This document shows positions 1-64,000 of a stretch of DNA of 64,000 nt, piece by piece. The position numbers and the translations under genes were made by a program. Source of the DNA: Bacteroidales bacterium (lineage in GTDB: Bacteria; Bacteroidota; Bacteroidia; Bacteroidales; UBA932); NCBI GenBank assembly GCA_024401925.1, contig JAKSKD010000003.1, positions 38,499-102,498 of the forward strand. Reading direction: 5' to 3'. The number at the start of each line of letters is the position of its first letter. Position 1 is the stretch's first letter. A model generated the notes under the pieces. That model saw nothing but the letters and a program-made list of their open reading frames with translations. It ran no database searches and was not told where the DNA came from.

Positions 1-410
1 ATGGAATAGAGATTCACATCCAACTGCCGGCTTTTCACATCAGCCCCGGCATCAACAAGTTTCCGCTTGACAGAAGTTGCCCCACCATCCCAGATTTGTT
101 GAGTGAGGTCTGCAGAAATCCCATACTGATCGTGGGGAATATCGAACTTCATACCCGGAATATCGAAAGGCATTTCCACAACAACCGACTGCCAGGAGGC
201 CTTGCCTGATACATTCAATTGAGGAGCCCAGGCCGTTGTCGCGTTACTGATATCATATTTACGCGTCAGCTCTATCAGATTGTACTCCTGAATCTGCGGA
301 TAATTGTCATACGCAAGCTGTATGCAACGTTCGAGGTCTGTCTGCGAGAAAGCCGGTTGGACAATAATAATTGCTATTGCCGTGATAAAGAGGGATTTAC
401 AGCTTTTCAT
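1..410 (-). CDS. TolC-family outer-membrane efflux protein, 5' part only
   Basis: The reading frame starts with ATG at 410 on the minus strand and runs off the window, giving 136 codons. The first 22 residues are a signal peptide (charged start, hydrophobic core, end AFSQ). The following stretch, TDLERCIQLAYDNYPQIQE, is the typical opening of the TolC/OEP fold, and the region around residues 103-110 (ISADLTQQIWDGG) also fits that family. In such families the protein forms the outer-membrane channel of an RND or ABC-type efflux pump; the pump genes would lie outside the window. It is divergent from a TetR regulator at 534, and a palindrome at 441-456 lies in its leader, so repression by that regulator is likely (inference). 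Confidence 0.8.
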   Translation of the reverse strand, partial: MKSCKSLFITAIAIIIVQPAFSQTDLERCIQLAYDNYPQIQEYNLIELTRKYDISNATTAWAPQLNVSGKASWQSVVVEMPFDIPGMKFDIPHDQYGISADLTQQIWDGGATSVKRKLVDAGADVKSRQLDVNLYS

Positions 411-440
411 ATTGTTCACACCATAGTTTAACTTAGTTGT

Positions 441-456
441 TTAACAGATATGTTAA
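441..456. promoter_or_regulatory. Palindromic operator candidate for the TetR regulator
   Basis: TTAACA-GATA-TGTTAA, a 16-bp site with perfect 6-bp arms, lies between the divergent tolC-like and tetR genes. It sits downstream of the presumed tolC promoter (465-472) and upstream of its start at 410, where a bound repressor would block transcription. Assignment to the TetR protein rests on position only. Confidence 0.45.
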
Positions 457-464
457 TTATAGGG

Positions 465-472
465 CAAAGCTA
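465..472 (-). promoter_or_regulatory. -7 promoter element of the tolC-like gene
   Basis: On the minus strand this reads TAGCTTTG, a match to the Bacteroidota -7 consensus TAnnTTTG. The transcript would have a leader of about 48 nt containing the palindrome at 441-456. Confidence 0.5.
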
Positions 473-483
473 CATCAATTAAA

Positions 484-514
484 TTTGCATTCAAAGAAAA
501 TTGGAATAAATTTG
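484..514 (+). promoter_or_regulatory. Promoter of the TetR regulator gene
   Basis: TTTG at 484-487 and TAAATTTG at 507-514 are 19 bp apart, matching the Bacteroidota -33/-7 layout. The start codon at 534 follows 19 nt after the -7 box. Confidence 0.55.
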
Positions 515-533
515 TAAATATTAAGTACAGGAA

Positions 534-1136
534 ATGACAAAAGAGCAAGAAATACAGGCAGTTGCAGAAGAAGAATTCTACCATAACGGTTATCAGGCAA
601 CCTCTATGGTGACCGTTGCGAGACGAGCAGGTGTAACACACGCGATGGTAAACTATTACTACCGGTCCAAAGAGCAACTGTTCCTGAAGATACTCGACAG
701 CCACACATATTCCTTCATCGAGAACCTCCGTCCGGTAATGAAGGAAGACTGTGATTTCATTCAGGCACTCATTGACGTGTCGGATTATGTATTTGACACG
801 CTGAATGCAGACAGGATGTTTCCATCCCTGATTCTTGACGTCATACGAACAGCCCCGGAGATGTTGGACCGCTACAGAGAATCCGCAGAATCTTTTGCGT
901 CTGAAACGATAGGCAGACACGCCGCACGCTTGAATAAGGAAATCGAGGCAGGAAGAATTGTTGAAACCTCAATGAAGGAGATACTTGAAAATATATTGAT
1001 GCTGGCAGCATCCCCGTTCCTTCTGATTCCGACCCTGGAAAACGTCTGCAGGCTTAGCGCCGAGGACATTGACAACTATCTTTCCCGCCGCAAAAAAGAA
1101 ATTGCAGTCATCATCCGCTCCAGATACTCCAGATAA
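534..1136 (+). CDS. TetR/AcrR-family transcriptional regulator
   Basis: A 200-residue protein of the usual TetR length. The N-terminal 50 residues form the helix-turn-helix domain: EIQAVAEEEFYHNGYQATSM, then VARRAGVTHAMVNYYYRSKEQL, with the family's recognition-helix pattern ending in YYYxSKEQLF. The remaining helical part would be the ligand-binding and dimerisation domain, whose ligand cannot be read. It is divergent from the tolC-like gene at 1-410 and a palindrome lies between them, so it probably represses that efflux operon and itself responds to an exported compound (inference). The ATG at 534 is preceded by a good -33/-7 promoter at 484-514 and GGAA just upstream. Confidence 0.85.
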   Translation: MTKEQEIQAVAEEEFYHNGYQATSMVTVARRAGVTHAMVNYYYRSKEQLFLKILDSHTYSFIENLRPVMKEDCDFIQALIDVSDYVFDTLNADRMFPSLILDVIRTAPEMLDRYRESAESFASETIGRHAARLNKEIEAGRIVETSMKEILENILMLAASPFLLIPTLENVCRLSAEDIDNYLSRRKKEIAVIIRSRYSR

Positions 1137-1166
1137 GACATCAGCTTACCTTCAATAAAGCAATAA

Positions 1167-1353
1167 AAGACTTTCCGGGAACATTTTCTGACTCCTCTCA
1201 CTGCAAAACTTCCGCTTCGCTCCATCCTTCCCACAGTCTCCTGCGTCATTGTCTTCGCAATGACTTGTATCCTGCGGGCCCCTCCCTCTTACAAGTCCGA
1301 GGGCGGACACGGTTTTTCTAGTGAGAGGAGTCAGTAAATGTTCCGAAAGACTA
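1167..1353. repeat. Palindromic MITE-like element with about 32-bp terminal inverted repeats
   Basis: The left end (about 1168-1203) and the right end (about 1318-1353) are imperfect inverted copies sharing the core GACTCCTCTCACT / AGTGAGAGGAGTC. Between them are further hairpins, for example GTCATTG-TCTTCG-CAATGAC at 1243-1262. There is no coding potential. Most of the 332-bp space between the tetR and higB genes is this element. The inner 106 bp (1179-1284) recur inverted at 2181-2286, so it is a mobile or dispersed repeat rather than a one-off terminator. Confidence 0.65.
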
Positions 1354-1401
1354 ATACAGCGCGAAAGTGACTTCAGGTCGCGAAGTCACGAAATATCAAG
1401 A

Positions 1402-1467
1402 TTGTAATATTTTACAACAATTTAGGAGATTTGTTTTGTGATATTGGTATTTTTTGTAACTTTACAA
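1402..1467 (+). promoter_or_regulatory. Two palindromes upstream of higB, candidate HigA operators
   Basis: TTGTAA-N4-TTACAA at 1402-1417 and TTGTAA-N2-TTACAA at 1454-1467 are two copies of the same palindrome. The second ends one base before the start codon of the toxin gene. Antitoxins with an XRE domain commonly repress their own operon from such sites, so autoregulation by the HigA-like protein is likely (inference). No full TAnnTTTG box was found; TAACTTTA at 1457-1464 is one base off. Confidence 0.5.
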
Positions 1468-1468
1468 C

Positions 1469-1801
1469 ATGGAGCGAGAGATAAGAGCATACAAGAATAA
1501 TTTCACTGATTTCATAGCGTCACTTAAAGACGTGGAAGCCCGAAAAATATTTTACATTCTTGATATGCTGAAGATGCAGGAGAGATTAAGTGCAAAGTTT
1601 GTCAAACACATAGAGGATGGGATTTACGAACTTCGTGCAGAACATAACGGGAATATATTCAGGGTGTTTTTCATTTTTGACGATGGAAGTATCGTACTTC
1701 TTCTAAATGGATTTCAGAAGAAAACACAGAAAACACCAAGAAAGGAAATAGAACTGGCTAAAAAATTGAAAAAAGAATATTATGCAGAAAAGGGAAAGTA
1801 A
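1469..1801 (+). CDS. higB: HigB-like toxin (Gp49/RelE-type mRNA interferase)
   Basis: A 110-residue basic protein with the pattern of phage-derived Gp49-like / HigB toxins: a helical N-terminus, then ERLSAKFVKHIEDGIYELRAEHNGNIFRVFFIFDDGSIVLLLNGFQKK and a lysine-rich helix at the end. The strand order ending in 'LLNGFQKKTQKTPRKEIELA' is typical of this RelE-superfamily branch, whose members cleave mRNA at the ribosome. The gene overlaps the downstream antitoxin gene by 20 nt, the toxin-first order of HigBA. The two-gene unit lies between inverted 106-bp repeats, which suggests it moved or was captured as a cassette. Confidence 0.85.
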   Translation: MEREIRAYKNNFTDFIASLKDVEARKIFYILDMLKMQERLSAKFVKHIEDGIYELRAEHNGNIFRVFFIFDDGSIVLLLNGFQKKTQKTPRKEIELAKKLKKEYYAEKGK

Positions 1802-2114
1802 TATAGTAGATATAGATGCAATGATGAATGAAAGATTCGGTGCAGTTGGTTCCGAATCAAGGAATGAATTCAGAAAAGAAGCGTACAACTACTGCGTGGG
1901 ACAGTTAATTCTAGAAGCAAGGAAACAAGAATCTATGACCCAGACAGAACTGGCTGAAAAAATCGGAGCGAACAAATCGTATATTTCCCGCATTGAAAAA
2001 GGTCAGGTAGAACCGGGCGCAAGCACGTTTCTGAGAATCATTGATGCCCTCGGCCTCAGGTTTGAAATTGTCAAACCCATGACTTTTGCATTGAGGTCTC
2101 CTAATGCTAATTAA
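1782..2114 (+). CDS. higA: HigA-like antitoxin, XRE helix-turn-helix protein
   Basis: A 110-residue protein with a C-terminal XRE/Cro-type DNA-binding domain at about residues 45-95: ARKQESMTQTELAEKIGANK followed by SYISRIEKGQVEPGASTFLRIIDALGLR. Its start lies inside the 3' end of the toxin gene, so translation is coupled. It would neutralise the HigB-like toxin and repress the operon through the TTGTAA/TTACAA palindromes at 1402-1467 (inference). The N-terminal 40 residues are the likely toxin-contact segment. Family assignment is firm; function is by analogy with HigBA pairs. Confidence 0.85.
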   Translation: MQKRESNIVDIDAMMNERFGAVGSESRNEFRKEAYNYCVGQLILEARKQESMTQTELAEKIGANKSYISRIEKGQVEPGASTFLRIIDALGLRFEIVKPMTFALRSPNAN

Positions 2115-2180
2115 CACTAATAAAGTCCTGATAAAAATAGAGTTCGGATGGGATTAATACGACTAAAGTTGCTGCAAGAA

Positions 2181-2286
2181 GAGGGGCCCGCAGGATACAA
2201 GTCATTGCGAAGACAATGACGCAGGAGACTGTGGGAAGGATGGAGCGAAGCGGAAGTTTTGCAGTGAGAGGTGTCAGAAAATGTTC
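2181..2286 (-). repeat. Second, inverted copy of the 106-bp repeat
   Basis: Read on the minus strand, this stretch matches 1179-1284 at 105 of 106 positions by hand alignment; the one difference is CTCC versus CACC near one end. It lacks the right-hand third of the full element at 1167-1353. It begins 66 bp after higA and ends 8 bp before the stop codon of the TonB-dependent receptor. Positions 2115-2180 between higA and the repeat show no gene. Confidence 0.8.
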
Positions 2287-2294
2287 TCGTATGA

Positions 2295-4253
2295 TTAATA
2301 AACTGCGAAGGTGATTTTCAGGGAACCGTTGAAAGGTGCGGCAGGATAGACACCGCCGGAATAGGCATAGGCGTAATAATGACGGTTGAAAATGTTATTC
2401 AGATATGCTCCGAGGCCGAGACGCCCTTGCCTGTGTGCTCCGATCTGAAAATAGAAATCCGTGGAATAGTCAAAAGCCGTAGTGCAATATGAAGGAACAA
2501 GATGCTCCAAAGAGGAACTGTTGTCCCAATATTGTTTTCCTACATATTTTGTGGTGAGGCGGAATCGACCGGCTTTTTCGAAGTCGAAGAATGCGCTCAA
2601 TCCACCGACAAATGAAGGGCTCAGAAGTATCTCTTTTGACACATCAGACCCATCCTTGTATCGGTTGGAACTGATGCAGGCATTTCCTTCGAAACGCAGC
2701 CAGGAAGTGGCGGAAGCGGAAGCGGATAGTTCCACTCCCCTCCTGAATCCCATCTCAACATTGCTCTTCACAGCATATCCGGATGAATTCAGAATACCGG
2801 TTTCCAGCAGCATATCCCTATATTCCATAGCATAGACATTGGCTTCGGCAGAGAAAATATTCCCCGTATATGTGTAGGCGGCCTCGACATCAAGCATTCT
2901 TTCAGGGCGTACGGAGAGATCCGCCTGGATATCCGAGCGCGACGGTTCCCTGTTTCCAATTGCCGCATACGCACGTAAGCCCTGATTGTCTGCAACCTGA
3001 AAATTTACTCCCAATCGCGGGCTAAGGAAATTCCAGGATTCCTGATAATCCAGCATCTGGCTGTACTCATCAGGACCGGACATATTATGCAGCACTCCCC
3101 TGTACTGCAGTTCCTCATACAGCAGGACGCGGTCATTCACACTCCATTCGGCACGCTGCCAAATATCCGCTTCATTCTTCACGGCAGAGTTACGGTACCA
3201 CTGCACGCTGTCCGCTTCCCCGAAATGCTGCCCGTCATAATGCGAGAGATAGACACCGGCTCGGAGGCTGACCTTATTAAGATCCGCATTCAAATCAGTC
3301 CTGACGACATAAAGTCCATTATCAAGCGCGTCCTTAGTTCCGGGATAGGCATAGTACCCCGAGCCTTTGGAATAATTCAGAGTCGTACTCCAGGATAGCG
3401 CGTGCCACAAATGTGAATAATTAAATTGGAAATGGTTCTGGATATAGTTGTCGGTTGCGCCCGGAGCGGCATTGTAACGAGGATCCTTGTCAAAAGTCTC
3501 AAAAGGAACACCCTCCCAGGTTATTCCGGTACATTGTTTTCCCTGCAAAAAAGTAAACCGGACAGAATTATTGTCATTCTTCCATCCGGCCACGCCATAA
3601 ATAGAACGGACATCAGCCGGAGCATTCCTGATGTACCCGTCCGAATGGCTGAGCGAAAATGCGGCATCAGCATAAAAACCGGATGGAAGTGTACCCGATG
3701 ATGCAGAGACAGAAGCTCCGAAAGTACCGAAAGACCCGGCGGAGATGTCTGCGGAGGCGCTGGCGGCATCATGGACTCCCGTGGCAAGGTCTATTCCGGC
3801 TCCGAATGACCCCGGCCCGGCTGAAATTGTACCGAGGCCACGCTGCATCTGCACGGACCCGAGGATGCCGGACAATCCGGGAATGTTCACCCAGAAAACC
3901 TCCTGGGATTCAGCATCATTAAGCGTAATGCCATTTAGAGTGACATTCGTCTGATAGCCGCCTACGCCCCTGATCCTTATGGAGGTATAGCCAAGACCCG
4001 TACCGCCTTCCTGAGTGGAAACGACAGACGGAAGCGAGCCTAACATCATTGGCAGGGACGAGGCCGGTTCCGACCGTTCCAATTCAAGTTTTCCGACAAA
4101 GACATTGGCAACGGGCGTAAGCTTCCCGGCTCTTGAAGCCGCGACCACGACACTGTCAATCCTGTCATTTTCAAACGATTTCCCGTCATCCGGACCTACT
4201 GACGGGGCAGTGGAGAAAAGCAGCGCGAAAGCTGCGAACAAATCAATAATCAT
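2295..4253 (-). CDS. TonB-dependent outer-membrane receptor, probably for thiamine
   Basis: A 652-residue protein with a short signal peptide, a plug domain from about residue 30 to 160 (DSVVVAASRAGKLTPVANVF; LPSVVSTQEGGTGLGYTSIR with IRGVGGYQTNVTLNGI) and a 22-strand-type barrel ending in aromatic-rich strands (YYAYAYSGGVYPAAPFNGSL, last residues TFAVY). Such receptors import a ligand across the outer membrane using TonB energy. Directly upstream is a TPP riboswitch (4254-4325), which in other Bacteroidota marks thiamine receptors such as the OmpT type of Bacteroides; the substrate call comes from that. There is no N-terminal carboxypeptidase-like or signalling extension and no SusD partner. 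No inner-membrane PnuT or thiamine kinase gene is adjacent. Confidence 0.85.
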   Translation of the reverse strand: MIIDLFAAFALLFSTAPSVGPDDGKSFENDRIDSVVVAASRAGKLTPVANVFVGKLELERSEPASSLPMMLGSLPSVVSTQEGGTGLGYTSIRIRGVGGYQTNVTLNGITLNDAESQEVFWVNIPGLSGILGSVQMQRGLGTISAGPGSFGAGIDLATGVHDAASASADISAGSFGTFGASVSASSGTLPSGFYADAAFSLSHSDGYIRNAPADVRSIYGVAGWKNDNNSVRFTFLQGKQCTGITWEGVPFETFDKDPRYNAAPGATDNYIQNHFQFNYSHLWHALSWSTTLNYSKGSGYYAYPGTKDALDNGLYVVRTDLNADLNKVSLRAGVYLSHYDGQHFGEADSVQWYRNSAVKNEADIWQRAEWSVNDRVLLYEELQYRGVLHNMSGPDEYSQMLDYQESWNFLSPRLGVNFQVADNQGLRAYAAIGNREPSRSDIQADLSVRPERMLDVEAAYTYTGNIFSAEANVYAMEYRDMLLETGILNSSGYAVKSNVEMGFRRGVELSASASATSWLRFEGNACISSNRYKDGSDVSKEILLSPSFVGGLSAFFDFEKAGRFRLTTKYVGKQYWDNSSSLEHLVPSYCTTAFDYSTDFYFQIGAHRQGRLGLGAYLNNIFNRHYYAYAYSGGVYPAAPFNGSLKITFAVY

Positions 4254-4325
4254 TTCCTTACGGCGGTATGAACCGCATCAAGTTCAAAGGGACTCTCTCA
4301 ATCCGTTTCCGGATACCCCAATCAT
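4254..4325 (-). promoter_or_regulatory. TPP (thi-box) riboswitch
   Basis: On the minus strand the order of conserved parts is complete: GGGG (P2), a P3 stem ATCCG-GAAA-CGGAT, TGAGA, then CCC closing P2, TTTGAACTTGAT, a P4 stem GCGG-TTCATA-CCGC, and CGTAAGGAA. Each matches the thiamine-pyrophosphate aptamer consensus. The final AAGGAA abuts the receptor's ATG at 4253, so control is likely at translation initiation. The aptamer starts right after the stop codon of the upstream gene at 4326, so its promoter must lie inside that gene or the two are co-transcribed. Confidence 0.9.
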
Positions 4326-7322
4326 TTATTTTTTGAATTCTTCAAGAGTTTTCCTGAAGATATCGCATATCTTGTTTCTGTCCTTGAGTGTTTCCAACGG
4401 GAATCCGACGGACAGTACCTTGTACGAGCCTGAATTATACAGTACAGCAGCTGAGACCTCTGTTCCCGGATAAAGCATCACAATCCTGCCCTTTTTTGAG
4501 GCCGGAATGAGGCCGTCCACATTCTCCGCACAATAAACCTGCTCATTGACCTCATTATAGAAGTCGAATTCATCATGGCCAAAAATAGTTCCGTTCCCAT
4601 ATGCCTTTCCATACGGAGAAGCATATGCCATACGCCATTTATAACCTAAAACATCCTTCACAAATGCAATGTCCGCCTCGCGCGCCACGCTGTCAATCTG
4701 ATAAGGAAAAACCTTGTCCCACACATCTATTCCTATATGTGCACCCGAAAGAATGACATCTCCGCCCTTTTCAGTGAAGCCTCTTATGGCAGACTGAAGT
4801 GCGGACGGAAAGACCTTGTATCTATTTTCAACGGCTCCTCTTCCCATCATTGTGGTCACCTGCTTCCCGCATATAAGGTCAATAGCAAATGCATTGTCCA
4901 CCAATGAGGTATCTGCGCACCAGGCATCTCTGCTGACAGAATAGAAAGCATATCCGGCATCCATCAGAGCCTTTCCGTGCACCGACGCGAAATCGAAAGT
5001 ATTGCCGGCAATTACCATCCCGGCGTGGTCAGTATAGGATGAGCCGAAACCTCCGTTGTCATTATCAACCCATTCCAAGTCCCTGCGCTTCTGATAATTC
5101 TCTCCACCATACGAAATATCATACAAATATGGGACGCCGCTGTCAAGTTCTCTGTCAAACCCGGCATAATCGGGTGTATCGAACCAGGTCGGGGCAGAAA
5201 CGCGATCGAAATTATTGACAACCATCACTGTATTTGCCGTTTCATTCCAATCCGCGCTGCTTCCCGGCAATCCTACGCAGACAGTCTCCGACGGAAAACT
5301 CTTTCCTCCGTCATTATAGGCAATCACCCTGAAACTGTATATCCTTCCGGCCTTAATACTGACATCTGTATAGAACGTGTCGCCAGAGCGTTTCAGTTCG
5401 GATGAAGGAATTATTTTTCCGGAACTGAATACGCCTGAGCCTTCTCGGATTTGAAGAATGAATCCAGTGGCATCAGCAGTCGGTTCCAGAGGATCAGAAG
5501 TAGATTTCCAGGAAATTCTTGCGATACCTTGTCCTATCTCCGCAGCCATCGAGCCGACAGGAAGAGGCTGTACCACATATGGCTTCCCGTACATATTGCT
5601 CAGGAACTTGAGCATTCCCTTATATACGCTCCTGCTCACAGTGAAACGGAATGTCGGATCAAGTCCGTGCTTCATATCCGCAAAATTCTGGTGAGACAGA
5701 GTTTCCAGAATCATTCCCGGAACAGATGTCGTGCGGCTCTCGCTGTATGACCTGTCCCAGGTTTCCCGCCGGGTCCATTCCGGCTCAAAATAATGCCTGA
5801 TATCATTTACGACCTGACTCTGGACAAGGTCTGTGTATGAACGTGACAGGTTCCTGTCCTTTCCGTCAGGAAAGACCGTGGATCTATCACAAACAAGTGT
5901 GTAGATTCCAAGAGTACCTATAATAGAATCATTCTGGCTACTTCCGGCATCACTGTGGAATCCAAGCGAGAGATCCACAGGAACTCCCTTTTCTTGTTTC
6001 ATCATAGTGGTCCAGGCGCCCCTGCTTGCAAGATCCTTGGTGTAATCACCCTCCCATTTTTCGGTAAGAGACTCATCCGATCCGGCCCACTGTTCCCAAT
6101 ATAGAGCGCCCTCCACGAATGAAGGCAGTCCTGAAGTGCAGCCTTCTCTCTCATATTTTCCAATCCCTCCGCCAATCTTGACCGCATCGGCTGAGACAAC
6201 GCTGCCCTTTTCAAAACGTGCATCCTTTACCGTCCCATTGTCAAGCACGACACTGCTGTTGCCAGACATTTCAAATGTACCAAGATAGACCCAGGTGCCA
6301 CCAGAAATTTTTTGGTTTACTGTAAATTCTGTTTTTCCTCCAAGATGATTGACCGTATAATGGGCATATTCGCTGCTGTTCGGCAATGAAGAATATGATA
6401 CATAGACAGCATATTTTCCACGTTCCTCCACCTGTACTTCCCACACAGCCATGGCCGTCGGGGCCTCTTTTGCCGTTATTTCCGTCATACGTGTCGTACC
6501 CATAGAGAATGGTGTCTCCCCGAGACTGTAGTAGAGCTTGCTGTCCGCGAATCCGGTCTCCCCATCCGTCCATTTCCCGGACTCGAAATATTTGCCGCTG
6601 CGTCTTGTCAAACCCTCACGGGGCTCCGTGAATGAAGGATCGTTGTCAACGATGAATTCACGCGGCTGGATATCGCGTTCCCTCGGAGTAATGACGTATG
6701 CTCCCGCATTCTCAAGCATAGGAATAAGGAACGGTATCACATAACTCTGTGTATAGATATCCTCAACCGTAGTATGGAGCGGTGCCCTCATCCATTTCCA
6801 TTGATGCTCGTCATTGTTGAAATAGCGTCCGTGGCTCTGCCAGAGAGCAATATGTTTTCCACTCATCCCTCTGCGGAAATTCATTCCCCCGATTTCGTGA
6901 ACGAAATTTACCGGGGGTTCTTCTTCATATGCAAACCGGTACATAGCCGGACGTCCGCTATTGCTCAGGGCCGGGGTTACATAATTTTTGAGAGGACGCG
7001 TATGGACATATATTTCGCCGGCCTTGCAATCATCATAATCATCAGGCAGAATTTCGTTCAATTCTCCCTTGAACCAGGAAATGTCGCCGTCATACCAGGG
7101 AAAATCCCCGAGTTTTGTCGAAAAATAACAATCAAGAATGCCACCGCGCTTCTGAATCTTCTCAAATTTCACTTCGGATTCGACTCCCGTCCTTTGCTTC
7201 AGCAGCACATTCAATGAATCTGCGACCTTGACGAAGTCATCCCCCAGAGGGACACGCTGAGCAAGTGAAACAGATGCAGAAGAAAAAAGAATGATGAGAA
7301 GAGTCAGGACTTTCTTTGGCAT
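4326..7322 (-). CDS. Secreted N-acetylmuramoyl-L-alanine amidase-like protein with golvesin-like and FN3 domains
   Basis: A 998-residue protein with a signal peptide (MPKKVLTLLIILFSSASVSL). The N-terminal half looks like an Amidase_3-type fold split by an insert: GKHIALWQSHGRYF near residue 155, a conserved HSDAGSSQND and LGIYTL near 460, and ILETLSHQNFADMKHG near 550 supply candidate zinc ligands and the catalytic Glu. Inserted at about 250-375 is a beta domain typical of golvesin/xanthan-lyase-type proteins (VWEVQVEERGKYAVYVSY). A fibronectin-III-like segment follows at about 600-690, and the last 300 residues form a domain I cannot name. Peptidoglycan cleavage is inferred. It overlaps the VanZ gene upstream by 19 nt. 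Confidence 0.6.
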   Translation of the reverse strand: MPKKVLTLLIILFSSASVSLAQRVPLGDDFVKVADSLNVLLKQRTGVESEVKFEKIQKRGGILDCYFSTKLGDFPWYDGDISWFKGELNEILPDDYDDCKAGEIYVHTRPLKNYVTPALSNSGRPAMYRFAYEEEPPVNFVHEIGGMNFRRGMSGKHIALWQSHGRYFNNDEHQWKWMRAPLHTTVEDIYTQSYVIPFLIPMLENAGAYVITPRERDIQPREFIVDNDPSFTEPREGLTRRSGKYFESGKWTDGETGFADSKLYYSLGETPFSMGTTRMTEITAKEAPTAMAVWEVQVEERGKYAVYVSYSSLPNSSEYAHYTVNHLGGKTEFTVNQKISGGTWVYLGTFEMSGNSSVVLDNGTVKDARFEKGSVVSADAVKIGGGIGKYEREGCTSGLPSFVEGALYWEQWAGSDESLTEKWEGDYTKDLASRGAWTTMMKQEKGVPVDLSLGFHSDAGSSQNDSIIGTLGIYTLVCDRSTVFPDGKDRNLSRSYTDLVQSQVVNDIRHYFEPEWTRRETWDRSYSESRTTSVPGMILETLSHQNFADMKHGLDPTFRFTVSRSVYKGMLKFLSNMYGKPYVVQPLPVGSMAAEIGQGIARISWKSTSDPLEPTADATGFILQIREGSGVFSSGKIIPSSELKRSGDTFYTDVSIKAGRIYSFRVIAYNDGGKSFPSETVCVGLPGSSADWNETANTVMVVNNFDRVSAPTWFDTPDYAGFDRELDSGVPYLYDISYGGENYQKRRDLEWVDNDNGGFGSSYTDHAGMVIAGNTFDFASVHGKALMDAGYAFYSVSRDAWCADTSLVDNAFAIDLICGKQVTTMMGRGAVENRYKVFPSALQSAIRGFTEKGGDVILSGAHIGIDVWDKVFPYQIDSVAREADIAFVKDVLGYKWRMAYASPYGKAYGNGTIFGHDEFDFYNEVNEQVYCAENVDGLIPASKKGRIVMLYPGTEVSAAVLYNSGSYKVLSVGFPLETLKDRNKICDIFRKTLEEFKK

Positions 7323-7687
7323 ATCACAATAATGAATACAATCAGGGAACTGATTCCAATTGAAAGTATATCTGCCCTGAAATCCAGGAAGTCTCCTCCC
7401 CTGTATGGAATATATATCTGCACGATTTCAGTCAATGCCGCAACGACACATCCCGAAAGAAAAATGAGGATTATCTGAAACAGGGATCGCCATCCGGATT
7501 CAACCCGTTTTCCGAGGGAGCCGTATACCAGGAACGAATAAGGGAAGAACATAATGAAATGCACCACTTTGTCCTGACCGCCGATAGAGTGAAGACTGTT
7601 GAAGCGAGCAAAACACAGATACGAAATGACCGCAAGATACACTACGGACACCACCCTTGACAATATTACCACCTGACGTTTATTCAC
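7304..7687 (-). CDS. VanZ-family membrane protein
   Basis: A 127-residue protein with four hydrophobic segments, of the VanZ-like type: after the first helix FARFNSLHSIGGQDKVVHFIMFFPYS (conserved DKxxHF), and later EIVQIYIPYRGGDFLDFRADILS. The conserved DKVVHF and E-IxQ-PxRxxDxxD patterns are present. The role of VanZ proteins is unclear outside teicoplanin resistance. The -7 box at 7692-7699 lies only 4 nt upstream of the ATG at 7687, so the mRNA is probably leaderless or nearly so. The downstream amidase-like gene overlaps by 19 nt and is likely co-transcribed. Confidence 0.8.
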   Translation of the reverse strand: MNKRQVVILSRVVSVVYLAVISYLCFARFNSLHSIGGQDKVVHFIMFFPYSFLVYGSLGKRVESGWRSLFQIILIFLSGCVVAALTEIVQIYIPYRGGDFLDFRADILSIGISSLIVFIIVICQRKS

Positions 7688-7691
7688 GATT

Positions 7692-7699
7692 CAAAGATA
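7692..7699 (-). promoter_or_regulatory. -7 promoter element of the vanZ-amidase unit
   Basis: The minus strand reads TATCTTTG, matching TAnnTTTG. It is 4 nt from the start codon at 7687. Confidence 0.5.
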
Positions 7700-7729
7700 C
7701 GAAAATTCGAATACTATGGCAAAAATCCT

Positions 7730-7737
7730 TATCTTTG
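7730..7737 (+). promoter_or_regulatory. -7 promoter element of gpsA, near-leaderless
   Basis: TATCTTTG matches TAnnTTTG and ends 6 nt before the ATG at 7744. This rules out the longer frame starting at 7657 as the main product. Confidence 0.55.
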
Positions 7738-7743
7738 CGGAAT

Positions 7744-8739
7744 ATGTTATGTACTGAACCTAAAATTGCCGTCATAGGCTACGGAAGTTGGGCCACAGCC
7801 CTCGTTGGGCTGATTACCGCGAACGGACATAAAGTCAACTGGCACATACGCAACAAGGATATTCTTGAATGCGTAAATGAGGAAGGCTTCAATCCGAAGT
7901 ACCTCAGCGAACTCGAGTTTGACAAGAATCTTATCGAGGCAACATCAGATATCAATGAAGCAGTTTCCGGGTGCGACATCATCCTGCTGGCGACCCCTTC
8001 AGCCTTCCTGAAGAATTTCCTGGAAGAACTTTCTGTTCCTATCGATGAAAAATACATCGTTTCTGCCATCAAGGGAATCATCCCCGAGGAAAATCTTACC
8101 ACGACAGAATATATCCACAAGACCTACGGCATCCCTTACAGCCGCATTGCTCTCATATCCGGTCCTACTCACGCAGAAGAGGTTTCCAGAGGAAAATTGA
8201 CCTATGTCAATGTCGTTTGCACAGACAAATCGGACGCAGATGTCGTACAGGGCATCATCTCCGCAAAACATCTCGTAATCAATTATTCAAGCGACATCTA
8301 CGGAATTGAATATACAGGGATTCTGAAAAACATATACGCAATCGCATCCGGTCTCGCCACGGGTCTGGGATATGGAGACAATACACTTGCCGTGCTGGTA
8401 TGCAGGTGTGCGGAAGAAATGCAGAGTTTCATCAACAGCACGATGCCGGAGGGCAGATGCGCCACAAACTACTCCTACCTCGGAGACTTGCTGGTCACAA
8501 GTTATTCGACCTACAGCCGCAACAGGCGCTTCGGCCAGCTCATCGGAAAAGGATGTACGGTCAAGAGCGCCCTCAATGAAATGACAATGGTGGCAGAAGG
8601 CTATTATGCCGTGAAAGGATTGAGGGTGATAAACGAAAAGCATCAGATACCTATGCCTGTAGCTGATGCAATATATCGTATCCTGTATGAAGGAGCCAAT
8701 CCGAGAAAGACTATAGCTCAGCTTCTATTCTCTTTCTGA
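7744..8739 (+). CDS. gpsA: Glycerol-3-phosphate dehydrogenase [NAD(P)+]
   Basis: A 331-residue GpsA. The N-terminal nucleotide-binding motif reads IAVIGYGSWATALVG (usual form GxGSWGTA), followed by LLATPSAFL and the conserved SAIKGIIPE and ISGPTHAEEV segments. The C-terminal half has the catalytic region EYTGILKNIYAIASGLATGLGYGDN, with Lys in 'LKN', and NRRFGQLIGKG. The enzyme reduces dihydroxyacetone phosphate to sn-glycerol 3-phosphate for phospholipid synthesis in the cytoplasm. The frame is open to 7657, but the start at 7744 is chosen because protein homology begins there and the -7 box at 7730-7737 lies just upstream. Its 3' end overlaps the convergent lipoprotein gene by 29 nt. Confidence 0.95.
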   Translation: MLCTEPKIAVIGYGSWATALVGLITANGHKVNWHIRNKDILECVNEEGFNPKYLSELEFDKNLIEATSDINEAVSGCDIILLATPSAFLKNFLEELSVPIDEKYIVSAIKGIIPEENLTTTEYIHKTYGIPYSRIALISGPTHAEEVSRGKLTYVNVVCTDKSDADVVQGIISAKHLVINYSSDIYGIEYTGILKNIYAIASGLATGLGYGDNTLAVLVCRCAEEMQSFINSTMPEGRCATNYSYLGDLLVTSYSTYSRNRRFGQLIGKGCTVKSALNEMTMVAEGYYAVKGLRVINEKHQIPMPVADAIYRILYEGANPRKTIAQLLFSF

Positions 8740-9550
8740 GTCCCGGGGACAAAGACACCGGATATACCTTGTCCGAATGGTCCAGCCATTCCAGAGCCAA
8801 TTTGTTTTCGCCGAGCAGATGGCAGGCAAGCGCAACATTGTATGAAGCGCACGAAGCAATCTGTCCTGTATCGGCTTCAGCAAAAGGAATCCAGATATCT
8901 ATTGCAGCCTGCCAGTTCTGTTGATAAACAGCCTCTATCGCCTGCGTCCAGGCCGGATTCATCGATTCAAAATAAATGAAGGAATACTGCCTTTTTTCCC
9001 ACTCGATCTCGAATCTCTTGCTGAAATCGAAACCAAGGTACTGCGCATCGGAAGCGAACATTTCCTGATCCCTGATTTCATCGCTGATCTTTGCCGATTT
9101 CCTGAAATCAGTGACAGCGTCCTTTTTTGACATTGAGTCATAGGCATACACACTGAAGATGCATGACCTCTGACCATCTTCGGACACGTTCAGCATAGGT
9201 TTGTCAAGCAGGAACACAACATCGGCATTAGTTTCGACAACGAGTCTGACCATTTCATCCCTGCCGCCAAAATCCTTGTCCGGATCCTGTTCGATACTGA
9301 AAACCTCGACGGCCTTCTTTCCGTTGAACAAACGGCTTTCCAGTCCCTGTGCGAATCCGTCACAGAAATTGCTGGAGAATACGGAATCACGAACTACACC
9401 ATCCCTGACATACACGAGGCAAATACTTTTTCCGTTCAAATCAAGGCCTGATTCGGACGGAGCGCTCTTATCTACAAGAATAGTGAATGCCTGAGGCGAG
9501 CAAGACACGGCAGCCACGACAAGAATGCAAATCAATAAAAATCTTCTCAT
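8711..9550 (-). CDS. Predicted lipoprotein with TPR-like C-terminal part (DUF6340-like)
   Basis: A 279-residue protein with a lipoprotein signal (MRRFLLICILVVAAVSCSPQ, lipobox VSC). Residues 40-140 (GKSICLVYVRDGVVRDSVFS and VVETNADVVFLLDKP) recall Bacteroidota lipoproteins of the DUF6340 kind; I am not certain of that name. Residues 195-279 contain repeats such as WTQAIEAVYQQNWQAAIDIW and ASYNVALACHLLGENKLALEWL, which read as TPR helices. The ATG overlaps the stop codon of rimO upstream (ATGA-type), so it is the last gene of the nusB operon. Function unknown. Confidence 0.7.
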   Translation of the reverse strand: MRRFLLICILVVAAVSCSPQAFTILVDKSAPSESGLDLNGKSICLVYVRDGVVRDSVFSSNFCDGFAQGLESRLFNGKKAVEVFSIEQDPDKDFGGRDEMVRLVVETNADVVFLLDKPMLNVSEDGQRSCIFSVYAYDSMSKKDAVTDFRKSAKISDEIRDQEMFASDAQYLGFDFSKRFEIEWEKRQYSFIYFESMNPAWTQAIEAVYQQNWQAAIDIWIPFAEADTGQIASCASYNVALACHLLGENKLALEWLDHSDKVYPVSLSPGLRKRIEAEL

Positions 9551-10848
9551 ATTCTGCTTGCAATTAAATCATATTCATCAGCGCCTTCAATCCTCACATC
9601 GATAAAATTACCGACAAGTTCTCCGGCATCCGCACCGTCATACTTAACAAGAATCTCGCCATCAACATCGGGACTTTCAAACTTGCTTCGGCAAACCAGT
9701 ATTCCGTCCACATAATCATCCACAATCACCTTCTCCACAGAGCCTACCCTAGATCGGTTGAAATCCAATGAAACATTTCTCTGAAGTTCCATCAGGGCAT
9801 CCAGCCTGGACTGCTTGATTTCCGCAGGGACTTCATCCTTGAAATGTCCGGCTCCATATGTTCCCTCTTCTTCCGAGTAGGCGAATGCGCCTAGGCGTTC
9901 AAACCCGGCTTCCCTTATGAAGTCCAACAGTTCATTGAACTCGTTCTCTCCTTCCCCTGGATGTCCTACCATTATTGTGGTCCTTAATGCAACTCCGGGA
10001 ACCCGCTGTCTCAGAGTACGGATAAGTTCCCTGGTCCATTTGCCGTCAACATTCCTTCTCATACATTTCAGCACCGGATCAGACACGTGCTGAAGAGGGA
10101 TATCCAGATATTTGCAGACTTTCGGATTAGTGGCCATCTGGTCCAGCACATCCTCAGGAAAATCGGCAGGATAGGAATAATGTATCCTTATCCACTCGAT
10201 GCCAGAGACTTCCGAAAGCCTCTGCAGGAGTTCAGCCAAAGACCTGCGCCCGTACAGATCCAGACCATAGTATGTGGTATCCTGCGCAATTACGACAAGT
10301 TCTTTTATTCCTTTTCCCGCAAGTGCAGCGGCCTCTTCTACAAGTTTTTCAATCGGCACAGAGCGGTGCGCCCCACGGATATGAGGGATGGCGCAGTACG
10401 AACACCTCCTGTCGCAGCCTTCTGAAATTTTCAAGTAAGCATAGCCCTTTCCCGGATTGGAAAGATATCTTGCGGTATCGACTGCGTCGGACGGATCCAC
10501 GCCCAAAGCCCGGACAACGGGATCCAGGTCTCTGGCTCCATACCATTCATCGACTTCCGGTATCAGTCCGGGCATTTCGGAAGAGTACCTCTGGGAAAGG
10601 CAACCGAAAACAATAAGTTTCCCGACCTCTCCCCTTTTCTTTCTCTCCACAGCCTCCAGGACTGCATTTATCGACTCCTCCTTTGCATCGCCTATGAAAC
10701 CGCAGGTATTGAGCAGAAGGTAATCAACTTTTCCGGTATATTCTTCAGTAACGATGGAAAACGCGTCACCCAGCCGACCCAGAAGGTGTTCTGTATCAAC
10801 TGTGTTTTTCGAGCATCCCAGCGTTATGACCTGAAGGCTACTTTTCAT
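9547..10848 (-). CDS. rimO: Ribosomal protein uS12 methylthiotransferase
   Basis: A 433-residue radical-SAM enzyme that methylthiolates the aspartate of ribosomal protein S12. The N-terminal UPF0004 domain begins LQVITLGCSKNTVDTEHLLG with the first cluster Cys; the radical-SAM motif is CDRRCSYC (about residue 145), followed by AIPHIRGAHRSVP, diagnostic for RimO/MiaB. The C-terminal 65 residues are a TRAM-like RNA-binding domain. The frame is open to 10896, but MKSSLQV at 10848 fits the family start and overlaps the DUF5606 stop by 11 nt, as expected for coupled translation. The extra lysine-rich N-terminal extension is therefore not annotated. Confidence 0.95.
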   Translation of the reverse strand: MKSSLQVITLGCSKNTVDTEHLLGRLGDAFSIVTEEYTGKVDYLLLNTCGFIGDAKEESINAVLEAVERKKRGEVGKLIVFGCLSQRYSSEMPGLIPEVDEWYGARDLDPVVRALGVDPSDAVDTARYLSNPGKGYAYLKISEGCDRRCSYCAIPHIRGAHRSVPIEKLVEEAAALAGKGIKELVVIAQDTTYYGLDLYGRRSLAELLQRLSEVSGIEWIRIHYSYPADFPEDVLDQMATNPKVCKYLDIPLQHVSDPVLKCMRRNVDGKWTRELIRTLRQRVPGVALRTTIMVGHPGEGENEFNELLDFIREAGFERLGAFAYSEEEGTYGAGHFKDEVPAEIKQSRLDALMELQRNVSLDFNRSRVGSVEKVIVDDYVDGILVCRSKFESPDVDGEILVKYDGADAGELVGNFIDVRIEGADEYDLIASRI

Positions 10849-11266
10849 CAGCTTTATCTTCTTTTTCTTCTTCCTCCACAAAATCAAGGGAAGCATAATT
10901 CACGATTTCCCCATACCAGTCAAGGACTTTCTTCATATGGGAAACATAAAATCTGTCTTCATCATAATTCGGAACAGCCTTGGCGAAGAAGGACTTGATA
11001 TCTTTGTCGGCAGACTTTGAAGTAGGTGCAGGCTTGTCACCGGCAGCTTCCTTGATTGCAAGGAATACATCCTTCAACTTCATTTCACCTTCCGATGTAA
11101 AGATGGCGATATCAGCAAGCGTCGTAATACGGCTATGTATATCAAATACCGTCCTTTTCTTGTCGCAGAGCGCTTCTGCGATGGCTCCGGTCCTGGCCTG
11201 AGCAATATATTCATACAATCCGTGATGTCCGGATACTGAAAGGATTTTCGAAAGATCAGTTTTCAT
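10838..11266 (-). CDS. DUF5606 family protein
   Basis: A 142-residue protein starting MKTDLSKILSVSGHHGLYEY, the signature opening of the Bacteroidota DUF5606 family. An N-terminal part of about 60 residues (beta-rich) is followed by a helical section FFAKAVPNYDEDRFYVSHMKK and an acidic tail EEEEKEDKADEK. The function is unknown; the gene is normally found near coaE or rimO-like housekeeping genes, as here. It follows coaE by 9 nt and overlaps rimO. Confidence 0.85.
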   Translation of the reverse strand: MKTDLSKILSVSGHHGLYEYIAQARTGAIAEALCDKKRTVFDIHSRITTLADIAIFTSEGEMKLKDVFLAIKEAAGDKPAPTSKSADKDIKSFFAKAVPNYDEDRFYVSHMKKVLDWYGEIVNYASLDFVEEEEKEDKADEK

Positions 11267-11275
11267 TTTTCCAGT

Positions 11276-11827
11276 TTATTCAAAATTAGCAAATATTTCA
11301 TCGGTTTTCCTGCGTAAAGCAGATAAATCCGAATTGTTATCAATGATATAATCAGCTTTGTCCTTATCAATTGACTGGGACTTAATACGTTCCGCAATGG
11401 CAGCGGACGTTGTCCGGTCGCGCTCCGCAGCCCTCCGGAGCCTGATTTCTTCAGGACAGTCCACAAGTACGACAACGTCTGCAATGTCATCAAAAAGCGG
11501 TTTGCTTGTAGCCACAGCGGATTCGAACACGCAAAGATTTCCTTTCAGGGAATCCCTCCAGTCCAGGAAATCATCTTTCAGGACAGGATAGACAACGGAT
11601 TCAAGCTGTTCCCTTGCGGCCGGATCACTGAATATCAATGCAGCAAGTTCCTTCCTGTCCCTGACTTCGAACTTTGACGCAATATAATTCCAAAGTCCCG
11701 GAACTTCATCATAAAGTTCTTTGACGCGGCTGTCCGAATCATATACAGGGATTCCTTTCACAGCAAGATATCTGCATACCTCGCTCTTCCCGCTTCCTAT
11801 GCCTCCCGTTATGATAATGGTCTTCAT
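11276..11827 (-). CDS. coaE: Dephospho-CoA kinase
   Basis: A 183-residue P-loop kinase that phosphorylates dephospho-CoA in the last step of coenzyme A synthesis. Walker A is GGIGSGKSEV at residues 8-17; the following VCRYLAVKGIPVYDSDSRVK carries the conserved DxD/DSD; VVLVDCPEEIRLRRAAERD is the lid region and Q-S-I-DKDKADYIIDN the typical end motif (family: xxKxxxADxVIxN). Length is slightly short of the usual 195-205. Its ATG overlaps the stop of the upstream YbbR-type gene (ATGA). Confidence 0.93.
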   Translation of the reverse strand: MKTIIITGGIGSGKSEVCRYLAVKGIPVYDSDSRVKELYDEVPGLWNYIASKFEVRDRKELAALIFSDPAAREQLESVVYPVLKDDFLDWRDSLKGNLCVFESAVATSKPLFDDIADVVVLVDCPEEIRLRRAAERDRTTSAAIAERIKSQSIDKDKADYIIDNNSDLSALRRKTDEIFANFE

Positions 11828-12789
11828 TCGAGATTTTCGACACAGTCAAACACCTGTGGATCAAGTGTATAGTCAATTATTGATTTTGTAAGCCCTGAAG
11901 GATGTGCAATGCAGCGTCCGCTGATCGATTTCGTGAATTCATTGAAATCCACATAGAATTCCACGTCCTCAACAGGATTGTTCCCCGGAGGGAAAGAGCA
12001 CCTGAAGACGACATTTGCTGATGACGGGAAAACAGACAGTGTCTTTCCTGCAGGGGCATTACGGACTTTGATGCGGACGTTCTCCCTTATCTCCACATAT
12101 CTGCAGACTTCGAGAGAGTAATTGACCTGCGATTCGGATACTCGTACATTTGCCGGTGTATCCAGTTTGATGAACCCGTGTATGCTCGAACTGATGTTCG
12201 ACTTATTCAGCGGCTGTGTCATTACCCTGTCAATATTCTCCAGTATCCCTTCTTCTCCGTAAACAACAACAGAATCAGGCTTGAGCTGCAAAGAGCCGAC
12301 AGCCATATACTGGGGCTTGAAAGTCAGCAACGGGACTGCCTGGACAGGTACCTTCTTATAATTTTCCCGTGTGAAGCGGAACTCCACCTCAGGTGTCACA
12401 AAGGATTCCAGGGAAGAGCCTTCTCCGAAAATCTGATTGACGTAGTGGCTGAGTCTGGAAGCCGTTATCGTAAACGTCCCGTTCCCTTCGGACTTTAAAT
12501 CGGCGGCACTGAACTCCACGACTACAGGCTTGGTATCGGAACGCGAAAAACGAATGATGCGGAACCCGCTCATCCTGCACCTTGCGGCGACATCGCCCTG
12601 ATTTGTAGAAAGATAGGAATACCCTTCTATGTTGCTTTTTGCAATCACCGGCACGGTCACAATATCGGAATACTCGAGAGAGCACATATGAATAAGCCAT
12701 ATGCCGAAAGCCAGAAGCAGGGAAACAATGAATAAAAACAAGTCCCTCCCTCTGGCAGATTTTCCGATGCCGGTAATCTTATTAAGCAT
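11824..12789 (-). CDS. YbbR-like domain protein (CdaR-type), membrane-anchored
   Basis: A 321-residue protein with one N-terminal transmembrane helix (FLFIVSLLLAFGIWLIHMCS, about residues 18-37) followed by extracytoplasmic YbbR-like beta repeats, recognisable from YSDIVTVPVIAKSNIEGYS and later KKVPVQAVPLLTFKPQYMAV with LQLKPDSVVVYGEEGILENI. In Firmicutes YbbR/CdaR regulates the c-di-AMP cyclase; whether that holds here is unknown as no cyclase gene is adjacent. The gene overlaps yajC by 8 nt and coaE by 4 nt, a fixed arrangement in Bacteroidales. Confidence 0.85.
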   Translation of the reverse strand: MLNKITGIGKSARGRDLFLFIVSLLLAFGIWLIHMCSLEYSDIVTVPVIAKSNIEGYSYLSTNQGDVAARCRMSGFRIIRFSRSDTKPVVVEFSAADLKSEGNGTFTITASRLSHYVNQIFGEGSSLESFVTPEVEFRFTRENYKKVPVQAVPLLTFKPQYMAVGSLQLKPDSVVVYGEEGILENIDRVMTQPLNKSNISSSIHGFIKLDTPANVRVSESQVNYSLEVCRYVEIRENVRIKVRNAPAGKTLSVFPSSANVVFRCSFPPGNNPVEDVEFYVDFNEFTKSISGRCIAHPSGLTKSIIDYTLDPQVFDCVENLE

Positions 12790-13093
12790 TAGGGGTATAA
12801 TCCTTCTGGATGGCGTTCTTGCTTACTCTGAGTTTCGTCTCGCCATCGACCTTGATAAGAATATAGCTTTCCTTGATTTCGTCTACGGTTCCGAAAATTC
12901 CTCCGACAGTGACAATCTTGTCGCCCTTCTTCAATTCGTTGCGGAATTTTTCAAGCTCCTTCTGCTGTTTTCTCTGCGGACGTATCATAAAGAAATACAT
13001 CACGACAAAAAGAAGGATAATCATAATCCAGAAGCCTGCTCCGCCTCCGGCCTGTGCTGTTGTGGCCTGTCCGGCCTGCAATAACATATTCAT
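12782..13093 (-). CDS. yajC: Preprotein translocase subunit YajC
   Basis: A 103-residue protein with one transmembrane helix (GFWIMIILLFVVMYFFMI, about residues 20-37) followed by RPQRKQQKELEKFRNELKKG and DKIVTVGGIFGTVDEIKESY, the YajC signature. YajC associates with SecDF in the inner membrane as an accessory of the Sec translocon. It lies between nusB and the YbbR-type gene in the operon. Confidence 0.95.
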   Translation of the reverse strand: MNMLLQAGQATTAQAGGGAGFWIMIILLFVVMYFFMIRPQRKQQKELEKFRNELKKGDKIVTVGGIFGTVDEIKESYILIKVDGETKLRVSKNAIQKDYTPNA

Positions 13094-13108
13094 ATCTAAA
13101 GTATTAAA

Positions 13109-14005
13109 TTAATTAGTCCTTATTTCTTTTATCAGTTTGTCCAGAAGTCCGTTAACGAACGAACTGCTCTTCGGGGTACTGTAGTACTTGCTTATCTCAA
13201 CATACTCGTTGATGGTCACCTTGTCCGGAATATCCTTGAAATTCGCAGATTCCGCCACTCCTGTGATAATGAGGACGACATCAATAATGAAAAGCCTGTC
13301 CTTGTCCCAGCCAGGCACAGCCTCGGCAATCATATGGTTGTACGTATCAAATGAGCAATATGCATTTCTGACAAGATCGAATACGAAATCCCTTTCACCG
13401 TCATAAAGGTCCGGAAGAGACCACGGTTTTCCCTCGGCTATGGATTCCACTGTCCTGCAACAGTATGTCAGAGCATATGCCAGATCGTCATTCCACAATA
13501 TGGACAGTTCCTCAAGTATTGCCTCAAGGTCTGCATTGTCCACAAGTTCTTCTTCAAAAATGGAAACAAACAACTTGGCATCCTGTCTGAGGGAACGCTC
13601 GGGATTCTCCATATATTCCCTAAAATATTGTTTCGAACGTACCGATTCGTACAACTTGCGCAGAAAAACGTCATACTGTTCCCAGGAGAGTTTCTGACGT
13701 GAAATAATTTTCTGGAAATCCGGATCACTGCTCAAGATGTGGGCAATGCCGTTCTGAACGAATTTCAAGTTCGGATTCCTTTCTTCTTCGGTGGGGTTGA
13801 ACTTGTTTTTTGCTGCACGGATACGCGCTTCGGCCTCTGCAGTCAGAGGGGAAATGAGCGCAAGCATAAAAAGATACAGGTCACGTACGGCCTGACACGA
13901 TTCTTCCAGCAGGTTCCCGGCTTCCTTCAAACTCATTGACGGGTTCTCCGCATACGCATAGAGCGTTTTGAAAGCCTTGATTCTGAGAATTCTCCTGTTC
14001 AGCAT
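13109..14005 (-). CDS. nusB: Transcription antitermination factor NusB (long Bacteroidota form)
   Basis: A 298-residue protein starting MLNRRILRIKAFKTLYAYAE, the Bacteroidota NusB opening. The middle part is a lineage-typical insertion, and the C-terminal NusB core is visible in DRLFIIDVVLIITGVAESANFKDIPDKVTINEYVEISKYYSTPKSSSFVNGLLDK, matching the NusB helix set that binds boxA RNA with NusE/S10. The longer frame to 14068 is rejected because the -7 box (14027-14034) lies downstream of that start. It is the first gene of the seven-gene operon ending at 8711. Confidence 0.92.
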   Translation of the reverse strand: MLNRRILRIKAFKTLYAYAENPSMSLKEAGNLLEESCQAVRDLYLFMLALISPLTAEAEARIRAAKNKFNPTEEERNPNLKFVQNGIAHILSSDPDFQKIISRQKLSWEQYDVFLRKLYESVRSKQYFREYMENPERSLRQDAKLFVSIFEEELVDNADLEAILEELSILWNDDLAYALTYCCRTVESIAEGKPWSLPDLYDGERDFVFDLVRNAYCSFDTYNHMIAEAVPGWDKDRLFIIDVVLIITGVAESANFKDIPDKVTINEYVEISKYYSTPKSSSFVNGLLDKLIKEIRTN

Positions 14006-14026
14006 AATTTCAAACAAAAATTTATG

Positions 14027-14034
14027 CAAATATA
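14027..14034 (-). promoter_or_regulatory. -7 promoter element of the nusB operon
   Basis: The minus strand reads TATATTTG (TAnnTTTG), 21 nt upstream of the start at 14005. It fixes the nusB start to 14005. Confidence 0.5.
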
Positions 14035-14056
14035 ATATAGAATCGATAAAAAATCT

Positions 14057-14064
14057 TATTTTTG
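14057..14064 (+). promoter_or_regulatory. -7 promoter element of the DUF3276-punA unit
   Basis: TATTTTTG matches TAnnTTTG, 20 nt before the first possible ATG at 14085. It is divergent from and interleaved with the nusB promoter. Confidence 0.5.
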
Positions 14065-14084
14065 CCAAGAATGCTTAACAAATA

Positions 14085-14447
14085 ATGTTAAAACAACCAG
14101 CTATGTACAGAGACGATTTTGGACGCGGGAACTCCCAGGAGAGGAATTCCGAGGATGTGTTCTCCAAGCCTGTCAGGGCGGGAAAACGCACCTACTTTTT
14201 CGATGTCAAGTCAACCAAAGGGAACAATGACTACTATCTGACCATCACCGAAAGCAAGAAAAGGATGGAGCACGACGGAAGTTTCGTCTTTGACAAGCAC
14301 AAGATTTTCCTCTACAAGGAAGACTTCGAGAAATTTCAGGAAGGTCTTGCCGAAGTTATCGAATACATAAAGAACAACTGCTTCGACGGAGAGATTCCAC
14401 AAAGAGCTGAAGGAGAAAGTTCCGGGGTTGAGTTTGAGGATTTATGA
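14085..14447 (+). CDS. DUF3276 / PUR-alpha-like nucleic-acid-binding protein
   Basis: A 120-residue protein of the Bacteroidota DUF3276 (bacterial PUR domain) family: [40 protein letters not shown], then a helix [20 protein letters not shown]. The beta-beta-beta-beta-alpha order is that of a single PUR repeat, a fold that binds single-stranded DNA or RNA. An alternative start is MYRDDFG at 14103; no Shine-Dalgarno site separates the two. It overlaps punA by 4 nt and is co-transcribed. Confidence 0.85.
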
Positions 14448-15262
14448 TGACAAGGATTGACGAGGCGGCAGCTTATCTGAAGAATATATTTCAAGATAGG
14501 CAACCTGTTGCCGGCATAGTGCTCGGGAGCGGACTCGGAAGTCTTGCAGACAAAATTGAAGACCGGGTGGTGGTGCCGTACAAGGACATACCCGGTTTTC
14601 CCGTATCTACAGCCATAGGTCACAAGGGCAACTTGATTCTCGGAGAACTTGGCGGAAAGACCGTACTTGCTATGCAGGGGCGTTTCCACTACTACGAAGG
14701 CTATGACATGCAGACAGTCACCATCGGCATACGCACGATGAGCAAACTGGGAATCGAAAACCTGTTTGTTTCCAATGCGGCCGGCGGTTGCAACCCAGAC
14801 TTCAAGGTCGGAGACCTGATGATAATCAAGGACCATATCAGTTTCTTCCCTAACCCTCTGATAGGCCCGAACATGGAAGAATTCGGCCCGCGCTTCCCCG
14901 ATATGACGGCAGCATACGACCTTGAATTCATAGCATTGGCCGAGCAGATAGCCCTTCAGGAAGAGATAGCCCTCAGAAAGGGCGTATATCTTGGGAGTAC
15001 CGGCCCTACATATGAAACTCCGGCAGAAGTACGTTTCTACCGCACCATCGGTGCCGATGCGCTCGGAATGTCCACCATCCCGGAAGTCATCGTTGCCAGA
15101 CACTGCGGCATGAGGGTATTCGGAATGTCCGTCATCACCAATATCTCGAATTTTGACAACTGTTCCGGCGAACTCAATGACGGCGATGACGTCATCAAAC
15201 AGGCCGACATCGCAGCCGGAAAGATGTGTCTGCTTTTCAGCCGGATGATAGCGTCGCTGTAG
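14444..15262 (+). CDS. punA: Purine nucleoside phosphorylase (trimeric PNP-I type)
   Basis: A 272-residue enzyme that phosphorolyses purine nucleosides to base and ribose 1-phosphate. Motifs: [15 protein letters not shown] (phosphate site), [20 protein letters not shown] with GRFHYYEGY (conserved His), [20 protein letters not shown], and [14 protein letters not shown] (Glu and the GPxYET motif), [15 protein letters not shown]. All are as in human/bovine-type low-molecular-mass PNPs. The start ATG overlaps the stop of the DUF3276 gene (ATGA). Confidence 0.95.
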
Positions 15263-15454
15263 ATTCCGCCTGGCCATATACGTTTATCTTTCTTGGGAAC
15301 AACCAGATTGAGAGCAGAAAAGGCGTGAATAGAGAAAATAATTCTTGAACCCCCTCGATATTACGAACGAGTGTCCGGATTTCATAAATTGCTATGTGCA
15401 GTTGCAGCCAAGGCAGCCGAGATAATAAGCCACCAGTAAACGCGAAGAGGATAG

Positions 15455-15790
15455 CTACAAAGCGAGAACTGCCTGATCAAGGGATGTGCTGATCAATGAA
15501 TTCAGAGAAACCCCTTTTTGCTTTGCATATAAAGCCAAACGGCTATGTGTTTCAGGATTAATCCGAATATTCAGATTTCCGCTGTAGCTTTTATGAAGAG
15601 GGAGACCTTCCTCCGTGCAATAAGCGATATAATCCTCTACAGCCTCGTGAAAAGCATTCGTCAATTCGGTAACACTTTCGCCTTCAAAATTTACCAAGCC
15701 ATCAATTCCTTCAATCTTTCCGAAAAAAACACTGTCCTTTTCAGAAAAATTGACTGACCCCATAAAGCCTTTGTAACTTAATGTATTCAT
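15455..15790 (-). CDS. hicB: HicB-type antitoxin
   Basis: A 111-residue protein with the degraded RNase-H-like HicB fold at the N-terminus (YKGFMGSVNFSEKDSVFFGK, IEGIDGLVNFEGESVTELTN, then AFHEAVEDYIAYCTEEG) and a C-terminal ribbon-helix-helix segment (NIRINPETHSRLALYAKQKG, VSLNSLISTSLDQAV) for DNA binding. It follows and overlaps hicA by 4 nt. HicB neutralises HicA and represses the operon; a palindrome suited for that is at 16047-16076. The space 15263-15454 between punA and hicB holds no gene I can support. Confidence 0.9.
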   Translation of the reverse strand: MNTLSYKGFMGSVNFSEKDSVFFGKIEGIDGLVNFEGESVTELTNAFHEAVEDYIAYCTEEGLPLHKSYSGNLNIRINPETHSRLALYAKQKGVSLNSLISTSLDQAVLAL

Positions 15791-16041
15791 ATTAACTCCT
15801 TATTTTTCAATTCATCCATTATCTGCCTGAGCGCATAGGTTTTGACGATATTGCCAGGGTGTGGTTTGTGCAGCATAATCGGTGTTCCGCATTGGTTCTT
15901 AAAAACGACTCTGGAACCGGATGTCTTTCCTTTGTTTGAGCGCTCAAACCCATATATTGCCAACAATCGTTCCAACTCATCGAACGTAAAATCCGACGGG
16001 ATTGTCTTGAATCGCTCTATTAATTTCTCTTTAGTTCCCAT
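15787..16041 (-). CDS. hicA: HicA-type mRNA interferase toxin
   Basis: An 84-residue toxin of usual HicA length. It has the double-stranded-RNA-binding-like fold: FDELERLLAIYGFERSNKGKTSGSRVVFKNQ, then the catalytic-His segment MLHKPHPGNIVKTYALRQIM (HxPHP, typical for HicA). It would cleave mRNA and tmRNA when free of HicB. The promoter box CAAATGTA (reverse of TACATTTG) at 16050-16057 is 8 nt from the start, so the mRNA is nearly leaderless. Confidence 0.88.
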   Translation of the reverse strand: MGTKEKLIERFKTIPSDFTFDELERLLAIYGFERSNKGKTSGSRVVFKNQCGTPIMLHKPHPGNIVKTYALRQIMDELKNKELI

Positions 16042-16046
16042 GCCAA

Positions 16047-16076
16047 TTGCAAATGTAACTAAAAATTAGTTGCAAA
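16047..16076 (-). promoter_or_regulatory. hicAB promoter overlapped by a palindromic operator candidate
   Basis: The -7 box TACATTTG (minus strand, 16050-16057) adjoins a perfect palindrome AACTAA-AAA-TTAGTT at 16057-16071, itself framed by two direct TTGCAAA copies (16047-16053 and 16070-16076). HicB bound here would block RNA polymerase (inference). Confidence 0.5.
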
Positions 16077-16108
16077 CCAAATATTATGTGAAATAAAAAT
16101 GTTGACCA

Positions 16109-16501
16109 TACCTAAAAGATACAGTCAGCGTATGGGGACTTGGTAAACTACTCGGACTGAGTAATGCCTTGATAATTTCCATGGAGCCGAAATCCGTAAC
16201 AGCTCCCATTGCAATAGAACTCTCAAATATTAATGGAGGTATTTCAGCTATCACGGTCGTCTCTGTCACAATTTGCGGAATGCTCGGAGCCAGCATCGGA
16301 CCGGCAATTCTCAATCTGTGCAAAATCAAGAATCCCATTGCCAGAGGTTCCGCAATGGGTTGTGCTTCTCACGGAATAGGCACATCAAGAGCCTTGGAAG
16401 AAAGCGCAATAGAAGGCGCCGTAAGTGGCCTCTGCATTGCATTGATGGGTGTTGCGACCTCCGTTCTGATGCCTATTTTCAACAGAATCGCCGGCATTTA
16501 G
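16109..16501 (+). pseudogene. 3' half of a broken lrgB (CidB/LrgB family)
   Basis: The open frame encodes the last ~130 residues of an LrgB protein: GLGKLLGLSNALIISMEPKS, VTAPIAIELSNINGGISAIT, GMLGASIGPAILNLCKIKNP and IARGSAMGCASHGIGTSRAL with ALEESAIEGAVSGL. These are the conserved C-terminal motifs of the family. The frame is closed by TGA at 16103-16105 and no N-terminal half exists upstream; the hicAB pair occupies that place. LrgB normally has about 230 residues and needs its first membrane helices and LrgA, neither of which is present. Any product from the internal TTG at 16169 or ATG at 16181 would be a fragment. Confidence 0.8.
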
Positions 16502-16548
16502 CATATATCTCTTTTTGGATAAACGTCTGATTAAAACACGATTATCTA

Positions 16549-18072
16549 TTATTCCAAATCGTCAAGCCACGCAGTGGCATTGGCGTCTGATGGCATTGTC
16601 CAGGCTCCTCTCGGAGAAAGACAGACTGTGCCGATGCGCGGTCCGTCGCACAGGCAGGAGCGCTTGAACTGCTGGCTGAAGAAGCGTCGTATGAAGGTCC
16701 TGAGCCATTTTTCTATGGTTCCGGCATCGTATATGCCTTCGAATTCCCTGAGTGCAAGTTCCCGGATTTCAGACGGCCGCATTCCGTGGCGTACAAAATA
16801 ATAGAGATAGAAATCGTGGAGCTCATACGGTCCCACAAGGTCTTCGGTCTGCTGTCCCGGGAGAAGCTCAGGGCTGATAGGAGTATCGATGATGTCGATG
16901 AGAATATTTCCGACATTGTTGAATTCTCCGTCCGCAGCCCATCTCACAATAGCCTGCACCATGGTCTTCGGAACATCGCTGTTGACAGCGTACATCGACA
17001 TATGGTCGCCATTGTATGTAGCCCATCCCAGGGCAAGTTCCGACAAATCTCCAGTGCCGACAACGATTCCACCCTCCATATTCGCAAGGTCCATAAGAAT
17101 CTGGGTGCGCTCGCGGGCCTGGGCATTTTCGTATGCGGCATCATGGACATCAGCCGGATGTCCTATGTCGCTGAAATGCTGAATTACTGCCGGGCCGATG
17201 GGAATCTCTCGGATATCTACGCCGAGTCCCTCCATCAATTTCCACGCGTTGTCGTGGGTGCGGTCCGTCGTTCCGAATCCCGGCATAGTGACGGCAACGA
17301 TTCCGGAACGGGGTATTCCGAGACGATCGAAAGCCTTGCAGCAGACCAGAAGGGCAAGGGTACTGTCGAGCCCGCCGGAAATGCCGAGGACAACTTTCTT
17401 TGCTCCGATATGTTCCAGACGGGACATAAGTCCTGTCGCCTGAATTGAAAATGCTTCCTCACAGCGTGCCGCCAATTCAGATTGATTTTCAGGCACGAAA
17501 GGATGACGCCCGACCGGGCAGGCCTCGAATTCGGGCACTTTCGTCCCCTCTTCACGCAGGTCTGCGAATACGATTGAAGATTCGGTGCAGAACCTTTCAT
17601 TCTCCGCCAGCAGATACTCGTCCTTGAATATCATAGCGGCTCCCGAATATACTCCATCCGTAGTGGATTCCCCATAACCGGCTGAGCAATAGACCACAGT
17701 CCTTCCCTTGGATGAATCAGACAGTTCCTTGCGAAGGTATCTATATGATGTAACAATCTCAGGGACGGCATCCTGCACTATTATGATGCCCTCATCCGAA
17801 GGATAATCGCTTTCATCCAGCACCACCGTAATTCCAAGTTCGGATGCTCTTTCCCGGATTTCAGCGCAAGCATCCGAAGCCCTGTCCATAAGAATCTCCT
17901 GGAATACAAGATCTCCACAGGTAGCCCCAATTACTGCAAGCTCGGGAAAAACCACGAGCTGTGCGCCATTGGATTCTGCCATCTCCAATAAGTCAAGAAT
18001 TTCTTTCTTATTGGCATCTACATCTGCCAGATGCACCCTCGGCACAGCGGCCGCTATTCTATTGAATTTCAT
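16549..18072 (-). CDS. nadE: NAD+ synthetase with a shortened, probably inactive glutaminase domain
   Basis: A 507-residue protein; glutamine-dependent NadE of this group usually has about 640. The C-terminal synthetase domain is complete: GISGGLDST at 230-238, VTMPGFGTTDRT, RERTQILMDLAN, VVGTGDLSELALGWATYNGDHMS, and the end QQFKRSCLCDGPRIG. The N-terminal nitrilase-like domain keeps the Glu (FPELA, E44) and CSAGYGESTTDG, but only about 45 residues lie between them where the catalytic Lys and the Cys of the (E-x-CEDLW) motif belong; the matching position reads VVLDESDYP without Cys. It likely makes NAD from free ammonia (inference). The start at 18072 is chosen because protein homology begins MKFNRIAAAVPRV; it follows the GH43 stop by 1 nt. 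Confidence 0.88.
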   Translation of the reverse strand: MKFNRIAAAVPRVHLADVDANKKEILDLLEMAESNGAQLVVFPELAVIGATCGDLVFQEILMDRASDACAEIRERASELGITVVLDESDYPSDEGIIIVQDAVPEIVTSYRYLRKELSDSSKGRTVVYCSAGYGESTTDGVYSGAAMIFKDEYLLAENERFCTESSIVFADLREEGTKVPEFEACPVGRHPFVPENQSELAARCEEAFSIQATGLMSRLEHIGAKKVVLGISGGLDSTLALLVCCKAFDRLGIPRSGIVAVTMPGFGTTDRTHDNAWKLMEGLGVDIREIPIGPAVIQHFSDIGHPADVHDAAYENAQARERTQILMDLANMEGGIVVGTGDLSELALGWATYNGDHMSMYAVNSDVPKTMVQAIVRWAADGEFNNVGNILIDIIDTPISPELLPGQQTEDLVGPYELHDFYLYYFVRHGMRPSEIRELALREFEGIYDAGTIEKWLRTFIRRFFSQQFKRSCLCDGPRIGTVCLSPRGAWTMPSDANATAWLDDLE

Positions 18073-18073
18073 T

Positions 18074-19657
18074 TCAGTCCTTGATTTCAAAGATAAAGTC
18101 ATATAATTCGCAAAGAGAAACATCCTCCTTTCCGGAATGGAATTCAAAGAAGAGAGGCTGCTTTCCGGCAATTCCGGACAATCCGTCCACAGGAATCCTC
18201 ATTTCACAGATCTCCTGTTTTTCCTTGCCGCTCAGTTTGAATTCGCCAATGGTCTTCTCTCCTGCCCTGACTGTAATACGGCCCCTGACACCTTCAGGTT
18301 TGATGTGGGCGACAAGGTCTATACGCTTGGCAGATGAGGTGCAGTCGAAATTGAAATATTTATATCCGACAACAGAACCTGATGTATTGTTCACCACAGG
18401 GCAATATGGTTGTTTAAGGTTGAAAGGTCCCTCGTAAGATTCCGGATCCATACGCGTAGATCGTATATATGACCCTGTAAAGAAGAAGTTCGGGAATTCC
18501 TGGCGTACGCCTTTGGGATTCGTAAGGTAGCAGGCCCATCCGGCAGCAGCCCTGTGAAGAGGATTGAGGCCTTCGGTCCTGAAACCTTCGGAATTGTATT
18601 CGCCTTCGCTGATAGTGACCTTTCCACCTGGTCCTTCCTCAACTTCAACAGTTATCGGAGCCACCATTGCCTGGCGTGAATATTCGCTTGTGCCGGTCTG
18701 GCGGTGGTAGAACACCCACCACTGGCCGTTTATCTCACAGATGCTTCCGTGGGTGTTTCCATAAGGATTTGCCGTAGGGATGGTCCTGCCTGAAGCATCC
18801 GTCCCTCGTGCGCGCCCGTCGATCAGAGTGCCTCCGAACGTGAATGGTCCGAGAGGATTGTCCGAATAGGCATAGGCAAGGTTGTAGTTGCACTGCGGGA
18901 GTCCGAATTCTCCATCCTGCATCATACGGCTGTAGATGAATACATATTTGTCTTTGATTTTCCTCATTGAAGAAGCTTCGAAAAAGCGGAAGATACCGTC
19001 CTGATTCTGTCCTGAAATCATATTATGGATAGGTTCGCATCCGGGTTTCGTTCCTGCCATAGTCTCAGGGTCGAATTCAGCGCCATAAGACTCACCGAAT
19101 CCCCAGTATCCATAAACTCTTCCGTCGTCATCGACGAAAACTGCAGGATCGAACCTGAGGTCGCCCATAGTCTCCCTGGGATTCTCAGGGTCCCAGTTGC
19201 AGACCTCGAACGGGCCGTCAGGGCGGTTACTCTTCGCTATCATGCTGTTACGGCCGCCGGCCTGGTTGTTCGGGAAAAGATAATATGTTTTCTTTCCGTT
19301 CCTGTCAATCTTTACGGTCACGTCGGGAGCATAAAGCACATCCCCTTTCCCGTCAGGGTTGAGAAATTTCCCATTCGCATCATAAACCGACTTGAAGATG
19401 ATGCCGTCATATCTCCAAGCTGAAAGATCGTTCACAGGAGCCGACCATACTACCTGCTCAAGACCGCAGTAATATTCAATCAAAGTGTCGTGCGAGCCAT
19501 AAATATATACTCTATACTCCCCGGGCTTGTCCGGATCCTCGAAGACATAAGGTTCTCCGTCAGGTATGAACTCCCACATAGGGAGATATGGATTCTGGGC
19601 GTAAGCCACTGAAACAAACATCAGTAATGACGCAAAGGCAATAATTGATTTTTTCAT
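18074..19657 (-). CDS. Secreted glycoside hydrolase family 43 enzyme
   Basis: A 527-residue protein with a signal peptide (cleavage near AYAQ). The five-bladed beta-propeller pattern of GH43 is clear: PDGEPYVFEDPDKPGEYRVY with the first catalytic Asp region, LYAPDVTVKID, DLRFDPAVFVDDDGRVYGYW (the Asp pKa-modulator motif), FFEASSMRKIKDKYVFIYS (catalytic Glu in FFEASS) and GNTHGSICEINGQWWVFYHR. Residues from about 390 form a C-terminal beta-sandwich (carbohydrate-binding-like). Substrates of the family are arabinan, xylan or galactan side chains; which one applies cannot be read. No SusC/SusD genes are nearby. nadE begins one base after its stop codon. Confidence 0.85.
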   Translation of the reverse strand: MKKSIIAFASLLMFVSVAYAQNPYLPMWEFIPDGEPYVFEDPDKPGEYRVYIYGSHDTLIEYYCGLEQVVWSAPVNDLSAWRYDGIIFKSVYDANGKFLNPDGKGDVLYAPDVTVKIDRNGKKTYYLFPNNQAGGRNSMIAKSNRPDGPFEVCNWDPENPRETMGDLRFDPAVFVDDDGRVYGYWGFGESYGAEFDPETMAGTKPGCEPIHNMISGQNQDGIFRFFEASSMRKIKDKYVFIYSRMMQDGEFGLPQCNYNLAYAYSDNPLGPFTFGGTLIDGRARGTDASGRTIPTANPYGNTHGSICEINGQWWVFYHRQTGTSEYSRQAMVAPITVEVEEGPGGKVTISEGEYNSEGFRTEGLNPLHRAAAGWACYLTNPKGVRQEFPNFFFTGSYIRSTRMDPESYEGPFNLKQPYCPVVNNTSGSVVGYKYFNFDCTSSAKRIDLVAHIKPEGVRGRITVRAGEKTIGEFKLSGKEKQEICEMRIPVDGLSGIAGKQPLFFEFHSGKEDVSLCELYDFIFEIKD

Positions 19658-19719
19658 AGAAGCTCGCTTTTTAGTTTTTCAGATTTTTATTAGTCTTTCA
19701 AATTTAGAAATTATTTTCT

Positions 19720-19727
19720 TAACTTTG
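19720..19727 (+). promoter_or_regulatory. -7 promoter element upstream of the coiled-coil/zapA unit
   Basis: TAACTTTG matches TAnnTTTG and lies 24 nt before the ATG at 19752. Confidence 0.45.
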
Positions 19728-19751
19728 CTCGATTAGGAAAAACTGCAGTCA

Positions 19752-20024
19752 ATGCTGGAAGAATTAAAAGCTAATTTCGAAAGTCTTGTCTCCCTCTACG
19801 AGAAGGAGAAGGGAAAGAATGAAACCCTTTCCGCCCGTCTCATCGAGAGCGAAGCTGCATGCGAATCCTACAAAAAGCAGATTTCGGAATTGGAGAGAAA
19901 GGTTGAAAACCTGAATCTCACTGAAGCATTTATGTCGCCCGGTGATAGCTCCACCGCAGCGAAGGAAAAGATAGAGAAATTGATCAAGGAGATTGACAAG
20001 TGCATCTCTTTATTGGAGAAATAG
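19752..20024 (+). CDS. Small coiled-coil protein upstream of zapA
   Basis: A 90-residue, highly charged protein predicted to be almost wholly alpha-helical: ELKANFESLVSLYEKEKGKN, SARLIESEAACESYKKQISE, LERKVENLNL with heptad spacing, a short break at MSPGDSSTA, then a second helix KEKIEKLIKEIDKCISLLEK. Its position directly before zapA, with 6 nt between, resembles the small coiled-coil genes that precede zapA in other Bacteroidales and recalls ZapB, but sequence alone does not prove a cell-division role. Confidence 0.75.
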   Translation: MLEELKANFESLVSLYEKEKGKNETLSARLIESEAACESYKKQISELERKVENLNLTEAFMSPGDSSTAAKEKIEKLIKEIDKCISLLEK

Positions 20025-20030
20025 CTTGGT

Positions 20031-20324
20031 ATGGACGGCCAGAACATAACAGTCAAGATTGCGGGGAACACCTACCCCCTCAAGGCCAGCACTCCCGAAA
20101 TGGAGCGTCTGATGCGTCTTGCGGCTGAGGCTATCAACGCAAAATACGCCGCATACGATGCAAAGTTCCCGGACAAGAGCGTAGCTGACAAACTTGCATT
20201 TGTCACGATGAACGAAGCTATTTCCAGGATTACCGCCCAGAGAAAATGCGCGGACATGGAGGAGAAGATCAAACATCTTATCAGTGAGACGGGGTCATAC
20301 CTTGAGAATATTGATAAAAAGTAG
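20031..20324 (+). CDS. zapA: Cell division protein ZapA
   Basis: A 97-residue protein with the ZapA layout: an N-terminal beta part NITVKIAGNTYPLKASTPEM, then a long helix ERLMRLAAEAINAKYAAYDAK, and a C-terminal helix with the conserved KLAFVTMNEA. ZapA binds FtsZ and bundles its protofilaments. The gene follows the coiled-coil gene by 6 nt. A probable 6S RNA begins at its stop codon, matching the zapA-ssrS order known from other bacteria. Confidence 0.9.
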   Translation: MDGQNITVKIAGNTYPLKASTPEMERLMRLAAEAINAKYAAYDAKFPDKSVADKLAFVTMNEAISRITAQRKCADMEEKIKHLISETGSYLENIDKK

Positions 20325-20476
20325 CCGTTAGTTCCTGAGTGCTGAAAACAACAAGTTCCTAGGAACCGAGTTCACTCGCCGCCGGATGGCGCGCCGATTC
20401 GGTCGGATACCAGAACAGTGGCGGAGCTCAAATCTTTTCATTAAGATTTTCTGACAACCAAGCTAACGGCTTTTTT
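20324..20476 (+). ncRNA. ssrS: Probable 6S RNA
   Basis: About 150 nt without coding potential between zapA and rny. The ends close on each other: GCCGTTAG (20324-20331) and CTAACGGC (20463-20470) are perfect complements, and the second is followed by TTTTTT (20471-20476), giving a closing stem that also acts as terminator. Internal complementary parts (CTCGCCGCC and GTGGCGGAG; CCGATTCGGTCGG) fit a long, interrupted hairpin. Length, closing stem and position after zapA fit 6S RNA, which binds the housekeeping RNA polymerase. A covariance search would decide. Confidence 0.6.
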
Positions 20477-20540
20477 CTGAATCTGCTTTTTGTGCAAAGA
20501 CAAGAAGTGGATTTTTATTATTAAACACATACCGGTAAAT

Positions 20541-22076
20541 ATGATAACATACATTCTTACAGCAATACTGAGTGCCACAGTGGCGCTTGCCGTATACATC
20601 ATAATCAAAAAAGCATCTCTCAAGGGGCGCAGGGACGCCATCATTGAGAAAGCCGAACTGGAAGGCGAAAACATCAAGAAGGAGAAAATACTTCAGGCCA
20701 AGGAAAAATTCCTTCAACTCAAGAGCGAGCACGAGGAATACATCAACAAGAAAAACTCCGAGATACGCGAGATCGAAAACCGCGCAAAGCAGAAGGAGAA
20801 TACTCTCAATCAGCAGAACAACGAGCTCCAGCGCAGACTGAATGATGCTGAGAACGCAAAGAAGTCCCTTGCCGCACAGCGTGAGATTCTGGAAAAGAAG
20901 ACCGAAGAGCATAATCAGTTGATTGCCCAGGTGAACAAGCAGCTTGAAGCTATTGCAGGAATGAGCGCAGCGGAAGCCAAGAATATCCTTATGGAAAATA
21001 TGAAGGCAGAGGCTCGTACCGAGGCCCAGGCCTATATCAACGACACTATGGATGAAGCACGTCTCAATGCAGCGAAAGAGGCAAAGAGGATTGTCATCAA
21101 CACAATTCAGAGGACAGCTACTGAAACAGCCATCGAGAATGCGGTCACAACGTTCCCTATCGAGAATGACGAGATCAAGGGGCGCATCATCGGACGTGAA
21201 GGAAGGAATATCAGGGCTCTGGAGGCAGCAACCGGTGTTGAGATTGTCGTGGACGACACACCTGATGCAATCCTCCTTTCAGCATTCGATCCGGTCAGGA
21301 GAGAGGTCGCACGCCTTGCTCTCCACCAGCTGGTAATTGACGGACGTATCCATCCGGCACGCATCGAAGAAGTCGTTGCAAAAGTTCAGAAACAGCTCGA
21401 AGAGGAAATTCTCGAAACCGGAAAGAGAACTTGTATCGACCTCGGCATCCACGGCCTCAACATGGAACTTGTAAGGCTTATCGGGCGCATGAAATATCGT
21501 TCATCATATGGGCAGAACCTCCTCCAGCACTCAAGGGAAGTTGCGAACATTTGTGCAATTATGGCATCGGAACTTGGTCTGAACCCTAAGATTGCAAAAC
21601 GTGCCGGACTTCTCCACGACATCGGAAAAGTCTCAGAAGAGGATCCTGAACTTCCACACGCACTCCTCGGAATGAAGATTGCGGAGCAGTACAAGGAACG
21701 TCCGGAAATCTGCAACTCCATCGGAGCACACCACGAGGAGACAGAGATGACGACTATCTACGCACCTCTCGTCCTTGTCGGAGATGCAATTTCAGGAGCA
21801 CGTCCGGGGGCACGCCGCGAAGTCATCGAGTCCTACATCAAGAGACTCAAGGGAATGGAAGACCTTGCACAGTCATATCAGGGTGTAACAAAGTCATATG
21901 CAATTCAGGCCGGCCGCGAACTCCGCGTCATTGTAGGAGCCGAGGAAGTATCAGACGAGCAGGCTGCCGTACTCTCAACCGACATCGCACAGAAGATCCA
22001 GGAAGAGATGACATACCCTGGACAGGTAAAGATCACCGTCATCAGGGAAACACGTTCAGTCGCATTTGCGAAATAG
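20541..22076 (+). CDS. rny: Ribonuclease Y
   Basis: A 511-residue endoribonuclease initiating mRNA decay. It has an N-terminal transmembrane helix ([21 protein letters not shown]), a long charged coiled coil to about residue 190, a KH domain ([20 protein letters not shown], residues about 210-270) and an HD domain with [34 protein letters not shown] (HD pair) and IGAHHEETE. The frame is open to 20490, but MITYIL at 20541 gives the usual start right before the membrane helix. dsbD follows 3 nt after the stop. Confidence 0.93.
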
Positions 22077-22079
22077 CAT

Positions 22080-23978
22080 ATGAAAAGATTTTTCCTATCA
22101 ATACTGACAGCCCTCATTACAGGTACTGTCAGTTTTGCTTTTCCGGGCGAGGGCACAATCAGATGGAACGCCGAACTTGTCCCGGTATCCGGAAATGAAT
22201 TCGAAGTCGTCCTGACTGGGAATATCCTTGACGGCTGGCACACTTATCCGTATGGAGATGAGGCTGGAATGACAGGCATCGACTTCATTCTTCCAGAAGA
22301 CGCCGTTCTGGTCGGAACTCCATCTGAAGAAGGCGGGTTCACCGATTACAAGGGGGAGAATGTAATTGAAGGGGAACACGTCATCCGGCAAAGAATTTCT
22401 TTCTCCGGAGATCATAAAGTCAGCGGCATAATCACCTGGCAGAGTTGCAAGGGTGATGAATGCCATATGCCGGAGGAATGGGAATTCGATATTAAGGCTG
22501 AAATCACGGCCACGTCTGCATCCAGCGCAATTTCCACATCAACCGTATCGGAAAAACAATCTTCTACGGGAATGTGGAGACTGATTCTTGAAGCAATACT
22601 CTGGGGCTTCGCGATGCTTCTTACACCGTGCGTCTTCCCTATGGTGCCTATGACGGTAAGCTTCTTCCTCAAAGGCTCTGAGGATAAGAAAAAAGGAAAG
22701 GCAAAAGCCCTGGCATATGGAGCATTCATTGTATTGCTCTACACGGTTCCAATATGCGCAATCATCGGAATAACCTGGCTCATAGGCGGAGAATCTGTGA
22801 CGGCAGACATATTCAACTGGTTATCAACCCACTGGCTGCCAAATATCCTTTTCTTTGCTGTGTTTATGGCTTTTGCGGCATCATTCTTCGGAGCATTCGA
22901 GATTACGCTCCCGTCGAAATGGACAAACAAGGCAGACAAGAACAGCGACCGGAAAGGATTGCTTGGAGTCTTCTTCATTGCACTCACACTTGTACTTGTA
23001 TCATTCAGCTGCACGGGGCCGATAGTCGGAACAGTCCTGATTAAATCCACCGAAGGAGAGTTCTGGACGCCGATGGTGACAATGCTGGCATTCTCAATAG
23101 CGTTCGCTCTTCCATTCACCATCCTGGCTCTCTTCCCAGCCCTTTTGAAGAGTCTTCCGAAAAGTGGAGGATGGTTGAACAGTGTAAAAGTTGTTCTGGG
23201 ATTCGTCGAAATAGCCCTGGGATTCAAATTCCTCAGCACCGCGGATCAGACATACCACTGGGGCATTCTGGACAGGGAGGTTTATCTTGCAATCTGGATT
23301 GTATGCTTCACGCTGCTGGGATTTTACCTTCTTGGCAAATTACGGTTCAAGAATGATGAGCCGCTCGAGTATATTTCCGTCAAAAGGCTGGCCTTGGCCA
23401 TAGCGGCATTTTCATTCGTCGTTTATCTGATTCCAGGAATGTGGGGAGCTCCGCTCAAGGCTCTTTCCGGATATCTCCCACCAATGGAGACACAAGACTT
23501 CATATCCGGGGCATATTCCAAATCCGGGGCAAATGCCGGTGGTCCGACGCTGACAATCGCACAAGGGCTTAAAGCATATGACAACATAGACGACGCCCTT
23601 GAAGCAGGCAGAATGGCCGGAAAACCCGTATTTGTGGATATCAGCGGGCACGGATGCGTGAATTGCAGGGAGATGGAGGCACGTGTATGGAGCGACAGCC
23701 GTGTTAGGGAAATACTTGATGAAGAATATATCCTCGTGACACTTTATACCGACGACAAGACAAAACTGCCGGAAAGTAAATGGATAACAACAGATAACGG
23801 CAAAGTGCTGAAAGATGTCGGTCGTGTGAACAGCTATATCGTCCGGGAAAAGTTCAATGTAAACGCGCAGCCGAACTATGCCCTGCTCGACCCGCAGACC
23901 GGAGGACTTCTCGCCCCGGTGCGAGGCTATAACCTTAACATTGAGGAATATATAAAATTTCTGGAATCAGGATTATAG
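22080..23978 (+). CDS. dsbD: Thiol:disulfide interchange protein DsbD
   Basis: A 632-residue inner-membrane reductase. After a signal peptide (end SFAFPG) comes a periplasmic alpha domain (residues 20-150; GDEAGMTGIDFILPEDAVLV and WQSCKGDECHMPEEW with its Cys pair). Eight or nine membrane helices follow between about 160 and 460, with Cys in LLTPCVFPMVPMTV and SFSCTGPIVGTV. The C-terminal thioredoxin-like domain carries GHGCVNCREME, active site C526-V-N-C529. It passes electrons from cytoplasmic thioredoxin to periplasmic partners. The gene follows rny by 3 nt and overlaps the convergent GSCFA gene by 6 nt. Confidence 0.92.
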   Translation: MKRFFLSILTALITGTVSFAFPGEGTIRWNAELVPVSGNEFEVVLTGNILDGWHTYPYGDEAGMTGIDFILPEDAVLVGTPSEEGGFTDYKGENVIEGEHVIRQRISFSGDHKVSGIITWQSCKGDECHMPEEWEFDIKAEITATSASSAISTSTVSEKQSSTGMWRLILEAILWGFAMLLTPCVFPMVPMTVSFFLKGSEDKKKGKAKALAYGAFIVLLYTVPICAIIGITWLIGGESVTADIFNWLSTHWLPNILFFAVFMAFAASFFGAFEITLPSKWTNKADKNSDRKGLLGVFFIALTLVLVSFSCTGPIVGTVLIKSTEGEFWTPMVTMLAFSIAFALPFTILALFPALLKSLPKSGGWLNSVKVVLGFVEIALGFKFLSTADQTYHWGILDREVYLAIWIVCFTLLGFYLLGKLRFKNDEPLEYISVKRLALAIAAFSFVVYLIPGMWGAPLKALSGYLPPMETQDFISGAYSKSGANAGGPTLTIAQGLKAYDNIDDALEAGRMAGKPVFVDISGHGCVNCREMEARVWSDSRVREILDEEYILVTLYTDDKTKLPESKWITTDNGKVLKDVGRVNSYIVREKFNVNAQPNYALLDPQTGGLLAPVRGYNLNIEEYIKFLESGL

Positions 23979-24830
23979 ATGCATTGGCCTGTGGCAGGAA
24001 GCCCTGAATGCCTTCTCGTTCGCCGCAATCTTTTCTACTTCATTTTCCGGAACTGCAAATTCCTTGAAACGCTGCCAGATATATTCTGCTGCCTGGGCGC
24101 TCGGATGCACCATATCCTCAGCATAAAAGCGATAATCCCTGAGCTCGTCGAGGAGGATTTCATAGGCTGGAAAATATTCCACGCCCTTCCCTACTACCGA
24201 ATTTACGGCAAGAAGCAATGTGGATTTACTCAACTGGTTTCCGTGTGCGCCATCAGCAAGATGCCGGATGGGGGAAACCGTGAATATTATTTCTTTCCCC
24301 TTACATATTTCTATGATGGAGCGCAAAGCAGATGCGGTCTCATCAAGTGTCAGGGCTCTCCTCTCAAACTCGGATACAGGGCGTTTCAGACAGTTGGAAA
24401 CCACCATGCCGTTAATTGTGGAATGGAAACAATACACAGTTCCCAAAGAAACTATGACCTTGCTGCATGATTTCCAGAAAGCAGAGGCTTTCTCTAGTTC
24501 CTCATTGGCGTGCAGCAGAAAATCGGAAGCACTTTTCTTTGCAAATGACGTATGATGAGAGAAAGAACATATTAGTCCGGCGCCGGCGCCCATCTCAACA
24601 CAATCTGTATCAGTGAAGCGGCGGTTTTCGTCAAGTCTGACAAGGGAATTGAGGATTGACACCGGATTGTACAGAGTACCGAAAGGATTTACACAAGCAT
24701 CAAAGCCTGCTCTCACAATACGCGACCCGACCTCATCAGCGAAGCAACTACCTACGACAAGCACCTTGTCATTCAGTCCGATCCTCACTGAAGATGCATC
24801 AAAATTAACGGGAGTCTGCAACTTTATCAT
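23973..24830 (-). CDS. GSCFA domain protein
   Basis: A 285-residue protein with the family signature VLVVGSCFADEVGSRIVRAG near residue 30, followed by NPFGTLYNPVSILNSL, SHHTSFAKK, and FTVSPIRHLADGAHGNQLSK, then YFPAYEILLDELRDYRFYAEDMVHPS. The pattern (G-S-C-F near the start, D-x-x-H-P near the end) resembles an SGNH-hydrolase-like fold; a biochemical role is not known to me. The last codons overlap the end of dsbD. Confidence 0.88.
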   Translation of the reverse strand: MIKLQTPVNFDASSVRIGLNDKVLVVGSCFADEVGSRIVRAGFDACVNPFGTLYNPVSILNSLVRLDENRRFTDTDCVEMGAGAGLICSFSHHTSFAKKSASDFLLHANEELEKASAFWKSCSKVIVSLGTVYCFHSTINGMVVSNCLKRPVSEFERRALTLDETASALRSIIEICKGKEIIFTVSPIRHLADGAHGNQLSKSTLLLAVNSVVGKGVEYFPAYEILLDELRDYRFYAEDMVHPSAQAAEYIWQRFKEFAVPENEVEKIAANEKAFRASCHRPMHL

Positions 24831-24870
24831 TCTCGTGACACACTATTTTTTACGAATATAAGAATTTTAT

Positions 24871-24878
24871 TATTTTTG
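24871..24878 (+). promoter_or_regulatory. -7 promoter element of the 5'-nucleotidase gene, near-leaderless
   Basis: TATTTTTG matches TAnnTTTG and ends 5 nt before the ATG at 24884. Confidence 0.5.
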
Positions 24879-24883
24879 CTTGT

Positions 24884-26623
24884 ATGAAAAAGCTATATAT
24901 CATAATCACATCTGTCCTGATGATCCTTTCAGGATGTAGTCCTGAAGACGGAACATATACACTAAAAATCATTTCAACCAACGACGTACATGGAAGTTGG
25001 TTCGACGAAGACTACGTTACAGGAGAGCAGAGTGCTTCATTGACAGCAATAAACAGTTATGTGGACAGCATCCGCAAGGCAGAAGGTCCGGAGAATGTCA
25101 TCCTCATCGATGCTGGGGATTGCCTGCAGGGTGACAATGCCAGCTACTACTACAACTATATCGTACCGGAAAAGGCTCACTTGTTTCCAAGGATTGCCGC
25201 ATATATGGGATATGATGCCATAATCGTGGGAAACCACGACATAGAGACAGGCCATAATATCTATGACAAAGTGAGGAAGGAACTTGAAAGCGAAGGGATT
25301 CCTTTTCTGGCAGGAAACGCAATACGAACAGACAGCGGAAAGCCATATTTCCAGCCATACACTATTCTCAGAAAAAATGGGCTTAAAGTCGCAATTTTGG
25401 GATACACCAACGCCAATATCAAGGCTTGGCTCAATGAAAGCCTGTGGGAAGGATTAGACTTCAAATCTCTTATTCCGGCGGTGCAGGAAGATGTCAATAA
25501 AGTAATTGCAAAGGAAAAGCCACAGGCAGTAATCGTTGCTGTTCATTCCGGCACAGGTGACGGCGAGGGAAACGTTCTTGAAAGTCAGGCTCTGGATCTG
25601 TACAATTCACTGGAAGGCGTGGACCTTCTCATTGGAGCCCACGACCATCGGCCATACTGCATATCAGACAGCAGCTTCAGTTATATCAATGCCGGAAATG
25701 CGGCGCGGAATTTCGGGCTCAGCACAATCCGCATCACGATAGAAGACGGGAAGGTTTCCAGCAAAACTACGGAAAGTTCCCTTGTGGCAGCAGATCCCGG
25801 AAACGCCAGCCAGTCAATGAAGGAAAAATTCAAAGAGGATTATGATGCAGTCAAAGCCTTCACAATGAAGGAAGTAGGGAAATTGGAAAAGGATATGAGG
25901 ACATCCGATTCATTTGTCGGCATGTGTGATTATATTAATCTTCTTCATACCGTCTCATTAGGATGCAGTCCTGCGCAGATTTCTATTGCGGCACCTCTGA
26001 CAATGAATCAGACCATAAAGGCCGGCACACTCATATATGACGATATGTTCAAGATATATCGCTTTGAGAACCAACTCTTCGTGGTCAGAATGAGCGGACA
26101 GGAACTGAAGGACTTCCTGGAGTATTCATATAATCTGTGGATTCAGACAGCGAGCAGACCGGAAGACCATATTCTTAGAATAATTCCACGGGAAGATGCT
26201 AGAGCCGGGACAAAAAAATGGTCATTTGATAAGGCCTCATACAATTTTGACTCCGCGGCCGGCATAAACTATACTGTTGATGTCACAAAAGAGTACGGAG
26301 ACAGAGTCTGCATTTCAACTCTTGCAGATGGTTCCGAATTCAATTTTGATGAGCAATATAATGTGGCAATGACATCATACCGGGCATCCGGAGGAGGCGG
26401 TGCAATGACTGAAGGGGCAGGGATAGATACATCCACGATTGACGAGCGTGTAGTTGCAAAATATCCTGAGATACGTGATCTGATCTACCAGTTCATTACG
26501 CAGAACGGTACGATAACCCCGGAACTGATTGCTGGCCCACATCTCGGGCATTGGAATTTCGTCCCTGAAAACATCTGCGGTCCGGCCCTGGAACGAGACT
26601 GGAACCTTATGTTTGGAAATTAA
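24884..26623 (+). CDS. UshA-like 5'-nucleotidase/metallophosphoesterase lipoprotein
   Basis: A 579-residue lipoprotein (lipobox LSGC near residue 18). The metallophosphoesterase core is complete: STNDVHGSWF (first D-x-H), LIDAGDCLQGDNASY, IVGNHDIETG, AVHSGTGDGEG and GAHDHRPYC. The C-terminal 5'-nucleotidase domain (about residues 340-560) includes FRFENQLFVVRMSGQELKDF, NYTVDVTKEYGD and YRASGGGGAMTEG. Such enzymes hydrolyse nucleotides outside the cytoplasm to nucleosides, here probably anchored to the periplasmic or outer-membrane face. It is divergent from the GSCFA gene and converges with ffh. Confidence 0.9.
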   Translation: MKKLYIIITSVLMILSGCSPEDGTYTLKIISTNDVHGSWFDEDYVTGEQSASLTAINSYVDSIRKAEGPENVILIDAGDCLQGDNASYYYNYIVPEKAHLFPRIAAYMGYDAIIVGNHDIETGHNIYDKVRKELESEGIPFLAGNAIRTDSGKPYFQPYTILRKNGLKVAILGYTNANIKAWLNESLWEGLDFKSLIPAVQEDVNKVIAKEKPQAVIVAVHSGTGDGEGNVLESQALDLYNSLEGVDLLIGAHDHRPYCISDSSFSYINAGNAARNFGLSTIRITIEDGKVSSKTTESSLVAADPGNASQSMKEKFKEDYDAVKAFTMKEVGKLEKDMRTSDSFVGMCDYINLLHTVSLGCSPAQISIAAPLTMNQTIKAGTLIYDDMFKIYRFENQLFVVRMSGQELKDFLEYSYNLWIQTASRPEDHILRIIPREDARAGTKKWSFDKASYNFDSAAGINYTVDVTKEYGDRVCISTLADGSEFNFDEQYNVAMTSYRASGGGGAMTEGAGIDTSTIDERVVAKYPEIRDLIYQFITQNGTITPELIAGPHLGHWNFVPENICGPALERDWNLMFGN

Positions 26624-26630
26624 TAGAGAA

Positions 26631-27956
26631 TTATCTTCTTAAACCGCGGAGACGCTGGGCCAAGTCACCACTGGCAGCCATCTTCATCATCTTTCTCGTA
26701 CCCTCAAACTGTTTGAGGAGTTTGTTGACGTCCTGGAGTGACGTCCCGGATCCGTCCGCAATTCTCTTGCGACGGGAACCGTTGATGGCTTCAGGATGAT
26801 GCTTTTCATAAGGTGTCATTGAAAGTATGATGGCTTCAGTGGATTTGAACGCTGTATCATTGTCGATATCGACATCCTTGATTGCTTTGTCCATACCCGG
26901 AATCATACCGGCCAAGTCCTTGATATTTCCCATCTTACGGACCTGCTGTATCTGATTATAGAAATCTTCGAGGGTAAACTGATCCTTGACGAGTTTCTTC
27001 TTGAGTTCACGTGCCTGTTTCTCATCAAACTGTTCCTGCGCCTTCTCCACAAGGGATACCACATCACCCATTCCGAGGATACGGTCAGCAATACGCGCAG
27101 GATGGAATACATCGAGAGCCTCCATTTTCTCACCGGTGGAGACAAACTTTATCGGTTTTCCTACTACAGCCTTTATTGAAAGGGCGGCACCTCCCCTGGT
27201 ATCACCGTCCAGCTTGGTCAGAACGACTCCGTCGAAATCAAGCCTGTCATTGAAAGCCTTTGCCGTCTCGACGGCATCCTGTCCCGTCATTGCATCAACT
27301 ACGAAAAGGGTCTCCGTCGGCTTTACAGACTTATGCAGGGCTGATATCTCGTTCATCAATTCCTCATCGACAGCAAGGCGTCCGGCAGTATCTACAATCA
27401 CAACACTGAAACCTTCCTGACCGGCCTTTCTGACCGCAGCATCCGCAACTTTTATCGGATCTGTCTCTCCATCGACGGAGAATACCGGTACATTAATCTG
27501 CTCTCCCAGTGTCTTGAGTTGCTCGATTGCGGCGGGACGGAATGTATCACAGGCGGCAAGAAGCACTTTCATACCCTTCTTGCTCTTGAGATAGAGGGCC
27601 AGCTTGCCGGAGAACGTAGTCTTACCGGAACCGTTAAGCCCGGCCACAAGCACAACCGCAGGGCTTCCCTTCACGTTGATATCACTCGACGCACTCCCCA
27701 TGAAATCGGCAAGTTCGTCGTGGACGATCTTGACCATCATCTGCTGAGGCTTGACAGCAGTGAGGACATTCTGGCCTATTGCCTTTGCCTTGACCCTGTC
27801 GCAGAAATCCTTTGCTACCTTGTAGCTCACATCGGCATCAAGCAACGCACGCCGGATATCCTTAAGAGTTTCCGCTATATTAATATCGGTAATTTTTCCT
27901 TCTCCTTTCAGGATTTTGAAGGATCTTTCGAGTCTTTCTGATAGATTTTCAAACAT
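26631..27956 (-). CDS. ffh: Signal recognition particle protein Ffh
   Basis: A 441-residue SRP54 GTPase. The N domain starts MFENLSERLERSFKILKGEG; the G domain has Walker A AGLNGSGKTTFSGKLA, LAACDTFRPAAIEQL, VIVDTAGRLAVDEELMNE, TKLDGDTRGGAALS and the DARGG-like GDTRGG; the C-terminal M domain (from about residue 325) has MGNIKDLAGMIPGM and the RNA-binding SRRKRIADGSGTSLQDVNKL. It targets nascent membrane proteins together with 4.5S RNA and FtsY. The ATG at 27965 lies within the -7 box, so the start is taken at 27956, which gives a near-leaderless mRNA. Confidence 0.96.
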   Translation of the reverse strand: MFENLSERLERSFKILKGEGKITDINIAETLKDIRRALLDADVSYKVAKDFCDRVKAKAIGQNVLTAVKPQQMMVKIVHDELADFMGSASSDINVKGSPAVVLVAGLNGSGKTTFSGKLALYLKSKKGMKVLLAACDTFRPAAIEQLKTLGEQINVPVFSVDGETDPIKVADAAVRKAGQEGFSVVIVDTAGRLAVDEELMNEISALHKSVKPTETLFVVDAMTGQDAVETAKAFNDRLDFDGVVLTKLDGDTRGGAALSIKAVVGKPIKFVSTGEKMEALDVFHPARIADRILGMGDVVSLVEKAQEQFDEKQARELKKKLVKDQFTLEDFYNQIQQVRKMGNIKDLAGMIPGMDKAIKDVDIDNDTAFKSTEAIILSMTPYEKHHPEAINGSRRKRIADGSGTSLQDVNKLLKQFEGTRKMMKMAASGDLAQRLRGLRR

Positions 27957-27962
27957 AATGTG

Positions 27963-27970
27963 CAAATTTA
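27963..27970 (-). promoter_or_regulatory. -7 promoter element of ffh, near-leaderless
   Basis: The minus strand reads TAAATTTG (TAnnTTTG), ending 6 nt before the start at 27956. Confidence 0.5.
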
Positions 27971-28043
27971 TTTAAAAAACCTTAAACCAAAGATGTCCGC
28001 CATCAATTTTTAACCTAAATGTATATGATAACACAAAAATGAC

Positions 28044-28457
28044 GTGGAAAGGGAGATTGCCAAGAGAATTTCCCGCAATCTCAAACAATGGTGCACTGAC
28101 AAGAAATATTGTCAGTCAAATTACTCAGTGGAAGATGTAGCCGAAGAACTTGACGTTACAGCCGATCAATTGCGACGGTTCTTTCTGTGCTACATCCAGA
28201 TCAGATTCGTGGTGTGGAGGAAGAAATTGAGAATAAACTATGCCAGGAATCTATTATTGGAATTCCCGGAAGCCCCGCTGGAGCAGATTGGAATCCTGGT
28301 TGGCATCAACGACAAGGCAAATTTCCGGAGGCAGTTTATTGAGGAGACAGGAATAAGCCCGACACAATGGAAGGACATCCATAGCCGCAAATGCCGCAGA
28401 AACCGGCGCAGGAATGAGCGGAAACAGCGGCATCCCGACATCTCGTCATTGCTGTAA
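28044..28457 (+). CDS. AraC-type helix-turn-helix protein, DNA-binding domain only
   Basis: A 137-residue protein that is essentially one AraC/XylS DNA-binding domain: YSVEDVAEELDVTADQLRRFF (first HTH), then RINYARNLLLEFPEAPLEQIG, ILVGINDKANFRRQFIEETG and ISPTQWKDI (second HTH with the family's F-R-x-F-x-x-x-G-x-S-P-x-x-x pattern). There is no sensor domain. The tail is very basic (KCRRNRRRNERKQRH). Its target is not evident; the next operon is convergent. A terminator hairpin follows at 28500-28531. Confidence 0.8.
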   Translation: MEREIAKRISRNLKQWCTDKKYCQSNYSVEDVAEELDVTADQLRRFFLCYIQIRFVVWRKKLRINYARNLLLEFPEAPLEQIGILVGINDKANFRRQFIEETGISPTQWKDIHSRKCRRNRRRNERKQRHPDISSLL

Positions 28458-28499
28458 CTGCCCGACCGGGGTTGTCGGCACACGATGAGTGCAGACAAA

Positions 28500-28531
28500 G
28501 TGAAGGCGGCCAATTCAGCCGCCTTCGTTTT
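28500..28531. terminator. Rho-independent terminator between convergent genes
   Basis: GAAGGCGGC (28502-28510) and GCCGCCTTC (28518-28526) form a perfect 9-bp stem with a 7-nt loop, followed by GTTTTC on the plus strand and preceded by an A-containing run that gives a weaker T-tract on the minus strand. It ends the AraC-type gene and perhaps also the minus-strand operon. Confidence 0.7.
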
Positions 28532-28558
28532 CACACAATAATAAAACACACAAAAACA

Positions 28559-29305
28559 CTACTTATGAATCGAGCCTGAACCGCTCGTCTTCATATCATA
28601 ATGATCAATTGCCAGATTGTTGATATAGATGTCACCGGAGCCGGCAACTGAGAAAGAACCTTCCGTTGCCTTACCGGAGAGCTTAATATCGCCAGAGCCT
28701 GCTATGGACGCAGCAATCTTCTCAACGTCAATGTCCTCGGCCTCAAGGTCTCCCGAACCGGCTATGGATGTAGAGAAGAATTTTGCAGTTACATTTTCAA
28801 TATCAATATCGCCTGAGCCTGCTATGGATGAAGAGAATGTACCGACATTAAAATTCTTCAGTTCTGCATCACCGGAACCGGCAATAGATATCTCGAAAGA
28901 ATCACCGGAAACAGGACTCAGGTTCTCAAAGTCTCCGGAACCGGAAATTCTGACCTTCCTGAGCTTGTCAGAATTTACGTAAATCCTGATATCTTCTTTG
29001 GAAACAAGGGATACATTCTTTTCTGTCTTGATTTCAAGTGATGAACCTTTCACATTGACTGTGATGAATGAATGAAGGTTCTCATATGCTACAACCTTCA
29101 CCGAAGGAGCATCCTCGCTGTATGAATAATATATGTCGGCAGGTACTGAAACACTCACAGCATCAAATGCCTCAACAGTATATTCCTTTTCAACGATTGA
29201 ACCGGAGCCTACAATCCGCTTTCCGCCCCATCCTTCGCCGTTGACCTTTACAAATGCACAGCTGCTCAAAATGCAGCACAGAACAACAATTCCTAACTTT
29301 TTCAT
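28559..29305 (-). CDS. DUF2807 (GIN-domain) lipoprotein-like protein
   Basis: A 248-residue protein with a lipoprotein-type signal (MKKLGIVVLCCILSSCAFVK). The rest is the head-GIN/DUF2807 domain: GSIVEKEYTVEAFDAVSVSV followed by at least six copies of an S-I-A-G-S-G-D type motif about 20 residues apart (GSGDFENL, GSGDAELK, GSGDIDIE, GSGDLEAE, GSGDIKLS, GSGDIYIN), which points to a right-handed beta-helix. It is surface or periplasmic; function unknown. Its start overlaps the GntR gene stop by 4 nt, so it is the last gene of the ABC-transporter operon. Confidence 0.85.
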   Translation of the reverse strand: MKKLGIVVLCCILSSCAFVKVNGEGWGGKRIVGSGSIVEKEYTVEAFDAVSVSVPADIYYSYSEDAPSVKVVAYENLHSFITVNVKGSSLEIKTEKNVSLVSKEDIRIYVNSDKLRKVRISGSGDFENLSPVSGDSFEISIAGSGDAELKNFNVGTFSSSIAGSGDIDIENVTAKFFSTSIAGSGDLEAEDIDVEKIAASIAGSGDIKLSGKATEGSFSVAGSGDIYINNLAIDHYDMKTSGSGSIHK

Positions 29306-29640
29306 ATTAATATTTCATTTGGTTTAATTCCTAATAATTTCATTCTCTTCAATATACGGGGAAGTTCATTCTCCATGAAGTCGGCCCTCTGGGCGGCAAG
29401 GACGATATTCCTGGCATCACCTGCCACATAATACCCGAGTCCCCGCTTTGTATAAATGACCCCCATATCCGTCAGCTTCTCGAAAGAACGGGCGACGGTG
29501 TTCGGATTCACTCCGATTTCGGCAGCATACTCACGGACGGAAAGCACCCTGTCTCCGGGCGACAGTTCCCCGGAAAGAATCTTCTCGCATATCACATCGA
29601 CTATCTGAAGATATATCGGTTTATTACTGTCAAATTCCAT
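29302..29640 (-). CDS. GntR-family regulator, YtrA-like
   Basis: A 112-residue protein of the short YtrA subfamily. The winged HTH is at residues 5-75: KPIYLQIVDVICEKILSGEL, SVREYAAEIGVNPNTVARSF, EKLTDMGVIYTKRGLGYYVA. A C-terminal helix follows instead of a ligand domain. In YtrA systems the regulator represses its own ABC-transporter operon; here it is the third gene, after the ATPase and the permease. An inverted repeat suited as operator lies at 31269-31292 between the operon promoter and first gene (inference). Confidence 0.88.
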   Translation of the reverse strand: MEFDSNKPIYLQIVDVICEKILSGELSPGDRVLSVREYAAEIGVNPNTVARSFEKLTDMGVIYTKRGLGYYVAGDARNIVLAAQRADFMENELPRILKRMKLLGIKPNEILI

Positions 29641-29642
29641 AC

Positions 29643-30443
29643 CTAATACTTAATTCTTTTTATCCTGAAGAAAAGTGCAATGGCCAATACAGCAAACCAC
29701 AGGAACAGCGCCACATTTACGATTGCATTAAGTAAAAATACTGCTGTTTCTTCATTTACCGAAAATAAATAATCTTCAATCCTGTCATCGTCCAGAGATC
29801 CGAAAATCAGGAAAATGGCCAATACGAACAGCATAATAAGGAGCAGTAATGACAGGAAACTCTTTCCGGCCTTGGCCTTTTTGAACACCAGTGCTCCCAG
29901 AAGGAAGAAGATCATCAATTCCGCAGCTTCCAGCCAAATACTGAAAAGAGGGCAGATATTCACAAGCAGTGGAGTGCTCCCTTCAAAGAATGATTTTGAG
30001 AACAGAATCGATAATTCGTTGGTATAGGAGTGGTCGAAAAGTGTAATAACCTCATTGAAAAGCACATTTCCCAGGAGCACTACACCAGGGACCAATATCA
30101 GTGAGATGATTAGCATTGAGACCAGTTTCTCAAGAGTCGTGACAGGCATCATAGCCCAGGTGCTTCCTCCTTGTTTTGATGTCAGGTATCCATACATTTT
30201 TGGTGAGAATGAAAATACCATCGAAACGAGCGCAATCGATATCGCTGATGTTGCACAAGACGTAGCATCAACGTGCCACATATGGGACTCATCAAACATT
30301 ACGGCAAAACTTCCCGCAATAAGGTAGACTATTACAGGCATAATGGTAAAGATAATCAGACTTATCCCATATCTGTCTGCAACATTCCTGAGATCGAAAC
30401 GGAAATACTTCCAGAACCGTTTTATATTGAATACGTTACTCAT
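29643..30443 (-). CDS. ABC transporter permease, six-helix type
   Basis: A 266-residue integral membrane protein with six hydrophobic segments, for example ISLIIFTIMPVIVYLIAGSF (about residues 28-47), LISLILVPGVVLLGN, AAELMIFFLLGALVF, LLLLIMLFVLAIFLIF and NVALFLWFAVLAIALFF. It has no recognisable conserved motif, which is usual for such ABC-2-like permeases. It overlaps the ATPase gene upstream by 8 nt and precedes the GntR gene by 2 nt; with them it makes a YtrBC-like exporter of unknown substrate. Confidence 0.75.
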   Translation of the reverse strand: MSNVFNIKRFWKYFRFDLRNVADRYGISLIIFTIMPVIVYLIAGSFAVMFDESHMWHVDATSCATSAISIALVSMVFSFSPKMYGYLTSKQGGSTWAMMPVTTLEKLVSMLIISLILVPGVVLLGNVLFNEVITLFDHSYTNELSILFSKSFFEGSTPLLVNICPLFSIWLEAAELMIFFLLGALVFKKAKAGKSFLSLLLLIMLFVLAIFLIFGSLDDDRIEDYLFSVNEETAVFLLNAIVNVALFLWFAVLAIALFFRIKRIKY

Positions 30444-31260
30444 ATAGCTTCTTTATTAGTTCCTTATTACTATGTGCCGCATTGAAAAGAGCCTCCACAT
30501 TGACCTTTGAATCCTCTCCTGTTTCATTGACAAACACCTGAACGAAACCTCCGGGCAGTTGTTCTGAATAAAGCGACCCGGGCTTGACTGTGTTCCCATA
30601 ATCAAAATACAGTTTCTCTGTAATCTCAGCAACGCTGCGGTTGAGCAGTACATCATTATTATCCAGGATGATGATAGGATCGATAATACTTTCAAGATCC
30701 CGCACCTGATGTGTAGAAATAATAACTACCGAATCATCTGATGTATATTTCAAGAGCGCTTTCCTGAACTGCGACTTGGACGGGATGTCCAACCCGTTTG
30801 TAGGCTCATCAAGGAACAAATACTTGACTCCCAGCGACAGAGCAAATGCGATATGAGTTTTTTTCAACTGACCGGTGGACATAGTATTCATTTTCGAAGA
30901 ACCGTCCACCTCGAATTCTTCAAGTATGGTCTGGAATTTCTGCAGATCGAAATTCGACCAAAAAGCCCCGTACATCCTCGCATAACGTATTGCCGGAATA
31001 TTGGGAGCCTGAACTTCATCCGGAAGATAATACTGATTACTAAGCAGAGACGGTCTGCGATTGAACGGATTTTCTCCATCAGTGCAGATTGAGCCGCTTC
31101 CAGCATTCTTCAATCCAGCGAGCAGAGTCAGCAATGTGGTCTTTCCCACTCCGTTCTCACCAAGCAAGCCATATATCTTGCCATCTTCAAGCCTAATTGA
31201 AATATGGTCAAGAACGGATTTCGAACCGTAGCTGAAGCCTAAATCATTAATTTCAATCAT
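30436..31260 (-). CDS. ABC transporter ATP-binding protein
   Basis: A 274-residue ATPase subunit. Walker A is GLLGENGVGKTTLL (about residue 33-46), the signature is MSTGQLKKTHIAFALSLG (variant of LSGGQ), Walker B YLFLDEPTNGLD and the H-loop IISTHQVRDLESI. The C-terminal 60 residues are an extra domain. It is the first gene of the operon with permease, GntR regulator and DUF2807 protein; a GntR-controlled exporter is the best guess. Confidence 0.9.
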   Translation of the reverse strand: MIEINDLGFSYGSKSVLDHISIRLEDGKIYGLLGENGVGKTTLLTLLAGLKNAGSGSICTDGENPFNRRPSLLSNQYYLPDEVQAPNIPAIRYARMYGAFWSNFDLQKFQTILEEFEVDGSSKMNTMSTGQLKKTHIAFALSLGVKYLFLDEPTNGLDIPSKSQFRKALLKYTSDDSVVIISTHQVRDLESIIDPIIILDNNDVLLNRSVAEITEKLYFDYGNTVKPGSLYSEQLPGGFVQVFVNETGEDSKVNVEALFNAAHSNKELIKKLYE

Positions 31261-31268
31261 ATTTTATT

Positions 31269-31301
31269 AGTGTATTAGAGCATTAGTACACTGCAAAGAT
31301 A
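31269..31301 (-). promoter_or_regulatory. Promoter and GntR operator candidate of the ABC operon
   Basis: The minus strand -7 box reads TATCTTTG (31294-31301). Between it and the start codon at 31260 is AGTGTA-N12-TACACT (31269-31292), an inverted repeat at the expected transcription start. It suits a dimeric YtrA-type repressor such as the GntR protein in this operon. Confidence 0.5.
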
Positions 31302-31338
31302 AATCAAAAATCAATACTTCCAAATAATTTCTGAAAAA

Positions 31339-32727
31339 TTATTGATGAGGTTCTCTGAGGAGGTCGAGTACGACCTTTACCGGATTGAAAGTTTCAACAG
31401 GCACTTCAACGAAGAGAGTGTTCCAGTCGCTCATTGACCCGTTCCATAAACCCGGAAGTTCCAAAGCTTTCAGAACTCGTCCCTGATAACTTTTCTCACT
31501 TATGAAGCCGGTCTCTTCATCGACGAAGTCAATAAGGTTGAACTTATTGCCCTTATAGTCGCGCAAGCAGCATACAAGATCCACGGGATTGAAATGGGTT
31601 GAAGCTTTCAATGCTCCGACTGCATCCGGATTGTTCTTGTCAATCTGCGCTCCTTCCAGAATCTGAAGAGATGTCGAGCCATCGGAAGCGGCAACAATGA
31701 ACGGCCCTCCGCCAGGTTCTCCGGTATTTCTGACCATACCGCAGACACGGATAGGCCGGTTGAGTTTATTCCTGATGGCCTTTTCCCTGTCGCAACTTGA
31801 AGGAAGATTGACGCAGAGGTCCGAAGCAAGGAACGCCTCAATCTCGTCATACAACGCAGGAGAAGGATTTTCATCAATTTTCCTGAGGTAGGCAAAAATT
31901 CTGTCCCTGAGCATCAGGGCACGTCCCATAAGGACTTCCTTATATGCTGCCGTCAACGGAAGGTATCTTTCATTGGATACATTGTCAATATTCTTGATAG
32001 AGACAAGTTCGTCTTCGACTTCATTCAAATTATATATCAGGGCGCCGTGGCCGGCAGGTCTCCTCAGCACAGTGCCATCCTCTTTGAGGAAAGGACGGTT
32101 CTCAAGATCGACGGCAACAGTATTGGTTTCCGGATCCTGATACGTGAAACTGATGTTGTAACGTACGTTGTACTTCTTTTCATATCTGTCAAGCACCTCA
32201 CTCATCGCAGACTCGAAAAGGCTGCGGTGTTCCGGGGAAATAGTGAAGATGATATTTACACTTCCATCGTCATTCCTCATATATTCCTGACCTTCAACAA
32301 GATGCTCTGCAAGAGCGGTACGGCACTCTCCGTCCGGATAACGATGGAACTTGAGGACTCCTTTCGGTTTGGATCCATAACCCAAGCCCTCGTCAGTCAG
32401 AAGCATCCTGGCGGCATCCTTACCGTCAAATATTGAAGGGTCGTAGAAGGCGAATGACTTGATTTGAGATGCAAGTTTTGCCACCTGTTCATTTGGGCAT
32501 TCAAGTCCGGCAAAAATATCCTTGAACATTCTGGAAGCGGCACCGGATGCCGGAACGAATTTACATTTGCCTTTGATGTCAGCATTATGGTAATACTTTC
32601 TCGCAGCTTCGATTCCAGACTGGTCAAGTACCTCTATTCCATTACCGGGAACAGCAGGAGCAACAATATTAAGCCAAGGGAAACCTTTTTTAAACCTTTC
32701 AATCTGGGAGTCAAAATTCTGTGCCAT
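31339..32727 (-). CDS. DUF4301 family protein
   Basis: A 462-residue protein of the Bacteroidota DUF4301 family: AAKYY-type start, then GKCKFVPASGAASRMFKDIF (a G-A-A-S-R-M motif reminiscent of nucleotidyltransferases), GVLKFHRYPDGECRTALAEH, FTISPEHRSLFESAMSE and RPAGHGALIYNLNEVEDELV. The pattern suggests a nucleotidyltransferase-like fold acting on a sugar phosphate, but no reaction is known to me. It is the last gene of the operon starting at 36632, 11 nt after pdxB. Confidence 0.85.
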   Translation of the reverse strand: MAQNFDSQIERFKKGFPWLNIVAPAVPGNGIEVLDQSGIEAARKYYHNADIKGKCKFVPASGAASRMFKDIFAGLECPNEQVAKLASQIKSFAFYDPSIFDGKDAARMLLTDEGLGYGSKPKGVLKFHRYPDGECRTALAEHLVEGQEYMRNDDGSVNIIFTISPEHRSLFESAMSEVLDRYEKKYNVRYNISFTYQDPETNTVAVDLENRPFLKEDGTVLRRPAGHGALIYNLNEVEDELVSIKNIDNVSNERYLPLTAAYKEVLMGRALMLRDRIFAYLRKIDENPSPALYDEIEAFLASDLCVNLPSSCDREKAIRNKLNRPIRVCGMVRNTGEPGGGPFIVAASDGSTSLQILEGAQIDKNNPDAVGALKASTHFNPVDLVCCLRDYKGNKFNLIDFVDEETGFISEKSYQGRVLKALELPGLWNGSMSDWNTLFVEVPVETFNPVKVVLDLLREPHQ

Positions 32728-32738
32728 AACAAAATGTA

Positions 32739-33770
32739 TTATTCAATGAAAAATTCTCTTCTATAATTGTATTCAAGACGCATCCTCTCAAAATCCGAAG
32801 GATTGAGCCGGAAAAGGAAATCATCGGTGAATATAGGAAAATTATATTGGAATGCAGACGTCACCTGTCCTTGGCTCATACGCTTGAGATCAAGTTTAAT
32901 CGGGCCCGAGTCAGGATCCGTTTCCGGAAAATAATCAAAAAGCTCAGTGAAAGAAAAAAAACGTGCAATAGCCTTTACGACGGCTGCAGTAGCATTCTGT
33001 TTTCCCTGATAGGAATACCCGGCGATATGAGGCGTTGCAATGTCCACCTTCTCAACAAGATGAAGATTCACGTGAGGTTCATTGTTCCAGGTATCGATAA
33101 TGACAGGGCCAAGTTTCGGAATAGAATATATGAGAGCATCATCATCTACTATCTCCCCACGGGCAGCATTGATAAAGAACGCACCGGGCTGCATCTTCGC
33201 GAAGAAGTCAAAATCACACATCCCCCTCGTAGAATCATTCAAAGGAACGTGCATTGTAACTATATTGGATTCACGTAAAAGTTCATCCATCGTTACAAAG
33301 CCATAAGAACCTTCAGCCTCTGCTCTCGGAGGGTCACATTTTAGAACACTGAACCCAAGACGGAGGGCCATCTCTTCAACTCTCTTTCCGACATTGCCGA
33401 CACCGATGATGCCGATAACCATATTATCAAGACGGATTGCACGGCGTGATGCAGAGCCGTACAACGCGGAAAAAACGTAATTCATGACGCCACCGGCATT
33501 ACACCCTGATGCATTCTGGACATAAATTCCTGCTTTTTTGCAGAAATCGAAATCAATATGGTCTGTACCGATTGTCGCCGTTGCTATAATCTTGACAGCA
33601 GTGTCCCGGAGTAACGCCTCATCACATCTTGTCCTGGTCCTAACGACAAGAGCATCAGCATCAAGCAGATCACCGTTCGTCATCTCCGCACCGGGGATGT
33701 AGCAAACGTCCGCATACCGCTCAAACACACCCTTTATGAAAGGAATGCCGCTGTCAATAACAATCTTCAT
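32739..33770 (-). CDS. pdxB: 4-phosphoerythronate dehydrogenase
   Basis: A 343-residue D-2-hydroxyacid dehydrogenase of pyridoxal-phosphate synthesis. Motifs: VVRTRTRCDEALL, ATATIGTDHIDFDFCKKAGI, IIGVGNVGKRVEEMALRLGF (NAD-binding G-x-G-x-x-G), HVPLNDSTRGMCDFDFFAKM, INAARGEIVDDDAL, and TPHIAGYSYQGKQNATAAVV with the catalytic His. The GYSYQGK motif and the extra C-terminal domain separate PdxB from other members. Its ATG shares bases with the stop codon region of the dciA-like gene. Confidence 0.92.
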   Translation of the reverse strand: MKIVIDSGIPFIKGVFERYADVCYIPGAEMTNGDLLDADALVVRTRTRCDEALLRDTAVKIIATATIGTDHIDFDFCKKAGIYVQNASGCNAGGVMNYVFSALYGSASRRAIRLDNMVIGIIGVGNVGKRVEEMALRLGFSVLKCDPPRAEAEGSYGFVTMDELLRESNIVTMHVPLNDSTRGMCDFDFFAKMQPGAFFINAARGEIVDDDALIYSIPKLGPVIIDTWNNEPHVNLHLVEKVDIATPHIAGYSYQGKQNATAAVVKAIARFFSFTELFDYFPETDPDSGPIKLDLKRMSQGQVTSAFQYNFPIFTDDFLFRLNPSDFERMRLEYNYRREFFIE

Positions 33771-34087
33771 TATTTAAGTATGATTTCCGTGACAACCCGA
33801 CAGGACGCGCCTTCTTTGGTAAAGAGATCATCCTTGCTCAAGGCATCATTAATCTTTTCCATAATCATATCTTTCTGGAACATCAACTGGCTCCTGACCA
33901 CCGATGAATCCAGAGTGATATATAGCCTGCCTTCCCGGAAAAATTTCTTCACAGTGAACCTGGCAGCCCCGGACACTTCATCCCAGGCAGCAAAGATACG
34001 CTGTGTGTTAAGTCCTCTGTATAAGCCGCTTGATTTCAGAAACTGAGCCATAAGTTCCTTCATATCAATTGCTTTCTTTCTGGACAT
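33770..34087 (-). CDS. DUF721/DciA-like protein
   Basis: A 105-residue protein of the DUF721 family (DciA-type): MAQFLKSSGLYRGLNTQRIF, AAWDEVSGAARFTVKKFFRE, GRLYITLDSSVVRSQLMFQK then KINDAL. The conserved W in 'AWDEVSG' and the 'L-x-V-x-L-x-S-S-x-x-R-x-x-L' motif are present. DciA loads replicative helicase in many bacteria; neighbouring recF supports a DNA-replication setting. The ORF is open to 34165, but MSRKKAID at 34087 is preferred: it overlaps only the recF stop codon region (34089) and homology begins there. Confidence 0.82.
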   Translation of the reverse strand: MSRKKAIDMKELMAQFLKSSGLYRGLNTQRIFAAWDEVSGAARFTVKKFFREGRLYITLDSSVVRSQLMFQKDMIMEKINDALSKDDLFTKEGASCRVVTEIILK

Positions 34088-34088
34088 T

Positions 34089-35231
34089 CTAACGCTCTCC
34101 ATCTTTTCTGAAAGCGCCTCCTTCCGCCACGAAATAAGACCTGTCCTCAGTGATACTGTCCACAAGAGAAGAAAGTCTGACCTTATTGCTGTCGCTTATG
34201 AATATCTGGCCGAAATCATTGCCTGACACCATCTTCAGGAGATGGCCCACTCTTTCCATATCCAATTTGTCGAAAAGGTCGTCCAGGAGCATTACCGGGG
34301 CGAAGCCGTATGAGGACTTCATTATCTCATACTGAGCGAATTTCAGCGCAACCAGAAATGATTTCTGCTGTCCCTGGGACCCGCATTTACGGATAGGATA
34401 GCCGTTCATCGTAAACACAAAATCATCTCTCTGGATTCCGGAACCGGTAAATTTGAGCGCTCTGTCCCTGTCACGGGTTGCAGACAGGATATTCTTAAGA
34501 CTATCCTTCTGAAGGTCGCTTCTATACTCTATGTCCACTTCTTCCATTCCTCCGGACAGACGGGAATAATATTCCCTGACCACAGGCTTAATACTGTCTG
34601 TAAATTCGCGACGTGTCCTGGAAACAGGTTCTGCAAAGGCATCAAGCCTCTCATCGAACGTGTCCAGCAATGAAGGATCAGCAAAGCCTTCCTTCAAAAG
34701 TTTGTTACGCTGGAGCAGAAGACGATTATACTGCTGGAGGTTGGAAAGATAGTTTCTGTCCAGTTGAGAGATTACGGAGTTTACAAAACGTCTGCGTTCT
34801 TCCCCGGATTCGCTCACGAGAGAAATGTCGGACGGTGAGACCATCACCACCGGAAGCAGACCGATATGATCAGAAATTTTCTGGCAGGTCTTATCGTCTC
34901 GCTTGAGCACCTTGGAACCGTCAGAAGAAACGGAAATCGAGAACCTCGACTCTATGCCGCTTGGCATCGCGTAGGTTCCCGATATAGCAAAACTGTCTTG
35001 TGTATATCTGAAATTGAATTTGTCAGAAGCTCCGAAAGCACTCTTTGTCATTGACAAATAGTACACGGCATCCATCAGATTGGTCTTCCCTTCTCCATTG
35101 TTTCCTGAAATACAGTTCACATTGGGAGAGAACTCCAGCTCCTGTAGTTCGATATTCCTGAAGTTCTGAATTATTATCCTTCTTAAAAATAAGGAATTAT
35201 TCGTCTGCAGGCTTGAGGGTTGAGTATACAT
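34089..35231 (-). CDS. recF: DNA replication/repair protein RecF
   Basis: A 380-residue ABC-type ATPase of gap repair. Walker A region: NVNCISGNNGEGKTNLMDAV (residues about 38-57); the signature is CGSQGQQKSFLVALKFAQYE; Walker B APVMLLDDLFDKLDMERVGH, followed by GQIFISDSNK. The family start would be near FLRRIIIQNFRN, about residue 15, but there is no in-frame ATG there, so the start at 35231 is kept; it overlaps the yebC 3' end by 35 nt. The gene is followed by the DciA-like gene in the same operon. Confidence 0.93.
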   Translation of the reverse strand: MYTQPSSLQTNNSLFLRRIIIQNFRNIELQELEFSPNVNCISGNNGEGKTNLMDAVYYLSMTKSAFGASDKFNFRYTQDSFAISGTYAMPSGIESRFSISVSSDGSKVLKRDDKTCQKISDHIGLLPVVMVSPSDISLVSESGEERRRFVNSVISQLDRNYLSNLQQYNRLLLQRNKLLKEGFADPSLLDTFDERLDAFAEPVSRTRREFTDSIKPVVREYYSRLSGGMEEVDIEYRSDLQKDSLKNILSATRDRDRALKFTGSGIQRDDFVFTMNGYPIRKCGSQGQQKSFLVALKFAQYEIMKSSYGFAPVMLLDDLFDKLDMERVGHLLKMVSGNDFGQIFISDSNKVRLSSLVDSITEDRSYFVAEGGAFRKDGER

Positions 35232-35949
35232 GTGTCACGTCCTCATCCTCTTCAAGGAGGTCTGTAAGCTTGTCGAGACCGACACGCTGCTCAGCAGAAA
35301 CTTCCTTCAGGTCAACATTAGGGATTCTCTCGAAACCTCCGGAAACCATTTCGTAATTCTGTTCCTCAATGTATTTCTGGATTGCACCGTAAGCTTCGTA
35401 TGCGCCATAGATGACGACAATCTTTGTCTCGTTGTCATCCTGGTCCACTTCGATTTCCTCAAAAAGTTCCTCGACACCGTAATCGATCATTTCCAGTTCG
35501 AGTTCTTCAAGGTCCATTCCTTCAGTTTCCTTGATGCGGAACACACACTTATGGTCGAACATGAAACTTACAGAACCGCTGGTACCAAGGCTTCCCCCAC
35601 ATTTAGTGAAGTAACTGCGTACATTGGCAACAGTACGGGTATTGTTATCTGTAGCGGCTTCAACAAGATAAGCGATTCCGTGAGGGCCGTATCCTTCGTA
35701 AACAAGTTCCTTGTAATCACCTGTATCCTTATCGGTAGCCTTCTTGATAGCCCTTTCGATATTCTCCTTAGGCATACTTTCAGAACGTGCCTCGGCGAGG
35801 AGAGCTCTCAAACGTGGATTTCCTGTAACATCAGCTCCACCCTGCTTTACAGCAATAGTGATTTCCTTTCCGAGTTTGGTGAATACACGAGCCATATGAC
35901 CCCACCTCTTCATTTTCCTTTCCTTGCGGAATTCAAATGCTCTTCCCAT
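35197..35949 (-). CDS. yebC: YebC/TACO1-family transcription/translation factor
   Basis: A 250-residue protein starting MGRAFEFRKERKMKRWGHMA, the Bacteroidota form of YebC (elsewhere MAGHSKW). Conserved segments: GNPRLRALLAEARSESMPKENIERAIKK, YEGYGPHGIAYLVEAATDNN, RTVANVRSYFTKCGGSLG and SVSFMFDHKCVF. YebC proteins relieve ribosome stalling or act as transcription factors. It lies 2 nt after the TPR-protein gene and overlaps recF. Confidence 0.93.
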   Translation of the reverse strand: MGRAFEFRKERKMKRWGHMARVFTKLGKEITIAVKQGGADVTGNPRLRALLAEARSESMPKENIERAIKKATDKDTGDYKELVYEGYGPHGIAYLVEAATDNNTRTVANVRSYFTKCGGSLGTSGSVSFMFDHKCVFRIKETEGMDLEELELEMIDYGVEELFEEIEVDQDDNETKIVVIYGAYEAYGAIQKYIEEQNYEMVSGGFERIPNVDLKEVSAEQRVGLDKLTDLLEEDEDVTHVYSTLKPADE

Positions 35950-35951
35950 AA

Positions 35952-36632
35952 TTATTCGCTGATTTTGATTCTGGAAATATACTTGTCGATGTCGTAGCCT
36001 TCAACACTCTGAGGATACTTGTCCTTGATGGTCTCGTAGCACTTGAGCGCTGCGTCCTTGTTACCGAGTTCCTCGTTTGCAACTCCGGCCTTGAGAAGAT
36101 ATTCAGCAGCGTAGATGTTGTCGATCTTTTTTGCTGCAGATTCGAAGTACCTGGCTGCTGTCTGATAGTCCTCAAGTCCTGCATATGCGTCACCGATGCA
36201 GGCTGTTGCCCTTGCAGCGAGAATCTTGTCCTTTCCGTTATACTTCTTGAGATAGCTTATCGCCGAGTCGTAATTGCCAAGCTGGAGTTCGCATACACCT
36301 GCATAAAAGAATACAGACTTGCCGGCCTTTGCGCCATACTCACCGATGATGTCAGCGAATCCCAAGTTGTTTCCGTCACCATTGAGTGCCGTTTCGAACT
36401 CACCTGCCTGGAAAGAAGCCTCTGCAGGGAACATCTGCTCCTGAGCCTCGACAACCTTTGGTTCATAAACGAACTGACGGTATGCCAATACTGCGAGAAC
36501 GACTACAACAACTGCTGCAAAACAGCACCAGATAGTCTTCTTGTTTTCTTTATAAAACTGTTCTGTCTTTGAGACCTGAGCATTGATTTTCTCCTGATTG
36601 TCCTGAGGAGCCTGTGTTTTTGATGTTGCCAT
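35952..36632 (-). CDS. Membrane-anchored TPR protein (YfgM-like)
   Basis: A 226-residue protein with a basic N-terminus, one transmembrane helix (IWCCFAAVVVVVLAVLAYRQ, about residues 34-53) and TPR-type repeats outside: SVFFYAGVCELQLGNYDSAISYLKK, RATACIGDAYAGLEDYQTAARYFESA, YLLKAGVANEELGNKDAALKCYETI. The topology (short cytoplasmic tail, periplasmic TPRs) is that of YfgM/BamB-neighbour proteins, which assist protein traffic. It is the first gene of the minus-strand operon leading to recF and pdxB. Confidence 0.85.
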   Translation of the reverse strand: MATSKTQAPQDNQEKINAQVSKTEQFYKENKKTIWCCFAAVVVVVLAVLAYRQFVYEPKVVEAQEQMFPAEASFQAGEFETALNGDGNNLGFADIIGEYGAKAGKSVFFYAGVCELQLGNYDSAISYLKKYNGKDKILAARATACIGDAYAGLEDYQTAARYFESAAKKIDNIYAAEYLLKAGVANEELGNKDAALKCYETIKDKYPQSVEGYDIDKYISRIKISE

Positions 36633-36690
36633 ATCTGTTTTACTTTTTAATATTTTTCATCTGAGATTATCGGAAACTCCAATAATCTTG

Positions 36691-36698
36691 CAAATTTA
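36691..36698 (-). promoter_or_regulatory. -7 promoter element of the TPR-yebC-recF operon
   Basis: The minus strand reads TAAATTTG (TAnnTTTG), about 58 nt before the start at 36632. Confidence 0.45.
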
Positions 36699-36780
36699 CA
36701 AAATCTATTTCCATTTCCAAATACATATTTTAAGCGTCCTTCCTTCCCTGCAGTCACGGAACAAATCGGGGGAAATTTGT

Positions 36781-36810
36781 TTGAATTGGGAAAAATAGTT
36801 CGTAATTTTG
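36781..36810 (+). promoter_or_regulatory. Promoter of the V/A-type ATPase operon
   Basis: TTG at 36781-36783 and TAATTTTG at 36803-36810 are 19 bp apart, a good Bacteroidota -33/-7 pair. The atpE-type start is at 36827. Confidence 0.6.
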
Positions 36811-36826
36811 AGCAAATGATCAACGT

Positions 36827-37432
36827 ATGCAAGATAAATTAAAAGAACTGACAAACAGGCTCTATACAGAAGGTTTGTCGAAAGGCCAGGAAGAAGGTGA
36901 ACTCATCCTCGAACGCGCGAAGAAAGAGGCCGGGGAGATTGTAGAGGAAGCGCGCAAGGAAGCAGCCAGAATTATCGAAAAGGCGCATAAGGACGCCGGA
37001 GACATCAGGACGAAGGTGGAAAGCGACCTGAAGATGGCTTCCGCACAGACAATCCAGGCGACCAAGAAGGATGTGGAGAACCTTGTAATCTCAAGGATAT
37101 CCGACGAGAAAATCTCCGCAGCATTGAAAGCTCCGGAGTTCCTCAAGGAAATCATCAGGTCCGTAGCGGAGAAGTTCAGTACGGAAAGCGCGCAGGATCT
37201 GTCGATTGTCCTTCCCGAATCGTTGAAGAAAGACCTCGAGCCATTCGTCAAGGGAGAACTTGCCGGAGCGTTGAAGAACGGTGTGGAAGCACAGTTCAGC
37301 AAGAAGATCTCCGGAGGATTCACCATCGGTCCAAAGGACGGAGGCTATTTCATCAGCCTGACGGACGAGACATTCAATGAACTGATAGGTGCATATCTCA
37401 GGCCTGTCACAAAGAAATTACTGTTTGGCTGA
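36827..37432 (+). CDS. atpE: V/A-type ATPase subunit E (peripheral stalk)
   Basis: A 201-residue protein. The N-terminal 95 residues are a charged coiled coil (LSKGQEEGELILERAKKEAG, EIVEEARKEAARIIEKAHKD), and the C-terminal half is a globular domain ending in ISGGFTIGPKDGGYFISLTD and ELIGAYLRPVTKKLLFG, matching vATP-synt_E proteins. It would form part of the peripheral stalk. It is the first gene of the operon; its stop shares a base with the start of the DUF2764 gene. No separate subunit G gene is present. Confidence 0.85.
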   Translation: MQDKLKELTNRLYTEGLSKGQEEGELILERAKKEAGEIVEEARKEAARIIEKAHKDAGDIRTKVESDLKMASAQTIQATKKDVENLVISRISDEKISAALKAPEFLKEIIRSVAEKFSTESAQDLSIVLPESLKKDLEPFVKGELAGALKNGVEAQFSKKISGGFTIGPKDGGYFISLTDETFNELIGAYLRPVTKKLLFG

Positions 37433-38028
37433 TGAACAACTACGTCTACATAATCGCAAGTCTGCCGGTCATTTCCACAAAGCAGAAATACTCGGAGGAT
37501 TTCGACTCCGGGAAGATACTTGAGCGTATCAGGGAACAGTGTTCAGAAAAGGACAGACAAACCATCGATTTTCTGATGGACGGGTTCGACGACGGGAAAC
37601 TGGGTAAGGAATTTTATGAGAAGGCGCTCAGCCACAAGAACGGCTTTCTCAAAGAATATTTCCGTTTCGACCTCAATCTCAGGAATGCCAAGGTACACTA
37701 TCTCAACCAGGCGCTTGACAGGCCGGAAGGACAGGACGTAATGGATATTGACGGAGGCATCTTTGAGGAAGCCGCAAAAGTGAAGGAAGTACTTCACAGA
37801 CAGGATATCCTTTCACGGGAGCGAGGGCTTGACGACTTGACGTGGGAAAAGATAAGCGGGATGACCCTTTTTAATTATTTTGACTTGACGGTCATTCTTG
37901 CATTCATTGCCAAACTTCACATAATCGACCGCTGGCTGAAGCTGGACGAGAAGAGTGGCAGGGAGATGTTCCGCAAACTCGTGGACGAAGTGCGCGGCAC
38001 ATTCAAAGGAGTTGAATTTAACGCATAA
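37432..38028 (+). CDS. DUF2764 protein of the V/A-ATPase operon
   Basis: A 198-residue, mostly helical protein: NYVYIIASLPVISTKQKYSE, FLMDGFDDGKLGKEFYEKAL, FLKEYFRFDLNLRNAKVHYL and WLKLDEKSGREMFRKLVDEV. The family is known from V-type ATPase operons of Bacteroidota, Chlamydiae and spirochaetes, always between subunits E and A. Since no subunit C gene is present, it may take the place of the central-stalk socket C/d (inference). The short helix-rich pattern with Y-N-R/F-D-L-N-L-R-N resembles the C/AC39 fold, but I cannot prove homology by eye. Confidence 0.8.
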   Translation: MNNYVYIIASLPVISTKQKYSEDFDSGKILERIREQCSEKDRQTIDFLMDGFDDGKLGKEFYEKALSHKNGFLKEYFRFDLNLRNAKVHYLNQALDRPEGQDVMDIDGGIFEEAAKVKEVLHRQDILSRERGLDDLTWEKISGMTLFNYFDLTVILAFIAKLHIIDRWLKLDEKSGREMFRKLVDEVRGTFKGVEFNA

Positions 38029-38036
38029 TTAATTAT

Positions 38037-39791
38037 ATGAACAGTACAGGAAAGGTAACGGGAATTGTTTCGAACCTTGTGACAGTGCAGACTTTCGGTC
38101 CTGTAGCCGAAAACGAGCTCTGCTACATCAACCTGGATGGCACAAAGCTGCTTGCCGAGGTCATCAAGGTGAATGGAGACAAAGCATCCGTACAGGTATT
38201 CGAGAGCACCAGAGGTCTCAAGAACGGAAACGAAGTGGAGTTTCTCGGTAAAATGCTTGAGGTTACACTCGGGCCGGGCTTGTTGTCAAGCGTATATGAC
38301 GGACTTCAGAACGACCTCACAACGATGGAGGATGTGTTCCTCAAGAGAGGAGAATATACTGATCCTCTGGACCGCAAGAAGCTGTGGGAGTTCTCCCCTA
38401 CAGCTAAGGCAGGAGACAAGGTGGAAGCCGCAGACTGGCTTGGAGAAGTGAAGGAAGGATGGCTTCCTCACAAAATTATGGTTCCATTCTCTTTCAAGGG
38501 ATCCTACACAGTCAAATCCATTGCCGCATCCGGTTCATATAATGTCGATACCGTCATCGCCACTCTTACAAATGAAGACGGAGATGACGTGGATGTGACC
38601 ATGACGCAGAAATGGCCAGTAAAGGTGGCCATCAAAGGATATAAAGAGAAACCTCGGCCGCAAAAAATTATGGAGACGGGGCTCCGTATCTTCGATACCT
38701 TCAATCCTATCGCCGAAGGTGGTACGGGCTTCATCCCGGGACCTTTCGGATGCGGAAAGACGGTTCTCCAGCATGCAATCGCAAAGCAGGGCGAAGCCGA
38801 CGTCATCGTCATGGCGGCCTGCGGAGAGCGTGCAAACGAAGTTGTGGAGATTTTTACCGAATTCCCTGAGCTGATAGACCCACATACCGGACGTCACCTT
38901 ATGGAGCGTACCACAATCATCTGCAACACATCCAACATGCCTGTCGCAGCGCGTGAGGCATCAGTCTATACGGCGATGACCATCTGCGAATATTACCGTG
39001 CGATGGGACTCAGGTGTCTACTTCTTGCCGACTCGACATCACGTTGGGCACAGGCATTGAGGGAAATGAGTAACCGTATGGAGGAACTTCCGGGAGCCGA
39101 TGCTTTCCCTGTGGATCTTTCATCCATCATCTCGAATTTCTACGCCCGCGCCGGAATGGTAGTCCTCAACAACGGCAAGACCGGAGCAGTGACCTTCCTC
39201 GGAACGGTATCCCCTGCCGGAGGTAACCTCAAGGAGCCTGTGACCGAATCCACAAAAAAAGCTGCACGCTGTTTCTATGCTCTCGAGCAGGCCAGGGCCG
39301 ACCAGAAACGATATCCCGCAGTAAATCCTATCGATTCCTATTCAAAGTATCTGGAATATCCTGAAATCGTCGATTACCTCAACAAGACCATCGAAGAAGG
39401 ATGGGTCGAAAAAGTGCTCAAGGCAAAGAACCTGGTCAGAAGAGGAAAGGAAGTTAAGGAGCAGATCAACATCCTGGGTGATGACGGAGTTCCTATGAGC
39501 TATCACGAAATCTACTGGAAGAGCGAGCTGATTGACTTCGTCCTCCTCCAGCAGGATGCATTCGATGCCATTGATGCCCTCTGTCCTCTCAGCAGGCAGA
39601 AATTTATGCTGAACACCGTCCTCGATATCTGCGACAGAAATTTCGCTTTCGAAGACTATCAGGAATGCAGCAATTATTTCAAGGGAATAATCAACATACT
39701 GCGTCAGATGAACTTCACAGTTGACGGAAGTGAAGAATACAATAATTATTTGAACGAACTGAACAAACTCCTGGAAAACAATGGCAAGTAA
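38037..39791 (+). CDS. atpA: V/A-type ATPase catalytic subunit A
   Basis: A 584-residue catalytic subunit. Walker A is GPFGCGKTVLQHAIAKQ (about residue 238), the Walker B region CLLLADSTSRWAQALREMSN, and the catalytic-Glu motif MAACGERANEVVEIFTEFPE. The bulge domain of V/A-type A subunits (residues about 115-190) is present, which excludes an F-type beta subunit. Three A subunits would alternate with three B subunits in the cytoplasmic head, hydrolysing or making ATP. Its last 11 nt overlap the start of atpB. Confidence 0.95.
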   Translation: MNSTGKVTGIVSNLVTVQTFGPVAENELCYINLDGTKLLAEVIKVNGDKASVQVFESTRGLKNGNEVEFLGKMLEVTLGPGLLSSVYDGLQNDLTTMEDVFLKRGEYTDPLDRKKLWEFSPTAKAGDKVEAADWLGEVKEGWLPHKIMVPFSFKGSYTVKSIAASGSYNVDTVIATLTNEDGDDVDVTMTQKWPVKVAIKGYKEKPRPQKIMETGLRIFDTFNPIAEGGTGFIPGPFGCGKTVLQHAIAKQGEADVIVMAACGERANEVVEIFTEFPELIDPHTGRHLMERTTIICNTSNMPVAAREASVYTAMTICEYYRAMGLRCLLLADSTSRWAQALREMSNRMEELPGADAFPVDLSSIISNFYARAGMVVLNNGKTGAVTFLGTVSPAGGNLKEPVTESTKKAARCFYALEQARADQKRYPAVNPIDSYSKYLEYPEIVDYLNKTIEEGWVEKVLKAKNLVRRGKEVKEQINILGDDGVPMSYHEIYWKSELIDFVLLQQDAFDAIDALCPLSRQKFMLNTVLDICDRNFAFEDYQECSNYFKGIINILRQMNFTVDGSEEYNNYLNELNKLLENNGK

Positions 39792-41109
39792 AGCATATCA
39801 AAGAGTATATACTCAGTTGGAAGCCATTACAAAGGCTACTGTATCCCTCAAATGCAAGGGTGTATCCAACGATGAACTCGCCGTAGTAAGCGGCAGGCTG
39901 GCACAGGTTGTAAAAACGAAGGGCGATCTTGTCACTCTTCAGGTGTTTGCCGGGACTGAAGGAATCCCTACCAATGCTGAAGTGGCATTCCTCGGAGCAC
40001 CTCCTACACTCAAGGTGAGCGACCAGCTCGCAGGAAGGTTTTTCAACGCTTATGGCGAACCTATTGACGGAGGCCCTGAAATAGAAGGTGAAGAAAGACA
40101 GATTGGCGGTCCATCCGTAAATCCGTACAAAAGGCGCCAGCCTTCAGAACTCATTCCTACCGGAATAGCAGGAATCGACCTCAACAACACACTCGTCTCA
40201 GGACAGAAGATTCCTTTCTTCGCAGACCCTGACCAGCCTTATAACCAGGTGATGGCAGATGTAGCCCTGAGAGCCGATGTGGACAAGATCATCCTCGGCG
40301 GAATGGGACTCTCGAATGATGACTACCTGTTCTTCAGACATTCATTCGAAGGAGCAGGTGCTCTCGACAAAATCGTTTCTTTCGTGAACACCACTGAGAA
40401 CCCGCCGGTGGAGCGTCTGCTTATTCCTGATATGGCTCTTGCCGCAGCAGAATATTTTGCAGTGGACAAAAATGAGAAAGTGCTTGTTCTGCTTACAGAT
40501 ATGACCCTGTATGCCGACGCCCTCTCCATCGTCTCAAACCGTATGGACCAGATTCCATCAAAGGATTCAATGCCGGGTTCTCTCTACTCAGACCTTGCAA
40601 AGATTTACGAAAAGGCAGTGCAGCTTCCTGCAGGAGGATCCATTACTATCATTGCAGTCACCACTCTGAACGACGGAGATATCACCCACGCCATTCCTGA
40701 CAACACCGGATACATCACCGAGGGACAGCTTTACCTCCGTGCGGATTCCGAAACAGGTAAGGTCATCATCGACCCGTTCCGTTCCCTTTCACGACTCAAG
40801 CAACTCGTTCAAGGAAAGAAAACAAGAGAGGACCACTCGCAGATAATGAATGCCTCTGTACGTCTGTATGCAGATGCCCAGAACGCCAAGACAAAATTGG
40901 AGAACGGATTCGACCTTTCGGACTACGATTTGAGATGTCTGGAATATGCGAAGGAATATGCAATCAGACTGCTTTCTATCGACGTCAATATTTCCATCGA
41001 TGAGATGCTCGACACTGCTTGGGACCTGTTCGCCAAGCATTTCAGCAAGGCCGAGACAGGTATCAAGCAGAAACTCATAGATAAATACTGGCCACAGCAA
41101 CAGCAATAA
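39781..41109 (+). CDS. atpB: V/A-type ATPase regulatory subunit B
   Basis: A 442-residue subunit B. It lacks a Walker A motif: the aligned region reads ILGGMGLSNDDYLFFRHSFE. Typical parts are GRFFNAYGEPIDGGPEIEGE, NPYKRRQPSELIPTGIAGID, LVSGQKIPFFADPDQPYNQV and SLYSDLAKIYEKAVQLPAGG. It forms the non-catalytic half of the head. It overlaps atpA by 11 nt, and atpD starts 2 nt after its stop. Confidence 0.94.
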   Translation: MASKAYQRVYTQLEAITKATVSLKCKGVSNDELAVVSGRLAQVVKTKGDLVTLQVFAGTEGIPTNAEVAFLGAPPTLKVSDQLAGRFFNAYGEPIDGGPEIEGEERQIGGPSVNPYKRRQPSELIPTGIAGIDLNNTLVSGQKIPFFADPDQPYNQVMADVALRADVDKIILGGMGLSNDDYLFFRHSFEGAGALDKIVSFVNTTENPPVERLLIPDMALAAAEYFAVDKNEKVLVLLTDMTLYADALSIVSNRMDQIPSKDSMPGSLYSDLAKIYEKAVQLPAGGSITIIAVTTLNDGDITHAIPDNTGYITEGQLYLRADSETGKVIIDPFRSLSRLKQLVQGKKTREDHSQIMNASVRLYADAQNAKTKLENGFDLSDYDLRCLEYAKEYAIRLLSIDVNISIDEMLDTAWDLFAKHFSKAETGIKQKLIDKYWPQQQQ

Positions 41110-41111
41110 TT

Positions 41112-41723
41112 ATGGCTATAAAGTTTCAATACAACAAGACCTCGCTCAACAACCTGAACAAGCAGTTGAAGGTGCGTACGCAGGCTCTGCCGACCCTGAA
41201 GAACAAGGAATCGGCACTGCGAGTCAGTGTCATCGCCGCAAAGGCCGAGTCCGAGAGGCTTCTTGCTGAACTTGAAATGGCCCTCGGGAAATACGACTAT
41301 CTTGCTGCGCTGTGGAACGAATTCGACCCCGGTCTGATTTCCATTACGGACGTGGATCTCAGCACTGAGAAAGTTGCGGGAGTGAAGACCCCGAAGCTCG
41401 GTGAGATCCATTACGAAATCAAACCTTTCAACGCTTTCTGCAAACCTGCCTGGTATGCAGATGGAGTCAGGATTCTTCAGGACCTGACAAGGCTGGGAAT
41501 AGAATCCGAAGTTTACGAATATAAAAGCCGTATTCTGGATTTCCAGCGCAAAAAGACGACACAGAAAGTGAATCTCTACGAAAAAGTCCAGATTCCGGGG
41601 TATCAGGAAGCAATCAGAAAGATCAAACGCTTTATGGAAGATGAAGAAAATCTTTCAAAGGCATCATCCAAGATAGTCAAGAACCGCCACGCGGCTGAAG
41701 AAGAGGAGGAGGAAGAGTTATGA
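41112..41723 (+). CDS. atpD: V/A-type ATPase subunit D (central stalk)
   Basis: A 203-residue coiled-coil protein: IKFQYNKTSLNNLNKQLKVR at the N-terminus, LPTLKNKESALRVSVIAAKA, and a C-terminal helix with RRKTTQKVNLYEK-type residues (here FQRKKTTQKVNLYEKVQIPG), which is the signature 'RRRVNALE/KVNLFE' segment of the V-type D subunit. It forms the rotating shaft. It ends in an acidic tail EEEEEEEL and overlaps atpI by 4 nt. Confidence 0.9.
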   Translation: MAIKFQYNKTSLNNLNKQLKVRTQALPTLKNKESALRVSVIAAKAESERLLAELEMALGKYDYLAALWNEFDPGLISITDVDLSTEKVAGVKTPKLGEIHYEIKPFNAFCKPAWYADGVRILQDLTRLGIESEVYEYKSRILDFQRKKTTQKVNLYEKVQIPGYQEAIRKIKRFMEDEENLSKASSKIVKNRHAAEEEEEEEL

Positions 41724-43459
41724 TTACAAAAATGACCAAATACTCCTTCATCCTGCTTAGCGGGCAGGCGGAAGGTTTTCTGAATGACATTTCAGAACTC
41801 GGTGTCATCGATATCACAAGGTCAAGCAAACCTGCAGATGAGGAATCGCTTGAAATGATAGCCCGTATGCAGGCAATCAGGAAGGATATCGCCAACATCA
41901 AGAAAGGCGAAGACCAGCAGCTCAAGGATATGAGGGCGTCATACAACGCCCTAGTCAGGAAAGCTGACGGAATCCGTGCGTGGGGCAATTTTGATGCAGA
42001 AGCTATCGAAGACCTGAATCAGAAGGGGATCCAACTGCATTTCTACAAAGTTTCAGACAAGAAATTCAAAGCCGAATGGGCTGAGGAGTACCCTATTGAG
42101 GTAATAAACAGGCAGGATGGCAAGACATATTTCGTCCTTGTCTCGAAGGACGATGAAGCAAAGGACTTCCCTATTGCGGAGATTCCGGCACCGAGTCAGC
42201 CAATCGAGCAAGTTGATGCCGAAATCAAGAAAGCCGAAAAACAGATTGAAGGCTACAAGGCTATCCTCGAGAACAGGAAAAGTACAATTCCGGAGTTGGA
42301 AGAGGATATCAATGAGATGAAGTCCAGTCTCGAAAGGCATCTGGCACAGTTGTCATCAGAAAAGGCTGCCGAAGATACTATCAGCGTAATGGTTGGCTTT
42401 GCCCCGACAGAAGACGACAAGGCTGTCTGCGAAGCACTTGACAAACTTGATGTATTCTATATAAAGGAAGATGCTGTCGAAGAGGACAATCCCCCTATCA
42501 AACTGAAGAACAACTGGTTCACATCAATGTTCTCCACTCTGACAGGGATGTATGGAATGCCGGTGTACGGAGAATTTGACCCCACCCCGTTCCTGAGCAT
42601 TTTCTTCCTTCTGTTTTTTGCAATGTGTATGGGCGATGCCGGATATGGCATCATGCTCGTTATCATCGGACTACTGCTCAAGGGAAAGAAAGGAGGTCTT
42701 GCCAACCTCTACGGTCTGATAATCGCGCTGGGAGTCGGCACATTCATAGTGGGCATCATTATGGGGGCCTTCTTCGGAGTGGACCTGACAGCACAGAGCT
42801 GGGTACCTGAGGGATTGAAGTCCTGTATGGTGACAGGTGAGATAGCAGGTTATTCGGCCCAGATGGTATGCGCATTGGGCATCGGTGTCGTACATATATG
42901 TCTGGCATTGATTGTCAAGGCCGTGAACAGTCTCAAGAGAAGCGGATTCAAGGAAAGCATAAGCACTATAGGATGGACTCTGCTCATCGTAGGTACCGTC
43001 ATCGTACTGGCTTTCGCAATCTTCGGGGCTGTCAGCGAGAGCACAGCGAAATGGATTATCATAGGAATCGCCTCAGTTTCCGCACTCGGAATCTATATAT
43101 TCAACAAACCGGGCAGGAATCCTCTCATCAATATCGGTTCCGGCCTTTGGGATACATACAATATGGCTTCCGGACTGATGGGAGATGTTTTGAGCTATAT
43201 CCGTCTGTATGCCCTCGGACTCTCTGGAGGAATGCTGGGATCGACATTCAATTCCATTGCAGAGATGGTGAAAGGATGCGGAGTCCCGGGACTTGACTGG
43301 GTCGGCTTCATTCTGATACTTATTCTCGGCCACGCCATCAACCTTGCGATGAGTTGTCTGGGTGCGTTCGTCCACCCTCTCCGACTCAACTTCGTAGAAT
43401 TCTTCAAGAATTCAGGATATGAGGGCAAGGGAAAAGACTATAAACCTTTAAAATATTAA
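41720..43459 (+). CDS. atpI: V/A-type ATPase subunit I/a (ion channel half)
   Basis: A 579-residue membrane protein. The N-terminal 270 residues are cytoplasmic with long coiled coils (ADEESLEMIARMQAIRKDIA; EIKKAEKQIEGYKAILENRK), binding the peripheral stalk. The C-terminal part has seven or eight membrane helices, beginning FLSIFFLLFFAMCMGDAGYG (the conserved FxxF-GD-GYG of subunit I). The Arg for ion release is probably in GDVLSYIRLYALGLSGGMLG, followed by GHAINLAMSCLGAFVHPLRLNFVEFF. It works against the ring of proteolipid K. Confidence 0.93.
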   Translation: MITKMTKYSFILLSGQAEGFLNDISELGVIDITRSSKPADEESLEMIARMQAIRKDIANIKKGEDQQLKDMRASYNALVRKADGIRAWGNFDAEAIEDLNQKGIQLHFYKVSDKKFKAEWAEEYPIEVINRQDGKTYFVLVSKDDEAKDFPIAEIPAPSQPIEQVDAEIKKAEKQIEGYKAILENRKSTIPELEEDINEMKSSLERHLAQLSSEKAAEDTISVMVGFAPTEDDKAVCEALDKLDVFYIKEDAVEEDNPPIKLKNNWFTSMFSTLTGMYGMPVYGEFDPTPFLSIFFLLFFAMCMGDAGYGIMLVIIGLLLKGKKGGLANLYGLIIALGVGTFIVGIIMGAFFGVDLTAQSWVPEGLKSCMVTGEIAGYSAQMVCALGIGVVHICLALIVKAVNSLKRSGFKESISTIGWTLLIVGTVIVLAFAIFGAVSESTAKWIIIGIASVSALGIYIFNKPGRNPLINIGSGLWDTYNMASGLMGDVLSYIRLYALGLSGGMLGSTFNSIAEMVKGCGVPGLDWVGFILILILGHAINLAMSCLGAFVHPLRLNFVEFFKNSGYEGKGKDYKPLKY

Positions 43460-43472
43460 CAACAAAAAATAA

Positions 43473-43901
<429 letters not shown>

Positions 43902-43906
43902 GAGAC

Positions 43907-44851
43907 TTACTTAAGAGGTCCTGATACAAGGACATTTATGCAGGAACCTGTCACTGATACTTTCAGAGGCAGGTTTCCTTCTATTTCGCCGTCCATCTCC
44001 ACAACGTCATTCCGGTCTGCAGACACCTCTATGACTGCGCCGCGAGACATAAAAACGAACTTTGATTCAGCAAGTGTGCCATTGAATAATTTAGGTATTT
44101 CCTTAAGTAATGTACGTATAGGCAGTTTCGGGATCACCGTCACATCCACAAGCCCGTCATTCATTACAGCATCAGGCACCTGCCGCATCCCACCACCTGA
44201 ATACTTTCCGTTTCCGAGAGCGATAGAATAGAAGTCACCATCATAAAGGACTTTTCCATCCACCTTGACCGTACCTTTCAGGGCACGTATCCACCTTATC
44301 GTATGCATCAACGCAGTTGCATAAATGGTTGCGCTTCTTTTTCCACGTTCTTTCTGGCGGTTGACTCTCAGGCAGACGTGCGAATCAAATCCGACGCCCC
44401 CGATGTTCGTCATATAGCAGACGGTATCCCCAGCTTCAACTTTGATAACGTCCTGCTTATCGAATGAATTGCTTGCAAGAAGATCCACAACGGCCTGGGT
44501 ATCGTGAGGAACACCGGTGGACTTAATCCAGTCATTGCCCGACCCGATCGGAATCACGGCAAGCCAGAACATTTCAGGGTTCATCCCTGTCTCGTCACAA
44601 TATTTCATTATGCCGTTCATCACTTCGTGAACAGAGCCGTCACCCCCAACAGCAAGGAGTTTACGATAGCCGTGAAGGGCTGCCTCATACGCAAGTTTTG
44701 TCGCGTGAAACTTATAGTTTGTAAGAGATGTCTTGTACGGAATATTGAGTTCCGTAAGTGTCTGCTCGGCAATTGTCCACTCGGACATTGTCTTACCGGA
44801 GCCGGCGTGAGGATTGACAATGCAATACCAATCTTCCTTGATTGAAGGCAT
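43907..44851 (-). CDS. Diacylglycerol/lipid kinase family protein (YegS/BmrU-type)
   Basis: A 314-residue protein of the DAGK catalytic family: WYCIVNPHAGSGKTMSEWTI (N-P-x-A-G), LAVGGDGSVHEVMNGIMKYC (GGDGT-type ATP site), AVIPIGSGNDWIKSTGVPHD and TNIGGVGFDSHVCLRVNR, then LVDVTVIPKLP and a C-terminal beta domain VEMDGEIEGNLPLKVSVTG. It would phosphorylate a lipid substrate with ATP; which lipid is unknown. It is convergent with the ATPase operon (5 nt apart) and divergent from parA. Confidence 0.88.
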   Translation of the reverse strand: MPSIKEDWYCIVNPHAGSGKTMSEWTIAEQTLTELNIPYKTSLTNYKFHATKLAYEAALHGYRKLLAVGGDGSVHEVMNGIMKYCDETGMNPEMFWLAVIPIGSGNDWIKSTGVPHDTQAVVDLLASNSFDKQDVIKVEAGDTVCYMTNIGGVGFDSHVCLRVNRQKERGKRSATIYATALMHTIRWIRALKGTVKVDGKVLYDGDFYSIALGNGKYSGGGMRQVPDAVMNDGLVDVTVIPKLPIRTLLKEIPKLFNGTLAESKFVFMSRGAVIEVSADRNDVVEMDGEIEGNLPLKVSVTGSCINVLVSGPLK

Positions 44852-44883
44852 AGGTTTCAGTTAAGTTATCAACAACGTGCAGA

Positions 44884-44891
44884 CAAAATTA
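44884..44891 (-). promoter_or_regulatory. -7 promoter element of the lipid kinase gene
   Basis: The minus strand reads TAATTTTG (TAnnTTTG), about 32 nt before the start at 44851. Confidence 0.45.
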
Positions 44892-44912
44892 GTAAATAAT
44901 ACTGTTTTTTCA

Positions 44913-44920
44913 TAAATTTG
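44913..44920 (+). promoter_or_regulatory. -7 promoter element of the parAB operon
   Basis: TAAATTTG (TAnnTTTG), 22 nt before the start at 44943. Confidence 0.45.
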
Positions 44921-44942
44921 CTTGATTTGGTAAAAATAAAAT

Positions 44943-45710
44943 ATGAGTAAAATAATTGCTGTAGCGAACCAGAAAGGTGGTGTCGGAAAGACGACGACTG
45001 CAATCAACCTTGCAGCTTCCCTTGCAGTATTGGAGAAGAAAGTTCTTGTAATAGACGCCGATCCTCAGGCCAACACGACCTCCGGATTGAACTTTTCGCC
45101 GGAAGACGGCCAGAAAAGAACTCTCTATGAAGTTATGATAGGGCAATTACGTGCAGAGGACGCTCTGATACAGACGGAAGTAGCAAACCTCCATATGATT
45201 CCTTCCCATATCAACCTCGTAGGAGCCGAGATAGAAATGCTTGACATAGAGGATAGGGAATCTGTGCTTGCAAACGCTCTCAGGCCTATCAGGGACAATT
45301 ATGATTTCATCATCATCGACTGCGCACCGTCACTGGGGCTCATCACGGTAAACTGTCTTGCCGCAGCGGATTCCGTCATCATACCGGTACAACCTGAATT
45401 CTTCGCACTTGAAGGACTCGGGAAGCTCCTGCAGACAATCAGGATTGTCCAGAGCAGGCTCAACACCTCGCTTACCATTGAAGGTTTTGTCGTTACTATG
45501 TTCGACGGACGTACCAAGGTCCACACGCAGGTTGTAAACGAACTGCGCGAGCATTTCAAGGATATGGTTTTCAAGACAATCATCCAGAGGAACATCAGAC
45601 TCAGCGAGGCACCGTCACACGGAAAGCCTATTATTCTCTATGATGTGATGAGCAACGGATCAAGCAATTATCTCAATCTCGCAAAAGAAATACTGGACAA
45701 AACCCGATAG
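44943..45710 (+). CDS. parA: Chromosome partitioning ATPase ParA/Soj
   Basis: A 255-residue deviant-Walker ATPase: AVANQKGGVGKTTTAINLAA (deviant Walker A, KGGVGKT), LVIDADPQANTTSGL, IIIDCAPSLGLITVNCLAAA, VIIPVQPEFFALEGLGKLLQ and LSEAPSHGKPIILYD. It positions chromosome origins with ParB. The next gene, parB, begins 2 nt after its stop. Confidence 0.95.
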   Translation: MSKIIAVANQKGGVGKTTTAINLAASLAVLEKKVLVIDADPQANTTSGLNFSPEDGQKRTLYEVMIGQLRAEDALIQTEVANLHMIPSHINLVGAEIEMLDIEDRESVLANALRPIRDNYDFIIIDCAPSLGLITVNCLAAADSVIIPVQPEFFALEGLGKLLQTIRIVQSRLNTSLTIEGFVVTMFDGRTKVHTQVVNELREHFKDMVFKTIIQRNIRLSEAPSHGKPIILYDVMSNGSSNYLNLAKEILDKTR

Positions 45711-45712
45711 AT

Positions 45713-46633
45713 ATGGCATACAAGACACCAAGAGGACTGGGTAAGGGCCTTGGCGCCCTTCTTGGAGAAGAGACAGACATAAGCAATTTCCGCCAGCCTG
45801 TAGGTTACGTAAATAAGGAGATTGCCGGTGCGACATCGAAGCAGAGCAAGGCGGATATTCTCCGTATCCCTGTGGAATATGTTGAGCCAAACCCATTCCA
45901 GCCGCGAATGTCATTCGACCAAGACGCATTGGATGAATTGGTTGAAAGCATCAAGTCCCTCGGGCTTATCCAGCCTATTACCGTACGACGAATCAATGAC
46001 GGAAAATATCAGATAATAAGCGGAGAAAGACGTTTCAGAGCCTGCAAAGCCGCAGGAATGGATATGATTCCCGCATACATACGCGAAGCCGACGACCAGG
46101 GGATGCTCGAGATGGCAATCGTGGAAAACATCCAAAGAGAGAATCTCGACCCTATCGAGGTAGCAATGAGCTATCAGAGGCTTATTGATGAATGTAAGCT
46201 CACCCAGGAACAGATGGCATTGAGAGTGGGAAAGAAACGTTCTTCCGTGACAAATTATCTGCGGCTTCTAAACCTTCCTGCAAAGATTCAGCACGATCTC
46301 AAGCTCGGATACCTCAGTGTCGGCCACGCAAAGATCCTCCTCGGAGTCGAAAATTCCCAGATGCAGGAACAGCTTTGTGACCTCACTATCAAGAATGATC
46401 TTTCAGTGCGCCAGCTTGAAGATAAGGTGCGTAAGCTCAACAGACCTATCGAACTGATTCAGGATGACACGCCTGACCTTCCTGAAGACTACTACAGAGT
46501 GCTTGAGCATCTCGGAAAAGTCTTCGGAAATAATATTTCACTTAAAAGGTCCAATTCGGGCAAAGGAAGCATCACCCTACGCTTCGAGTCCGACGAGGAA
46601 ATGAAAAAACTTCTTCAACTGCTTGAAAAATAA
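45713..46633 (+). CDS. parB: Chromosome partitioning protein ParB/Spo0J
   Basis: A 306-residue protein with RGLGKGLGALLGEE at the N-terminus (ParA contact), the CTPase/ParB domain IPVEYVEPNPFQPRMSFDQD, IKSLGLIQPITVRRIND, ISGERRFRACKAAGMDMIPA and ENIQRENLDPIEVAMSYQRL, then the HTH (LTQEQMALRVGKKRSSVTNY, LRLLNLPAKIQHDL). The C-terminal part has KVFGNNISLKRSNSGKGSIT for dimerisation. It loads on parS sites and clamps DNA; no parS was recognised in the window. It overlaps the DUF5683 gene by 11 nt. Confidence 0.94.
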   Translation: MAYKTPRGLGKGLGALLGEETDISNFRQPVGYVNKEIAGATSKQSKADILRIPVEYVEPNPFQPRMSFDQDALDELVESIKSLGLIQPITVRRINDGKYQIISGERRFRACKAAGMDMIPAYIREADDQGMLEMAIVENIQRENLDPIEVAMSYQRLIDECKLTQEQMALRVGKKRSSVTNYLRLLNLPAKIQHDLKLGYLSVGHAKILLGVENSQMQEQLCDLTIKNDLSVRQLEDKVRKLNRPIELIQDDTPDLPEDYYRVLEHLGKVFGNNISLKRSNSGKGSITLRFESDEEMKKLLQLLEK

Positions 46634-47498
46634 AATAATACATATTCTTTTCTGCATCGTGTTCTCCCTTGCCTTCAGCTTTGGAGCACACGCTCAGTTC
46701 CGAAAGGAGGCTTTCTCACAGGAATTCAGTGACGAGGCCACGACTTCGGATACCACAGAAACCTGGTTCTCATTCAAGGAATATTTCGGCGGTCTAAGCC
46801 ATAAGAACGAACTCAAGATAGGAACCAATTTCGGAGGTTCCTTTGTCTTCATCGGAGGTCAGCAGATATACGAGAAGAAATATTGGAAACTGCCAGTCAT
46901 CTATGGCGGACTCGGGACCACACTCGGACTTGGATTCCACTACAAGAACATCGGTAATAAGGATCTCAGCACCATTATGTTTGCAAGTGCGGGGCTGATC
47001 TACTGGGGCACCCTGATGGATGGAGCCATTTGCTTCGACAAAGGCAAATATCCACAGCCCGGCAAAGCAACGATTTATTCCATACTTTGTCCCGGACTCG
47101 GACAAATCTACAACAAAGAGGCTTGGAAAGTTCCTATCTACTGGGGCTGTCTTCTCGGAGCAGGTCATTTTCTGGACGTAAACAACACAAATTTCCAAAG
47201 GTTCAGGAGGATGTATCTGCAGGCAATTGACCCGGAGACCAAGGATCTGGTTCCTGTGCCGGCAGAGACCTGCAAATACTATAGGGACATTTACAGACGT
47301 TATAGAGACTACTCGGTACTTGCATTGGCCGCGTTCTACCTCCTGCAGGTTATTGACGCTAACGTATTCTCTTACATGCAGGATTTCGAGGTTACAGATG
47401 ACATATCAATGAACGTGGCACCTACAGTACTGACAACCGACAACCAATTTGCAATGCAGCCTACCGGCATAGGGCTAAGTCTCGGTCTGCGATTTTAA
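46623..47498 (+). CDS. DUF5683 family protein, secreted or membrane-associated
   Basis: A 291-residue protein with a signal peptide (MKNKIIHILFCIVFSLAFSF, cleavage near AHA-Q). The domain includes YWKLPVIYGGLGTTLGLGFH, a membrane-like stretch near LSTIMFASAGLIYWGTLMDG, the repeated ILCPGLGQIYNKEAWKVPIYWGCLLG and a C-terminal helix pair RDIYRRYRDYSVLALAAFYLLQVIDANVF. This order fits DUF5683, which in Bacteroidota lies between parB and an MltD-type gene, as here. Function unknown. Confidence 0.85.
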   Translation: MKNKIIHILFCIVFSLAFSFGAHAQFRKEAFSQEFSDEATTSDTTETWFSFKEYFGGLSHKNELKIGTNFGGSFVFIGGQQIYEKKYWKLPVIYGGLGTTLGLGFHYKNIGNKDLSTIMFASAGLIYWGTLMDGAICFDKGKYPQPGKATIYSILCPGLGQIYNKEAWKVPIYWGCLLGAGHFLDVNNTNFQRFRRMYLQAIDPETKDLVPVPAETCKYYRDIYRRYRDYSVLALAAFYLLQVIDANVFSYMQDFEVTDDISMNVAPTVLTTDNQFAMQPTGIGLSLGLRF

Positions 47499-47504
47499 AG
47501 GATT

Positions 47505-48914
47505 ATGGCACTCAAGAAAGGACTTACAGCAATAATTCTGGCCTTTGCATGCGTATTCTCGTATGCTCAGCAGCTTGACAGCATACAGATTGCACAGATT
47601 GACTCACTGATGGGTGAATGGTATCTCAAGATGAGTACTCCGGCTGTTGACGTCTATCAGATGGACAGCGTCAGATTCACTTCCAATGTACCCGATTCCG
47701 TGCTGATACAAAGATTGGAGAAGATGAATTCCTACATCACCCTGCCGTTCAACGAGACAGTGAAAAGTTATATGGTCCTGTACTCCGAGAAGCTCGGAAC
47801 CAAGATGACCCAGATGCTCACGCTCAGCGACTACTACTTCCCTATTTTCGAAGAGGTGTTCGACCGCTACGGTATGCCGCTGGAACTGAAGTATATGTCA
47901 GTGATTGAATCGGCTCTCAATCCAGTGGCAAGGTCCAGAGCAGGAGCACTCGGAATCTGGCAGTTCATGTACCAGACAGGCAAGTTGTACGGGCTGAAAA
48001 TCAATTCTTTCGTGGACGAGAGATTGGATGTGGAGAAAGCGGCTGATGCGGCGGCTCGTTATCTTCTCGATGCATACAAAACTTTTCAAGACTGGAATCT
48101 TGCGATATGCGCATATAACTGCGGCTCGGGAAATGTTCTGAAAGCAATCAGACGCAGCGGAAGCAAACAATTCTGGGACCTTTATCCTTATCTTCCAAGA
48201 GAGACCAGAGGATATGTGCCGGCATTCGTGGGGGCTATGTATGCCTTCACATACCAGAAAGAATACGGACTTGTCAAGGGCGAAACCCTGCTTCCTATCC
48301 ACGCAGACACTCTCGAAATCAACAAGAATCTCCATTTCAAGCAAATCAGCGAAATTATTGGCGTTCCTATCGAAATACTTCGGGAGATGAACCCGCAGTA
48401 TAGGCACGATATCGTTCCGGGAAATGAAGGAACCTATATTCTGAAAATACCTTTCAACTATACCGGAGATTTCATAGAAAAAGTAGATACGATTTACGCC
48501 CATAAGGCTGATACCCTGCTGAGTCCTAAAGTCATCAAGAACATCCAGGAAGGAGGGAACGGCGCATCAATAACATATAAGGTAAAATCCGGGGATAATC
48601 TCGGGAAGATAGCGCAAAGATACCACGTCAGTGTCAATCAGTTGAGAAAATGGAACCATATCAGCGGCTCGATGATCCGTGTCGGACAAAGGCTCACAAT
48701 TTATTCAAACGGAGGTCCTGCACCAGCATCAGAGAAAAAGGCTGATACCACGACGGATCCTGACGGATATAGTGTCTATACAGTCAAGTCCGGGGATTCG
48801 CTCTATACAATAGCAAAGAATTTCCCGGGAGTCAGCGCGGATGACATAATGAAATTCAATGGAATCTCCAGCAATATCAAGCCGGGGATGAAAATCAGGA
48901 TTCCAAAGAAGTAA
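47505..48914 (+). CDS. mltD: Membrane-bound lytic murein transglycosylase D-like protein with LysM domains
   Basis: A 469-residue secreted enzyme (signal peptide ends near SYAQQ). The SLT domain is at about residues 110-260: YGMPLELKYMSVIESALNPV (catalytic Glu in VIESALNP), RSRAGALGIWQFMYQTGKLY, YKTFQDWNLAICAYNCGSGN and LPRETRGYVPAFVGAMYAF. Two LysM domains follow (YKVKSGDNLGKIAQRYHVSV near 355; YTVKSGDSLYTIAKNFPGVS near 425). It cleaves glycan strands of peptidoglycan. It lies 6 nt after the DUF5683 gene and overlaps the convergent PAP2 gene by 20 nt. Confidence 0.93.
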   Translation: MALKKGLTAIILAFACVFSYAQQLDSIQIAQIDSLMGEWYLKMSTPAVDVYQMDSVRFTSNVPDSVLIQRLEKMNSYITLPFNETVKSYMVLYSEKLGTKMTQMLTLSDYYFPIFEEVFDRYGMPLELKYMSVIESALNPVARSRAGALGIWQFMYQTGKLYGLKINSFVDERLDVEKAADAAARYLLDAYKTFQDWNLAICAYNCGSGNVLKAIRRSGSKQFWDLYPYLPRETRGYVPAFVGAMYAFTYQKEYGLVKGETLLPIHADTLEINKNLHFKQISEIIGVPIEILREMNPQYRHDIVPGNEGTYILKIPFNYTGDFIEKVDTIYAHKADTLLSPKVIKNIQEGGNGASITYKVKSGDNLGKIAQRYHVSVNQLRKWNHISGSMIRVGQRLTIYSNGGPAPASEKKADTTTDPDGYSVYTVKSGDSLYTIAKNFPGVSADDIMKFNGISSNIKPGMKIRIPKK

Positions 48915-49464
48915 TAATCTTCCTTGCAATAAATCCGAAGATATAGCCGAATATCAGTCCGGCAACAATTCCGACAAGTACATCTCCGAGAAAATGTTTT
49001 CCGGCGAATACTCGACTGATTGCCACCATAGAGGCCCAGAAGAACACGCCCCAGGCATAGCCATTGTATTTTCTCGACTTGTCGTTTCTGAAGCCCATCA
49101 GCGAAGTGACGGCAAAGCCGAACGAATTCGCCGCATGTGCGGAGTAGAATCCGAACATAGAGCCGGCATCCTCAAGCAGGTGGAGACCGTTCTGCAGCAT
49201 CCACTCGTTATGGCTTGGACGATAGCGGCATACACTGTTCTTTATGAGATTGGCAAACTGATCAGTGGCAAGTACCATCAGCACAAGGGACAGCACTACT
49301 ATACCGCCTTTCTTCCAACCTAGTCTCTTGAAAATAAAAACAAGCACAAGCAAATAGAACGGAAACCAGATGAACTTGTTGGAGAATGCCATCCAGATCC
49401 AGTCCGTAATCCCGCTATGCAGGCTGTTGATGTAGAGAGTAATTACTTGGTCAAGCTCTTCCAT
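48895..49464 (-). CDS. PAP2-family membrane phosphatase
   Basis: A 189-residue protein with five or six membrane segments. The phosphatase motifs are [12 protein letters not shown] (KxxxxxxRP), [20 protein letters not shown] (PSGH-like: S-A-H) and [20 protein letters not shown] (SRxxxxxHxxxD). Complete motifs argue for an active lipid or undecaprenyl-pyrophosphate phosphatase. Its start overlaps the 3' end of obgE by 22 nt, so it follows obgE in one transcript. Confidence 0.9.
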
Positions 49465-50435
49465 AATTTATCTTTTAGTTCATCCAGACCGGTTTGTGCT
49501 ACAGAAGAGATAAAGACGCTCTTGATTTTCTTCGGCATTGTCTTCTTAAGTTTCTCCATAGCCGCACTGTCAATGAGGTCACATTTTGTAACTGCAAGAA
49601 CCCGTTCCTTGTCGAGAAGTTCCGGGTTAAACTGCTTCAGCTCATTTAACAGTGTCTTATAGGCCGCATTAATGTCTCCTTCCTCAGCTGATACCATAAA
49701 AAGAAGAACGGAATTGCGCTCGATATGGCGCAGGAAACGGATTCCGATACCCTTTCCTTCGTGCGCTCCCTCAATGATTCCCGGGATATCCGCCATCACG
49801 AACGAGCGGTCGTCATAATACTTCACGATGCCAAGATTCGGTTCCAAAGTAGTAAACGCATAATCGGCAATCTTCGGTTTCGCGGAAGTAATCGTGGAAA
49901 GCAGTGTAGATTTGCCGGCATTCGGGAATCCTACAAGACCGACATCGGCGAGAAGCTTCAGTTCAAGAATGAACCATCCCTCCTCCCCATCCTCACCCGG
50001 TTGGGCATATCGGGGAGTCTGCTGGGTGGCAGACTTGAAATTGTTGTTTCCAAGGCCTCCCCTACCGCCTTTGCAGAGTATTCTCTCCTCACCGGCATCG
50101 ACCATCTCAAATATCACCTCACCGGTCTCGGCATCCTTCACGACAGTTCCGAGCGGAACATCAAGCGTAACATCCTCACCGTTCTTTCCCTTGCACAGGG
50201 CAGCACCGCCCTTGCCTCCATCCTCAGCCTTCACGTGCTTGCGGTACTTCAGATGAATGAGGGTCCAGAACTGAGGATTAGCCTTGAGGATAATGTGTCC
50301 TCCCCTACCGCCATCACCCCCGTCCGGGCCTCCCTTCGGGACATACTTGGCGCGGTGCAGATGCACCGACCCCGCGCCCCCGTGCCCGGATGCACAATAT
50401 ATCTTTACGTAGTCTATGAAATTACTGTCAGCCAT
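49443..50435 (-). CDS. obgE: GTPase Obg
   Basis: A 330-residue ribosome-associated GTPase. The glycine-rich Obg domain is complete ([60 protein letters not shown]), and the G domain has [20 protein letters not shown] (G1), [32 protein letters not shown] and [15 protein letters not shown]. The longer frame to 50477 is rejected: the -7 box 50443-50450 lies inside it, and homology starts at [10 protein letters not shown] (50435). The mRNA looks leaderless. Confidence 0.95.
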
Positions 50436-50442
50436 AATAGTG

Positions 50443-50450
50443 CAAAGATA
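50443..50450 (-). promoter_or_regulatory. -7 promoter element of obgE, near-leaderless
   Basis: The minus strand reads TATCTTTG (TAnnTTTG), 7 nt before the start at 50435. Confidence 0.5.
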
Positions 50451-50513
50451 GTGATTCTTTTCAGATGGGATAAACAAAACAATTCATTAAGCAACTAATC
50501 CACTAATTTTCTT

Positions 50514-51333
50514 GTTGTTAGTCATTCCTTTTCTACATCAAACCACAATTAGTTCAGGTTGCCATTGTTGCCGTTGAAGTTGTTAATCATTCCTTTTCTA
50601 CATCAAACCACAATTACGAACAAGGAAGTCTGATTCTTGGAACGTTGTTAATCATTCCTTTTCTACATCAAACCACAATTAATTATGCTTTTATACTCTC
50701 TCGGCAGAGGTTGTTAATCATTCCTTTTCTACATCAAACCACAATCAAACAATTTTGAAAAAATCTTACATTTGGTTGTTAATCATTCCTTTTCTACATC
50801 AAACCACAATTTTGACGAAAGACGTGCAAGATATGAGCAGTTGTTAATCATTCCTTTTCTACATCAAACCACAATCAATATGGATGCAGTTATTACATTT
50901 GTCGAGTTGTTAATCATTCCTTTTCTACATCAAACCACAATTCATATGGAGAGGACGGATACCTATTGGTAGTTGTTAATCATTCCTTTTCTACATCAAA
51001 CCACAATTTGCACCTGCGGATTTGTTACCTGCCTGTGTTGTTAATCATTCCTTTTCTACATCAAACCACAATTCGACCTTGTCGATCATATCATCTTGAC
51101 CGTTGTTAATCATTCCTTTTCTACATCAAACCACAATAAGTTCGCTTATCATATTTCTTGATTATTTGTTGTTAATCATTCCTTTTCTACATCAAACCAC
51201 AATTTAATGTTAATGCTAATGTTAACGTGATGGTTGTTAATCATTCCTTTTCTACATCAAACCACAATTAAGATTTATCTTGCAAAATATCTTGTCAGTT
51301 GTTAATCATTCCTTTTCTACATCAAACCACAAT
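50514..51333 (-). CRISPR. Type II-C CRISPR array, 13 repeats and 12 spacers
   Basis: A 36-bp repeat recurs 13 times with spacers of 29-30 nt (period 65-66 bp). On the plus strand it starts GTTGTTAATC and ends AAACCACAAT. The copies agree except the first (50514-50549), which has TTAGTC for TTAATC. The minus strand is the likely crRNA strand: its repeat begins ATTGTGGTTTGATGTAGAA, which pairs with the anti-repeat of the tracrRNA at 56413-56490. In that direction the array starts at 51333, next to cas2 and the leader, and the degenerate repeat is the last one, as expected for the leader-distal end. Spacer origins cannot be told here. Confidence 0.97.
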
Positions 51334-51459
51334 CTGCAATGCCTAATTGATTGTATTGTAATGGTTTATGATGCAATTTGCATAGAAAAAACATCCGAGC
51401 CAATAGCCGCAGACGCAAAATGATGCAGAAAAATATTTCAAAGAACTACTTTTTTCAAT
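51334..51459 (-). promoter_or_regulatory. CRISPR leader region
   Basis: About 126 AT-rich bp separate the last array repeat from the end of cas2. In the inferred direction of array transcription (minus strand) this is the leader, where new spacers would be added. No clear TAnnTTTG box was found. Confidence 0.45.
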
Positions 51460-51801
51460 CTAAAAAAGTTCCAATTGAACAGGTGTAGGCCCGAGGTCCT
51501 TCTCGATTCGCCCCCAGATGTTTATGATATCTCCATATTGTTTGTCCGTAATGTTCAAAATACTAACCTGTCCTTTCTCCGGAACCATAAGCCTGACTCT
51601 TTTTATATGAACATCCATGTTCTCACGCGATGGACAATGTCTGATATATACGGAATATTGCATCATAGTAAAGCCATCTTTCTCCAAATCACGTCTAAAC
51701 CTTGATGCCGCAGACCTTTCTTTCTTTGTGTTAGTAGGTAAATCAAAGAAAACAAAGAGCCACATAATCCTATATGCATTCAGACGTTCATAAGTCAACA
51801 T
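51460..51801 (-). CDS. cas2: CRISPR-associated endonuclease Cas2
   Basis: A 113-residue protein with the Cas2 ferredoxin-like fold: WLFVFFDLPTNTKKERSAAS (conserved Asp in FDLP), RFRRDLEKDGFTMMQYSVYI, RHCPSRENMDVHIKRVRLMV and VSILNITDKQYGDI. Cas2 works as a dimer with Cas1 in spacer integration. It starts 2 nt after the cas1 stop. Confidence 0.96.
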   Translation of the reverse strand: MLTYERLNAYRIMWLFVFFDLPTNTKKERSAASRFRRDLEKDGFTMMQYSVYIRHCPSRENMDVHIKRVRLMVPEKGQVSILNITDKQYGDIINIWGRIEKDLGPTPVQLELF

Positions 51802-51802
51802 T

Positions 51803-52687
51803 TCACATAACGGGCAGAATTAGTTTTTTTGCCTCCCCCCTCAAGCATTTCACCAATGAGGCAGTTGTTATTGTAAGGCCTAATTCCAGTGGTCGCAGTA
51901 CCCCATCCAAAACAGCATCACAAGTTAGGACGGACAATAACCCTACTTTTGATTCCTTGTTAAGTTCACATATTCCTTTTTTCCATAGTTCCATCACGGA
52001 TATGTCCACATATGGTCGGAACGGTTCCATCAAATCATCCGCAAGCGGAAAAGCATTGTATCTGTTTTTGTGAAAAAGTCCATAGGATAATGAAAGGCCA
52101 GAACCTACTATTGCGCGAGCAATTGCAGCTCTGAGGATAGCATATCCGTAATTCAGCATAGCGTTCAACCCATCTCCTCCATTCTGATCCCGAACAAAAT
52201 CATCGTTAAAAACTTGTCCCCAGTAAATCCTGGCAGCATTACCTTCCCTATTGTCGGAATCTCCGCTCTTGACATTACTGTACAAGGGTTTTAGAACCGA
52301 ACCCTCTTTCCCCGCAGCATCAAGAACAGATGCCTGATTTCGTATCTTTGCTTCAATTATCTGCTTCCACAACTGTTTCTTCAAAGGCTCGCTGGAATCC
52401 ATTTGCAGTCTATAAGTCTCGGATTGCACAGTATTACCTTCGAACGGAAGCAATATGGAATGAGGCATCATACATTCATTGCAGAATATCACTGATACGT
52501 TATTGTCAGAAAGAGCGTTCAAAACAGGTATGGTGAATGAAGCACGTTGGTTCTCAACCACGACTATCCCGATATCCTCGATCGGGATAGTCCGGATATC
52601 CCCGAACTCTTTGTCCGCTACTTCCATCTGACAATTCTTCAAATGGATCGAGCAGGGCTTGGATATGTATATGGTCTTCTTAATCAT
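51803..52687 (-). CDS. cas1: CRISPR-associated integrase Cas1 (type II)
   Basis: A 294-residue integrase. Segments: KTIYISKPCSIHLKNCQMEV, IPIEDIGIVVVENQRASFTI, NALSDNNVSVIFCNECMMPH, the metal-binding region AARIYWGQVFNDDFVRDQNG (Glu/Asn region 'AARIYW'), NAMLNYGYAILRAAIARAIV, GSGLSLSYGLFHKNRYNAFP (conserved His and N-x-F/P-L-A-D-D) with LADDLMEPFRPYVD. It lies 3 nt after the cas9 stop codon and is followed by cas2. Confidence 0.96.
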   Translation of the reverse strand: MIKKTIYISKPCSIHLKNCQMEVADKEFGDIRTIPIEDIGIVVVENQRASFTIPVLNALSDNNVSVIFCNECMMPHSILLPFEGNTVQSETYRLQMDSSEPLKKQLWKQIIEAKIRNQASVLDAAGKEGSVLKPLYSNVKSGDSDNREGNAARIYWGQVFNDDFVRDQNGGDGLNAMLNYGYAILRAAIARAIVGSGLSLSYGLFHKNRYNAFPLADDLMEPFRPYVDISVMELWKKGICELNKESKVGLLSVLTCDAVLDGVLRPLELGLTITTASLVKCLRGEAKKLILPVM

Positions 52688-52690
52688 AGA

Positions 52691-55600
52691 TTATTTATGC
52701 GGAAATGTGACTTTGCCATCTACCCCGAGTTTAAAGTCATACCCCTCAACAAGACATCTGAGTTGGTTATGATTTATTCCAACAATCGGACGATATTGCT
52801 CACCTATTTTCCATAATCCATTCTTTGACTTAAGATCCTTTTTTATACGGGACTCCAAATGATGTCTCAATACAATGGTACCAAATAGATACTTTCCTGA
52901 AACCAACATAGAAGATAATGCCATCACTTTATATAACCTCTTTGACAACTCCTCATAAGAACAAGCATAAATCTCCTGCGGGGTTTTCTCATAGAAGAGC
53001 ACCATAGTGCCAGGCTTCAACACAAAACTTAACGGTAGGCCTTTGTCATCCGATTCAGGAATGAAAGACCTGTTCCCAGAATTGAACAACCGGGCAGCCT
53101 CAAGATTGCTGTATAGTTTGAATGATGGCTTCTTTGTCTGATTCCCGTAAACGGCCATACAATAATTGCCGTCATTCATTACATAATAGTTTCGTTTATA
53201 TTCTTTGTCGGACAAATCGCGTTGCTTCTTCAAAATTGATGGGGAAGTTACATTGGTGAAAAGTCTGACTTTTTTGATAGGGATATGTTTCTCTTCATTC
53301 ATCCAGATGGGTTCGGACACAGCCTTTTTAAACCCTTTTTCTGCAATCGCATCTAATACTTTCTGTCGAACGACAGTGTCAACAATGTTTTTAACGTCGG
53401 ACTCCTGAATAACATCAATAGCCTTTCTGACAACGTATTTGATTTCCCCATCACAATCGATTGCCCCATAGAACGTAGCCTTGTTCAAGGATCCACGGGC
53501 AGTAACTCCTTGCTCATATAATTTCTGTCCATCGGGGCCATATTGTAGCTTCCCATTTATCCTGACGCGTTTTTTCGACTGCTTCCCCATATTATCCGGA
53601 GTGGTATGTGAAACAAGGATTTCATCCGCCACGGCTTTCACATCTTCGGAGAAAGTCGACCAGGGCTTTTCAAATAACGGTTTGGGGCCATCCCCGAAAA
53701 CGAATCTGTCATTTTGTTCTGAATAAATCTTCCATCTATCATACTCTTCTTTACCAATACAGGCAATCGTAATAGCATCCACGCAATGATGTGAGTGACT
53801 GTCGCGGGATTTCTTCTCATATTCATCCTGAATCCCCCAAGCCTTTCTGAATTCGGCAGTCGTAGCTCCCTTTACCACATAAATTTTGTTGAATACGGAT
53901 TGGAGGTACAGACGCGCATACCTTCCAATTATACCGATATCAACGCCTTGCCTGTTGGAAAATCCTTCAGAAACAGTCTTCATCGTAAAACGGTCATACT
54001 TGCCCTTCCAATAATCAAGTTCCATTCGAAGCTGGTGCATTCTTTGAATAGCAATGTCTTTTGATTCTTTTGTTTCCGCACTTCTGGCATCACGCCTGCG
54101 GCAATCAATTTGAAATCTCAAATCATCTATCTTCTTCTGCCATTGCAAGGACTCGATTCGGGCTAGAACTTCTGAATGATTTGCAAGCTCTGAAGGAAGT
54201 TTTGATTTTTTTACGTCGCGATTGAATACGTTAAGACATAGAGTCTTGTTCATATCTGAATTGTCTCCTCCGCGAGATTTTGGAACAGTATGCTCAATGT
54301 CATATCTTGAATGATCTCCAATGAAATCGGTGAGATTGATTTCGTTGCCGGTGTAAAGACAAATATGGCGCTGCTCTTCCCATAATTGATATTTGAGGAT
54401 ATCATCTTCTGTTGGAATGATATCCATTCCAGCACCAATCTTGAAGTCTTCAATTATAGAGGCTCTGTATTTTGCCCGTTTGTTTTCTCGATCTCTCTGA
54501 TATGCCTCTATGGCTTTTCGGACATTTGCATTATTCAGTCCTCGGGCAAATTCGATATTAATTTTGGTGTTTCTGTCAATTATACCCTTCGCAAGTAATT
54601 CATTGATGAGCGCACGCAGACGGAAAAGAGCCCTCATTGCCATAGGATTCTTAATGGATGCCACTCTGGGAGAACCAAGTTTTAGAACACCGTTCTTGTC
54701 AGGAACAGCCTGTGGATAAATTTCAATCATTGACGGGTGATACAATCTTTCCGGATGTTCTGCAGCGAAATTATCCCTTAATAGATCCTGCAAAATAACG
54801 TACTTGCCTTTTTTTGCATCAACCGAAACAATTCCAGCCGCTATGCATTCAAACTCGTCACAAACTGCCTTTTGGGCTTTCGATAAAAGAGAAGAATTTT
54901 GCCTTCGGGAAGGGACAAACACATTCTCTACTCCGGCAAGAACCACTGCCTGATCGTATCTATACCCTTCTTTTAGAAAGGGAAGTATTTTCGATATCGC
55001 TTTTAGGCTGAGAGAAGCGTAACCGCTCGGTACCTTGGTTTTTGTTGCCAATGCTTTAGCCCTCTCTTCAGTTGTCTGAAAATTCTTTTCAAGCCATTCT
55101 GTAAGTATTTCATCATCAGTGAAAGAGAACAGAGCATGCCACAAATCATTGACAATCTGATCGACAGACTTGCCGTCGGCTTTCATATAAATGGCGGCTA
55201 TATCCGAATCCCAATTTTGATAATCGTTGTCTTTTCCCAAGAATGATAATATGCCTCCAAGAACAGGACAGCCTGTAACACCTGCTTTCTCACGATAATT
55301 GAAGCGGTATAGCACTTGCTTTTCTTCATCAATATAGCCGTAGTTCCCTTTTCCAGCAATTTTCTTTTCTATATCCTCAAAATCGAAAGACATCTTGCTT
55401 TTTCTGAGAAACAGAGGCAATATTGATATGACCTCTTTCTCTGACAGCATTCGCAGTTGAGTGTCATCCGGCCCTTTTACCTTGATGGAATTGATGTACT
55501 GCCACATCCTGAATTCTTCAAATCTGGGATGGGATATTGGGCAGCGTGCCTTGTTCTTTTCAAAAGTGCACTTGCCGACAGAGCCTTTTTGGGATTTAAG

Positions 55601-56353
55601 TGGACGCTGATAAAAAATAGCTTTTTCCAGTGCTTCTTTTAACTCATCGGATATGCCCTGAACCTGACATATCCTGTCAAATTCCGCTTTGTAGTGTTCG
55701 TTGCGTGATGTATAATTACATCGGATTTTGGCAGATGATTTGTCAGGATTCTGATAGAGCTTATAAAAATATTCTCCCAGATATTCACAGCCCGAATTAT
55801 GTATGGCTGTTGAAAGATTGCTTATGTCTTTCTTGACCTTTCCACTTTCCGTGTCATTGGACGAATCTTTTCTATTGCTAAGAAAACCTCTACGCTGGAC
55901 AATGTGATACATCGCTCGACCAAAACAGTACCGGTCTGCCTGAATATCAAAATTGAGCTTTTCTGTAAGGCATCTGTATCGATCTGCATAAGGGTTGTCA
56001 CCACTTGGCTCATCAGTTCTGAGCCATTTTATGAAAGCATCATCAAGAGGATATTTTTTGTTCTCCTTCCATTCTCGTAATGCTTCCTCCGGAAGGAACG
56101 GGCAAAGCTTTTCGGAAACAAGAACTTTCAAAAGCTCAATTTTGCGCAGTCTTCTCCTGAAATAATGTCTTCGGGAAGCTCTGGCTTGAGTGCGCTCTTG
56201 AACTCGTGGCTTTTCTACATTCTTTTCTCTAGCGACACCTTCTTGAAAGATATTTACACCTTTATCAATCAACTTTGTGGTTCCGTTGTCTTTATCAACT
56301 ATTGCCCAACCTATCGAGTTGGTTCCCAAATCTATACCGAGTATTCTGCCCAT
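52691..56353 (-). CDS. cas9: CRISPR-associated endonuclease Cas9 (type II-C)
   Basis: A 1220-residue effector. All active-site parts are present: RuvC-I GRILGIDLGTNSIGWAIVD (D8), the arginine-rich bridge helix RVQERTQARASRRHYFRRRL, RuvC-II INIEFARGLNN (E601), the HNH domain YDIEHTVPKSRGGDNSDMNK (H688) and RuvC-III SHHCVDAITIACIG (H855/H856, D859). It cuts DNA matched by crRNA-tracrRNA. Neither cas4 nor csn2 is present, and the operon is only cas9-cas1-cas2, hence subtype II-C. The PAM cannot be read. The stop is 3 nt from the cas1 start; the upstream region holds the divergent tracrRNA. Confidence 0.97.
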   Translation of the reverse strand: MGRILGIDLGTNSIGWAIVDKDNGTTKLIDKGVNIFQEGVAREKNVEKPRVQERTQARASRRHYFRRRLRKIELLKVLVSEKLCPFLPEEALREWKENKKYPLDDAFIKWLRTDEPSGDNPYADRYRCLTEKLNFDIQADRYCFGRAMYHIVQRRGFLSNRKDSSNDTESGKVKKDISNLSTAIHNSGCEYLGEYFYKLYQNPDKSSAKIRCNYTSRNEHYKAEFDRICQVQGISDELKEALEKAIFYQRPLKSQKGSVGKCTFEKNKARCPISHPRFEEFRMWQYINSIKVKGPDDTQLRMLSEKEVISILPLFLRKSKMSFDFEDIEKKIAGKGNYGYIDEEKQVLYRFNYREKAGVTGCPVLGGILSFLGKDNDYQNWDSDIAAIYMKADGKSVDQIVNDLWHALFSFTDDEILTEWLEKNFQTTEERAKALATKTKVPSGYASLSLKAISKILPFLKEGYRYDQAVVLAGVENVFVPSRRQNSSLLSKAQKAVCDEFECIAAGIVSVDAKKGKYVILQDLLRDNFAAEHPERLYHPSMIEIYPQAVPDKNGVLKLGSPRVASIKNPMAMRALFRLRALINELLAKGIIDRNTKINIEFARGLNNANVRKAIEAYQRDRENKRAKYRASIIEDFKIGAGMDIIPTEDDILKYQLWEEQRHICLYTGNEINLTDFIGDHSRYDIEHTVPKSRGGDNSDMNKTLCLNVFNRDVKKSKLPSELANHSEVLARIESLQWQKKIDDLRFQIDCRRRDARSAETKESKDIAIQRMHQLRMELDYWKGKYDRFTMKTVSEGFSNRQGVDIGIIGRYARLYLQSVFNKIYVVKGATTAEFRKAWGIQDEYEKKSRDSHSHHCVDAITIACIGKEEYDRWKIYSEQNDRFVFGDGPKPLFEKPWSTFSEDVKAVADEILVSHTTPDNMGKQSKKRVRINGKLQYGPDGQKLYEQGVTARGSLNKATFYGAIDCDGEIKYVVRKAIDVIQESDVKNIVDTVVRQKVLDAIAEKGFKKAVSEPIWMNEEKHIPIKKVRLFTNVTSPSILKKQRDLSDKEYKRNYYVMNDGNYCMAVYGNQTKKPSFKLYSNLEAARLFNSGNRSFIPESDDKGLPLSFVLKPGTMVLFYEKTPQEIYACSYEELSKRLYKVMALSSMLVSGKYLFGTIVLRHHLESRIKKDLKSKNGLWKIGEQYRPIVGINHNQLRCLVEGYDFKLGVDGKVTFPHK

Positions 56354-56399
56354 ATTTATTAATTTTCACTAATTTATATAAATTTATGTAAAAATTGAT

Positions 56400-56407
56400 T
56401 ACCTTTG
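56400..56407 (+). promoter_or_regulatory. -7 promoter element of the tracrRNA
   Basis: TACCTTTG matches TAnnTTTG. Transcription would start about 6 nt downstream, just before the anti-repeat. Confidence 0.5.
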
Positions 56408-56412
56408 TTATG

Positions 56413-56490
56413 TAAGTTCTACATCTTACCACAATAAGGCTATATGCCGAAGGATTTTATCCTATAGTCCCGCTTCGGTGGGACTTTTTT
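56413..56490 (+). ncRNA. tracrRNA of the CRISPR-Cas9 system
   Basis: Divergent from cas9. The anti-repeat TTCTACATC-TT-ACCACAAT (56417-56435) matches the plus-strand repeat end except for AA to TT, so it can pair with the minus-strand crRNA repeat, leaving a small bulge. After it come hairpins GGC-TATAT-GCC and GGAT-TTT-ATCC, then a terminator stem GTCCC-GCTTCGGT-GGGAC with T6 at 56485-56490. The TACCTTTG box at 56400-56407 is its likely promoter. No other sequence in the locus fits the anti-repeat. Confidence 0.85.
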
Positions 56491-56685
56491 GATTTCCAGT
56501 GTCGTACTTAACAATCTTTTAGGCAACTGGGGCGATTCAAGGACCTGTATTTCCGGATTGGAGTTCTGTGTGCATTGCGACATCCTCAACATTCGGGACG
56601 GCTACTACCTTGAGCAGGATTTTCAAGATTTGCTGGGGGCGGGCTGTTTGAGGGTTGAACAATGGTCTCTTTATTTGTGGCCACA

Positions 56686-56720
56686 GAAAAAGAAACCGCT
56701 ACCTCGTCTGAGGTAACGGC
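56686..56720 (-). terminator. Rho-independent terminator of the TAC operon
   Basis: CCGCTACCTC (56696-56705) and GAGGTAACGG (56710-56719) make a 10-bp stem with one mismatch and a 4-nt loop. On the minus strand it is followed by TTTCTTTTTCT. It lies 81 bp downstream of the chaperone gene. The rest of 56491-56800 has no gene that I can support. Confidence 0.65.
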
Positions 56721-56800
56721 AGCAAATTTATATGGATGTTTCGGGGTAATTCTTGGACTCCAGTTGGAGTCTATGATGATTTTTCTATTGTTTCTGCGAT

Positions 56801-57250
56801 TTATTCTTCAACAGATATTCCATTTTTCTCTACGAGTGTTTTAACCTCAATCATCGGAAGAGGGTATTTCGCAAGGGGGGTACCTGATGTTCTGGCATAT
56901 ACTATTCCTCTGAGAGTGCTATACGCCGCGCCCACAAGGGATGGGAAGATGTCCGCTTTCACATTAATCCTTTGGTTTTCTTTATCTACAGCGATTGCAC
57001 TATCAAGATTTAGAACAGAGTATGTGAATACAGCGTTGGCAACTAATAATTCGTTCCCTTCGTAGGAATATCGAATGCTCGGAATTACAAGAATAGTATC
57101 CTTTGACATCTGTATTACAGTGTCAATCTTATATTGGAATTTTAATTTCTCTTCAGGAATTGAGGAGAAATCAACTCCTTCAAAGTTTGGAGCATAGCGC
57201 TCATTGTCAATTGAGACAAGTCTGAACTTTATATTAACTTTCTCTTCCAT
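56801..57250 (-). CDS. SecB-like chaperone of a toxin-antitoxin-chaperone module
   Basis: A 149-residue protein resembling SecB in length and strand order: VNIKFRLVSIDNERYAPNFE, KLKFQYKIDTVIQMSKDTIL, SIRYSYEGNELLVANAVFTY, SVLNLDSAIAVDKENQRINV, DIFPSLVGAAYSTLRGIVYA and TPLAKYPLPMIEVKTLVEKN. The F-P-x-x-x-x-x-A-Y-S-T-L-R-G helix followed by L-P is the SecB-type end (general SecB: FPxAR..V...T..GGFPPL). Gene order toxin-antitoxin-chaperone, 18 nt after the antitoxin, is that of TAC modules, in which the chaperone stabilises the antitoxin. No ordinary secB is visible in the window for comparison. Confidence 0.7.
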   Translation of the reverse strand: MEEKVNIKFRLVSIDNERYAPNFEGVDFSSIPEEKLKFQYKIDTVIQMSKDTILVIPSIRYSYEGNELLVANAVFTYSVLNLDSAIAVDKENQRINVKADIFPSLVGAAYSTLRGIVYARTSGTPLAKYPLPMIEVKTLVEKNGISVEE

Positions 57251-57268
57251 AATGGTTGTCTATGATAG

Positions 57269-57832
57269 TTATTGGCATGTTGCCCATCTCGATTTTCTTA
57301 TCGAATAGGCAATGGGAGGATATATCAATGGAATAATCTCATCGAATTGAGGGTAGTATACTTTGGCGAGGTTAAAAGATCTAGGCTCAGCATATGATTC
57401 GACCTTCTCTCTTACCCGCTCAAAATCTTTCCCCAATTTGACGCGCGCTCCATCAATACTTTTCAGAAGGGACTCTTTTTCAAAAAGAGTGGAAAGTTTT
57501 TGGCCTACAATGATTGTCGGCATTTCGCCATTTTCATAAAGCCCGTACTGGTTGATTCCAATACCTGCAATCTTTGACATTATGTGAGCGGACAATCCAT
57601 ATTTTTCCCTGAGATTCTTCAATTCTGACGGAGAAGGAATGCCGTGACGCTTACGATACTGGCAATAGACATCTTCCATCAATCTATCATCAACATCAGC
57701 ATTCGTAAAAGTCTTTCCGGTATCCACGCACTCAAAATAATACGCCAAGACAGTATACTCTTCATTTCTGAATGTAAATGTCTCTTGTCTGGATTTTTTT
57801 ATGACGTTTCCGCCTGTAAATGGGCTTTTCAT
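57269..57832 (-). CDS. MqsA-like antitoxin of the TAC module
   Basis: A 187-residue protein. Residues 1-60 (MKSPFTGGNVIKKSRQETFT, VLAYYFECVDTGKTFTNADV) correspond to the MqsA zinc-binding domain, but the Cys of both C-x-x-C pairs are mostly replaced (SPFTG; CVDTG). Residues 70-125 are an XRE/MqsA-type HTH: ELKNLREKYGLSAHIMSKIA, GIGINQYGLYENGEMPTIIV, GQKLSTLF. About 60 further residues extend beyond the HTH and end YPPIAYSIRKSRWATCQ; in TAC antitoxins such an extension is the chaperone-dependent (ChAD) part (inference). Its ATG overlaps the toxin stop (ATGA). Confidence 0.75.
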   Translation of the reverse strand: MKSPFTGGNVIKKSRQETFTFRNEEYTVLAYYFECVDTGKTFTNADVDDRLMEDVYCQYRKRHGIPSPSELKNLREKYGLSAHIMSKIAGIGINQYGLYENGEMPTIIVGQKLSTLFEKESLLKSIDGARVKLGKDFERVREKVESYAEPRSFNLAKVYYPQFDEIIPLIYPPIAYSIRKSRWATCQ

Positions 57833-58221
57833 AACTCTGTATTAAAAGGGAACAACATTTCAAATTTGGCTATATGGAAGGATATGCAATAGTTTGATGC
57901 ACCTTCGGTCTTGGTAATATATATCTTTATGTAGATTGGTATCTTTTTCCCTTTACCTCGCTTTTTGATACCTATTCCAAACATCCATACAGGTCCCTCA
58001 TTTTCATCATATTCATTTTCTTCAGGGCCTTGATAATAATCCTCCGGTCTGAGATTCAATATGTATTGGTCTCGCTTGCTTCCAAATAGTTCCAGGTCTA
58101 AAAGTGTTTGCCTGTTTTCTCCTTTGTCTTCATTATATACTATGCCGAAAACTCTTGCTTTCTCTTTGAATTCGTTCAAGAAAGCCTCAACCTCTTCTTT
58201 TGTCGCTTTATTATCGGCCAT
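57829..58221 (-). CDS. MqsR-like toxin of the TAC module
   Basis: A 130-residue protein: KEEVEAFLNEFKEKARVFGI, NRQTLLDLELFGSKRDQYIL, NLRPEDYYQGPEENEYDENE, GPVWMFGIGIKKRGKGKKIP, IYIKIYITKTEGASNYCISF and HIAKFEMLFPF. The end S-F-H-x-A-x-x-x-M-x-x-P-F and the Y-x-x-G-P motif are typical of the MqsR-type toxins of Bacteroidota; MqsR cleaves mRNA at GCU-type sites. The frame is open to 58281, but the start at 58221 is chosen because the -7 box 58239-58246 lies inside the longer frame. Toxic activity is inferred. Confidence 0.75.
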   Translation of the reverse strand: MADNKATKEEVEAFLNEFKEKARVFGIVYNEDKGENRQTLLDLELFGSKRDQYILNLRPEDYYQGPEENEYDENEGPVWMFGIGIKKRGKGKKIPIYIKIYITKTEGASNYCISFHIAKFEMLFPFNTEL

Positions 58222-58238
58222 AGTCGTAAATTGGTTTG

Positions 58239-58246
58239 CAAAGGTA
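58239..58246 (-). promoter_or_regulatory. -7 promoter element of the TAC operon
   Basis: The minus strand reads TACCTTTG (TAnnTTTG). TTTG repeats upstream (about 58257-58270) can serve as -33 element. The toxin start at 58221 follows 17 nt downstream. Confidence 0.5.
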
Positions 58247-58304
58247 GAAATAAATAAACAAACAAACAAAAATATAAACAAAAATCGAAACGGATTCGTT
58301 TTGA

Positions 58305-58391
58305 TTATATCTTCGGAACGAGGTTTACAGCCTTCCGTTTGTTCTCATCGACAATCTTTGCGTAGAGCTGAGTTGTGCGGATGCTGAAGTG
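58305..58391 (-). pseudogene. C-terminal remnant of a tyrosine recombinase
   Basis: On the minus strand, 28 codons up to TAA at 58305-58307 read HFSIRTTQLYAKIVDENKRK followed by AVNLVPKI. This matches the end of phage-type and transposon-type integrases of Bacteroidota, where (G)H-x-S-I-x-T-T-Q-x-Y-A-K carries the catalytic Tyr. Upstream the frame loses similarity and meets a stop after about six codons. The remnant is too short to act, and lies directly upstream of the TAC operon promoter. Confidence 0.75.
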
Positions 58392-58413
58392 TGGCTGATT
58401 AATTTTTCACTGA

Positions 58414-58421
58414 TAAATTTG
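58414..58421 (+). promoter_or_regulatory. -7 promoter element of the lipocalin-like lipoprotein gene
   Basis: TAAATTTG matches TAnnTTTG, 50 nt before the ATG at 58472. Confidence 0.4.
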
Positions 58422-58471
58422 ACGCATTTCGCTATGTTCTGTATTTATAGGGCAGAGACAACAATGATGTC

Positions 58472-58900
58472 ATGAAGGTTATAAAATCTCTATCATTATT
58501 ATTCTTGGCAGGCGTATGTTTGCTTGCTGTATCCTGCTCAAAGATGGAAGCAACGCAGGGCAATATCATCGGCACTTGGGCTGAATCATATGAAGGATAT
58601 CCGTATTATGCCCCCGATGGATTCCTTGATTGGACCTTCAATACCAATAATACTGCCGGCATTCATGTTTATGACGTTTTCGCAGGGACGAATGACTATT
58701 TCCGTTCTTTCTATGTGGAAAACGGCAGAATCATTCTCGGTCCGTTTGAGTCTGTAGTGGGCGAAGGTGTAAATAATCAAGAGGAACAATACAGCATCAC
58801 TAAATTGACCGCTACGGAGATGGAATGGCAAAGGGTGGGAACCTCATTTGCCAAAGGAACTGTCGGTTCGGATTTCAAACATTTTACGAGAACGAAGTAA
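58472..58900 (+). CDS. Lipocalin-like lipoprotein
   Basis: A 142-residue lipoprotein (MKVIKSLSLLFLAGVCLLAV-SCS, lipobox). The mature part is beta-rich: GNIIGTWAESYEGYPYYAPD, DWTFNTNNTAGIHVYDVF, then FRSFYVENGRIILGPFESVV and YSITKLTATEMEWQRVG. The G-x-W start and the strand order suit the lipocalin-like families common as small lipoproteins in Bacteroidota. The ligand is unknown. A promoter box is at 58414-58421. Confidence 0.7.
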   Translation: MKVIKSLSLLFLAGVCLLAVSCSKMEATQGNIIGTWAESYEGYPYYAPDGFLDWTFNTNNTAGIHVYDVFAGTNDYFRSFYVENGRIILGPFESVVGEGVNNQEEQYSITKLTATEMEWQRVGTSFAKGTVGSDFKHFTRTK

Positions 58901-58906
58901 AATACA

Positions 58907-58914
58907 TAAATTTG
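58907..58914 (+). promoter_or_regulatory. -7 promoter element of the ECF sigma factor gene
   Basis: TAAATTTG matches TAnnTTTG, 23 nt before the GTG start at 58938. Confidence 0.45.
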
Positions 58915-58937
58915 CAATATCGAACTGAAAGCATAGA

Positions 58938-59495
58938 GTGTATCAAGAATTGGACGAGCAGAGTCTGGCCAAGCTTTGCTCAGAGAACAACAGGCGTGCG
59001 CAGGAGGAACTGTATACAAGGTATGCAGCAAGGCTCTATACGCTCTGTCTCCGATACTCCGACAGCCGGGATGAAGCCCAGGACCTGGTACACGATTCAA
59101 TGCTCAAGGCACTTGATAAGATTTCTTCATTCACATATAAGGGAAGCGGTTCTCTATATGCCTGGATCAGCAGAATAGCCATCAATACGGCTCTTGCAAA
59201 CATAAGCAGGTATAAATTCCGCTTTGTGAGATTGACCGGTTCATCATCAGAGACCATCCCTGAGCCAACCGATGAAGAATTCACCGGAATACCGCAGGAG
59301 AAACTGCTGGAAATCATTTCAAATCTGCCTGACACGCAGAGAGCAATCTTCAATATGTTCTGCATAGACGGATATTCCCACAAGGAGATTGCACAGATGC
59401 TGGGGATAAGCGAAAGAGGGTCGTCAAGTTTGCTGGCGAAGACGAAACATACATTGAGAAAACAGCTCAACGACTATATTAAGAATTCTAAGTAG
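58938..59495 (+). CDS. ECF sigma factor (sigma-70 family)
   Basis: A 185-residue sigma factor with GTG start. Region 2: SENNRRAQEELYTRYAARLY, TLCLRYSDSRDEAQDLVHDS, MLKALDKISSFTYKGSGSLY, AWISRIAINTALANISRYK. Region 4: EKLLEIISNLPDTQRAIFNM and FCIDGYSHKEIAQMLGISER, SSSLLAKTKHTLRKQLNDYI. This is the ECF arrangement. It is followed 1 nt later by the anti-sigma/outer-membrane barrel protein and probably co-transcribed with it. It would switch on target genes upon release from that protein (inference). Confidence 0.9.
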   Translation: MYQELDEQSLAKLCSENNRRAQEELYTRYAARLYTLCLRYSDSRDEAQDLVHDSMLKALDKISSFTYKGSGSLYAWISRIAINTALANISRYKFRFVRLTGSSSETIPEPTDEEFTGIPQEKLLEIISNLPDTQRAIFNMFCIDGYSHKEIAQMLGISERGSSSLLAKTKHTLRKQLNDYIKNSK

Positions 59496-59496
59496 G

Positions 59497-60726
59497 ATGA
59501 AACAACTGGAAGATAAAATCAAGGACAGACTGGAAGGCTTCGAAAGCGACCTCCCTGAAGGCGACCTTGCCGAGTTCAAGGCGTTGCTGGATGCATCTGC
59601 CAATTCAGGGGCGAAGCGAAGTCCGTCATATATCGCCTGGCTGATACCGGCTGTTGTGGCGGCTGGTCTTGCGCTGTTTCTTGTATTTGGACACAGCCCG
59701 CAACAGGATATTATTCAGGTGGTTGATGGCAGCTCACTGATGGCCGATGCCGTTGGAACAATACCTGAAGAGGTTGTCGGTCTGGCGGAAGAAGAGCTGG
59801 TCGAAGATATGGCTGCGGTTCAGGCCAAGCCGTCAGCATCGGGAAGAATAACGCGGCATACCGCCACGGTAGCAGTGAACGAAGATAAAGAGAACAATGA
59901 CTCTGCATCAAGCATTTCTGAGCAGAGCACATCTGATCAGGTCGGAAATGTCCGGCAAACGGCGAAGAACGAGCAGGATGGAGAAGAGGAGCGAAAAGAT
60001 GACCGCCCATTGACGAGCGACATTGCAGGATATTCTCCATTCGTACCATCAAGCAGTGGCAGCAGTAAGCCGGTCAGTGTGGAAGTCGGTAAGGCTACCG
60101 CTGGAATCCTTGGAGGCACAGGGGCATTGGCGCTGGCAAGTGTCCTGCCGTCAATCATAAAAAATGGAGAAAAAGTCTATCACGAACCGTCCACCGAACC
60201 CATAGGTCCCGGAGGAAATTTGAACAATCCGGATCTGTCTGTTGACGGCAAGACTCATTATATGCCGCTGCGTGCAGGACTTTCTATTCGAATACCTTTT
60301 ACCGACAGGTGGTCATTGACGACAGGTCTTGACTATTCGTGGTATGATTCAAGATTGGAATACTCCCTTTCAGGTATCCACAAACAGAGCGCACATTATC
60401 TTGGCATTCCCCTGAGGGCGGATTTCACCATTGCACGGAACAGATGGCTGGACGTATATGTCGGAGCCGGAGCCTCTGCGGATTTATGCGTGGCTGCATT
60501 TGAAGATGGCAAAAGGATTGCCAAGGACGGGGTTGGATTTTCCTTGATTGGGGCCGGTGGCGTTCAATTCAACATTACCGACAAATTTGGGCTCTTCCTT
60601 GATCCTACATTCTCTTGGAATATTCCGTCAAACAACAGGGTTCTTGACACCTACAGATCCGAACATCCATTTATGTTCTCCCTTCCTTTCGGTATCAGGA
60701 TTAATTTAAATAGCAAATATGACTAG
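59497..60726 (+). CDS. Dual membrane-spanning anti-sigma factor candidate (N-terminal TM, C-terminal outer-membrane barrel)
   Basis: A 409-residue protein. Residues 1-45 are a charged cytoplasmic part (QLEDKIKDRLEGFESDLPEG), then one transmembrane helix (YIAWLIPAVVAAGLALFLVF, about 45-65), about 165 residues of low-complexity periplasmic linker rich in Glu, Ser and Ala, and from about residue 240 a beta-barrel: YMPLRAGLSIRIPFTDRWSL, TTGLDYSWYDSRLEYSLSG, LGIPLRADFTIARNRWLDVY, GAGGVQFNITDKFGLFLDP, PFGIRINLNSKYD. There is no signal peptide. Such proteins, described in Bacteroides thetaiotaomicron as Dma anti-sigma factors, link outer and inner membrane. It lies one base after an ECF sigma gene. 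The role is inferred from architecture. Confidence 0.7.
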   Translation: MKQLEDKIKDRLEGFESDLPEGDLAEFKALLDASANSGAKRSPSYIAWLIPAVVAAGLALFLVFGHSPQQDIIQVVDGSSLMADAVGTIPEEVVGLAEEELVEDMAAVQAKPSASGRITRHTATVAVNEDKENNDSASSISEQSTSDQVGNVRQTAKNEQDGEEERKDDRPLTSDIAGYSPFVPSSSGSSKPVSVEVGKATAGILGGTGALALASVLPSIIKNGEKVYHEPSTEPIGPGGNLNNPDLSVDGKTHYMPLRAGLSIRIPFTDRWSLTTGLDYSWYDSRLEYSLSGIHKQSAHYLGIPLRADFTIARNRWLDVYVGAGASADLCVAAFEDGKRIAKDGVGFSLIGAGGVQFNITDKFGLFLDPTFSWNIPSNNRVLDTYRSEHPFMFSLPFGIRINLNSKYD

Positions 60727-60883
60727 ACTGTTACGATCAGTCAGTATTGTATGCATAGCGATACTGGCATTGTCCTGCACAAAAAGCCTGAACAATCAGA
60801 TATGCAAGGACATTGAATTTGCGGAGTACCATCTGTGTATTGAAGAAGGCAAGTCTGGATGCCTTCTCTGCCCTATTGAATGA
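60719..60883 (+). CDS. Small Cys-rich lipoprotein downstream of the sigma/anti-sigma pair
   Basis: A 54-residue frame from ATG 60719 to TGA 60881-60883. The N-terminus MTRLLRSVSIVCIAILALSC is a lipoprotein signal with lipobox ALSC; the mature 35 residues have four more Cys (QICKD, YHLCIE, GCLLCPIE). It overlaps the 3' end of the barrel protein by 8 nt, which suggests coupled translation and membership in the sigma operon. It could be a partner or target of the system; function unknown. Confidence 0.6.
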   Translation: MTRLLRSVSIVCIAILALSCTKSLNNQICKDIEFAEYHLCIEEGKSGCLLCPIE

Positions 60884-60936
60884 CAAACCGACGGAAGAAT
60901 AGCATAAATTCCCTCCAATCTATCAAATAAATTGGT

Positions 60937-60944
60937 TACATTTG
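60937..60944 (+). promoter_or_regulatory. -7 promoter element of the amino-acid ABC operon
   Basis: TACATTTG matches TAnnTTTG, 34 nt before the ATG at 60979. Confidence 0.45.
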
Positions 60945-60978
60945 TAGGATAAAGCATTAGTGCACAATCCGTCAACAG

Positions 60979-62445
60979 ATGAAATTAAAATTTCTTGTTC
61001 TATTATCGATAATTCTGACCGCATGCTCGGGAAGCAAGGATGCCGGCAGTCAGAATGAAATCAAAGATTATGATGACCTGGTAGGCTACAAAGTGGCCGT
61101 CATCAATGGGGCGATGCAGGATATCGAGCTGTCAAAGCGCGGTGACCTTAATCTTCTGCGTCTGGCCTCTCCAGCCGAGTTATTAGCCGCAGTGGAATCA
61201 GGAAGAGCCGATTATTGTGTCGAAGACAGCACCTCCTGCATTGGTTCACATATCGAGCAGCGCGGCCTAAGAGTTGAATTCAGCAATAATCTCGGCGAAG
61301 GAGGAAGAGTTGCCCTGGGCTTCAGAAAAGAGCACACCGAGCTGTGCAGGCAATTCAACGAATTCCTCTCCGAAATAAAGGCAAACGGTGTATATTCCGA
61401 AATCAACGCCAGATGGATGACGGATGATGCAGAATCAGCCAGAGTTCCCGAGTTTCCGCTCCCGACAGAAGGCGAACCTATAAGAGTTGGAATGATTAAC
61501 TCCTTTCCTACCGGCTTCATAAGCAGTGACGGTTTCGCAGGATTCGAGATAGAAATGATGAGAAGGTTCGGCTGCTATGTCGGAAGACCGGTCGAATTCA
61601 TATGCTATGATTTCAATGCCTTGAGCGCAGCTTTGATGACCGGTAAGGTGGACGTGATAGCCTGCTTCCTCTTCATTACATCGGAAAGAGCTGAGAAAAT
61701 GCTGTTCTCCGATGTCTATTACGTGAGCAAGACCGCCTGCTTCGGAAAGGACAACAGCACTGAAAAGTCAAAAGGAAAATTCTTTACAACAATAAAAGAC
61801 AGTTTCTATTCCAACCTCATTGTGGAGGACAGATGGAAACTTATTACGAAAGGTCTTTGGGAAACGGTCGTGATATCTTTCTTCGCAATCGTTTTCGGAA
61901 TTCTGGTAGGAATCCTTCTCTGCCTGATGAGAATGTCCCGGAAGCCATTCATCTGGAAACCGGCAAAGGTGCTGATTGACATCATGCAGGGAATCCCTAT
62001 CCTTGTATTCCTTATGATTATGTTCTATATCATCTTCGCCTCATCACACACCTCCGCGAGAGTGGTTGCAATCATTGCCTTCGCAATCAACTTCGGAGCT
62101 TATATCAGCGAGGTTTTCCGCTCCGGAATAATGAGCATAGACAAAGGACAGACGGAAGCCGGACTCGCAATGGGATTCGGCAAGGTACAGACATTCTCGC
62201 TATTTGTCGCGCCTCAGGCATTGAAAAAAATGATTCCGGTCTTCAAATCTGAGACTATATCCCTTATCAAGAATACTTCAATCGTCGGCTACATAGCCAT
62301 CCAGGATCTGACAAAGGCCAGCGACATCATACGTTCGAGGACCTTCGACGCATTTTTCCCTCTTATCATAGTTTCCATTATTTACTTCATTCTCGCCTGG
62401 CTGCTTGGAAAGGGTCTGGACAGGATGTCAAAACTTATCAAGTAA
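60979..62445 (+). CDS. Fused substrate-binding protein and ABC permease for polar amino acids
   Basis: A 488-residue protein. It has a lipoprotein-like signal ([20 protein letters not shown]). Two binding-protein-like regions follow: [20 protein letters not shown] with [20 protein letters not shown] (about 35-150), and [40 protein letters not shown] with [20 protein letters not shown] (about 160-260). The permease part (from about 285) has [20 protein letters not shown] and the GlnP-type EAA motif [32 protein letters not shown]. It would import a polar amino acid with the next gene's ATPase. Fusions of this type are known for glutamine-type transporters; the ligand is unknown. Confidence 0.88.
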
Positions 62446-62446
62446 T

Positions 62447-63538
62447 ATGATTACAGTAAAACATCTTGCGAAAGAATACACTAATTTCGGAGAGCCTTTC
62501 AAGGTACTCCGTGATGTAAATTGCGAAATAAAGAAGGGAGAAGTCATCTCCATCATAGGCCCGTCGGGGACCGGTAAGAGTACTTTCCTGCGCTGTCTCA
62601 ACTACCTTGAGACCCCTACTTCCGGGGAGATAGAGATTGACGGTGTCAATATTCTCGACAAGAACACCAGCCTGCCTCTTATGAGGAGGAAGATGGGTAT
62701 GGTGTTCCAGAACTTCAACCTGTTCAACCATCTGTCAATCCTGGAGAATGTCTCTGTCGGCCCGATAAAGTTGCTTGGAATGCCGAAGGCGGAGGCAGAA
62801 GCACAGGCAATGGAACTATTGAGAATGGTCGGACTGGCAGAAAAGGCTGATGCCATGCCGGCAGAACTATCAGGAGGGCAAAAGCAGAGAATCGCCATCG
62901 CCCGCTGCCTTTCAATGAAGCCGGAGATTATCCTGTTCGACGAGCCTACATCAGCCCTCGACCCTACAATGGTCAGCGAGGTACTTGCCGTAATCCGTCA
63001 ATTGGCAAAGCAGGGAATGACAATGGCAATAGTCACTCACGAGATGAAATTCGCCCGTGACGTCAGCTCCCGCATTTTCTTCATGTATGGCGGCGTCATC
63101 TATGAAGAGGGCACCCCTGAGCAGATTTTCGACAATCCGCAGAAACCGGAGACAAAAGCCTTCATACAGCGCATCAGAGCCCTCGATTTCAACATTGAGA
63201 ACCGCGACTATGACCTGTATGGAATGAATTCCAAGATTGAGGGATTCTGCCAGAAGTACGCTCTTACACCGAGCACCCTCAACAAGGCTCAGCTCCTCAA
63301 CGAAGAGATGCTTTCAAACATCTTGCCTTTCACCGGCCCGATACACATAAAGGTCGAATACAGCGAGGTCGACTACTCCCTCTATATGACCATTGTACAA
63401 GAGCACTTCGAGGAATCCATACTTGACAGGCCGGGTGTCGATGAAATCTCCGCCATGCTCGTCCGCGGCTTCTGCGAGGAAATCACCGAAGAGCAGGACC
63501 ACGACAACAGGATCATTGTGATGAAGATCAAGAAATAG
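62447..63538 (+). CDS. Amino-acid ABC transporter ATP-binding protein with a C-terminal extension
   Basis: A 363-residue protein; GlnQ-like ATPases normally have about 240-250. The ATPase domain is complete: [20 protein letters not shown] (Walker A), [20 protein letters not shown] (Q-loop), [20 protein letters not shown] (signature), [20 protein letters not shown] (Walker B), [20 protein letters not shown] (H-loop). After [20 protein letters not shown] comes an extension of about 120 residues ([40 protein letters not shown]) that I cannot assign. The start at 62447, 1 nt after the permease stop, fits the family; the frame to 62405 overlaps the permease. Confidence 0.88.
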
Positions 63539-63565
63539 GTCTTTTCAATATGGACAAGAAGGAGG

Positions 63566-63597
63566 GCGACTAATAAGTGATTATTGGTCGCTTTCTT
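63566..63597 (+). terminator. Rho-independent terminator of the ABC transporter operon
   Basis: GCGACTAATAA (63566-63576) and TTATTGGTCGC (63581-63591) make an 11-bp stem (one G-T pair) with GTGA loop, followed by TTTCTT. Confidence 0.7.
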
Positions 63598-63700
63598 CGT
63601 AGATGGATGCGACTCCACGGCGAGGTTGCTCGCCTCCTCCGGAGTCAAAAGAGTCAAAACGTGCTTGTGAGCATTCGAAGAAGTACATATTTCAGTTCGT

Positions 63701-64000
63701 GTAAGTGAGACCTAACTTTGTCGCACTAACATAAATTGATATATGCTTACACGAGAACAGATAGAAGAGATCCATGCAGAGAGCCGCGAAAAGGGTATCT
63801 CCGTCAAGAACCCACTGAAACAGAAAGGCATCCCCGATCACCAGTACTTCTGGTGGAAACTCAAATACAGCAAGCCGGAAGTCCCGGAAGGATTCCTTCC
63901 TGTAGCCGGAAGCGGGCTGCCATCAGCTATTGTTGCATCCACTTGGCCCGTCACCCTTCTGAGAGCACCGACGGGCGTGGCCACCAACCTTCTGCGGCAC
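63701..64000 (+). mobile_element. Left end of an IS66-like insertion sequence, cut by the window edge
   Basis: The boundary is suggested by GTAAGTGAGACC at 63701-63712, like the GTAAG-type terminal repeats of IS66 elements, followed 31 nt later by a TnpA-type gene at 63743. The other end and the transposase gene are beyond the window, so the family call rests on these two signs. Confidence 0.5.
63743..64000 (+). CDS. IS66-family accessory protein TnpA-like, partial
   Basis: The frame is open from ATG 63743 to the window end (86 codons). The N-terminus LTREQIEEIHAESREKGISV, KNPLKQKGIPDHQYFWWKLK resembles the HTH of IS66 TnpA proteins (S-x-x-x-F/W-x-W-x-x-K). The rest is a proline- and alanine-rich linker (EGFLPVAGSGLPSAIVAS), also usual. 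The protein is needed for transposition of IS66-type elements together with TnpB and TnpC. Confidence 0.6.
   Translation, partial: MLTREQIEEIHAESREKGISVKNPLKQKGIPDHQYFWWKLKYSKPEVPEGFLPVAGSGLPSAIVASTWPVTLLRAPTGVATNLLRH

Follow-up and report, generated by a model that had tools for sequence, protein, structure and literature searches.

We report a three-gene toxin-antitoxin-chaperone (TAC) operon from a Bacteroidales genome, which is probably an MqsRA TAC of one genus of that order, built by exchange of the Panacea domain of its antitoxin for a chaperone gene and a short addiction tag. MqsRA-SecB TACs and the grafting of chaperone-addiction (ChAD) regions are experimentally known (PMC5105189), so the kind of system is already known; what looks new is the exchange of Panacea for a 63-residue tail plus a chaperone gene. 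In the titles and abstract openings of the open-licence literature, we found neither a Panacea-for-chaperone exchange nor anything on MqsRA-SecB TACs of Bacteroidota. The model as a whole (a three-gene operon, a chaperone-dependent antitoxin, and a Panacea domain that has been replaced) seems likely to us.

Operon and control elements

The window (the whole stretch of DNA analyzed, 64,000 nucleotides) comes from a genome of 1.86 Mb (G000; 89% complete, 67 contigs). Gene order, gene families, conservation, selection, motif distribution, and the absence of Panacea are direct observations. Three reading frames stand open on the minus strand in the order toxin, antitoxin, third protein, and the tight packing described in the first-pass annotation (a 4-nt overlap between toxin and antitoxin genes, then an 18-nt gap between antitoxin and chaperone genes) is real. 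The features lie at the following positions of the window.

57829 to 58221, minus strand: MqsR-like toxin gene with a conserved Tyr97 in YIKI (open reading frame of 130 aa from the ATG at 58221; alignment; relatives match Pfam MqsR_toxin; dN/dS 0.10)
57269 to 57832, minus strand: MqsA-like antitoxin gene (187 aa, comprising a degenerate zinc-ribbon domain, a helix-turn-helix [HTH], and a 63-residue tail; Pfam PF15731, 2.8e-9)
57272 to 57460, minus strand: antitoxin tail, residues 125 to 187, proposed ChAD region (alignment of seven copies; purifying selection)
57278 to 57295, minus strand: C-terminal motif K-S-R-W-A-T, residues 180 to 185 (pattern in 8 of 82 putative antitoxins)
56801 to 57250, minus strand: SecB-like chaperone gene (149 aa; PADLOC PDC-M64C, 1.4e-11; weak profile comparison with SecB)
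58239 to 58246, minus strand: TAccTTTG, a promoter -7-like box (all seven copies have TAnnTTTG 5' of the toxin)
58288 to 58301, minus strand: inverted repeat AAACG-AATC-CGTTT (as read on that strand), proposed antitoxin operator (conserved among copies)
56695 to 56720, minus strand: hairpin resembling a terminator, with a U-rich run after it (folding energy, -18.5 kcal/mol; z = -4.75)

The operon had also been credited with its own promoter and terminator, and the conserved box and the stable hairpin listed above agree with this. A second promoter element, TTTG, lies 20 nt further upstream of the -7-like box, and the two together fit the promoter pattern of Bacteroidota. TAnnTTTG is placed 26 to 29 nt before the ATG end in six of the seven copies and about 6 nt closer in L149. 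The arrangement AAAC-N6-GTTT can be read by eye 5' of the toxin in all seven copies; exact inverted-repeat patterns were found in four of the seven TAC copies and have a single match in the window; at 12 Panacea loci they have none.

Toxin and antitoxin

The toxin had been called MqsR-like from the letters alone, and membership of the MqsR family is supported by kinship, although the window protein itself has no match in Pfam or NCBIfam. Of 14 toxins in the alignment, 9 match Pfam MqsR_toxin with E ≤ 1, the best of them at 8.3e-5, and a Bacteroides finegoldii plasmid protein 40% identical to the window toxin is annotated as MqsR family. Six residues (Y97, I98, K99 and S114, F115, H116) are invariant across the 14, and Y97 in the YIKI of the window toxin aligns with the Tyr of YLKI in Escherichia coli MqsR. 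Mutating the predicted catalytic Tyr is described as abolishing the toxicity of an MqsR (PMC10440598). PADLOC matched neither the toxin nor the antitoxin of the window.

A designed helical protein was the sole PDB match of the toxin profile (E = 0.76) and was taken as chance. An ADP-ribosyltransferase toxin of the CmdTAC type was rejected, the toxin aligning with the MqsR family and matching no other Pfam family, as was a HigBA-SecB type, the antitoxin being of the MqsA family and the toxin falling outside a cluster of 35 toxins from other SecB loci.

By its profile matches, the antitoxin is a member of the MqsA family, as first annotated: PF15731 (MqsA_antitoxin) matches at 2.8e-9 (37.6 bits, above the cut-off of 30) and TIGR03830 at 4.2e-15, yet below that model's cut-off. 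A four-cysteine zinc site is typical of MqsA. The window antitoxin lacks it (SPFT stands in place of CPxC, and CVDT in place of the second CxxC), and the site is also lost in 10 of the 12 Panacea rows of the antitoxin alignment. Pfam found no Panacea domain in the window antitoxin. The C-terminal extension that the first reading had put at 60 residues measures 63 and can be aligned across seven copies.

Third protein

Profile comparisons make it likely that the third protein is kin to SecB. A 49-row chaperone profile aligned with eight SecB sequences along 131 colinear columns and scored 24.6 (P = 0.0032), although the probability assigned by hhalign was only 10.0%; its controls reached a maximum score of 18.7 over at most 45 columns (100 column shuffles) and 14.1 (reversed). 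With 84 rows, the alignment covered 126 columns (P = 0.016; hhalign probability, 2.8%), against shuffle maxima of 16.8 in score and 24 in columns. Searched against the PDB (hmmsearch, E ≤ 10), the 49-row profile had two matches only, both E. coli SecB and both weak, covering the first 84 positions with E values of 1.0 and 1.1. The SecB-like label given at first reading is weakly supported by the broad profiles and not by the narrower ones: a 17-row profile had no match in the PDB, Pfam SecB had no match among 17 family members, and comparison with SecB gave P = 0.39 for 32 rows and P = 0.44 for 3 rows, the last with a SecB set containing wrong-frame open reading frames.

PADLOC matched the third protein to its candidate component PDC-M64C (1.4e-11), which is present in 38 of 395 genomes sampled from the class and in none of 14 controls; component C was the only one of the PDC-M64 candidate system to be matched. 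Viral contigs held no relative of the chaperone, and plasmids held one, in a distant HTH-type TAC of Persicobacter (L058). Just upstream of that TAC, a 65-aa open reading frame at 2671 to 2868 matches the MqsA profile at 2e-20.

Several SecB-like genes of Bacteroidales (L065, L071, and L088; also L067, L070, L076, and L086) have no recognizable toxin-antitoxin pair adjoining them, and three of these solitary genes stand beside what we take to be a rho-like gene. They are possibly the housekeeping SecB of that order. Nine SecB proteins of Bacteroidetes have been placed in a SecB tree (PMC4361572).

Conservation of the trio

The first relatives found in genome contigs were L025, with the trio intact, and L026, with an in-frame stop and a deletion in the toxin. 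Among 398 genomes sampled from the family, 45 match the chaperone profile, and the six strongest chaperone matches besides the window all have an MqsR-MqsA-chaperone trio; further chaperone loci read in this set carry other toxins and antitoxins. Seven copies of the trio are thus at hand (G000, L025/G1332, L026/G1285, G1264, G1306, G1392, and L149/G1373), all from one genus among the sampled genomes. The order toxin-antitoxin-chaperone is kept in all seven, so that the genes first read as a single operon are indeed linked in every copy found.

The toxin is open in five copies and broken in two, L026/G1285 and L149/G1373 (internal deletion), in both of which the antitoxin and chaperone stay open. 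Between the window and L025, dN/dS is 0.10 for the toxin, 0.08 for the antitoxin, and 0.08 for the chaperone; the antitoxin tail alone gives 0.10, that is, purifying selection. These ratios come from L025 only, because dS against L026 is saturated or undefined.

Probable Panacea exchange

The toxin profile matches 23 of 296 genomes sampled from the phylum. According to our own profiles, an MqsA-Panacea antitoxin stands at a toxin match in 19 of these 23 toxin-bearing genomes, some of the toxins being partial; of the others, G217 has MqsA-Panacea on another contig (L020), the partner in G154 is weakly MqsA-like and lacks Panacea, G044 yielded fragments, and a chaperone is present in G000 alone of the 23. 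Pfam SocA_Panacea is found in 12 of 16 aligned antitoxins, and the four without Panacea (as judged by length and our own profile) are those of the window, L025, L026, and L024. From the side of the chaperone, a toxin open reading frame was assigned by position in 46 of at least 61 chaperone loci; 35 of these toxins form one other cluster, and MqsR-like toxins were seen, among the loci listed, only in the window, L025, and L026.

In toxin and antitoxin N-terminus trees, the TAC rows adjoin the Panacea pair L003, which belongs to the same order, with support of 83/63 when two TAC rows were used and of 95/74 and 86/74 when five were used. When a Panacea-only clade was put to the approximately unbiased (AU) test, P was 0.031 if two TAC rows were included and 0.0508 if five were, the E. 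coli outgroup of these trees being very long. In a tree of antitoxins alone, the TAC rows fall within a group of 17 rows whose zinc ribbons are degenerate (80/94). From these trees, the TAC clade is likely nested inside the Panacea group, and replacement of the Panacea domain by the tail and chaperone would be the simplest reading, with modest support. We give an even chance to a broader reading, in which Panacea and a SecB chaperone with its addiction tag serve as exchangeable triggers for a common MqsR/MqsA core: the chaperone would have brought its own short tag, K-[SA]-R-W-x-[TS], into this genus, and the two would also have been transferred jointly to an unrelated toxin-antitoxin pair. 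Panacea has been proposed as a sensor, a role that the authors of that work favor (PMC10440598).

A decayed second MqsR/MqsA copy lies in the source genome itself (L024, on G000:C46), its toxin split over two frames and its 166-aa antitoxin carrying neither Panacea nor the tail. Viral contigs yielded one toxin relative, in an MqsR/MqsA-Panacea pair. Such pairs in L057 (a viral contig) and L004 (a genome) adjoin genes that we take to be DNA methylase or HsdS-like genes, and the pair in L059 (a B. finegoldii plasmid) likewise adjoins a DNA methylase or HsdS-like gene.

Tail motif

At their C-terminal ends, all seven aligned tails carry K-[SA]-R-W-x-[TS] or a near variant, as with K-N-S-R-W-A-T in L148. 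The pattern [KR]x?[AS]RW[ASTV][ASTC] was searched in the last 35 residues of open reading frames shorter than 200 aa that were taken by position as antitoxins. It occurs in 8 of 82 putative antitoxins beside such chaperones, namely all 7 of the MqsA TACs and 1 of 75 others (L154), a count to be read with a pattern devised after the tails were known and with some of the 75 probably not being antitoxins. Residue shuffles of the 75 other tails gave at least one motif in 100 of 20,000 trials. The L154 locus matches neither MqsR nor MqsA, and its chaperone is sister to the seven-copy chaperone clade (support, 96/77; long branch). That the lone outside carrier of the motif has the sister chaperone suggests joint transfer of chaperone and tag, as a single sensor module.

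The Mycobacterium tuberculosis ChAD is reported to touch its chaperone mainly through W108, R110, and Y114 (PMC6377645), and its two stretches are similar to the segments, rich in aromatic and basic residues, that SecB binds (PMC5105189). By analogy with these contacts, the conserved RW end of the tail is therefore a good candidate for the predicted chaperone contact.

Genomic neighborhood

The window reads TAC, cas9, cas1, array, obg, with a CRISPR array of 13 repeats (50513 to 51342; period, 65 to 66 nt). In L025, a type II locus (cas9, cas1, cas2, array) lies directly upstream of the TAC, obg follows the TAC, and the array (2261 to 4906) has 23 repeats plus a last degenerate copy (period, 76 to 78 nt). 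These are distinct systems, at 45% for Cas1 and at 23% over part of Cas9, with different repeats. Upstream of obg, one and the same site is occupied in these two related genomes by two different type II CRISPR arrays.

The TAC stands at obg in four of the seven copies (window, L025, L146, and L148). Its position beside CRISPR-Cas9, which the first-pass annotation had stressed, is true of the window and L025, but the other five copies have no Cas9 or Cas1 match in their flanks (4.5 to 9 kb; Cas9/Cas1 queries alone). With only two of seven copies adjoining, the co-occurrence is suggestive and the link is not general. A general defence hotspot upstream of obg was considered but found no support: none of 10 same-genus obg regions matched the cas9/cas1 or TAC queries (tblastn), the regions read being 10 of 11 such places, with upstream stretches of about 2 to 14 kb, all without a TAC. 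Elsewhere, the HTH-antitoxin SecB TACs L045, L047, and L058 adjoin what are presumably HsdR-like type I restriction genes, and the TACs L048 and L054 adjoin a gene that we assume to be DUF262-like.

Proposed mechanism and alternatives

We infer every biochemical step of the mechanism, and likewise the role in defence and the direction in which the exchange took place. The MqsR-like protein, as its family implies, would cleave mRNA and inhibit growth; the MqsA-like N-terminal domain would neutralize it, and the HTH of the antitoxin would repress the operon at the conserved inverted repeat. The 63-residue tail would destabilize the antitoxin unless bound by the SecB-like chaperone, for which the terminal K-[SA]-R-W-x-[TS] may be the main contact, as suggested by its conservation and by W108, R110, and Y114 of M. 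tuberculosis HigA1. Titration of the chaperone, for example by an abundant unfolded phage protein, would lead to loss of the antitoxin and a halt of growth by the toxin. Tail and chaperone gene would have taken the place of Panacea, the proposed sensor of the sister MqsR:MqsA-Panacea systems.

A phage-defence role, as first proposed, is plausible by analogy with CmdTAC, which is described as perceiving phage capsid through its chaperone (PMC11618068) and so sets a precedent for a TAC with such a sense. Two copies also stand at one chromosomal site beside type II CRISPR loci that differ from each other, which speaks against a system without any phage role. A chaperone-addicted TAC serving general stress or its own upkeep, with no phage role, nonetheless stands only slightly below an even chance: it would account for the five copies whose flanks lack a Cas9 or Cas1 match and for the two in which the toxin is broken while antitoxin and chaperone remain open, as in selfish toxin-antitoxin loci.

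Both of these readings share the chaperone-dependent antitoxin, which two other explanations would dispense with. If the third gene were a general or export chaperone that is merely co-transcribed, the antitoxin would be independent of it; the solitary SecB-like relatives in Bacteroidales, some beside the presumed rho-like genes and in the same wider clade, fit such a view. We find it quite improbable, given linkage to the toxin-antitoxin pair in all seven copies found, a conserved tail that occupies the Panacea position of relatives, and a motif that tracks the chaperone lineage into another toxin-antitoxin pair (L154). The tail could also target the toxin or DNA, with the RW motif of L154 a coincidence. 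This would be easier to accept for a pattern devised with the MqsA tails and L154 already in view, and with one match outside MqsA, on a long branch; it is rather unlikely in light of the rarity of the motif in the shuffled tails and of its coinciding, in that one match, with the sister chaperone.

Relation to known systems

The window operon and its Panacea counterparts, in which the same toxin and neutralizing domain seem to be joined to two different sensing modules, offer a controlled comparison for the question of how Panacea antitoxins sense their trigger. The short tag motif is testable for chaperone binding. If Panacea and the tagged chaperone are indeed interchangeable, chaperone addiction would have a naturally occurring example of its transfer, and the proposed sensor role of Panacea could be tested through module swaps on one core.

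One of the nearest counterparts is the Vibrio cholerae RC385 MqsRA-SecB TAC as described in PMC5105189, with an MqsR-family toxin, an MqsA-family antitoxin bearing a C-terminal extension, and a SecB-like chaperone; compared with it (by description, not sequence), the window tail has the RW motif, and the antitoxin half is close to Panacea-bearing MqsA. MqsR:PanA (MqsA-HTH-Panacea; PMC10440598, PMC8832971) shares the Bacteroidota toxin family and an N-terminal antitoxin half 25 to 44% identical, whereas the window operon has the tail and chaperone gene instead of Panacea. HigBA1-SecB of M. tuberculosis (PMC6377645, PMC5105189) follows the same plan, and in both systems W, R, and aromatic residues in the tail are the proposed basis of chaperone addiction, but its toxin and antitoxin families differ. 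CmdTAC (PMC11618068) likewise has three genes with a SecB-like chaperone; its CmdT is described as an mRNA ADP-ribosyltransferase, in contrast to the MqsR-like toxin of the window.
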